Below are positions 1 to 38,942 of a stretch of 38,942 nucleotides of DNA, piece after piece; position 1 is the first letter of the stretch, and every line of letters begins with the position of its first letter. The DNA lies in NCBI GenBank assembly GCA_004322345.1, contig SCTQ01000215.1, positions 1-38,942 on the forward strand, written 5' to 3'. A model generated the notes under the pieces. That model saw only the letters and a list, made by a program, of their open reading frames with translations, made no database searches and was not told the DNA's origin. Source of the stretch: Aquabacterium sp. GTDB taxonomy: Bacteria; Pseudomonadota; Gammaproteobacteria; Burkholderiales; Burkholderiaceae_C. The translations under genes were made by a program, and so were the position numbers.

Positions 1-1404
1 GGCGGCGATCCAGCCGGCGAGCACGTCGCCGGTACCGGCCGTGCCCAACAGGGCGTTACCGGTCGGGTTGATCGCGGGTGGCGCATCGCCGGGCGCCGTG
101 ATCACGCTGCCCGATCCCTTCAACACGACGACCGCACCGCACGCGGCGGCGAGCTTCTTCGCCGCGCCGAGGCGATCGGCCTGGACCTCGTCGACCCCGC
201 ACTCGAGCAGGCGCGCAGCCTCCAGCGGGTGCGGTGTCAGCACGGTGCCCCAGCCACGCGGCGCGCGGGCAGCCAGCAGGCTGCGCAACTGGGCATCCTG
301 GGCGATGGCGTTGAGGGCGTCGGCATCCAGCACCAGTGCGCGGGCGCGGCCGAGCACTTCGGGCAGCGCCGGGCGCACGGCGTCCCCACCGCCGCAGCCG
401 CAGGCCACGACATGGCCCGGCTCCCAGGCCGTGTCGTCGAGCCTGGTGCGGAACATCAGCTCGGGCGTCAGCGGGTCAAGCGCCACCGAGTCTGCGGGGG
501 CATCGGCCTCCAGCAGTCGCAGGTAGACGCGACCCGCGCCCGCCCATAGCGCGGCACGCGCGGCCAGCACGGCGGCGCCGCGCATGCCGCGTGTGCCGCC
601 GACCACGTGCACGCTGCCGAAGCTGCCCTTGTGCTGGGCATGCCGGCGCGGTTGCGGCCCCATGCCGGCGGATTCGCCGCAGAGCAGGGCGTCCGCCGCC
701 TGCGCGGGCTCGACGCCGAGGTCGCAGAACCAGGCTTCACCGACCTGGTCGCGCCCGTGGGCCGTGAAGAGCGAGGGCTTCAGGGTCAGCAGGCTGAGCG
801 TGTGGTCTGCCCTGACGCAGCGCGTGGCAGCCACCGTGTCGTCCAGCCAGCCGGTGTCGGCGTCCAGGCCCGAGGGCAGGTCCAGCGAGAGGACGGGTGC
901 ATCGCCGCGGTTCAGCCAGGCCACGGCCTCGGCCACCTCGCCATGCGGACCCTGGCGGATGCCCAGCCCCAGCAGTGCGTCGATGGCCAGGTCGCTGGTC
1001 CGGGCTGGTCGCGCCGGCAGGCCGCTGGTCACCGTCACGCCGATCTGCTGCGCGCGCAGCAGTGAGGCCGCGGCATCGGCCGGCAGGCGGGCCGGATCGC
1101 CGATCAGCGCGACGCAAACCGCCCGGCCCAGGTGGTGCAGGTGGAAAGCAGCTTCCAGCCCGTCGCCGCCGTTGTTGCCCGTGGCCGCCAGCACCTGGAC
1201 CTGGCCCGCATGCGGTGCCAGGGCCTGGGCCAGCCGTGCTGCCGCCCAGCCGGCGCGCTGCATCAGCGTGTGCGGGGGCAGGGCGGCCGCGGCCAGCCGC
1301 TCGATGGCCCGGCTGGCGGCCGCGCCATGCAGCGGCCAACTGCTGCGCGGCGCGGCGAAAACGCGATGGATGTCCGGTTCGGCAGAGGAGGGAAAGGTAG
1401 GCAT
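1..1404 (-). CDS. nnr: Bifunctional NAD(P)H-hydrate epimerase / ADP-dependent dehydratase (3' end cut off by window)
   Basis: Repairs hydrated NADH and NADPH: the N-terminal YjeF_N domain epimerises the hydrate and the C-terminal YjeF_C (ribokinase-fold) domain dehydrates it with ADP. The frame is open from an ATG at 1404 to base 1 with no stop, giving 468 residues. The N-terminal domain shows GNNGGDG at residues 76-82. The C-terminal domain shows GTAGTGD at 454-460 with the catalytic Asp 460. Full-length members are usually about 500 residues, so roughly 30-40 residues lie outside the window. The start has no clear Shine-Dalgarno but fits the family N-terminus. The gene is divergent from rpsB. 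Both domain signatures are intact and no frameshift was seen. Confidence 0.9.
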
Positions 1405-1415
1405 CACGCTGCAAG

Positions 1416-1446
1416 TTGGCTTCGAGGCGCGCCGGCATGCTAAACT
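1416..1446 (+). promoter_or_regulatory. Candidate sigma70 promoter of the rpsB operon
   Basis: An extended -10 element, TGC followed by TAAACT (1441-1446), is preceded by a weak -35 box TTGGCT (1416-1421) at 19 bp spacing. Transcription from here would give a leader of about 200 bases before rpsB. The rest of the gap (1447-1652) shows no gene. This is a visual match only. Confidence 0.35.
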
Positions 1447-1652
1447 CCGCGGGTTTTTCCCGGCACTGCTCACTTGCTGACGCAGAGCCCGGCACCGGAA
1501 CCCCGATTGCCGCAGTGGAAAGACCAATCGCAAACCCGGTCGCACAAAAGGTGTCGATGCGTTGCGGCGAAGGCCCCAGGAACGAGATTCCAGCCACCGC
1601 CGAAGGCGCAGCGATTCTGACCGGATTTCAGTCCCAACCTTTGGAGTTTCAA

Positions 1653-2396
1653 ATGTCCTATTCGATGCGCGACATGCTGGAAGCCGGTGTCCACTTTGGT
1701 CACCAGACCCGCTTCTGGAACCCCCAGATGGCCCCGTACATCTTCGGCCATCGCAACAAGATCCACATCATCAACCTCGAGAAGACGCAGCCGCTCTTCG
1801 AGGAGGCGATGAAGTTCATCCGCCAGCTGTCGGCTCGCCGCGGCACGATCCTGATGGTCGGCACCAAGCGCCAGGCCCGCGAGCAGATCGCCCAGGAAGC
1901 CGCCCGCGCAGGCGTGCCCTACGTCGACCAGCGCTGGCTGGGCGGCATGCTGACCAACTTCAAGACGGTCAAGGGCTCGCTGAAGAAGCTGAAGGACATG
2001 CAGGCCCAGGTCGAAGCCGGCCTCGAGCAGCTGAGCAAGAAGGAAGGCCTGCTCTTCCAGCGCGAGCTGGCCAAGCTGGAGAAGGACATCGGCGGCATCC
2101 AGGACATGAACGCCCTGCCTGACGCCCTGTTCGTGATCGACGTCGGCTATCACAAGATCGCCGTGGCCGAGGCCAAGAAGCTGGGCATTCCCGTCATCGG
2201 CGTGGTCGACACCAACCACTCGCCCGAAGGCATCGACTACGTGATTCCCGGCAACGACGACTCCTCCAAGGCCGTCACGCTGTACTGCCGTGCCGTGGCT
2301 GATGCCGTGCTGGAAGGCAAGGCCAACGCCGTCAACGAGACCGTGCAGGCCGCCTCCGGTGGCGATGAGTTCGTCGAGGTCAGCGAAGCCGCCTGA
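1653..2396 (+). CDS. rpsB: 30S ribosomal protein S2
   Basis: Structural protein of the small ribosomal subunit, needed for S1 binding. The 247-residue product begins [18 protein letters not shown] and has the typical S2 features [18 protein letters not shown] and a conserved segment near 185-200 ending in [19 protein letters not shown]. Length is normal. The chosen ATG at 1653 follows TTGGAG, and the longer in-frame extension to 1416 lacks family similarity. It is the first gene of a long plus-strand block and is separated from tsf by a hairpin terminator/attenuator. Confidence 0.98.
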
Positions 2397-2416
2397 CCGG
2401 CTGTTGCCCGCTTCCC

Positions 2417-2441
2417 AAAGGGGCTGCTACAGCCCCTTTTT
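2417..2441 (+). terminator. Intrinsic terminator or attenuator between rpsB and tsf
   Basis: A perfect 10-bp stem (2417-2426 with 2430-2439), a three-base CTA loop and a short T run lie 20 bases after the rpsB stop. It may lower readthrough into tsf and so set the S2 to EF-Ts ratio; that role is inferred. Confidence 0.75.
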
Positions 2442-2506
2442 CACAAGTTTCGAGATTCCGGCTGCCCGGCGCTGACCGACGCAGCCCCTACCCAACGGAG
2501 AGCAAG

Positions 2507-3415
2507 ATGCCTGCAATCACCGCCAGCATGGTCGCCGAGCTGCGTGCCAAGACCGACGCCCCGATGATGGAATGCAAAAAGGCCCTGACCGAAGCCGACG
2601 GCGACGCGGTCAAGGCCGAAGAGATCCTGCGCGTCAAGCTGGGCACCAAGGCCAGCAAGGCCGCCTCGCGCGTCACCGCCGAGGGCATCGTGTCGTCCTT
2701 CGTCGACGGCACCACCGGCGTCGTGATCGAGCTGAACTGCGAGACCGACTTCGTCGCCAAGAACGTCGACTTCCTGGCCTTCGGCAAGACCCTGGCCGAA
2801 CTCGTCGCCAAGCAGAACCCGGCCGACGTGGCCGCGCTGTCCGCGCTGGAGATCGGCGGCCAGACCGTCGACAAGGTGCGTACCGACCTGGTGGGCAAGA
2901 TTGGCGAGAACCTGTCGATCCGCCGCTTCAAGCGCTATGCGGGCGGCGGCAAGGTGGCCGTGTACCTGCACGACACGCGCATCGGCGTGCTGGTCGAGTA
3001 CGAGGGTGACGACACCGTCGCCAAGGACATCGCCATGCACATCGCCGCGATGAAGCCCGTGTCCCTGTCGTCGGACCAGGTGCCCGCCGAGCTGATCGCC
3101 GCCGAGCGCAGCGTTGCTGCCGCCAAGGCTGCCGAGGACGCCGAGAAGGCCAAGGCCGACGGCAAGCCCGTGCAGTCCGACGAGATCGTCGCCAAGCGCA
3201 TCGAAGGCTCGGTGCAGAAGTACCTGAAGGAAGTGTCCCTGCTGAACCAGGCCTTCGTGAAGAACGACAAGCAGACGATCGAGCAGGTGCTCAAGGCCTC
3301 CAACTCGACGATCAAGGGCTTCACGCTCTTCGTCGTCGGCCAGGGCATCGAGAAGAAGCAGGACGACTTCGCCGCCGAGGTGGCTGCGCAGGTCGCCGCT
3401 GCGAAGGGCCAGTAA
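2507..3415 (+). CDS. tsf: Elongation factor Ts
   Basis: Guanine nucleotide exchange factor that regenerates EF-Tu-GTP in the cytoplasm. The 302-residue product has the N-terminal UBA-like region with [12 protein letters not shown] (16-27), the core motif [12 protein letters not shown] and the later dimerisation region ending with VAAAKGQ. Length is close to the usual 280-300 residues. The ATG follows GGAGAGCAAG. It lies downstream of rpsB in the order usual for bacteria. Confident by sequence and context. Confidence 0.98.
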
Positions 3416-3488
3416 GGCCCGGGGCCCGGGGGAGCCTGGCCGGTCCGTCCGGCCGGGAACCTGCAGGCCCGATTTACGCTCTCATTCC

Positions 3489-3513
3489 GCGGTCGCCATC
3501 GGCGGCCGCTTTT
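3489..3513 (+). terminator. Terminator-like hairpin between tsf and pyrH
   Basis: A 9-bp stem with one G-U pair (3489-3497 with 3501-3509), a three-base ATC loop and TTTT lie 21 bases before the pyrH start. A second GC-rich hairpin without a T run sits near 3436-3462. They may give partial termination. Confidence 0.5.
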
Positions 3514-3534
3514 CAAACGCCCGGAGCCCCACGC

Positions 3535-4245
3535 ATGCCCGCCTATCAGCGCATCCTCCTCAAACTGTCCGGTGAAGCCCTGATGGGGGAAGATGCCTAC
3601 GGCATCAACCGCGCGACCATCGTGCGCATGGTGCGTGAAGTGCAGGAGATCACCCGCCTGGGTTGCCAGGTGGCGGTGGTCATCGGCGGCGGCAACATCT
3701 TCCGCGGCGTGGCCGGCGGCTCGGTCGGCATGGACCGCGCGACGGCCGACTACATGGGCATGCTGGCCACCGTGATGAACGCGCTGGCCCTGGCCGACAC
3801 GATGCGCCAGGAAGGCATGACGGCTCGCGTGATGTCGGCCATCAGCATCGAGCAGATCGTCGAGCCCTACGTGCGCCCCAAGGCGCTGCAGTACCTGGAA
3901 GAAGGCAAGGTCGTGATCTTCGCGGCCGGTACCGGCAACCCCTTCTTCACCACCGACACCGCCGCCGCGCTGCGCGGCGCCGAGATCGGCGCCGAAGTGG
4001 TGCTCAAGGCCACCAAGGTCGACGGTGTCTACACTGCGGATCCCAAGAAGGATCCCACCGCCACCCGCTACAGCAAGATCACCTTCGACGAGGCGCTGAT
4101 CAAGAACCTGGAAGTGCTGGACGCCACCGCCTTCGCGCTGTGCCGCGACCAGAAGCTTCCGATCAAGGTGTTCAGCATCTTCAAGCCCGGCGCGCTGAAG
4201 GCCGTGGTGATGGGTGAGGACGAGGGCACGCTGGTCCACGTCTGA
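3535..4245 (+). CDS. pyrH: Uridylate (UMP) kinase
   Basis: Phosphorylates UMP to UDP with ATP, the first committed step from UMP to UTP and CTP. The 236-residue product matches the bacterial amino-acid-kinase-fold family: KLSGEAL at 10-16, the glycine loop GGGNIFRG at 51-58, [12 protein letters not shown], and the nucleotide-binding segment [12 protein letters not shown]. Normal length. It lies between tsf and frr, a common arrangement. The start at 3535 is the only good ATG before the conserved N-terminus. Confidence 0.97.
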
Positions 4246-4287
4246 GCCGGCGGCGGCGCCCTCCTTTCCTGGTTTCGAGGAACAGAC

Positions 4288-4848
4288 ATGAGCATTGCAG
4301 ACATCAAGAAGACCGCCGAGCAGAAGATGGCGCGGTCCATCGAGTCCTTCAAGACCGAACTCGGCAAGATCCGCACCGGCCGCGCCCACGCGGGCCTGCT
4401 GGACCAGGTGCAGGTGGAGTACTACGGCTCCATGGTGCCCATCAGCCAGGTCGCCAACGTGACGCTGATCGATGCACGCACCATCAGCGTCCAACCCTGG
4501 GAAAAGGGCCTGGGCCAGAAGATCGACAAGGCCATCCGCGAGTCGGACCTGGGCCTGAACCCCTCGCTGCAGGGCGACCTGATCCGCGTGCCGATGCCGC
4601 CCCTGACCGAGGAGCGCCGCCGCGAGCTGACCAAGGTGGTCAAGCACGCCGGCGAGGACGCCAAAGTGGCCGTTCGCAACCTGCGCCGCGACGCCAACGA
4701 GCAGGCCAAGAAGCTGCTCAAGGACAAGCTGATCACCGAGGACGACGAGCGCCGCAGCCAGGATGAGGTGCAGAAGCTCACCGACCGTACGATCAACGAG
4801 GTCGACAAGCTGGTGCAGGGCAAGGAAGCGGAGATCATGGCCGTCTGA
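4288..4848 (+). CDS. frr: Ribosome recycling factor
   Basis: Splits the post-termination ribosome together with EF-G. The 186-residue product is of standard length and shows the conserved segments [33 protein letters not shown] and [13 protein letters not shown], followed by the long helical C-terminus. The ATG follows CGAGGAAC. It is immediately upstream of uppS, whose start lies 47 bases after the frr stop. Confidence 0.98.
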
Positions 4849-4894
4849 GGCCGCCCATCCCCGTGTCCGTCCCGCGTCCATCGTCCTCTCGCGC

Positions 4895-5644
4895 ATGAGC
4901 CATCCCTCGAGCGTCCCGCGTCACCTGGCCATCGTCATGGATGGCAACGGCCGGTGGGCCAACCGTCGCCTGATGCCCCGGGTGGCCGGGCACAAGCAGG
5001 GGGTCGATGCGCTGATGAACACCGTGCGCGCCTGCGCGGCGCGCGGCATCCAGTACCTGACCGTCTTCGCCTTCTCGTCCGAGAACTGGAAGCGCCCGCA
5101 GGACGAGGTTTCCGGCCTGATGAGCCTGATGCTCTCGGCCGTGGCCAAGTACCTGGGCAGCCTGGAGCGCGAAGGCGTACGCGTGCGCATCGTCGGCGAC
5201 CGCGCCGGCATCTCGCAGCGCGTGCGCCAGGCCTGCGAGGAGTGCGAGCAGCGCACCCGTCACAACACCCGCCTCATCCTGACCGTCGCCTTCAACTACG
5301 GCGGCCGCTGGGACATCGTGCAGGCCTGCCGGCGCGCGATCGCCGCCGGCGTGCCGGCCGAGGAACTCGACGAGGCGCGCCTGTCCGGCTTCATGTCGAT
5401 GGCCGACACGCCCGACCCGGACCTCTTCGTGCGCACCGGCGGCGAGGTCCGCGTCTCCAACTTCCTGCTGTGGCAGATCGCCTACAGCGAGCTCTACTTC
5501 ACCGACTGCCTGTGGCCGGACTTCGACGCGGCCCAGCTCGATGCCGCGCTGGCCGCCTACTCCGCGCGCGACCGCCGCTTCGGCACGTCGCAGGAGGCGG
5601 TGCCCATTCCGCCCGATTCCTCCTCCTCGATCTTCGGAGACTGA
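4895..5644 (+). CDS. uppS: Isoprenyl transferase (undecaprenyl diphosphate synthase)
   Basis: Condenses isopentenyl diphosphate units onto farnesyl diphosphate to make the C55 lipid carrier for peptidoglycan and O-antigen. The 249-residue product has MDGNGRWA with catalytic Asp 16, FAFSSENWKRP, FNYGGRWDI and the C-terminal RTGGEVRVSNFLLWQ block. RTGGE replaces the more common RTSGE, a conservative change. The start at 4895 was chosen because the conserved core begins at residue 9; the longer frame overlaps frr. The stop is four bases before cdsA. Confidence 0.97.
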   Translation: MSHPSSVPRHLAIVMDGNGRWANRRLMPRVAGHKQGVDALMNTVRACAARGIQYLTVFAFSSENWKRPQDEVSGLMSLMLSAVAKYLGSLEREGVRVRIVGDRAGISQRVRQACEECEQRTRHNTRLILTVAFNYGGRWDIVQACRRAIAAGVPAEELDEARLSGFMSMADTPDPDLFVRTGGEVRVSNFLLWQIAYSELYFTDCLWPDFDAAQLDAALAAYSARDRRFGTSQEAVPIPPDSSSSIFGD

Positions 5645-5648
5645 TCCG

Positions 5649-6497
5649 ATGCTGCGGCAACGCGTGCTGACGGCCCTGGTCCTGCTGGCCATCCTGCTGC
5701 CGGCCATCTGGGCACCGGTGGCTTGGCCGTTCGCCGCAGTCAGCCTCGTCTTCGTCGCGGCCGCCGGCTGGGAATGGGCGAAGCTCAACGGCTCGGCTGG
5801 CGCACCCGCATGGGCACTCGGCGCCGCGGTGCTGGCGGCCGGCATCGCGACCGCGCTGGGCTGGTCCCAGGTCCAGGTCGCCGTTGCCGGCTGGCTGTGG
5901 CCCGCCGCCACGCTGGCCTGGGTGGCCGGCGGCTGCTGGGTGCTGGCACGCGGCATCGCGCATTGGCGCGAGCTGTCGCGCACGCTGCGGCTGCTGCTGG
6001 GCGTGGCCATGCTCTGGCTGGCCTGGCTGGCGATCATGCAGTCCAAGCTGATGGGGCTGAACTTCCTGCTCTCGGTCTTCTGCCTGGCCTGGGCGGCCGA
6101 CATCGCAGCCTACTTCGGCGGCCGCGCCTTCGGCCGCCGCAAGCTGGCGCCGTCCATCAGCCCGGGCAAGAGTTGGGAGGGCGTCTATGCCGGCATGCTG
6201 GGCACCCTGGTGCTGGCCGTGGGCTGGGTGCTGGCCGACCGCGCGCTGAATCCCGAACTGCCCAGCTTCTACACGCTGCTGGTGGGCCGCTGGGGCTGGG
6301 CCGGGCTGGTCGTCGTGCCCGCGCTGACGGCGATGACGGTGGTCGGCGATCTCTTCGAGTCCGCCGTCAAGCGCGTGGCCGGCGCCAAGGACAGCAGCAA
6401 CCTGCTGCCCGGCCACGGCGGCGTGCTCGACCGCATCGATGCCTTGCTGCCGCTGTTCCCGCTGGCCTGGACCTGCGTGGTGATCGCCCATGCCTGA
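5649..6497 (+). CDS. cdsA: Phosphatidate cytidylyltransferase (CDP-diglyceride synthase)
   Basis: Integral inner-membrane enzyme that makes CDP-diacylglycerol from phosphatidic acid and CTP, the branch point for phospholipids. The 282-residue product is strongly hydrophobic with several membrane helices. It ends with the family signature near residues 238-263: SAVKR, four residues, KD, then LLPGHGGVLDRID. The start at 5649 follows uppS by four bases. Its end overlaps the dxr start by eight bases. UppS, CdsA and Dxr together supply lipid and isoprenoid precursors. Confidence 0.97.
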   Translation: MLRQRVLTALVLLAILLPAIWAPVAWPFAAVSLVFVAAAGWEWAKLNGSAGAPAWALGAAVLAAGIATALGWSQVQVAVAGWLWPAATLAWVAGGCWVLARGIAHWRELSRTLRLLLGVAMLWLAWLAIMQSKLMGLNFLLSVFCLAWAADIAAYFGGRAFGRRKLAPSISPGKSWEGVYAGMLGTLVLAVGWVLADRALNPELPSFYTLLVGRWGWAGLVVVPALTAMTVVGDLFESAVKRVAGAKDSSNLLPGHGGVLDRIDALLPLFPLAWTCVVIAHA

Positions 6498-7683
6498 CGT
6501 GCCGCGCCAGAAGCTCTGCGTGCTGGGCTCCACCGGCTCGATCGGCGTCAGCACGCTGGACGTCGCGGCCCGCCATCCCGAGCGCTACGAGATCTTCGCC
6601 CTCAGCGGCCACAGCCGCATGGCCGAGCTGGCCCGGCAATGCGCGGCCCATCGCCCGCGCTATGCCGTCGTGCCCGATGCCGCACGGGCCCAGGCCCTGC
6701 GCGACCACCTAGCCGGTGGCGGGCTGCCGCAGATCCTCGTCGGCGCCCAGGCCCTGGCCGAGGTTGCGGCGCACGAAGACGTGGACGCCGTGATGGGCGC
6801 CATCGTCGGTGCCGCCGGGCTGCAGCCCTGCCTGGCCGCCGCGCGTGCCGGCAAGCGGCTGCTGCTGGCCAACAAGGAAGCCCTGGTCGTCGGCGGGGCG
6901 CTCTTCATGCGTGCGGTGGAGGAGGGCGGGGCGCAGCTGTTGCCCATCGACAGCGAGCACTCGGCCATCTTCCAGTGCCTGCCCGAGGACCGCTCCACCT
7001 GGGCCAGCCGCATCGACCACATCGTGCTGACGGCGTCCGGCGGCCCCTTCCGCACGCGCGACCCGGCCACGCTGGCGGACGTGACGCCGCAGCAGGCCTG
7101 CGCCCATCCCAACTGGGTGATGGGCCGCAAGATCTCGGTCGACTCCGCGACCATGATGAACAAGGCGCTGGAGGTCATCGAGGCCCGCTGGCTCTTCGAC
7201 CTGCATCCGCGTCAGGTGCGCGTGGTCATCCATCCGCAGAGCATCATCCATTCGATGGTCGTGTGCCGCGACCATTCCGTGCTGGCCCAGATGGGCACGC
7301 CCGACATGCGCGTGCCCATCGCCTACGGCCTGGCCTGGCCCGAGCGCATCGCCTCGGGCGCCGAACAGCTGGACTTCCTGTCGCTGTCCCAGCTGAGCTT
7401 CGAGCCGGCCGACGCCCGCCGCTATCCCGGCCTGCAGCTGGCCTGGGCCACGCTGGAGGCTGCGCCCGGCAGCACCGCGGTGCTCAATGCCGCCAACGAG
7501 GTCGCCGTCGCGGCTTTCCTCGAAGGCGCGATACGCTTCGACCGCATCCACGCCGTCAACGAGACCACGCTGGAGCGCCTGTCCCCGCCGGCGGGCGCGG
7601 CCGACAGCCTCGAGGGGCTGCTGGAGCTGGATGCCGCCGCGCGCCGCGTGGCGGCCGAGCTGGTCGAGGAGCTGGTCCCATGA
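6490..7683 (+). CDS. dxr: 1-deoxy-D-xylulose 5-phosphate reductoisomerase
   Basis: Converts DXP to 2-C-methyl-D-erythritol 4-phosphate with NADPH and a divalent metal, the committed step of the MEP isoprenoid pathway. The 397-residue product shows the NADPH loop GSTGSIG (13-19), LLLANKEALV, the metal-binding segment PIDSEHSAIFQ and the substrate segment SGGPFRT. The conserved HPNWVMGRKISVDSATMMNK block is also complete. Length is normal. The ATG lies inside the end of cdsA. Its TGA overlaps the rseP ATG (ATGA), which suggests coupled translation. Confidence 0.98.
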   Translation: MPDVPRQKLCVLGSTGSIGVSTLDVAARHPERYEIFALSGHSRMAELARQCAAHRPRYAVVPDAARAQALRDHLAGGGLPQILVGAQALAEVAAHEDVDAVMGAIVGAAGLQPCLAAARAGKRLLLANKEALVVGGALFMRAVEEGGAQLLPIDSEHSAIFQCLPEDRSTWASRIDHIVLTASGGPFRTRDPATLADVTPQQACAHPNWVMGRKISVDSATMMNKALEVIEARWLFDLHPRQVRVVIHPQSIIHSMVVCRDHSVLAQMGTPDMRVPIAYGLAWPERIASGAEQLDFLSLSQLSFEPADARRYPGLQLAWATLEAAPGSTAVLNAANEVAVAAFLEGAIRFDRIHAVNETTLERLSPPAGAADSLEGLLELDAAARRVAAELVEELVP

Positions 7684-9065
7684 GCCTGTTGAGTTCCAAC
7701 ATGTTGCCGGCCTTCCTGGTGACGATATGCGTGCTCGTCTTCGTCCACGAGTACGGCCACTACCGCACCGCGCTCGCCTTTGGCGTGAAGGTGCTGCGCT
7801 TCTCGATCGGCTTCGGCCCGGTGATCTGGCGCCGCCAGCGGGGCGAGACCGAGTTCGCCCTCTCGCTGCTGCCGCTGGGCGGCTACGTGATGATGCTGGG
7901 CGAGGACGGCGCCGTCGATGTGCCGGCATCCGAGCGCCATCGCACCTATGAAAGCAAGCCCGTCTGGCAGCGCTGCGCGATCGTGCTGGCCGGGCCGGTG
8001 GCCAACCTGTTGCTGGCCGTGCTGCTCTACGCCTGCGTCAACTGGAACGGCGTGCAGGAGATCCAGCCCATCCTGGGGGCGCCGACGCCCGGCAGCATGG
8101 CCGAACGCGCAGGCTTGCAGGCGGGCGAACGCGTGAGGGCCGTCTCGCGCGACGAGGAGGACTGGACCGAGATCCGCTCGATGAGCGACCTGCGCTGGCA
8201 GCTGATGCAGGCGGCGCTGGATGCGCAGCCGCTGCATCTCGAGCTCCAGGAATCGGACACGGCACAGCGCCACCGCCTGCTGCTGGACTTCGACAAGGAG
8301 CGGGTCGAGGTCGATGCCAGGCTGCTGGACAAGGTCGGGCTGCCCGACGTCTACATGGAGCCCGTGCTCGGCGAGCCCATGCCGGGTGGTCCCGCGCAGC
8401 AGGCCGGGCTGCGCTCGGGTGACCGCCTGCTGTCGGTGGACGGCACCCCGGTGGCCGACAAGATGCACGCCATCCAACTGATACGCGCCAGCGCGGCGAG
8501 CGGGGTGCAGGGCGCGCCGCGCCCGCTGCGGATCCGCGCCGAACGCAACGGCAGCGTGGTGGAGCTGACGGTGCAGCCGCGGCTGTCCAGGGGCGACAAG
8601 CCCGTGCCGATGATCGAGGCCGCCTTCTCGGGCCGGCCGCAGATGGTGACCATCCGCTACGGCTTCATCGAGGGCCTCGCGGCCGCCGCGCGCCAGACCT
8701 GGGAGATGTCGGCGGTGACGCTGACGATGCTGGGGCGGATCGTCACCTTGCAGGCATCGCCGGACAACATCAGCGGGCCGCTGACCATCGCGGCCTATGC
8801 CGGCCGCTCGGCCGAGCTGGGCCTGTCCCAGTTCCTGTCCTTCCTCGCCGTGGTCAGCGTGAGCCTCGGCGTATTGAACCTGCTGCCGTTGCCGATCCTC
8901 GATGGCGGACGCCTCATGTATCATCTTTTCGAAGGCGTGACGGGGCGGCCGATACCTGTCGAATGGCGCGATCGGCTGCTACGCGGCGGGTTGGCCATCA
9001 TGCTGCTGGTGATGTCCCTCGCCCTCTACAACGACGTGGTCCGGTTCCTGGGCCCACAAACCTGA
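7680..9065 (+). CDS. rseP: Site-2 intramembrane metalloprotease RseP
   Basis: Inner-membrane zinc protease that cuts anti-sigma factor RseA (sigma-E envelope stress response) and remnant signal peptides. The 461-residue product has the zinc site HEYGH at 23-27 in the first membrane helix. Two periplasmic PDZ domains follow (about 115-200 and 215-300). The C-terminal NLLPLPILDGG has the third metal ligand Asp near residue 407. The start overlaps the dxr stop. An alternative start seven codons later is possible. It precedes bamA, as in most proteobacteria. Confidence 0.96.
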   Translation: MSLLSSNMLPAFLVTICVLVFVHEYGHYRTALAFGVKVLRFSIGFGPVIWRRQRGETEFALSLLPLGGYVMMLGEDGAVDVPASERHRTYESKPVWQRCAIVLAGPVANLLLAVLLYACVNWNGVQEIQPILGAPTPGSMAERAGLQAGERVRAVSRDEEDWTEIRSMSDLRWQLMQAALDAQPLHLELQESDTAQRHRLLLDFDKERVEVDARLLDKVGLPDVYMEPVLGEPMPGGPAQQAGLRSGDRLLSVDGTPVADKMHAIQLIRASAASGVQGAPRPLRIRAERNGSVVELTVQPRLSRGDKPVPMIEAAFSGRPQMVTIRYGFIEGLAAAARQTWEMSAVTLTMLGRIVTLQASPDNISGPLTIAAYAGRSAELGLSQFLSFLAVVSVSLGVLNLLPLPILDGGRLMYHLFEGVTGRPIPVEWRDRLLRGGLAIMLLVMSLALYNDVVRFLGPQT

Positions 9066-9069
9066 TCGC

Positions 9070-11388
9070 ATGCTTCATCACAAGAGCTCTACGAAGGCCG
9101 CGCCTTTCCGCCTTCGGCCCCTGATCGCCGCCGCCATTGCCGCGGCGTTTCTGCATCAACCCGCGATGGCCGTCGAATCCTTCCAGCTGAAGGATATTCG
9201 GGTCGAGGGGCTGCAGCGTACCGAGGCCGGTACCGTGTTCGCGTCGCTGCCTTTCCGCGTCGGCGACACCTATACCGACGAAAAGGGCGCCGCGGGCCTG
9301 CGTTCGCTGTTCGCCACCGGCCTGTTCAAGGATGTGCGCCTGGAGATCGACGGCAACGTCGTCGTGGTCATCGTCGAGGAGCGTCCGGTCATCTCCAGCG
9401 TGGAGTTCGCTGGCGCCAAGGAATTCGACAAGGACGCGCTGCTCAAGGCCCTGAAGGACATCGGCATCGGCGAAGGCCAGCCCTTCGACCGCGCGCTGGC
9501 CGACCGCGCCGAGCAGGAGCTCAAGCGCCAGTACCTCAACCGCAGCTACTACGGCGCCGAAGTCGTCACCACGATCACCCCGATCGAGCGCAACCGCGTC
9601 AACGTGACCTTCGCCATCCGCGAAGGCGAGATCGCCAAGATCAAGGAAATCCGCGTCGTCGGCAGCAAGGCCTACTCGGAGGGCGACCTGCTGTCGAACT
9701 TCGAGCTGACCACCGGCGGCTGGCTGACCTGGTACACCAAGTCCGACCGCTACTCGCGCGCCAAGCTCAACGCCGACATCGAGACCCTGCGCGCCTACTA
9801 CCTGAACCGCGGCTACCTGGAGTTCAACGTCGTCTCCACGCAGGTCGCGATCTCGCCGGACAAGCAGGACATCCGCATCACGATCAACATCGACGAGGGC
9901 CAGCCCTATGTCGTGACGGGCGTGCGCCTGGAAGGCGACTATCTGGGCAAGGACGACCTGTTCAAGTCCCTGGTCACCGTCAAGCCCGGCGAGGCCTACA
10001 AGGCCGAGGACGTGGCCTCCACCACCAAGGCCTTCACCGACCGCTTCGGCGCCTTCGGCTATGCCTTCGCCCGCATCGACTTCCGCCCCGAGATCGACCG
10101 CGCCAACGGCCGCGTCGTCGCGGTGTTCAATGCCCAGCCCGCCAAGCGCGTCTACGTGCGCCGCATCAACGTGGCGGGCAACACCCGCACGCGTGACGAG
10201 GTCGTGCGCCGGGAATTCCGCCAGTTCGAATCGTCCTGGTACGACAGCCAGAAGATCAAGCTCTCGCGCGACCGCGTCGATCGCCTGGGCTATTTCAAGC
10301 AGGTCGGCGTCGACACCGAGCAGGTGCCGGGCACGGCCGACCAGGTCGACCTGACCGTCAGCGTCGAGGAACGCCCCACCGGCAACCTGATGCTGGGGGC
10401 CGGCTACTCCAGCGCCGAGAAGCTGACGCTGTCGGCCTCGATCAAGCAGGACAACATCTTCGGCTCCGGCAACTACCTGGGCATCGAGCTCAACACCAGC
10501 AAGTACAACAAGACCTACGTGCTGAGCACGGTGGACCCGTACTTCACCGACGACGGCATCTCGCGAGCGGTGGACCTGTACTACCGCACCAGCCGCCCGC
10601 TGAACAGCCAGGGCGAGGACTACCGCCTGGTGACCCCGGGCGCGGCCATCCGCTTCGGCATCCCCTTCACCGAATTCGACACGGTCTTCCTGGGCGTGGG
10701 CATCGAGCGCACCGAGATCCAGGGCTCCAGCGCCTACCTGCCGAACAACTACTTCCTCTACCGCGAGCGCTTCGGCAAGGTCTCGCACTCGCTGCCGCTG
10801 ACCTTGGGCTGGTCGCGCGACGGCCGCGACAGCACCCTGGTGCCGAACTCCGGTCGCTACCAGCGCCTGAGCGCGGAGATGGGCATCGCGCTGGATTCGC
10901 GCTACCTGCGCACCGACTACCAGATCCAGCAGTACTGGCCGCTGTCGCAGCGCTACACACTGGCGCTGAACGGCGAGATCGGCTGGGGCACGGGCCTCAG
11001 CGGCCGGGCCTTCCCGATCTTCAAGAACTTCTACGGCGGCGGCCTGGGCACGGTGCGTGGCTTCGAGCAGGGCTCGCTGGGCCCCGTCGACGTGACCGGT
11101 GCCTACATCGGCGGCAACCGCCGCATCAACCTGAACGCCGAGTTGTACGTGCCCTTCCCGGGTGCCGGCAACGACCGCACCCTGCGCCTGTTCGGCTACA
11201 TCGACGCGGGCAATGTCTGGGGCGAGAACGACGAGCTCAAGCTCGACAGCCTGCGTGCCTCGGCCGGCATCGGCCTGAGCTGGATCTCGCCCGTGGGCCC
11301 GCTGAAGCTGAGCTACGGCACGCCGATCCGCAAGTTCCCGCAAGATAGAATCGAGCGCTTCCAATTCCAGATCGGAACTGCGTTCTGA
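9070..11388 (+). CDS. bamA: Outer membrane protein assembly factor BamA
   Basis: Central subunit of the BAM complex that inserts beta-barrel proteins into the outer membrane. The 772-residue product has a signal peptide ending near AMA (residue 34), five POTRA domains up to about residue 360 and a C-terminal 16-strand barrel. The lid-loop motif VRGF is at 662-665 and the protein ends in phenylalanine, as expected for a BAM substrate. The start lies four bases after rseP. Its chaperone partner skp follows after five bases. Confidence 0.98.
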   Translation: MLHHKSSTKAAPFRLRPLIAAAIAAAFLHQPAMAVESFQLKDIRVEGLQRTEAGTVFASLPFRVGDTYTDEKGAAGLRSLFATGLFKDVRLEIDGNVVVVIVEERPVISSVEFAGAKEFDKDALLKALKDIGIGEGQPFDRALADRAEQELKRQYLNRSYYGAEVVTTITPIERNRVNVTFAIREGEIAKIKEIRVVGSKAYSEGDLLSNFELTTGGWLTWYTKSDRYSRAKLNADIETLRAYYLNRGYLEFNVVSTQVAISPDKQDIRITINIDEGQPYVVTGVRLEGDYLGKDDLFKSLVTVKPGEAYKAEDVASTTKAFTDRFGAFGYAFARIDFRPEIDRANGRVVAVFNAQPAKRVYVRRINVAGNTRTRDEVVRREFRQFESSWYDSQKIKLSRDRVDRLGYFKQVGVDTEQVPGTADQVDLTVSVEERPTGNLMLGAGYSSAEKLTLSASIKQDNIFGSGNYLGIELNTSKYNKTYVLSTVDPYFTDDGISRAVDLYYRTSRPLNSQGEDYRLVTPGAAIRFGIPFTEFDTVFLGVGIERTEIQGSSAYLPNNYFLYRERFGKVSHSLPLTLGWSRDGRDSTLVPNSGRYQRLSAEMGIALDSRYLRTDYQIQQYWPLSQRYTLALNGEIGWGTGLSGRAFPIFKNFYGGGLGTVRGFEQGSLGPVDVTGAYIGGNRRINLNAELYVPFPGAGNDRTLRLFGYIDAGNVWGENDELKLDSLRASAGIGLSWISPVGPLKLSYGTPIRKFPQDRIERFQFQIGTAF

Positions 11389-11393
11389 CGACC

Positions 11394-11921
11394 ATGAGAC
11401 CGTTCATCGCGCCGCTGCTCGCTGTCTGTGCCGTCGCCTTCGCCACCACGGCCGCGGGCGCCCAGGAGTTGAAGATCGGCTACGTCAACAGCGACCGGCT
11501 GATGAGCGACTCCGCGCCGGCCAAGGCCGCGCAGGCGCGGCTGAAGGCCGAGTTCTCCAAGCGCGAGCGCGATCTCGCCGAGATGGATGCCCGCCTGAAG
11601 GCTGCCTCGGACAAGCTCAAGAGGGACGAGCCCACGCTGTCCGAGCCCGAGCGCAACCGCCGCCAGCGCGAACTGGTCGAGCAGGACCGCGACTACCAGC
11701 GCCGGCGCCGCGAGTTCCAGGAGGACGTCAACCAGCGCCGCAACGAGGAGCTGGCTTCCGTGGTCGAGCGCGCCAACCGCGCGATCAAGCAGATCTTTGA
11801 TTCCGAGAAGTACGACCTGATCGTGCAGGACGCCGTCTTCTTCAGCCCGCGCGTGGACATCACCGACAAGGTGATCGGCGCCCTGAACAACACGCCTGCG
11901 CCCGCTGCCGCGGGCAAATGA
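11394..11921 (+). CDS. skp: Periplasmic chaperone Skp/OmpH
   Basis: Periplasmic holdase that keeps unfolded outer-membrane proteins soluble on the way to BamA. The 175-residue product has a signal peptide with likely cleavage after AGA (about residue 23), then [13 protein letters not shown] long charged coiled coil runs from about 40 to 130, rich in Lys, Glu and Arg, and a short C-terminal beta segment follows ([11 protein letters not shown]). Length fits the family. It sits between bamA and lpxD, the usual order. Confidence 0.95.
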
Positions 11922-11943
11922 GGTGGTTGCCTCCCCTGCCAAC

Positions 11944-12981
11944 ATGACCGCCAGCGCGGTCAAGCTCGGCGACATCGTCGCGGAGCTGGGTGGTGAGCTG
12001 ATCGGCTCACCGGAGCTGTCGATCGAGCGCATCGGGCCGCTGGAGACTGCGGACGCCGGCACCATCGCCTTCCTGTCCAATCCCAAGTACCGCCAGCAGC
12101 TGGTCGCCAGCCAGGCCGGCTGCGTCATCGTCGCCTCGTCACTGCGCGACGAAGTCGCCGGGCGCACAGCCGCGATCCTGACGGACGACCCCTACTACTA
12201 CTTCGCCCGCCTGACCCAGCTGTGGGCCAGGCGGCGTCGGGGCAAGGAGATCGTCGGGGTCATGCCCCAGGCGGCGGTCTACCCCGGCGCGCGCCTGGGC
12301 GACGACGTATTCGTCGGCCCCTTCGCCGTGATCGAGGCGGGGGCCGTCATCGAAGACGGCGCGCGAATCGGCGCGCACTGCTTCATCGGCCGCGATGCCC
12401 ACGTCGGCGAGGGCAGCCGCCTGGCGCCCCATGTCACGCTGGGCCACGACTGCCGCATCGGCAGGCGGGCCGTCGTGCACAGTGGCGTGGTCATCGGCGC
12501 TGACGGCTTCGGCTTCGCGCCGCACCAGGGCCGCTACGAGAAGATCGAGCAACTCGGCGGCGTACGCATCGGCGACGACGTCGAGATCGGGGCCAACACC
12601 TGCATCGACCGCGGTGCGCTGGACGACACCGTGCTGGAAGACGGCGTCAAGCTCGACAACCTGATCCAGATCGGACACAACGTGCGTGTCGGCGCGCATA
12701 CCGCGATGGCGGGCTGCGTCGGTGTCGCCGGCAGCGCCCGCATCGGCGCCCACTGCACGGTGGGGGGGGCGGCCGTCATCCTGGGCCATCTCACGCTCGC
12801 CGACGGCGTGCACATCTCGGCCGCCTCGGTCGTGATGCGCTCCATCCTCCAGCCCGGCCAATACAGCGGCATCTTCCCCATAGACGACAATGCGTCGTGG
12901 GAGAAAAACGCCGCCACGCTGCGTCAGCTGCACTCCCTGCGCGACCGCCTGCGCGCATTGGAAAAGCAAGTCAAGCCATGA
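11944..12981 (+). CDS. lpxD: UDP-3-O-acylglucosamine N-acyltransferase
   Basis: Adds the N-linked hydroxyacyl chain to UDP-3-O-acylglucosamine in lipid A synthesis. The 345-residue product has the N-terminal uridine-binding domain with [12 protein letters not shown] left-handed beta helix of hexapeptide repeats follows, and IQIGHNV carries the catalytic His 245. The ATG at 11944 aligns with the normal N-terminus ([12 protein letters not shown]). An in-frame GTG at 11923, right after the skp stop, would add seven residues and cannot be excluded. The stop overlaps fabZ (ATGA). Confidence 0.97.
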
Positions 12982-13430
12982 TCGCCATGATCGATATCCA
13001 CCGCATCCTCAACAAGCTCCCGCACCGCTACCCCTTCCTGCTGGTGGACCGCGTGCTGAGCATCGACAAGGGCACGAAGACCCTGCGTGCGATCAAGAAC
13101 GTGACGATCAACGAGCCCTTCTTCCAGGGCCACTTCCCCAAGCGCCCGGTGATGCCCGGCGTGCTGATGCTCGAAGCTCTGGCCCAGGCCGCCGCGCTGC
13201 TGGCCTTCGACGTGCTGGACCAGGACCTGGACGACAACACGATCTACTACTTTGCCGGCATCGACGGCGCGCGCTTCAAGCGTCCGGTGGAGCCGGGCGA
13301 CCAGCTCTTCCTGGACGTGATCCTGGAACGCCACAAGGCCGGTGTCTTCAAGTTCAAGGCACGCGCGCTGGTGGGCGAGGAACTCGCCGTCGAGGCCGAC
13401 CTGACCTGCACGATGCGCGCAATCGCCTGA
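12978..13430 (+). CDS. fabZ: 3-hydroxyacyl-ACP dehydratase FabZ
   Basis: Dehydrates 3-hydroxyacyl-ACP in type II fatty acid synthesis. It competes with LpxA and LpxD for hydroxyacyl-ACP, which explains its place between them. The 150-residue hotdog-fold product begins [20 protein letters not shown]. It shows [20 protein letters not shown] with catalytic His 52 and Glu 66. The ATG at 12978 overlaps the lpxD stop. A second ATG at 12987 would give 147 residues and is an equally normal N-terminus. Confidence 0.97.
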
Positions 13431-13446
13431 TCGCTGCCCCCGCGCC

Positions 13447-14235
13447 ATGCCGCAGATCCATTCCACCGCGATCGTCGATCCGAAGGCCGAGCTGGCCGAT
13501 GACGTCGTCGTCGGCCCCTACACGATCATCGGCCCCGAGGTACGCATCGGCGCCGGCACCGAGATCGGCCCGCACTGCGTGATCGAGGGCCGCACCACCA
13601 TCGGCCGTGACAACCGCGTCTGGCAGTTCGCCTCGCTGGGCGCCGCGCCGCAGGACAAGAAATACGCCGGCGAGCCGACCGAACTGCGCATCGGCGACCG
13701 CAACACCATCCGCGAGTTCTGCACCTTCAACCGCGGCACGGTCCAGGACGGCGGGCTCACCTCGGTAGGCGACGACAACTGGATCATGGCCTACGTGCAC
13801 ATCGCCCACGATTCGCACGTCGGCAACCAGGCCATCCTCGCGAACAACGCGACGCTGGCCGGCCACGTCTACATCGGCGACTGGGCCATCGTCGGCGGCC
13901 TCACCGGCATCCACCAGTTCTGCAAGGTCGGTGCACACGCGATGACCGGCTTCCAGAGCCACATCTCGCAGGACGTGCCGCCCTTCATGATGGTCTCCGG
14001 CAACCCGCTGTCCGTGCACGGCTTCAACGCCGAGGGCCTGCGTCGCCGCAGCTTCGGGGCCGAGCGCATCGCGGTGGTCAAGCAGATGCATCGCCTGCTC
14101 TATCGCCAGGGCCTGACGCTGGAAGAGGCCAAGGCCGGCATCGCCGCGCTGGCGGCCGATCATCCGGGCTCGGCCGACGACATCGCGCTGATGTCCGATT
14201 TCCTGGCAGGCATCACCCGCGGCATCGTCCGCTGA
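13447..14235 (+). CDS. lpxA: UDP-N-acetylglucosamine O-acyltransferase
   Basis: First step of lipid A synthesis: transfers a 3-hydroxyacyl chain from ACP to UDP-GlcNAc in the cytoplasm. The 262-residue product is a left-handed beta helix of hexapeptide repeats. HIAHD contains the catalytic His 121 (the counterpart of E. coli His 125), and a helical C-terminal domain follows. Length matches E. coli LpxA (262). It starts 16 bases after fabZ and is followed by lpxB after 10 bases. Confidence 0.98.
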
Positions 14236-14245
14236 ACGTGTTCCC

Positions 14246-15388
14246 ATGACGGACTCTCTGCGGCTGGCCATGGTCGCCGGCGAGGCGTCGGGCGATTTGC
14301 TCGCCGGCCTGTTGATGCGTGGCCTGAAGCGGCGCTGGCCCGACCTGCACGCCGCCGGCATCGGCGGCCCGCGCATGGCCGAACAGGGCTTCGAGGCCTG
14401 GTGGCCGCACAGCAAGCTGTCGGTGCACGGCTACATCGAGGCGCTCAAGCACATCCGCGAGATCCTCGGCATCCGCAACCAGCTCGCCAAGCGCCTGCTC
14501 AGCGATCCGCCCCGGGTCTTCATCGGGGTCGACGCGCCGGACTTCAACCTCGGGCTGGAGGCACGGCTGAAGGCGGCTGGCGTGCGCACGGTGCACTTCG
14601 TCAGCCCGTCGATCTGGGCCTGGCGCGCCGAGCGCATCTTCAAGATCGCGCAGAGCGTGGACCACATGCTCTGTCTCTTCCCCTTCGAGCCGGCGATCTA
14701 CGCCCGGCAGGGCATCCCCGCCACCTACGTCGGCCATCCGCTGGCCGACGCCATCCCGCTGCAGCCGCCACGGGCCGCCGCCCGCGCCGCGCTGGGCCTG
14801 CCGCCGGATGCCCAGGTGGTGGCCCTGCTGCCGGGAAGCCGCAAGGCGGAGGTCGAGTACATCGCGCCGGCGCTGGCTCGCGCCGCCGCGCTGCTGCGGC
14901 GCGAGCGTCCAGGCCTGGCGTTCATCCTGCCGGCGGTGCCCGGCCTGCGCACGCGCATCGACGCCATCCTGGCGCGCGAGGCGCCGGACGCCGGCATCCG
15001 CGTCTTCGACGGCCGCTCGCACGAGGCCCTGGCCGCCTGCGACGTCACGCTGATCGCCAGCGGCACTGCGACGCTGGAGGCCGCGCTGTTCAAGCGGCCG
15101 ATGGTGATCACCTACGCGATGAGCGCGCTGTCATGGCAGCTGATGAAGCGCAAGCGGCTGCAAGCCTGGGTGGGCCTGCCCAACATCCTGTGCGAGGATT
15201 TCGTCGTGCCCGAGCTGCTGCAGCACGATGCCACGCCGCGGGCGCTGGCCCTGGCCACGCTGGCCTGGCTGGACGACCCGGCGCGCAGCGCCACGCTGTC
15301 CGCACGATTCCTGCAGCTGCACGAGCAACTGCGCTGCGACACCGCCACAAGAGCTACCGATGCGATCGCGAAAGTCCTCCAAGCCTGA
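14246..15388 (+). CDS. lpxB: Lipid A disaccharide synthase
   Basis: Membrane-associated GT19 glycosyltransferase that joins UDP-2,3-diacylglucosamine and lipid X. The 380-residue product shows [12 protein letters not shown] at the N-terminus, GVDAPDFNL, a SPSIWAW segment, CLFPFEP, the YVGHPLAD motif, [10 protein letters not shown] and the C-terminal [11 protein letters not shown] donor-binding segment. Length is normal. The 3' end overlaps the rnhB start by 29 bases in another frame. Confidence 0.97.
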
Positions 15389-16016
15389 CCAGCTGCCGCT
15401 GGACTGGAACGACGGCATCGCCGGCCTGATCGCCGGCGTGGACGAGGCCGGCCGCGGCCCCCTGGCCGGACCGGTGGTGGCGGCTGCCGTGATCCTGGAC
15501 GACGCCCGTCCCATCCGCGGCCTGGCCGACTCCAAGGCATTGACGGCCAAGCGTCGCGAAGCGCTCTTCGACGAGATCCGCGCCCATGCGCTGTGCAGCG
15601 TGATCGCGCACGCGACGGTGGACGAGATCGACCGCCTGAACATCCTGCAGGCCACGCTGCTGGCAATGCGCCGCGCGGTCGAGGGGCTGCGCCTGCGGCC
15701 GCACCGCGTGCTGGTCGACGGCAACCAGCTGCCGCGCATCTCGATCGCCGCCGAAGCCATCGTCAAGGGCGACGCCAAGGTGGCGGCCATCTCCGCCGCC
15801 TCCATCCTGGCCAAGGTGCACCGCGACCGCCTGTGCCTGGAACTGCACGATTCATGGCCCGACTACGGCTTCCAGTCGCACAAGGGCTACGGCACGGCCG
15901 AGCACCTGGACGCGCTGCAGCGCCTGGGCCCGTGCCCGGCGCACCGCCGCAGCTTCGCGCCGGTGGCCGCCGCCTGGCGCGAGGCCGGGGACGAGGTCCT
16001 GCAGGTGCAGGCGTGA
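15360..16016 (+). CDS. rnhB: Ribonuclease HII
   Basis: Cuts the RNA strand of RNA-DNA hybrids and starts removal of single ribonucleotides from DNA. The 218-residue product has the catalytic [19 protein letters not shown] block with Asp 28 and Glu 29, [30 protein letters not shown] and the late HRRSFAPV segment. The start inside lpxB gives about 20 residues before the conserved core, reasonable for the family. It overlaps the downstream methyltransferase by GTGA. Confidence 0.96.
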
Positions 16017-16786
16017 CCCAGCCGCTGCGCGTCAGCTCGCGCGACAACCCGCTGCTGCATCGCCTGCGCAAGCTCGCGCGCGACCCCGGCGCGTACCGCA
16101 AGCTGGGGTCGGTGTGGCTGGAGGGGGATCACCTCGCGGCGGCCTGCCTGTCGCGCGGCCTGCGCCCGTCTCAGGCCGTGATCAGCGACAGCGGCTGGCT
16201 GGATGCCCGGCTGCATGCGCTGGCGCAAGGCTGCGAGCGCATCGCCATCGTGCCCGACGAGGCATTCAAGAGCTTCAGCGCACTGGAGTCGCCCGCGGCC
16301 ATCGGCTTCGTGCTGGACCTGCCGGCTGCACCCGACCTGCTGCCCGGCGTGCCCACCGTCGTGCTGGACCGGCTGCAGGATGCCGGCAATGTCGGCGCCA
16401 TCCTGCGCAGCGCGGCGGCACTGGGGGTGCGTCAGGTCGTCGCGCTCAAGGGCAGCGCGGCGCTATGGTCGCCCAAGGTGCTGCGCGCGGCGATGGGTGC
16501 GCATTTCGCGCTGCACCTGGCCGAGTCGCGCGAGCCGGCCGAACTGCAGGCCCTGGGCCTGCCGCTGGTGGCCACCAGCTCCCACGGCGGCGAGGACCTG
16601 CCGGCCGCTGCGCTGCCGCGGCCCTGCGCCTGGGTCTTCGGCCACGAGGGGCAGGGCGTGGACGCCGACCTGCTGGCGCAATGCGCGCTGAAGGTGCGCA
16701 TTCCCCAGCCGGGTGGCGAGGAATCCCTGAACGTGGCAGCGGCAGCGGCGATCTGCCTGTACGAAAGCCTGCGCCGCGGGGTTTGA
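16013..16786 (+). CDS. SpoU/TrmH-family RNA 2'-O-methyltransferase
   Basis: SPOUT-fold enzyme that methylates a ribose 2'-OH of rRNA or tRNA using S-adenosylmethionine; the exact target is not visible. The 257-residue product has the N-terminal substrate-binding region ([14 protein letters not shown]) and motif 1 [21 protein letters not shown]. Motif 2 is [11 protein letters not shown], and motif 3 [22 protein letters not shown] forms the knot. The start is a GTG overlapping the rnhB stop (GTGA). The much longer upstream frame has no homology. RlmB-like, but the N-terminus also fits other family members. Confidence 0.92.
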
Positions 16787-16879
16787 GCCGGCGGCCGCGG
16801 AGTGCAGCGGGTCGCCAAGGGGACGGGCCTTGCCCTAGACTTGCCGCTTCATGCAGTCCAGATCCTCGGGAGCCTCCAG

Positions 16880-17569
16880 ATGAACCAATCCCTCCAGTCC
16901 GTCCTCACCCAGGGCAGCGTGCAGTCGCGCAACCGCGTGCTGCGCAACACCTACGCGCTGCTGGCGCTGTCCATGCTGCCGACCGTGCTCGCGGCCTGGG
17001 CCGGCGTGGCGATGGGCTTCTCCGGCTTTACCGGCCGCCCGGGCATCGACGCCGTGATCTTCCTGGCCGTCTCCTTCGGCTTCTTCTATGCGATCGAGAA
17101 GAACAAGGAAAGCGGCCTGGGTGTCGTGCTGCTGTTGGCCTTCACCGGCTTCATGGGCCTGATGCTGTCGCGCCTGCTGGGCGCGGTGCTGGGCAACTTC
17201 AGCAACGGTGCGCAGTTGATCACCATCGCCTTCGGCGGCACCGCGGTGATCTTCGCCGGCATGGCCACCCTGGCCACCACCATCAAGCGGGACCTCTCCG
17301 GCCTGGGCCGCTGGCTGTTTGCCGGCGCGCTGCTGGTGCTGGTCGCCGGCCTGGCCAACATCTTCCTGCAGATGCCCGCGCTGATGCTGACCGTGCTGGT
17401 GCTGATGCTGGCCGTGTTCTCGGCCTTCATCCTCTACGACGTGAAGCGCGTGATCGACGGCGGCGAGACCAACTACGTCACCGCGACGCTGGCGATCTAC
17501 CTGGACATCTACAACGTGTTCCAGGCGCTGCTGAGCCTGCTGAGCATCTTCGGCGGCGAGCGCGACTGA
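16880..17569 (+). CDS. Bax inhibitor-1/YccA family membrane protein
   Basis: Seven-helix inner-membrane protein of the BI-1 family. Relatives include E. coli YccA, an FtsH modulator, and pH-sensitive calcium-leak channels; the role here is not shown by sequence. The 229-residue product begins with a short polar tail (MNQSLQSVL) and then has closely spaced hydrophobic helices. The C-terminal segment has the family pattern YDVKRVIDGGETNYVTATLAIYLDIYNVFQALL. The ATG at 16880 follows GGGAG. A strong terminator lies 18 bases after the stop. Confidence 0.93.
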   Translation: MNQSLQSVLTQGSVQSRNRVLRNTYALLALSMLPTVLAAWAGVAMGFSGFTGRPGIDAVIFLAVSFGFFYAIEKNKESGLGVVLLLAFTGFMGLMLSRLLGAVLGNFSNGAQLITIAFGGTAVIFAGMATLATTIKRDLSGLGRWLFAGALLVLVAGLANIFLQMPALMLTVLVLMLAVFSAFILYDVKRVIDGGETNYVTATLAIYLDIYNVFQALLSLLSIFGGERD

Positions 17570-17587
17570 TCGGGGCTTCCTCGGCAA

Positions 17588-17618
17588 GCAAAGGGCCGCT
17601 CAGCGGCCCTTTGCTTTT
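17588..17618 (+). terminator. Intrinsic terminator after the BI-1 gene
   Basis: An 11-bp or longer GC-rich stem (GCAAAGGGCCG with its complement) with a small loop is followed by TTTT at 17615-17618. It separates the upstream block from the orphan c-subunit gene. Confidence 0.85.
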
Positions 17619-17727
17619 GGAGCCGCCGGCAGCCGCAGGCTTGGTGGCATGACCTGAGGGGTAATCGACGCGTGCCGGTGCTTGCGCAACGATGCGGCCA
17701 TACCAACGCGAACGAAAGGAAAGCAAG

Positions 17728-17970
17728 ATGACCGGCTCCGACATCCTTCCCCTGGCAGTGGCCCTGCTGATCGGCATGGGCGCGATAGGCTCGTGCATCG
17801 GCGTGGCGATGTCGGGGATGAAGTTCCTCGAATCCTCGGCACGCCAGCCCGAGATGGTGGACACGCTGCAGAGCAAGTTCTTCCTGGTGGCCGGCGTCAC
17901 CGATGGCGCCTTCATCATCGCCACCGGCATCGGCCTGTGGTTCGCGACGGCGAATCCCTTCAAGGGTTGA
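17728..17970 (+). CDS. Orphan F-type ATP synthase c subunit-like proteolipid
   Basis: An 80-residue double-helix hairpin of the F0 c-subunit family. Helix 1 carries the glycine ladder (G16, G18, G21, G25, G30), the polar loop has ARQP (R39-Q40-P41) and helix 2 has the ion-binding carboxylate Asp 59 in VTDGAF. All core features of a ring-forming proton-type c subunit are intact. The C-terminus ANPFKG resembles the ANPF ending of betaproteobacterial AtpE. The ATG follows AAAGGAAAGC. No other ATPase gene is near: a terminator lies upstream and two beta-repeat protein genes lie downstream. A paralog of the operon-encoded atpE is likely. Whether it enters the ATP synthase ring or does another job cannot be told. 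Confidence 0.85.
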   Translation: MTGSDILPLAVALLIGMGAIGSCIGVAMSGMKFLESSARQPEMVDTLQSKFFLVAGVTDGAFIIATGIGLWFATANPFKG

Positions 17971-18039
17971 CGCAGGGCAGGCGCTGGGCGGGGCAGGGCA
18001 CAATGACCCCAACCCGACAGCCCGCAGCAGCCTCCCCTC

Positions 18040-18846
18040 GTGCCGTCCTCAAGCAGCAGTCCCACCCCGGTCACCTGGCGCGACCTGCTGCTGTCGGCCC
18101 TGCTGCTCTTCCTGCTGCTGTGCGCGGCGACGGCCGGGGTGCTGTGGTGGGGCTGGCAGCACCTGTCGGCCCGCGTGCAACTCGGGCCGCAGCGGGCGAC
18201 GATCGAACTTCCGCAGGAGCTGGACGTGCGGGCTGCCGTCGACAACGCCGTGCGCGTGAAGATCGACCAGGAGCTGCCGGTGCGCGTGCCCATCCGGCAG
18301 ACGTTGAGCATTCCCATCACCGACCCCATCCCGCTGCAGGTCAGCGTGGACACCACGGTGCCCATCGACATCCAGGTGCCGGTCGAGCACGTGGTGCACA
18401 TCGACCAGAGCATCGACGTCGACGCCAAGGTGAAGACGCGTGTCCTGGGGATCCCGGTGACGGTGCCCATCCAGGGCAGGGTGCCGCTGAAGGCCGACGT
18501 GCCCATCAGTCTCGTGATCCCGGTCAAGCGCGAGTTGCCGGTCTCGTTGACGACACGGGCCAGCGTGCGGCTGGCCGAGCCTCTGAACCCGCGCATCGAC
18601 ACCGTGATCGAGGCCCGCATCCCCGTGCGCGAGACGCTGAGCCTGCCCGTCACGGCGCCGGTGGACGCGCGCCTGCGCTTCCCGCGCCAACAGGTGCAGG
18701 CGGGACTGGCGGCGATGCAGGTGGACCTGCCGCTGCATGAGGTGGAACTGCGCCGGCGCGATGCCTCGGCGCCCGGGGCCGTGACGACGCCGGTGGCCGG
18801 GTCTGCGGCATCGCCCGCTTCAAGGGCCGCGAGCGGTGCACGCTGA
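18040..18846 (+). CDS. Membrane-anchored Val/Ile/Pro beta-repeat protein, first of a tandem pair
   Basis: Not recognised as a named family. The 268-residue product has a short polar N-terminus, one membrane helix (about 16-39, no cleavage motif) and then about 170 residues of short alternating beta pattern. It is rich in steps such as VRVPI, SIPIT, IQVPV and VTVPI, spaced about 10-12 residues apart. The tail (about 240-268) is low-complexity Ala/Ser/Pro. Topology suggests a periplasmic repeat domain held by one helix. The start is a GTG at 18040 with no strong SD. It lies 69 bases after the c-subunit gene, and its last 11 bases overlap the next gene, a likely relative. Confidence 0.75.
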   Translation: MPSSSSSPTPVTWRDLLLSALLLFLLLCAATAGVLWWGWQHLSARVQLGPQRATIELPQELDVRAAVDNAVRVKIDQELPVRVPIRQTLSIPITDPIPLQVSVDTTVPIDIQVPVEHVVHIDQSIDVDAKVKTRVLGIPVTVPIQGRVPLKADVPISLVIPVKRELPVSLTTRASVRLAEPLNPRIDTVIEARIPVRETLSLPVTAPVDARLRFPRQQVQAGLAAMQVDLPLHEVELRRRDASAPGAVTTPVAGSAASPASRAASGAR

Positions 18847-19576
18847 GCCACCCCGCGCGCGCGGCGTGCGCCGCAGCCATGTCGCACTGGTCTACCTGCT
18901 CGCCGTTGCGCTGTGGGCCGCGCTGGCCGCTGCCGGCGCACTGGTGCTGTGGCGGGAATGGGGCAGCAGCATGGCCGTGCACGACCAGCCCATCCGCCTG
19001 CTGCTGCCCGAGGGGCTGACGGCCAGCGCCGAGATCTCGTCGCGCCTGCATTCGCGCGTGCAGGCCGCGCCGCGCCTGGTGCTGCCCATCGATCAATCGG
19101 TAAAGGTGGACCTGGGCCAGGAGCTGGCGGCGCGTGCCACCGTTCGCGTCGTCGTGCCCGTGGAGACCGACTTCCGGTTCCGCCAGGTCATCCCCGTGTC
19201 CACCGAGGTCTCGGCCGAGGTTCCCGTAGTGTCCTGGCTGCCGGCGATGAGCGTGAAGCTTCCGGTACACGTGGAGGTGCCGGTGGATCTCACCGTGCCC
19301 GTCCGCCTGCAGCTGCCGCTGGCGCTGGACCTGCGGGCCCGCGGCCGGCTGGTCGGGCCGATCACGGTGCCGGTGCGCACGAAGCTGGACATGCGCATTC
19401 CCATCAGTGCCGCGGTGGAGGGCGAGGTCACCAGCCGTGCCGACTTTCGCCTGCTGGCGCCGGTGCCGCCGATGGACCTGCGTCTGAGCCAGACGCGCAT
19501 CAGCCTGCCGCTGCGCGACGTGGACCTGTACGCGCCCCCACGTCCGCAGACCTGCTGCGAGGCTCCTTCGAACTAG
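18836..19576 (+). CDS. Membrane-anchored Val/Ile/Pro beta-repeat protein, second of a tandem pair
   Basis: Not recognised as a named family. The 246-residue product has the same plan as its upstream neighbour. An arginine-rich N-terminus leads into one membrane helix (about 17-39). A Val/Ile/Pro alternating beta region follows (about 75-230) with segments such as VRVVVPVE, VKLPVHVEVPVDL and ITVPVRTKLDMRIPI. Both proteins end the repeat zone with a similar phrase (QVDLPLHEVEL in the first, RISLPLRDVDL here), supporting an ancestral duplication. The start is a GTG at 18836 overlapping the previous stop. A late Cys-Cys pair lies at 240-241. Function unknown. Confidence 0.75.
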   Translation: MHAEPPRARGVRRSHVALVYLLAVALWAALAAAGALVLWREWGSSMAVHDQPIRLLLPEGLTASAEISSRLHSRVQAAPRLVLPIDQSVKVDLGQELAARATVRVVVPVETDFRFRQVIPVSTEVSAEVPVVSWLPAMSVKLPVHVEVPVDLTVPVRLQLPLALDLRARGRLVGPITVPVRTKLDMRIPISAAVEGEVTSRADFRLLAPVPPMDLRLSQTRISLPLRDVDLYAPPRPQTCCEAPSN

Positions 19577-19585
19577 TGGCGGGCG

Positions 19586-19834
19586 TCAGGGCCGGGCCGC
19601 TACCGGGCGCGGCTGCCTCAGGCGTTCGGCCAGCTCGAACAGCCCCATGCCGACCAGCATGGCAGCGACGAAGGCAAGCCCCGCCTGCGGACCCATGCCT
19701 GCCAGGATCAGCCCCGGCCCCGGGCAGATGCCCGCCAGGCCCCAGCGCCCGTGCTGCCATCCATTCAGGTGAACATCCGCGGCGGGCGGCTGCCGGAGCC
19801 GGAGGGCAACGGCAAGCGCCAATCTGCGCATCAC
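19586..19834 (-). pseudogene. Remnant of a YeeE/YedE (DUF6691) membrane transporter
   Basis: The frame encodes 82 residues. From about residue 30 they match the C-terminal third of the DUF6691 half of YeeE/YedE proteins: GRWGLAGICPGPGLILAG, then VAAMLVGMGLFELAERL. The intact family is roughly 135-145 residues with four helices. Here the first helices and the loop before the CPGP motif are missing or collapsed, leaving a short N-terminus (MMRRLALAVALRLRQP) joined directly. The usual partner (the other YeeE half) is not in the window. Best read as a decayed gene; a functional mini-protein is possible but unlikely. Confidence 0.55.
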
Positions 19835-19877
19835 TTGCGGGCCCCGCCCGGCGTGCCGGCCTGATCGCGGCCGGAGC

Positions 19878-21299
19878 TCAGTACTCGCTGCCGGCCGAGG
19901 CGTAGCCCGGCGCCAGGTTCTCGAACTTGGTCAGCGGCTTCAGGAAAGCCAGCTTCACCGTGCCCACCGGGCCGTTACGCTGCTTGCCGATGATGATCTC
20001 GGCCACGCCCGGCTCCTTCGATTCCTTGTTGTAGTACTCGTCGCGGTAGATGAACATGATCACGTCGGCGTCCTGCTCGATGGCGCCGGATTCGCGCAGG
20101 TCGCTCATCATCGGGCGCTTGTCGGTGCGGGTTTCGACGCTTCGGTTGAGCTGCGACAGCGCGATCACCGGGCACTGCAGTTCTTTGGCCAGCGCCTTGA
20201 GGCCACGCGAGATCTCGCCGATCACGGTGGCGCGGTTCTCCTCGTTGGAAGACGAGCCGCTCATCAGCTGCAGGTAGTCGACGATGATCAGTCCGAGCTT
20301 GCCGCAGATGCGCGCCTGACGGCGTGCGCGGGCCCGCAGCTCGCTGGGGGACAGAGCAGGGGTCTCGTCGATGAAGACGCTGACGCCGCGCAGCTTCTCC
20401 ACCGCCTCGCTCAGGCGGCCCCATTCGTCGTCGGCCAGGCGGCCGGTGCGCAGGTTCTGCTGGTCGATGCGGCCCAGCGAGCCGACCATACGCAGCGCCA
20501 GCTGCGAGGCGCCCATTTCCATCGAGAACACGAGCACGGGCAGGCCTTCCTTGACCGCCACGTGCTCGCCGATGTTCAGCGCGAAGGCCGTCTTGCCCAT
20601 GGAGGGGCGGGCCGCCAGGATGATCAGGTCGCCGCCCTGCAGGCCGGCGGTCATGCGGTCCATCTCGAAGAAGCCGGTGGGCACGCCGGTGACGTCGCCG
20701 GCTCCGTTGTCGGCCAGCTCCTGCACGCGGTCGAGCAGGTCGACCACGAGGTTGTCCATCGAATGGAAGCCCTGCTTGTTGCGCGAGCCTTCCTCGCCGA
20801 TCTTGAAGATGCGGCCCTCGGCCTCGTCGAGGATGGTGGTGACCGGGCGGCCCTGCGGGTTGAAGGCAGCGGTGGCGATCTCGTCGCTGGCCGAGACCAG
20901 CTTGCGCAGGATGGCGCGCTCGCGGACGATCTCAGCGTAGCGCCGCATGTTGGCGGCGCTGGGCACGCTCTGCGCCAGCGCATTGAGGTAGGCCAGTCCG
21001 CCGGCCTCCTCGGACTTGCCCAGCGACTGAAGGTGCTCGAAGACGGTGATCACGTCGGCCGGCTTGCTGGCGTTGACCAGCGCGTGCACGGCGACGTAGA
21101 TCAGCTTGTGCTCATGCCGGTAGAAGTCGGATTCGGTCAGCAGGTCGGCGGCACGGTCCCAGGCACTGTTGTCCAGCAGCAGTCCGCCCAGCACGCTCTG
21201 CTCGGCTTCGATGGAGTGGGGCGGCACACGCAGGTGCGCGATCTCCTCGGAGGGCTCGGACTTGGGGAAATTCAACGAGGCGAGGGAGGAGGAGGCCAT
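19878..21299 (-). CDS. dnaB: Replicative DNA helicase DnaB
   Basis: Hexameric 5'-3' helicase of the replication fork. The 473-residue product (E. coli: 471) has the N-terminal primase-interacting domain (VPPHSIEAEQSVLGGLLLDN). The RecA-like domain has Walker A ARPSMGKT near 230-237, the Walker B region LIIVDYLQLM and the later SRGLKALAKELQCPVIALSQLNR. The ATG at 21299 was preferred over an upstream GTG that would add ten residues. It lies downstream of rplI after a terminator, so it probably has its own promoter in 21300-21396. Confidence 0.97.
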   Translation of the reverse strand: MASSSLASLNFPKSEPSEEIAHLRVPPHSIEAEQSVLGGLLLDNSAWDRAADLLTESDFYRHEHKLIYVAVHALVNASKPADVITVFEHLQSLGKSEEAGGLAYLNALAQSVPSAANMRRYAEIVRERAILRKLVSASDEIATAAFNPQGRPVTTILDEAEGRIFKIGEEGSRNKQGFHSMDNLVVDLLDRVQELADNGAGDVTGVPTGFFEMDRMTAGLQGGDLIILAARPSMGKTAFALNIGEHVAVKEGLPVLVFSMEMGASQLALRMVGSLGRIDQQNLRTGRLADDEWGRLSEAVEKLRGVSVFIDETPALSPSELRARARRQARICGKLGLIIVDYLQLMSGSSSNEENRATVIGEISRGLKALAKELQCPVIALSQLNRSVETRTDKRPMMSDLRESGAIEQDADVIMFIYRDEYYNKESKEPGVAEIIIGKQRNGPVGTVKLAFLKPLTKFENLAPGYASAGSEY

Positions 21300-21396
21300 C
21301 GGGGAATGATAGGCAGGAACCGTCGTCACGGCTGTGGATAGAGCTGTGTATGACTTGTGCAGATTCTGGGCACAGCGCGGGACAAGTCGCGCGGCA

Positions 21397-21431
21397 CAAA
21401 AAGAAAGAGGCCGGCTTCGCAGCCGGCCTCT
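21397..21431 (-). terminator. Intrinsic terminator of the rpsF-priB-rpsR-rplI operon
   Basis: On the minus strand an 11-bp perfect stem (21421-21431 with 21406-21416, loop GCGA) is followed by a T-rich run, about 35 bases after the rplI stop. Confidence 0.85.
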
Positions 21432-21465
21432 TCGTTGCGGAGGACCGCGGTTCGACCGATGTCGA

Positions 21466-21918
21466 TCAGTCGGTCTCGCCGACCACGGACACCGTCACAT
21501 CGACGACGACGTCGTGGTGCAGCGCCACCGAGACGGCGTGTTCGCCGGTCGTCTTCAGCGGGCCGTTGGGCAGGCGGACCTGGTGCTTGGCGACTTCGTA
21601 GCCAGCCTTGGTCAGGCCTTCGGCGATGTCGAAATTGGTGACCGAGCCGAACAGGCGGCCGTCGACGCCGGCCTTCTGCGTGATGGACACGGTCTTGCCG
21701 GCCAGCTTCTCGCCTTGCGCTTGCGCAGCAGCCAGCTTGGCGGCCTGGGCCTTCTCCAGTTCGGCGCGGCGGGCTTCGAACTCCTTGATCGCCGAATCGG
21801 TGGCGCGCTTGGCACGGCCGCCGGGGATCAGGAAGTTGCGGGCATAGCCGTCCTTGACCTTGACGACGTCGCCCAGGTTGCCGAGGTTGGCGACTTTTTC
21901 GAGCAGGATGATTTGCAT
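21466..21918 (-). CDS. rplI: 50S ribosomal protein L9
   Basis: Large-subunit protein that binds 23S rRNA near the L1 stalk and helps keep the reading frame. The 150-residue product begins [32 protein letters not shown], the family signature. A long connecting helix rich in Ala, Lys and Glu follows, then the C-terminal domain ([14 protein letters not shown]). Length is normal. It is last in the rpsF-priB-rpsR-rplI operon and starts 12 bases after rpsR. Confidence 0.98.
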
Positions 21919-21930
21919 GATCGCGTCTCC

Positions 21931-22221
21931 TTAGACCTTGTGCTGGTCCGAGTACGGCAGCAGGGCCAGGAAGCGGGCGCGGCGGATCGAGTTCGACAGC
22001 TGGCGCTGGTAGATGGCGCGCGTGCCGGTCAGGCGGGCGGGCGTGATCTTGCCGTTCTCGCCGATGAAGTCGCGCAGCGTGTCGATGTCCTTGTAGTCGA
22101 TCGACTCGACGCCGGCCACCGTGAAGCGGCAGAAGCGCTTGCGGCGGAACAGCAGCGACTGGGTGTTGCGCTTGGTCTTGCGATCTTTAGAGAATTTGCC
22201 TTTACCGCGGGGAGGGGGCAT
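21931..22221 (-). CDS. rpsR: 30S ribosomal protein S18
   Basis: Small-subunit protein that pairs with S6 on the platform. The 96-residue product has the basic N-terminus ([18 protein letters not shown]), [20 protein letters not shown] and the conserved [28 protein letters not shown]. The N-terminal extension is longer than in E. coli (75 residues), as in other Burkholderiales. The ATG is preceded by GGAGCTCACC. It lies between priB and rplI. Confidence 0.98.
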
Positions 22222-22285
22222 GGTGAGCTCCGGTTGGGTATGTCTGTGAATCGTGCCCGGCCGAGCCTTGACTGCGGCCGAGCGA

Positions 22286-22585
22286 TCAGTTCTGTTCGGT
22301 CTGGATGTCGAAGTCCGTGACGTGAAGGATGCTGCCCTTGCCGTTGCGTGCTGCGCTGAGGAATCCGCTGAAGGTGGCGTGGGTGCCGACCGCGAGCTTG
22401 TCCAGGCGCTTGGCCACTTCGCCTATCCCGACTGCACGGAGTTCCAGCGTCACCTTGCGGTTCTGTCCGTTTTCCATGAGCTGCGACTCGTGCAGCAGGC
22501 TCAGGTCGACGGCAGGAAGTCCGGCCGGGGTGTAGCGGGTGGCTCGGCGTTCGACCACTTGTGCATCGAGAACCAGGCGGTTCAT
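22286..22585 (-). CDS. priB: Primosomal replication protein N
   Basis: Single-stranded DNA-binding protein (OB fold) that helps PriA restart stalled forks. The 99-residue product begins [30 protein letters not shown] and has the OB-fold segments [20 protein letters not shown] and [23 protein letters not shown]. Length matches PriB (about 100). Its place between rpsF and rpsR is diagnostic for gamma- and betaproteobacteria. Confidence 0.95.
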
Positions 22586-22644
22586 CGAGTGCGGCGGTCG
22601 GTCGGCTGGCTGGGTGGCTTGCAGGCTGAGGGCTGTCCGTCAGG

Positions 22645-23016
22645 TCAGGAGGCTGCGGCTTCCTGCTGGGCGGCCGACTTGCGGGCCTCTTCCTTCTCGA
22701 CCGACTTCATCATGATCGACGGAGTGGTCTCGGCCTTGTCCTTCTTCACCGTCAGGTGGCGCAGGACGGCGTCGTTGAAGCGGAAGCCGGTCTCGAGCTC
22801 GGTCAGCGTTTCCTTGCTGCACTCGATGTTCAGGCACAGGTAATGCGCCTTGGCCAGCTTCTGGATCAGGTACGCCAGTTGGCGGCGGCCCCAGTCCTCG
22901 ACACGGTGGACCTTGCCGCCGGCGCCGGTGATCAGGGTCTTGTAGCGTTCCAGCATGGCCGGAACCTGCTCGCTTTGATCCGGGTGGATCAGGAGCACGA
23001 TTTCATAGTGACGCAT
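22645..23016 (-). CDS. rpsF: 30S ribosomal protein S6
   Basis: Small-subunit platform protein, partner of S18. The 123-residue product begins [25 protein letters not shown] and contains [24 protein letters not shown], both conserved in S6. The C-terminus is a charged Lys/Glu/Ala tail, as is common. The ATG is preceded by AAGGAG. It is the first gene of the rpsF-priB-rpsR-rplI operon, with a candidate promoter about 90 bases upstream. Confidence 0.98.
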
Positions 23017-23108
23017 GGCAACTCCTTGTGGATTCCGCCGGGATGAGCCCCGGCGTGGAAGCCGCCCTCAAGCGTCTGGAAGAGGTGCGGCAGGGAGAAA
23101 AGCCCGCG

Positions 23109-23116
23109 AGTATATA
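23109..23116 (-). promoter_or_regulatory. Candidate -10 region of the rpsF operon promoter
   Basis: The minus strand reads TGGTATATACT, giving a TATATA/TATACT -10 box with an extended TGG. No good -35 box is visible. Transcription would start near 23102, about 86 bases ahead of rpsF. Confidence 0.4.
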
Positions 23117-23160
23117 CCACCCCTCGGCCGATGGGTACATCGGCCGGTCCCCTGGGGGAC

Positions 23161-23195
23161 GGGGCCGGCTTGGGGCGGCCCGGCGCTCGGCCCCT
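23161..23195. repeat. Dispersed 35-bp GC-rich repeat, copy 1
   Basis: Identical over 35 bases to 38872-38906. The ends (GGGGCCG and CGGCCCC) are complementary, so it can fold into a hairpin. Just before it is a CCCC-T-GGGG palindrome (23149-23157), with a similar C4/G4 palindrome before copy 2. It lies between the ppsA stop and the rpsF promoter region. Confidence 0.8.
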
Positions 23196-23247
23196 GCGGC
23201 CTCGACGGCTGGTGGACGGTCCACCGCAGCCGTCGAAAGGGCGCTGC

Positions 23248-25644
<2,397 letters not shown>

Positions 25645-25905
25645 GGGAAGCTCCTGATGAAAAAAAACTGGCGACCCATGCCGGAGTCTCCGGCCGCCCG
25701 TGTTGTTCGTTTTGTGGGGCGGCAGCCCATGCGGCATGCAACGGTCTGTTGGGGCCATTCTATGGAGTCGCGGCCGCGCCGTGTCCTGCGTGGGGCCGTC
25801 GCTTGCGGGGGAGGCGGGCACGCCGGGCGTGAGATCGGTCGCAGGTGGCGGGCTTGTGACGCGGCCTATGATCCCCGCCTTGCCCGCCCATACCTTGGGG
25901 ACACC

Positions 25906-26724
25906 ATGTCCGACCGCACCGTCTTCTTCGTCTCCGACAGCACGGGGATCACCGCCGAGACCTTCGGCAATTCCATCCTCAACCAGTTCTCCATCAAGCC
26001 GCGCCACATCCGCCGGCCCTTCGTCGACAGCGTCGAGAAGGCGGTGCAGGTGGTGCAGGAGATCAACGCCACCACCCAGGCCGAGGGCCGGCGCGCCATC
26101 GTCTTCACCACCGTGATCAACCCGGAGGTGCTGGCCGTGGTCGAGGGCTCGCTGGGCCTGGTGCTGGACATGTTCGAGACCTTCATCGCGCCTCTGGAGC
26201 TGGAGTTCGGCATGAAGTCCAACCACCGCGTGGGCCGCTTCTCGGACGTCTCCAAGGATCGCAACTACGACGAGCGCATCGAGGCCATCAACTTCTCGCT
26301 GGAGCACGACGACGGCCAGTCCGCGCGCAACCTGGAGATCGCCGACGTGGTGCTGATCGGCGTCAGCCGCTGCGGCAAGACGCCGACCTCGCTCTACCTG
26401 GCCATGCAGCACGGCATCAAGGCGGCCAACGTGCCGCTGATCCCGGAGGACTTCGAGCGCGGCCGCATGCCGTCGATGCTCCAGCCGCACAAGAGCAAAT
26501 GCTTCGGCCTGACCATCGCCCCCGACCGCCTGGCCGAGATCCGCAACGAGCGTCGCCCCAACAGCAAGTACGCCAGCCTGGAGAACTGCCGCTACGAGGT
26601 GGCCGAGGCCGAGTCGATGATGCGCCGCGAGGGCATCGCCTGGCTGTCCTCGACGCACAAGTCGATCGAGGAGATCGCCACGACCATCCTGCGCGACCTG
26701 CGCCCGGACCGGCTGATCTATTGA
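25906..26724 (+). CDS. ppsR: PEP synthase regulatory protein (bifunctional kinase/pyrophosphorylase)
   Basis: DUF299 family enzyme that switches PEP synthase off and on by ADP-dependent phosphorylation and Pi-dependent dephosphorylation of a Thr next to the catalytic His. The 272-residue product begins [22 protein letters not shown] and has the P-loop [15 protein letters not shown] near 151-165. Normal length. The chosen ATG aligns with the conserved N-terminus; a longer frame runs antisense through ppsA. The divergent pairing with ppsA supports the specificity for PEP synthase rather than PPDK. Confidence 0.96.
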
Positions 26725-26907
26725 GACGCGCGGTTTCCCCGAAAGCTTTACCGAACATTGCAAGCTGGGGGCAATCCGCCAGCCAGGCGTGAACTAGTTG
26801 GCGTGCACAAGGCCGCTGCACAGCGGGCGTCGCAGGATGGTGCGCAGGAAATCGGCGGCGCGGCCGAAGATCCCGGGCAACAAGAATTCCCGGGACCCTG
26901 CCTCGCC

Positions 26908-28167
26908 ATGCTCAAGACCATCCCCACCGCGCAGCTGCGCACAGGCATGTTCATCCACGACCTGGGCCTGTCCTGGTGGGAGCACAGCTTCCTGCGTCCG
27001 CGTTTCCCGGTCGACTCTCCCGAGACCCTGCAGCGCATCCTGGCGACCAAGGCCAAGACGGTGGTGATCGACACCACGGAGGGCCTGGACGTGGCCGACG
27101 TGGACGCACGTCCCTCGCCGCCCAGCCAGGCCGGGTTCTCCGCGCAGGCAATGCAGCCCGCGGCGGCAGCGCCCGGCCCCAAGATCCCGGTCGCCGTCGA
27201 GCGTGCCGCCAAGCCGGCGGCGCCGGCCAAGGTCTCGCTGCAGCAGGAGCTGCAGGTCGCGCGCAAGCTCGTGCGCGAGGCGCGCACGGCCGTGCAGTCG
27301 GCGATGGCCGATGCGCGCACCGGCCGCATTTCTTCGGTGCCCGCCATCCAGGGCCTGGCCGAGGGCATGGTGGAGTCCGCCGGGCGCAACCCCGGTGCGC
27401 TGATCACGCTGGCCGGCCTGAAGACCAAGGACGACTACACCTTCATGCACTGCGTGGCGGTGGGCACCTTCATGATCGCGCTGGGCAAGCAGCTCGGCCT
27501 CAACGAGGACCAGCTGCGCGACGCCGGCACCGCGGGCCTGCTGCACGACGTGGGCAAGAGCCGCATCCCCGACTCCATCCTGAACAAGCCCGGCAAGCTG
27601 ACCGACGACGAGTTCAAGGTCATGCGCTCGCACCCGCAGGTGGGCTACGACATGCTGCGCGAGGCCGGCTACGAGGACTCCGCCGCGCTTGAGGTGGTGC
27701 TGCACCACCACGAGCGCCTGGACGGCAAGGGCTACCCGCACGGCCTGTCCGGCGCCGACGTGACGACGCTGGCGCGCATGGGCGCGGTGGTCGACGTCTA
27801 CGACGCAGTGACCTCCGACCGCGCCTACCACCGCGCGATCCCGCCCACGGCCGCGCTGAAGATGCTGCTGGCCTCGGCCAACGCCCACTTCGACGAGCCC
27901 ATCGTGCGCGCCTTCCTGGCCACGGTGGGCATCTACCCGAACGGCTCGCTGGTCAAGCTGCAGTCCGGCCGCCTGGCCGTGGTGATCGAGCAGACGCCCG
28001 AGAAGCCGCTGGCGCCGCAGGTGCGGGTGTTCTATTCGACCAAGAGCCAGATGCCGATCACCGCGATGGACCTCAACCTGGCCCAGGGCGGGGACACGAT
28101 CGCGGGCTACGAGGATCCGGTGAAGTGGGGCTTCGACCTGAGCAAGTACACCGAGGCGAAGCTCTGA
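26908..28167 (+). CDS. HD-GYP domain cyclic-di-GMP phosphodiesterase
   Basis: Predicted to hydrolyse c-di-GMP. The 419-residue product has an N-terminal DUF3391-like domain (about 1-130; LRTGMFIHDLGLSWWEHSFL), which includes an Ala/Pro-rich linker at about 68-108. The HD-GYP domain follows, with His 181, the metal-binding pair His 213-Asp 214 in LLHDVGKS and the HHERLDGKGYPHGL motif with G275-Y276-P277. All motif residues are present, so activity is likely. The frame is open 50 codons further upstream, but the conserved N-terminus begins at 26908, where there is no strong SD. The 183-base gap before it shows no gene. It converges on gcvP. Confidence 0.92.
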   Translation: MLKTIPTAQLRTGMFIHDLGLSWWEHSFLRPRFPVDSPETLQRILATKAKTVVIDTTEGLDVADVDARPSPPSQAGFSAQAMQPAAAAPGPKIPVAVERAAKPAAPAKVSLQQELQVARKLVREARTAVQSAMADARTGRISSVPAIQGLAEGMVESAGRNPGALITLAGLKTKDDYTFMHCVAVGTFMIALGKQLGLNEDQLRDAGTAGLLHDVGKSRIPDSILNKPGKLTDDEFKVMRSHPQVGYDMLREAGYEDSAALEVVLHHHERLDGKGYPHGLSGADVTTLARMGAVVDVYDAVTSDRAYHRAIPPTAALKMLLASANAHFDEPIVRAFLATVGIYPNGSLVKLQSGRLAVVIEQTPEKPLAPQVRVFYSTKSQMPITAMDLNLAQGGDTIAGYEDPVKWGFDLSKYTEAKL

Positions 28168-28191
28168 AGGCAGGCCGCCGCCGCAAAGAAG

Positions 28192-28215
28192 AACGCCGGC
28201 GATCGCCGGCGTTTT
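28192..28215. terminator. Bidirectional terminator between the HD-GYP gene and gcvP
   Basis: A perfect 22-bp palindrome (28192-28213) forms a GC-rich stem. It is followed by T residues on the plus strand and by TTCTTCTTT on the minus strand beyond its other arm. It lies between two convergent stop codons. Confidence 0.8.
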
Positions 28216-28219
28216 ACGT

Positions 28220-31126
<2,907 letters not shown>

Positions 31127-31218
31127 GACAGGCTCGATGGGCAGGACGGGAATCGAAAGCGGGGGATGGGCGGGGCGCGTGCGGCGCGCCCTCGGAGCGC
31201 AGGCGGGTGCCTGGCGGA

Positions 31219-31596
31219 TCAGCTGTTCTTGACGACCTCGTCGTAGGCGGTCTCGTCCAGCAGGGCGGCGGTCTCGGCCGGCGCGGACAGCTTGATCTTG
31301 AAGAACCAGCCATCGCCCAGCGGGTCGCTGTTGGCCAGCGAGGGGTCGTCGCGCAGCTTGTCGTTGACGGCGACGATCTCGCCGCTGACCGGCGCGTAGA
31401 CGTCGGCCGCGGCCTTCACCGACTCGACGACGCCGGCCACGTCCTTCTGCGCGAAGACCTTGCCCACGTCCGGCAGCTCGACGAAGACCACGTCGCCCAG
31501 CGCGTCCTGGGCATGGAGGGTGATGCCGACGGTGGCGGTGCCGTCGCCGTGCAGGTTCAGCCATTCGTGGTCGGCGGTGTACTTGATGTCGCTCAT
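31219..31596 (-). CDS. gcvH: Glycine cleavage system H protein
   Basis: Carries the lipoyl arm that shuttles the aminomethyl group between P, T and L proteins. The 125-residue product begins [21 protein letters not shown] and has the lipoylation site Lys 61 in [14 protein letters not shown]. Length is normal (about 125-130). It lies 52 bases after gcvT and 92 bases before gcvP in the same direction. GcvL (dihydrolipoyl dehydrogenase) is not in the window and is usually shared. Confidence 0.98.
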
Positions 31597-31648
31597 GGGT
31601 CGTTCCTTTTCTGAAGGCGGCAGGCAGGATGGAGGAAGAGGAAGGGGC

Positions 31649-32776
31649 TCAGCGCACGTAGCGCTGCGGCACGAATGGAAGGGCCGTGGCCTGCAGCGGC
31701 ACGCGCTTGTCGCGCACCACGGCGAAGAAGGCGGTGCCCGCGGGCAGGTCCGCCGGCAGGTAGGCCAGGGCCACCGGCTGGTTGATCGTGGGGCCGAGCG
31801 AGCCGCTGGTGACGCGACCCAGCTCGCGGCCGTCGGCGTCGACGATCAGCGCGCCTTCGCGCACGGGGGTGCGCTCGGAGCCGATCAGTCCGCTGCGCTT
31901 GCGCGGCGCGCCCCGGGCCAGTTGCGCGTCGATGACGGCTGCGCCGGGATAACCACCGGCTCGCGCGCCACCGGCGCGGCGCACCTTCTGGATGGACCAG
32001 GTCAGCGCGGCCTCCACCGGCGTGGTGGTGGTGTCGATGTCGTGGCCGTACAGGCACAGGCCGGCTTCCAGGCGCAGCGTGTCGCGTGCGCCCAGGCCGA
32101 TGGGCTTGACCTCGGGCTGGGCCAGCAGCGCGCGGGCCAGGGCCTCGGCATGCTCGTTGGCCACCGAGATCTCGAAGCCGTCCTCGCCCGTGTAGCCGGA
32201 GCGGGTGACGTAGCACTCGGCCTCCTCCAGCTTGAAGAAGCCGCCGGTCATGAAGGTGAGCTTCGCCACGTCCGGGTTCAGCCGGCCCAGGGCGACGACG
32301 GCCAGCGGGCCTTGCAGCGCCAGCAGCGCGCGCTGCGGCAGCGGCTCCACGGTGCAGCGCTGGCCGATGCCGGCCTGCAGGTGGGCGATGTCCTGCTCCT
32401 TGCAGGCCGCGTTGACGATCAGGAAGAGGTCGTCCTCGCGCCGCGTGACCATCAGGTCGTCGAGGATGCCGCCGGCGTCGTTGGTGAACAGGGCGTAGCG
32501 CTGCTTGTTCAGCGGCAGGTCGACGATGTCCATCGGCACCAGGGTCTCCAGTGCGGTGGCGGCATCGGCACCCACCAGGCGCACCTGGCCCATGTGGGAG
32601 ACGTCGAACAGGCCGGCGGCGCTGCGGGTGTGGCGGTGCTCGGCCAGGATGCCGGCGGGGTACTGCACCGGCATGTCGTAGCCGGCGAAGGGCACCATGC
32701 GCGCGCCGAGCTCGACATGCAGGGTGTGCAGCGGCGTGCGCAGCAGCGGGGCGGTGGGGGATGCGGCAGCGGACAT
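31649..32776 (-). CDS. gcvT: Aminomethyltransferase (glycine cleavage T protein)
   Basis: Transfers the one-carbon unit from aminomethyl-GcvH to tetrahydrofolate and releases ammonia. The 375-residue product has [29 protein letters not shown] at the N-terminus, [24 protein letters not shown] and the C-terminal barrel with [12 protein letters not shown]. The ATG at 32776 is the first in frame with the conserved start; the longer frame runs through the riboswitch. First gene of the operon, directly under the glycine riboswitch. Confidence 0.97.
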
Positions 32777-32835
32777 GGGCAAGGCTCGTGGGCAGGGGCG
32801 GTGGACGGACCACCGTTGCCGGTGGTGCCTGCCCT

Positions 32836-33036
32836 CGCTGTCCGCTTTACCTGAGAGATTGACCCGGCCTCGCGGCCGGGCTTGCCCCTTCGGTGGGCCG
32901 CATCGGGTGCGGCCTCTCTCCAGTGAGGATCGTCCGTTTGGCGGACGTTGCCAGTCCTTTTGCCTGAGCGTTCGGGCCGCAGCCCTGCGCCTTCGGCGGC
33001 CTGCCTCGCGGGGTGCGCGGGCGGGCTCTCTCCTGG
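32836..33036 (-). ncRNA. Tandem glycine riboswitch controlling gcvTHP
   Basis: Two glycine aptamers read on the minus strand. Aptamer I (about 33036-32951) begins with GGAGAGAG and contains CCGAAGGCGCAGGGC and CGCTCAGGCAAAAGGAC. Aptamer II (about 32922-32836) has GGAGAGAGG, CACCGAAGGGGCAA, ATCTCTCAGGTAAA and GCGGACAG. These are the conserved core strings of the glycine riboswitch class. A linker hairpin (CGTCCG with CGGACG, 32931-32947) sits between them. The gcvT start is about 60 bases downstream. Tandem glycine aptamers usually turn gcv expression on when glycine is high. Confidence 0.95.
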
Positions 33037-33043
33037 CCCGGCG

Positions 33044-33049
33044 AGTGTA
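33044..33049 (-). promoter_or_regulatory. Candidate -10 box of the gcv operon
   Basis: TACACT on the minus strand sits seven to eight bases ahead of the first riboswitch base, the spacing expected for a start site at 33037-33036. No good -35 box is visible. A GCCCGC-ACG-GCGGGC hairpin (33055-33069), just after the upstream gene's stop, lies over the -35 zone. Confidence 0.45.
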
Positions 33050-33069
33050 GCCGAGCCCGCACGGCGGGC

Positions 33070-33588
33070 TTACTTGCCCGGCTCGCAGCTCAGCTGTCCG
33101 GGCGCCGGCGTGCAGGTCGCCTGGCCCTTGGTCTTGCCGCTGCCTTCGGTGGCCGAGCGGCCGGATCCGACCTCGCCGATCACGCTGTTGCGCACGCGGT
33201 TGGAGACGTTGGCGCCGCCGGACTGCGCGGCGTTCGAGTCGGTGACGCAGTCCAGGCTGTTGGTCTTGGGGTCGCACTTGCCGGGCACGCGCAGCACGCG
33301 GCTGCCGTCGCCGATGGCGCGCCCGGTGCCGACATCGCCGACGACGGGGTCGCGCGTGCCGGTCAGCCGGCGCACGGACGAGCTCTGCACGTCGGTCAGC
33401 GTCGAGGTCGACGTGTTGCGCGCCGAGTTGGCCGCGGGCGTGGTGTCGGCGCCGGGTGCCGGGATCGCGGTGACCGGCGGGTCACCCGTGGGCTGGCTGG
33501 CCTGGGCGTGGACGCTGCCATGGGCGGCGAACAGCGCGGTGAAGGCGAGGGCGGAGAGCAGGCGGGCGACGAGCGGACGTGGTTTCAT
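33070..33588 (-). CDS. Small secreted protein with a 54-residue internal repeat, paired with a TpsB transporter
   Basis: Not recognised as a named family. The 172-residue product has a clear signal peptide (about 1-29, cleavage near VHA-QA). A low-complexity Ser/Thr/Pro stretch follows, then two repeats offset by exactly 54 residues: VVGDVGTGRAIGDGS (82-96) and VIGEVGSGRSATEGS (136-150). Each is followed by a C-x-P-x4-L-x-C motif (Cys 105/114 and 159/168), likely a disulfide loop in the periplasm or outside. The start has a strong SD (GGAGGT) and lies 17 bases after the TpsB stop. Context suggests it is the cargo or a partner of that transporter, though it is far smaller than normal TpsA exoproteins and no clear TPS domain is visible. 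Confidence 0.85.
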   Translation of the reverse strand: MKPRPLVARLLSALAFTALFAAHGSVHAQASQPTGDPPVTAIPAPGADTTPAANSARNTSTSTLTDVQSSSVRRLTGTRDPVVGDVGTGRAIGDGSRVLRVPGKCDPKTNSLDCVTDSNAAQSGGANVSNRVRNSVIGEVGSGRSATEGSGKTKGQATCTPAPGQLSCEPGK

Positions 33589-33605
33589 GGTGCGACCTCC
33601 GGGAA

Positions 33606-35243
33606 TCAGAAGCTCTTGCTGAGCACTGCGTTGGCGCGCGGCTCGTGGCGGCTGGCTTCGGCCAGGGCATCGCCCGCGCCGCGCCAGGCCAGGTCCAGGC
33701 GCAGGCTGAAGTTGCCGGCGCGTTCCCAGGTGGCACCGAAGCCCCAGCCGCTGAGCGTCGCGGTGTTGGGCACGCCCGCCGCCTGGTTGGCCGAGTCGTG
33801 CGAGAACTTCGCGCGGCCCCAGTCGAAGAAGCCGCGGAAGACCAGCTCGCGCGAGAGGTCGCCGAACCAGTTCTGCGGCGGCAGGAAGCGCAGCTCGGCG
33901 GTGACGATGTGGGCATCGTCGGCCGTGGCCTCGCCGGGCGAGAAGGCGCGCACGCCGGTGGGCCCGCCCACCGCCATGCGCTCGGTGGCGTCCAGGTTGC
34001 TGCCGGAGACCTGCCCGCGGTAGCGCGCATACAGCAGCAGCCGGCCGCTGACGAGGTTCTGCAGGCGTGAATAACCCAGGCTCAGCTTGCCGTAGCTGGT
34101 CTTCAGGCCATCGGGCTTGTCGCCCTGCTTGTAGTCCATGCGGCCCTGCAGCCAGGCGGCCTCGTAGGTGTTGATGCCGCCGGACAGCCAGTCGTCGCGG
34201 AAGTCGCCGATGGCGCTGAGCGTCACGTCGTCGCTGGCCTTCAGCAGGCTGAGTCCGGTCTGGCGGTCGTCGAAGCGCTTGTGCTCGTAGGTCAGCACGC
34301 CGAAGAGGTTGAGGTTGCGCGAGCGCACCACCGGGTAGAGCACGAAGGCGTTGGTGGCCAGCGCCGAGCCGTGCAGGTCATTGGGCAGCACGTCGTCGTC
34401 GACGTCGTAACTGATCTTGGAGACGGCGGTGCCGATCTTCCAGCCGTCGCTGCCCAGCGGCAGCACGTAGTTGATGCCGCCCAGGCTCAGGCCGCCGGTG
34501 AAGGTGCGCATCGCGTTGACACCAAGCGCGTCGCCCAGGCCCAGCGGGCTGGCCAGCGTGGCCTGGCCGGAAAGCCGTCCGGTGCCGGTGTAGTGGGAGC
34601 CCAGGGTGTCCACGTCCACTCGTGCGCGCAAACGCGACTCGGGCTGGGCGGTCACCACCAGCGTGGCGGTGCCGGCGGCTTCGCCGGGCTCGATTTCGAA
34701 GCGGGCCTTGATGCCCTGCAGGTCGTTGACCAGGAAGACCACGCGCTCGACCTCGCGCTCGCGCAGCACCTCGCCGGGCTTCAGCCGCGCCAGGTAGCCG
34801 TCGACCACCTCGCGCCGGACCGGCATGCCCTCGGGCCAGTTCAGCTTCACGGCCTCCAGCCGGCCTTCCAGCGCCTGGATGCGGATCACGCCGTCCTGCC
34901 TCGCGATGGCCTGCTCGGGCAGGTAGGCGAAGCCGACGTAGTAGCCCAGGTCGCGCTGCATCACGCGGGTGACGGCGGCCACGGCGTTCATCAGGTCCTC
35001 GTAGTTGCGGCCCTGACCCGTGTAGGGCGCCGTGGCGGCGGCCAGTGCGGCGCGGGTCTCGGGCGTGGCGTTGGGCAGGCCGTCGACCTGGTAGGCGCGC
35101 ACGTCGAGCTTGACGTCGTCCTCGGGCTTGCCGAGTTCACGCGGCAGCGGGGCATCGGCCGCCTGGGCCCAGGGCAGGCCGGGCGCCAGCAGCAGGGCGG
35201 CCGCAGCCAGGGCGGAGAGCTGGAAACGCTTGACTGGGGACAT
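33606..35243 (-). CDS. TpsB-type outer membrane transporter (ShlB/FhaC/HecB family)
   Basis: Two-partner-secretion outer-membrane channel, in the same superfamily as BamA. The 545-residue product has a signal peptide (about 1-28, AQA-AD), two POTRA-like domains (about 43-118 and 120-195) and a C-terminal barrel (about 200-545). The loop-6 motif is VGGPTGVRAFSPGEA, the variant seen in many betaproteobacteria, and FFDWGRAKF and a terminal Phe are present. The ATG at 35243 follows AAAGAAGG, so the longer in-frame start at 35285 was not used. No large TpsA gene lies next to it; the only companion is the 172-residue secreted protein downstream. Confidence 0.9.
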   Translation of the reverse strand: MSPVKRFQLSALAAAALLLAPGLPWAQAADAPLPRELGKPEDDVKLDVRAYQVDGLPNATPETRAALAAATAPYTGQGRNYEDLMNAVAAVTRVMQRDLGYYVGFAYLPEQAIARQDGVIRIQALEGRLEAVKLNWPEGMPVRREVVDGYLARLKPGEVLREREVERVVFLVNDLQGIKARFEIEPGEAAGTATLVVTAQPESRLRARVDVDTLGSHYTGTGRLSGQATLASPLGLGDALGVNAMRTFTGGLSLGGINYVLPLGSDGWKIGTAVSKISYDVDDDVLPNDLHGSALATNAFVLYPVVRSRNLNLFGVLTYEHKRFDDRQTGLSLLKASDDVTLSAIGDFRDDWLSGGINTYEAAWLQGRMDYKQGDKPDGLKTSYGKLSLGYSRLQNLVSGRLLLYARYRGQVSGSNLDATERMAVGGPTGVRAFSPGEATADDAHIVTAELRFLPPQNWFGDLSRELVFRGFFDWGRAKFSHDSANQAAGVPNTATLSGWGFGATWERAGNFSLRLDLAWRGAGDALAEASRHEPRANAVLSKSF

Positions 35244-35280
35244 GCGCGACCTTCTTTGGAGCTTGCTGCACGGGGCCGTA

Positions 35281-35286
35281 AGCATA
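35281..35286 (-). promoter_or_regulatory. Candidate -10 box for the TpsB gene pair
   Basis: TATGCT on the minus strand, about 40 bases ahead of the TpsB start. No convincing -35 box. The remaining divergent gap (35287-35494) shows no gene. Confidence 0.25.
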
Positions 35287-35494
35287 AGTCGTCGCCGTAC
35301 CGCCTGTTACCGCTTTCGGGCCTGTACGGAAGAGGGTGTGGCGCCGCATCCACCTGCGGCAAAACCGGATGCAGAGTCGACAAAATCTTGCCGACTTTCC
35401 TGTCCCGGGCCGTGCGGTTTCGCACCGGCTCGCTTACCCTCGGGCCCCGCATCCGGCTTGCCCGGGAAGACCATCTCCGGAGATCCTGCGACCC

Positions 35495-36154
35495 ATGTCC
35501 ACCGACCTCGCCAGCGCAGCAGTCTCGACCATGAACCTGAGGGCGTTGAAGCTGCGCCCCGGCATGTCCCTCCAGATCCAGCGCCCGGTCGCCGGTGCGG
35601 CCAAGGAAGAGATGCAGTTCCTCGCCGCCATCGACGGCAAGGGCGTGATGGCCGGCGCGCATGCCGGCAGCCCGCCGCTGGCCTCGCTGCGGCCGGGTGA
35701 CGAGTACGTGGTCAGCGGCTTCACCGGCCAGTACGACTTCAACTTCCCTTCGCGCGTGCTGCAGATCTTCGAGGAGCCCTTCCCATATGCGCTGCTCGCC
35801 TATCCGCCGCAGGTGGAGGTGCGCATGGTGCGGCGTTCGCTGCGCATGAAGACCTCGGTGCCGGCCAAGGTCTCGCTGCCGGGCGGCAGCTCCAGCATCG
35901 CCGCGACCATGATCGACGTCAGCCCCGCCGGCGCGATGATCAAGGCGCCCACCTCGGTCGGCGCGGTCAACGACGAGGTCAACCTGAGCTTCTCGGTGGA
36001 CGTGGACGGCAACCCGATGTCGCTGGTGCTGCTGGCTTCCATCTGCCACACCAACCGTGGCGACGACGGCATGAACATCGGCCTGCTGTTCAAGAACGCC
36101 AGCCCGAACGACAAGCTGGCGCTGCATTACCTCGGGCAGACGGCGGGCGCCTGA
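35495..36154 (+). CDS. YcgR-like PilZ domain c-di-GMP receptor
   Basis: Flagellar-brake type c-di-GMP effector. The 219-residue product has an N-terminal YcgR_2-like beta domain (about 15-105; LRPGMSLQIQRP) and a C-terminal PilZ domain. Its two c-di-GMP motifs are intact: RxxxR at Arg 113-Arg 117 and DxSxxG at Asp 141-Gly 146 (DVSPAG). The ATG at 35495 was chosen because the longer frame upstream is unlike the family and overlaps the promoter region of the divergent TpsB gene. No flagellar or cellulose genes are nearby, so the target is open. Confidence 0.88.
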   Translation: MSTDLASAAVSTMNLRALKLRPGMSLQIQRPVAGAAKEEMQFLAAIDGKGVMAGAHAGSPPLASLRPGDEYVVSGFTGQYDFNFPSRVLQIFEEPFPYALLAYPPQVEVRMVRRSLRMKTSVPAKVSLPGGSSSIAATMIDVSPAGAMIKAPTSVGAVNDEVNLSFSVDVDGNPMSLVLLASICHTNRGDDGMNIGLLFKNASPNDKLALHYLGQTAGA

Positions 36155-36166
36155 GCCCGACGCCGT

Positions 36167-36190
36167 GCCGCCGGCGAAATAGGCGGCTTT
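36167..36190 (+). terminator. Possible terminator after the PilZ gene
   Basis: A 6-bp GC stem (36167-36172 with 36182-36187), nine-base loop, then TTTCCCCTTT. The stem is short and the T run is interrupted. Confidence 0.35.
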
Positions 36191-36218
36191 CCCCTTTCAA
36201 TACACCTGCCGTAACGGA

Positions 36219-36251
36219 ATCCGCCGTGGCCTTGGGCTTAATTCGGCGGAT
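36219..36251. repeat. Inverted repeat ahead of the 65-residue ORF
   Basis: Perfect 8-bp arms ATCCGCCG (36219-36226) and CGGCGGAT (36244-36251), spacer 17 bases. It lies about 115 bases before the small ORF. It could be an operator or an RNA hairpin; no T run follows. Confidence 0.45.
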
Positions 36252-36365
36252 CGGCAGGGATGGCGCCCTGTCAGCATGGTCTGACGTGCCGTGGCGGCTT
36301 CTGCTGCTGGGGCATGCGGATCGTGCGCGGCAGGATGCGCTCATCCACTTCATGGGGAAAAGAAC

Positions 36366-36563
36366 ATGAAAGCTCACAGCACTCGCCATGCACGTACCAA
36401 GGCTCATCCGGCCGAGGCGCTCGCCCTCGCCGACGACGAAGCCGATCTCGCGGGCCTGGCCGGCCTGAGCGTCGAGGAGACGCTCGAAGAGGACCTGCAC
36501 GACAGCCCGATCAAGGGTCTGGCCGTGCGCGAGCTCGAATTCAGCGCCTTCTTCCCCCAGTAA
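36366..36563 (+). CDS. Unrecognised 65-residue acidic protein
   Basis: Family not recognised. The product has a basic, His/Arg/Lys-rich N-terminus (1-15), then an acidic, Leu/Ala-rich central helix-like region (about 17-46). The C-terminus ends in ELEFSAFFPQ (56-65). No signal peptide, membrane segment or Cys is seen. The ATG at 36366 follows GGGGAAAAG with correct spacing, better than the upstream in-frame ATG at 36291. It has its own 210-base upstream gap and ends two bases before the convergent MocR gene. The charged leader-like body and hydrophobic tail recall some peptide precursors, but no modifying enzyme is nearby. Confidence 0.6.
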   Translation: MKAHSTRHARTKAHPAEALALADDEADLAGLAGLSVEETLEEDLHDSPIKGLAVRELEFSAFFPQ

Positions 36564-36565
36564 GG

Positions 36566-37987
36566 TCACATCACCTTCGCGTGCAGGCTGGGCGGATGTT
36601 CCAGCGTGTCCGCGATGAGGTCCAGCGCGTGGGCGCAGTCGTCCAGCGTGCCCGGGCCGCCCAGGCAGATGCGCACCGCTTCCGGCGGCGCGCCGTCCGT
36701 GCAGAACGCCGGGCTGGCCACCACCCCCACTCCCATCGCCCGCAGGTGCGACGCGAACTCGACCCCGCTCCACGGCTCGGGCAGTTCCAGCCAGACGTGA
36801 AAGCCTTCGGAGTGCGCCTTCCAGCTCGCGCGTGACAGGCGCTGCGCGGCCAGCTCCTGCCGCGCGGCGGACTCGCGCCGCGTGGCCTGCAGCATTGCCA
36901 GCGCGGTGCCGTCCTGCACCCAGCGCGTGGCCAGGGCCGTCGTGATCGGCGAGGCCATCACCGAGGTCGCGCGCAGCGTGGCTGCCAGCCGCTGCGTCTT
37001 GCGTGCATCCGGCGCGATCACATAGGCCACGCGCAGCCCGGCGCCCAGGTGCTTGGACAGGCCGGTGACGTAGTACGTCAGGTCCGGTGCGTAGCTGGCC
37101 AGCGGCGGCGGCGCGTCGCTGGGCAGCAGGCCGTAGGCGTCGTCCTCGATGATGGGCACGCTGTAGCGCAGGCAGATGTCGGCCAGCAACTCGCGCCGCG
37201 CAGCGGAAATGGTGCCCGTCGTCGGATTCAGCAGGGTCGGGTTGCAGTACAGCGCCTTGATCTGCTGAGTGCGGCAGTGGTGCTCGAAGGCGTCGGCGTC
37301 CGGCCCCTCGTCGTCCAGCGCCAGCGGCTGCAGGCGGATGCCCAGGTGGGCCGCGATGGCCTTGACGCCGGGGTAGGTGAGGGACTCGACGCAGATGGTC
37401 TCGCCCGGGCGGGCCAGCAGGCCCATCAGCGTGGTCAGCGTGCTCTGGATGCCGGGGCCGACCAGAACGCGCTCCAGCGCGCTGACTTCCAGGTGCGGCT
37501 GCAGCCAGTCCAGCGCGGCCTGCCGGTCGGCGCTGCTGCCGCCGAACTCCTGGTAGCGCAGCAGGGCATAGGCGTCGTCGGTCTCGCCCGCGTGCTGGAA
37601 CAGCGCGGCATAGCCGTCGCGCAGGCGGCCCAGCAGGGCCGGGTCCTGGGGCTCGGGCGGCATGTTCATCGTCATCTCCGCGCCGGCGCTGGCGATGCGC
37701 AGCGGCTGCGCCGGGCTCACCGGCCGCACGAAGCTGCCGCGTCCGGCGGCGGAGTCGATCAGGCCGCGCTTCTGCGCCTCGGCATAGGCGCGCGCCACCG
37801 TCGTGTAGTTGAGCTTGAGGTCCTCGCACAGGCTGCGCAGCGGCGGCAGCCGGTCGCGTGCGGCCAGGCGGCCGCTGCGGATGTCCTCGGCGATCAGGTC
37901 GGCGATCAGCAGGTAGGCAGGCTTGCGCGTATTGCCGGGCTGGGCCTCGTGCAGGCGCCTGAGCCAGTGGTCGGTGGGCTTGGACAT
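36566..37987 (-). CDS. MocR-type transcriptional regulator (GntR wHTH fused to class I aminotransferase)
   Basis: PLP-dependent regulator. The 473-residue product has an N-terminal GntR winged helix (about 22-90; DRLPPLRSLCEDLKLNYTTVARAYAEAQKRGLI). The aminotransferase fold type I domain has a PLP lysine at 312 in TGLSKHLGAGLRVAYV. Both parts are intact. The ATG at 37987 is preferred: longer starts at 37999 and 38017 exist, and the 38017 start would place an operator-like motif (38007-38045) inside the coding region. No strong SD is seen at any of them. It is divergent from the Sll0783-like gene and is the likely local regulator of that cluster. Confidence 0.9.
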   Translation of the reverse strand: MSKPTDHWLRRLHEAQPGNTRKPAYLLIADLIAEDIRSGRLAARDRLPPLRSLCEDLKLNYTTVARAYAEAQKRGLIDSAAGRGSFVRPVSPAQPLRIASAGAEMTMNMPPEPQDPALLGRLRDGYAALFQHAGETDDAYALLRYQEFGGSSADRQAALDWLQPHLEVSALERVLVGPGIQSTLTTLMGLLARPGETICVESLTYPGVKAIAAHLGIRLQPLALDDEGPDADAFEHHCRTQQIKALYCNPTLLNPTTGTISAARRELLADICLRYSVPIIEDDAYGLLPSDAPPPLASYAPDLTYYVTGLSKHLGAGLRVAYVIAPDARKTQRLAATLRATSVMASPITTALATRWVQDGTALAMLQATRRESAARQELAAQRLSRASWKAHSEGFHVWLELPEPWSGVEFASHLRAMGVGVVASPAFCTDGAPPEAVRICLGGPGTLDDCAHALDLIADTLEHPPSLHAKVM

Positions 37988-38006
37988 GGCGTGGTGCATC
38001 CGGTGA

Positions 38007-38045
38007 ATTGATCGCATCGATTGATTGCACGACGCGTGCCATCAA
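38007..38045. promoter_or_regulatory. Composite operator-like motif, MocR-proximal copy
   Basis: Two direct copies of a 10-mer, ATTGATCGCA (38007-38016) and ATTGATTGCA (38020-38029), are followed after seven bases by the inverted element TGCCATCAA (38037-38045, reverse complement TTGATGGCA). Direct plus inverted half sites are typical of MocR operators. This copy lies 20 bases ahead of the MocR start, which suggests autoregulation. Confidence 0.65.
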
Positions 38046-38225
38046 GAGCCGGCCGGATGCCATTCATTCGTGCATTCAAGGCCGCGGCGATGCACCAGAT
38101 CGCGATGCGTGCCACGACGATCGGCCGGCCTCCACCCAGTGAATGCACCGCAATAAACCGGGATGCGGCCGCGGTTGATCGGCCGGCATGGCCGCATCGC
38201 GCGGCGATGCCGAAGCGTGGGCCTC

Positions 38226-38264
38226 ATTGATCGCAAATTGATTGCATCGGCGCCTGCCATCAAT
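38226..38264. promoter_or_regulatory. Composite operator-like motif, nit-proximal copy
   Basis: Same three parts as the other copy: ATTGATCGCA (38226-38235), ATTGATTGCA (38237-38246) and, eight bases later, TGCCATCAAT (38255-38264). The first two elements are 11 bases apart start to start, against 13 in the other copy. It lies about 85 bases ahead of the Sll0783-like gene. Confidence 0.65.
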
Positions 38265-38348
38265 GGCACAGCTTTCGCAAAAGAAGGAGGGCGCGCAACA
38301 CCCCACCACCTCCTCGCAACCCATCTCCATCCACGAACGGAGCACCCC

Positions 38349-38831
38349 ATGCCTGCAGTCACCAAAGCCAAACACGCCAAGGGCGATTTCCTCGTCGACT
38401 ACGAAGAGAAGGTCTTCGAGGACGTAAAGGCCGATCCGGGCGAGAAGGCCCTGGTCACCTTCCACACCGTGGCCTTCGAAGGCTCCATCGGCTTCGTCAA
38501 CCTGCTGCAGGCCACGCGGCTGCAGCGCAAGGGCTTCGAGACCTCGGTGCTGCTCTACGGCCCCGGCGTCACGCTGGGCGTGCAGCGCGGCTTCCCCACG
38601 CTGGGCGACGAGGCCTTCCCCGGCCACATGAACTTCAACAAGCAGATCACCAAGTTCATGGAAGAGGGCGGCAAGGTCTACGCCTGCCGCTTCGCGCTGC
38701 AGGCGCTGTACGGCCACGGCGAGCCCTCGCTGATCGAAGGCATCAAGCCGATCAACCCGCTGGACGTGCTGGACCTGGTGCTGCTGCACCGCAAGTCCAA
38801 CGCCTTCATCCTCGACACCTGGACGCTTTGA
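38349..38831 (+). CDS. MSMEG_0572/Sll0783 family nitrogen starvation response protein (NitB-like)
   Basis: First gene of the Nit1C cluster type, which in other bacteria also holds a nitrilase, a radical SAM protein, a GNAT protein and a flavoprotein and is linked to cyanide or nitrile nitrogen use. The 160-residue product matches this family by phrases such as [58 protein letters not shown] and [14 protein letters not shown]. The biochemical role of the family is not established. The ATG follows ACGGAGC. The next gene starts 105 bases downstream. Assignment rests on recognition of the family, not on a search. Confidence 0.85.
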
Positions 38832-38871
38832 TGACGACCCCCGCTCACTTCGTTCGCGACCCCCGAGGGGT

Positions 38872-38906
38872 GGGGCCGGCTTGGGGCGGCCCGGCGCTCG
38901 GCCCCT
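38872..38906. repeat. Dispersed 35-bp GC-rich repeat, copy 2
   Basis: Identical to 23161-23195, with complementary ends (GGGGCCG/CGGCCCC) and a C4-GA-G4 palindrome just before it (38861-38870). It lies inside the 105-base gap between the Sll0783-like gene and the next gene of the presumed operon. Confidence 0.8.
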
Positions 38907-38936
38907 CGCGCTCAACCCCGCTGTTTTGAAGGAGGC

Positions 38937-38942
38937 ATGCCA
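38937..38942 (+). CDS. Start of the next gene (two codons only), expected Nit1C nitrilase
   Basis: ATGCCA at the window edge follows AAGGAGG at good spacing, a textbook start. In Nit1C clusters the gene after the Sll0783-like member is usually the nitrilase (NitC). The identity is inferred from context alone. Confidence 0.5.

What the first reader, a model, noticed from the sequence alone, without database searches (positions are those of the whole stretch)
18040..19576. Tandem pair of single-helix proteins built of short Val/Ile/Pro beta repeats
Both proteins have one N-terminal membrane helix and then 150-170 residues in which hydrophobic and polar residues alternate and a VPV/VPI/IPI step recurs about every 10-12 residues. 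I recognise no named family. The alternation suggests a long one-sided beta sheet or groove, comparable in principle to periplasmic lipid-bridge folds, anchored in the inner membrane. The similar closing phrases and 11-base gene overlap point to duplication and co-expression.
Basis: partly seen in the sequence, partly recalled or inferred. Interest (0 to 1): 0.7.

Follow-up and report, generated by a model that had tools for sequence, protein, structure and literature searches.

The report
Tandem giant beta-hairpin envelope proteins
Two neighbouring genes each appear to encode an inner-membrane-anchored protein that is mostly one extremely long, one-sided beta-hairpin, long enough on paper to cross the space between the two bacterial membranes; the family has no name that I found and its job is unproven, possibly carrying greasy molecules between the membranes.

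Summary
A (18040-18846, 268 aa) and B (18836-19576, 246 aa) are overlapping paralogous genes with one N-terminal helix and near-unbroken hydrophobic/polar alternation. Neither reaches a Pfam, NCBIfam or PDB-sequence match. They form an unnamed tandem family: 33 of 37 same-genus (Aquabacterium) genomes, 23 of 58 in Panacagrimonas's family, Zhongshania, Acinetobacter baumannii.

The main result is the fold. AlphaFold2, at modest confidence, draws a long hairpin in each. Charge covariation picks the same registers (A i+j=273, B i+j=267), each first of 105-113; in A it runs the whole length, about 80 residues per arm (about 26 nm extended). Arms hardly tolerate indels; 868 of 872 prolines lie in the polar phase.

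A DUF1302 outer-membrane-barrel gene lies directly upstream in 23 of 29 loci examined outside Aquabacterium, but not in the window nor in four further loci. DUF1302 is linked to transport of hydrophobic compounds. Best reading: inner-membrane-anchored hairpins bridging the periplasm, perhaps a hydrophobic rail. Architecture well supported; reach likely; cargo inferred.

The parts
18040..18846 (+). gene A: single-helix giant beta-hairpin protein, 268 aa
   Evidence: ORF; matches in 33 of 37 same-genus genomes counting the window's own
18836..19576 (+). gene B: paralog of A, 246 aa
   Evidence: ORF; found with A as query at E 6.7e-16, 28% identity
18836..18846 (+). 11-base overlap of genes A and B
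   Evidence: coordinates; in the 30 loci with both genes, the window included, the spacing runs from this 11-base overlap to a 74-base gap, with start sites as my script chose them
18076..18162 (+). A: N-terminal membrane helix, residues 13-41
   Evidence: AlphaFold2 helix 13-41, block pLDDT 84-93 over residues 11-40
18196..18444 (+). A: hairpin arm 1, residues 53-135
   Evidence: alternation 52-135; charge covariation register i+j=273
18445..18450 (+). A: hairpin tip, Leu136-Gly137
   Evidence: Gly137 in 55 of 55 A sequences, Leu136 in 52 of 55
18451..18687 (+). A: hairpin arm 2, residues 138-216
   Evidence: alternation in the opposite parity to 214; register i+j=273
18872..18958 (+). B: N-terminal membrane helix, residues 13-41
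   Evidence: AlphaFold2 helix 13-41, block pLDDT 91-98 over residues 11-40; Arg-rich N-terminus suggests N-in topology (positive-inside rule, recalled)
18992..19231 (+). B: hairpin arm 1, residues about 53-132
   Evidence: charge covariation register i+j=267, rank 1
19232..19237 (+). B: hairpin tip, residues 133-134 (Ser-Trp)
   Evidence: centre of the register; nearly all B indels lie at 130-140
19238..19474 (+). B: hairpin arm 2, residues about 135-213
   Evidence: charge covariation register i+j=267

Best explanation
A and B are inner-membrane proteins whose periplasmic part is a single giant amphipathic antiparallel beta-hairpin, about 80 residues per arm, rooted at the inner membrane with its tip pointing to the outer membrane. 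[Supported here by computation: the hairpin register, its length, the nearly fixed arm length. Inferred: that it lies in the periplasm, stands upright and reaches the outer membrane.] One face is nearly all Val/Ile/Leu; the other is charged and proline-studded. The prolines sit at positions whose backbone NH should point away from the partner strand (hairpin geometry, recalled), which disfavours edge-to-edge growth, so the ribbons most likely pack through their hydrophobic faces, A with B or in higher copy number [inferred]. The assembly would be a continuous hydrophobic rail or rod from inner to outer membrane along which hydrophobic molecules (lipids, fatty acids, hydrocarbons) could move, in some lineages with the outer-membrane barrel DUF1302 as partner [inferred from gene order and published DUF1302 work]. 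My confidence is about 0.9 for the hairpin, 0.7 for bridging the periplasm and 0.35 for hydrophobic cargo (lowered from 0.4 when I added four loci without DUF1302); the figure below is for the whole statement.
For: AlphaFold2 drew the hairpins before any covariation test: A strands 97-135/138-176 (i+j=273), B strands 97-129/138-170 (i+j=267). In 55 A sequences charge complementarity and charge covariance both rank 273 first of 57 polar-phase registers; complementarity does so separately in the 28 Aquabacterium sequences (0.166, runner-up 0.129) and in the 27 others (0.201, runner-up 0.100), 25 of which were not in AlphaFold2's input. Covariance ranks it first in each third of arm 1 (54-79, 80-107, 108-134; of 33, 38 and 35 registers); 1 in 1000 column permutations reaches it. 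With clade means removed A peaks at 273 (z 7.4, first of 113) and B at 267 (z 7.1, first of 109); within-clade row shuffles reach the observed value 0 of 2000 times in each. Of 31 in-register pairs with variable charge 27 have negative covariance, against 604 of 1237 off-register pairs (Fisher p 1.4e-5). Arms hardly tolerate indels: in A residues 53-214, 4 of 54 sequences have one, 3 of them at the tip; in B 1 of 52 in 53-129, none in 141-207, 26 of 52 at the tip. 868 of 872 prolines lie in the polar phase. DUF1302 lies directly upstream on the same strand in 23 of 29 loci outside Aquabacterium. DUF1302 proteins: AmeA of the AmeABCD monoterpene exporter, predicted in the outer membrane (PMC6394551, passages), and PP_0765, needed for growth on Tween20 (PMC10866462, one section). 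A single A-like gene lies beside an OMPP1/FadL gene.
Against: Whole-chain model confidence is low (pLDDT 66 and 65, pTM 0.24 and 0.31); in A the root thirds of the arms (51-80, 201-220) are at 48-59, and B's arms are at 45-69 throughout. About half of the A and B sequences in the covariation test were also in AlphaFold2's input, so model and test are not fully independent. DUF1302 is not an obligate partner: the window's pair is not beside one, only 12 of 41 Aquabacterium genomes have any at E 1e-10 (the window's own genome has one, on another contig), four further strong loci show none in about 1.5 kb of flank, and 21 of the 23 positive loci come from one family. In A. baumannii the neighbours are a GAPDH gene and obgE. 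No A-B charge covariation stands out in 50 paired genomes, so A-B contact is not shown. No cargo, partner or phenotype is shown. The 26 nm assumes a fully extended ribbon. A control family (DUF445, 20 sequences) reached z 5.3 in the best of 26 windows (median 3.3); a second control failed.
Confidence: 0.4

Rival explanations
1. Structural pillar, tether or sensor: the hairpins hold or measure the distance between the membranes, or report outer-membrane state to the inner membrane, and carry nothing.
For: Arm 1 length is almost invariant: Q51 to G137 is 86 residues in 51 of 55 A sequences, as expected of a ruler. Presence in Aquabacterium mostly without DUF1302. No transporter or ATPase family matched by the pair.
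Against: A hydrophobic face over 80 residues is more than a spacer needs unless two ribbons bury it; DUF1302 adjacency in 23 of 29 loci points to transport in those lineages.
Confidence: 0.28
2. Ring-shaped oligomer: hairpins from several subunits form a beta-barrel tube in the periplasm, as in SpoIIIAG or FlgH rings or in beta-pore-forming proteins.
For: The Foldseek/VIA neighbours of the A model are mostly long hairpins of such proteins (lysenin, aerolysin; FlgH and SpoIIIAG at E 6.6 and 9.1), none significant.
Confidence: 0.15
3. Meander or solenoid of short strands (8-10-residue units, 18 per pair) forming a groove.
For: 18-residue periodicity of polar residues on the hydrophobic face (autocorrelation 0.44, p 0.0006); the AlphaFold2 confidence is modest.
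Against: One register holds over the whole length of A; no charge complementarity at offset 18 (-0.029); almost no indels where turns would be.
Confidence: 0.07
4. Part of the type VI secretion apparatus.
For: T6SS genes lie upstream in 23 of 29 Aquabacterium loci (at least two of four genes tested).
Against: None noticed among the genes called around the pair in the window or annotated around it in A. baumannii. The other lineages were not searched for T6SS genes.
Confidence: 0.04

Closest known systems
AsmA-like bridges TamB, YhdP, YdbH
   [quoted passage not shown] Their long beta domain is recalled.
   Different: No Pfam match to AsmA/chorein families; a single two-stranded hairpin of about 160 residues by my data, not a many-stranded groove; encoded as a tandem pair.
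AmeABCD and PP_0765/PP_0766 (DUF1302 + DUF1329, with an RND-type pump)
   Same: A DUF1302 outer-membrane barrel is the usual genetic neighbour in two families outside Aquabacterium; published links with monoterpenes and Tween20.
   Different: A and B match neither DUF1329 nor a pump family; the window's pair is not next to DUF1302.
Long hairpins of beta-pore-forming proteins (lysenin, aerolysin, epsilon toxin)
   Same: Long antiparallel hairpin.

Membership tests
AsmA/TamB/YhdP (chorein-type bridges) | sequence match to the AsmA/chorein Pfam models | tested here: not met
   Pfam scan of A and B, no such match at E up to 1 (HMMER filters drop most matches above about 0.1)
AsmA/TamB/YhdP (chorein-type bridges) | groove of many strands across the long axis | tested here: inconclusive
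   model and covariation favour one hairpin; no solved structure
AsmA/TamB/YhdP (chorein-type bridges) | moves phospholipid between membranes | not testable with these tools
   needs experiment
MCE, LolA/DUF1329 or LptA/C-type periplasmic lipid carriers | sequence match to those Pfam models | tested here: not met
   no such match for A or B at E up to 1, for the Zhongshania pair and Panacagrimonas A at E up to 0.01, or for the Acinetobacter pair at E up to 0.1, where only weak unrelated names appeared
DUF1302-linked hydrophobic-compound transport module | DUF1302 gene adjacent | tested here: inconclusive
   met in 23 of 29 loci outside Aquabacterium; not seen in four further loci with short flanks; not in the window; 12 of 41 Aquabacterium genomes have an unlinked one
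DUF1302-linked hydrophobic-compound transport module | DUF1329 and RND pump in the same cluster | not tested
   neighbourhoods were not scanned for these two families
beta-pore-forming or ring-forming hairpin proteins | fold match to solved members | tested here: inconclusive
type VI secretion system | sequence match of A or B to a T6SS gene family | tested here: not met
   no Pfam or NCBIfam match of that kind

The most novel reading that the evidence does not exclude
A previously undescribed kind of trans-envelope machine: a pair of inner-membrane-anchored beta-hairpins, each about 26 nm long, that stand upright in the periplasm and face each other with their hydrophobic sides, forming a rail for hydrophobic molecules between the inner membrane and an outer-membrane barrel such as DUF1302.
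Probability: 0.35. Interest if true: 0.9.

Novelty: categorically new. Interest (0 to 1): 0.75.

Why it matters
If the hairpin reading holds, this is a very simple way to cross the periplasm: one strand up, one strand down, with the length nearly fixed and one face hydrophobic throughout. It would add an architecture beside many-stranded bridges and pumps, in bacteria that include Aquabacterium, Zhongshania, Panacagrimonas and A. baumannii; in one A. baumannii record the A gene is labelled 'MFS transporter'. It also gives the DUF1302 / DUF445 / Abi_alpha gene cluster a testable envelope role. How hydrophobic molecules cross the periplasm is an open question, and these small proteins could be tested directly.

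Tried and rejected
Named family: for A the best Pfam match is YycC, E 0.0049, 17.4 bits against a cut-off of 27; B has none; no NCBIfam match for A or B; no PDB sequence. The Acinetobacter members give only sub-threshold matches, LEA_2 E 0.025 and C2_Mug190_3rd E 0.005, and weak NCBIfam names that I give no weight. Fold search: no useful match; B's best, a phi29 tail protein at E 8.3e-4, has TM-score 0.11 and rmsd 57, so I give it no weight.

Spurious relatives: the hits in G167, G418, G797, G724 and G655 lie on frames over low-complexity repeats, judged by reading the ORFs. So '4 of 200', '2 of 399' and '10 of 398' overstate the family: 3, 1 and at least 2 (own genome and G732). G887, G961, G666, G770 and G799 I did not read; an Acinetobacter query found nothing in G887, G961 and G799; G666 and G770 are unresolved.

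Rows left out of the covariation sets: A used 28 of 31 Aquabacterium sequences (L022, L024, L032 left out as near-duplicates or truncated) and 27 others; B used 28 of 30 and 25 others; two divergent A-like proteins (L151, L155) were set aside. A deletion at A215 in 13 sequences lies just outside the 53-214 stretch that I count.

A-B edge contact by covariation: nothing above noise, 50 paired genomes, best z 2.9-3.5 over 216-228 registers per strand pair. Solenoid: offset-18 charge complementarity is negative. Control for the register scan: DUF445 worked (20 sequences, max z 5.3, median 3.3 over 26 windows), the DUF1302 control failed because only one sequence was gathered. Viral contigs: no relative. 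Phage collection: two records named Acinetobacter phage MD-2021a; the one I opened looks like host chromosome. Literature: 10 searches listed no paper that I recognised from title and abstract start as describing this family; beyond listings I saw passages of PMC6394551 and passages plus one section of PMC10866462.

Full report
What is there. Two ORFs, A at 18040-18846 (268 aa) and B at 18836-19576 (246 aa), lie on the + strand and overlap by 11 bases. They sit between a short ATP-synthase-c-like ORF (17692-17970) and, on the other strand, a short ORF and a gene that I read as dnaB (no family search). Both have an N-terminal helix (residues 13-41) and then a long stretch in which hydrophobic and polar residues alternate. 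The alternation beats 2000 shuffles for both, and of 407 genes that I called in the window and 31 relative loci the 58 highest scorers are 56 family members and two frames that I take for antisense mis-calls over them. The Zhongshania pair does less well against its own shuffles (A 49.5 against a maximum of 50.5, B 47.5 against 47.5).

Who has it. The pair is in 33 of 37 same-genus genomes counting the window's own, with both copies found in 32; the other 24 genomes of that search, one from each of 24 other families of the order, had none. Named relatives point to the genus Aquabacterium and add Zhongshania marina and a Panacagrimonas MAG. In a wider draw from the same family only genus members held up, 3 of 200 (one spurious hit removed). 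A class-wide draw gave 2 of 369 (own genome and G732). The families of Panacagrimonas and Zhongshania give 23 of 58 and 2 of 21 genomes; a draw of 371 genomes of the Zhongshania order gives 12, six with strong tandem pairs and six with weak matches to a single gene. A. baumannii has a tandem pair beside obgE, the first gene labelled 'MFS transporter' in one record. Three genomes (G1389, G1391, G1400) have three copies in a row. A and B are paralogs (28% identity, E 6.7e-16); no Pfam, NCBIfam or PDB-sequence match reaches a cut-off.

The fold. Confidence is modest (pLDDT 66 and 65, pTM 0.24 and 0.31), but both models draw long antiparallel strands, 97-135 with 138-176 in A (i+j=273) and 97-129 with 138-170 in B (i+j=267). 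Sequence can test this. In an alignment of 55 A sequences the hydrophobic phase is odd from 53 to 135 and even from 138 to 214, with the switch at the turn Leu136-Gly137, Gly in 55 of 55. Charges on the polar face were then compared over the possible registers. Register 273 is first of 57 for complementarity and for covariance, and first for complementarity in Aquabacterium (28) and in the others (27) taken alone; 25 of those 27 were not in AlphaFold2's input. It is first by covariance in each third of arm 1, including 54-79, where the model itself was unsure. With clade means removed the peak is z 7.4 for A and 7.1 for B, each at the model's register, and 0 of 2000 within-clade shuffles reach the observed values. 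A control family reached z 5.3 in its best of 26 windows, so the margin is real but not unlimited; a second control failed.

Two further features agree. Arms tolerate almost no indels (A, residues 53-214: 4 of 54 sequences, three of them at the tip; B: 1 of 52 in 53-129, none in 141-207, against 26 of 52 at the tip), as expected if the two strands must stay in register. And 868 of 872 prolines sit in the polar phase, the phase that a two-residue turn would make non-hydrogen-bonded in the hairpin (recalled geometry). About 80 residues at 0.33 nm each give about 26 nm, near the width of the periplasm (both figures recalled). There is also an 18-residue period of polar residues on the hydrophobic face; it may reflect the twist of packed ribbons, which is a guess.

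Surroundings. In 23 of 29 loci examined outside Aquabacterium a DUF1302 gene is directly upstream on the same strand: 21 from Panacagrimonas's family and two from Zhongshania's. The six without it are the A. baumannii record, two contigs that begin in or just before B, one locus with a metal-dependent hydrolase gene instead (L143), the lone A-like copy beside OMPP1/FadL (L151) and the G732 locus between a diacylglycerol-kinase gene and an LptF/LptG gene. Two genomes contribute two loci each. Four further strong loci with about 1.5 kb of flank (L164-L167) show no DUF1302; two of them have DUF445 just upstream. DUF445 occurs in 22 and Abi_alpha (PF14337) in 23 of the 29; DUF4282 in 16 (names). 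DUF1302 proteins have been tied to monoterpene export (AmeA, PMC6394551, passages) and growth on Tween20 (PP_0765, PMC10866462, one section). Against a strict link: only 12 of 41 Aquabacterium genomes have any DUF1302 at E 1e-10, none near the pair by contig or position; the window's own genome has one on another contig; and 1 of 42 has Abi_alpha. In Aquabacterium T6SS genes are the usual upstream neighbours, 23 of 29 loci, but none was noticed in the window.

How it most likely works. Supported by computation: membrane helix, giant amphipathic hairpin, nearly fixed arm length, duplication, and a frequent DUF1302 neighbour in two families. Inferred: periplasmic location, upright stance, contact of the tip with the outer membrane, packing through hydrophobic faces, movement of hydrophobic molecules. 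The pillar/sensor and ring-tube rivals use the same facts and are not excluded; no A-B contact signal was found.

Novelty. I call it categorically new as an architecture: no named family was matched, and none of the papers listed by ten searches was one that I recognised as describing it. If it proves to be a lipid bridge, its function would be a known kind with a new structure.

Noticed in passing
window 17692-17970 (+): A lone ATP synthase c-subunit-like ORF (92 aa, above the cut-off of NCBIfam F0 c-subunit models) lies just upstream of the pair; I saw no other ATP synthase gene beside it but did not search for one.
   Followed up: no
L084 8941-10361 (A. baumannii CP040041.1 509782-511202): The tandem pair lies between a glyceraldehyde-3-phosphate dehydrogenase gene and obgE; the first gene is annotated 'MFS transporter', which its sequence does not support.
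   Followed up: partly
L130-L150, L154, L069, L070: Abi_alpha (PF14337, named after abortive infection) and DUF445 recur beside DUF1302 and the pair, which suggests an envelope role for these genes here.
   Followed up: partly
L145, L146, L147: Tandem triplets A-A-B instead of A-B.
   Followed up: no
L168-L173: More distant single-gene relatives of about 260-300 aa with one N-terminal helix and the same alternating style.
   Followed up: partly
L155 7621-8592: Single A-like gene between a diacylglycerol-kinase gene and a convergent LptF/LptG gene; part of the locus is withheld.
   Followed up: no
L163 (phage-collection record CAKLQF020000007.1); also CAKLQH020000006.1, not opened: Records named Acinetobacter phage MD-2021a; the one opened carries gapA, a GTP-binding factor (yhbZ) and proB around the pair and looks like host chromosome.
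   Followed up: partly
L040-L068: T6SS genes (hcp, tssF, tssG, tssH by my reading) lie upstream of the pair in 23 of 29 Aquabacterium loci (at least two genes found).
   Followed up: partly
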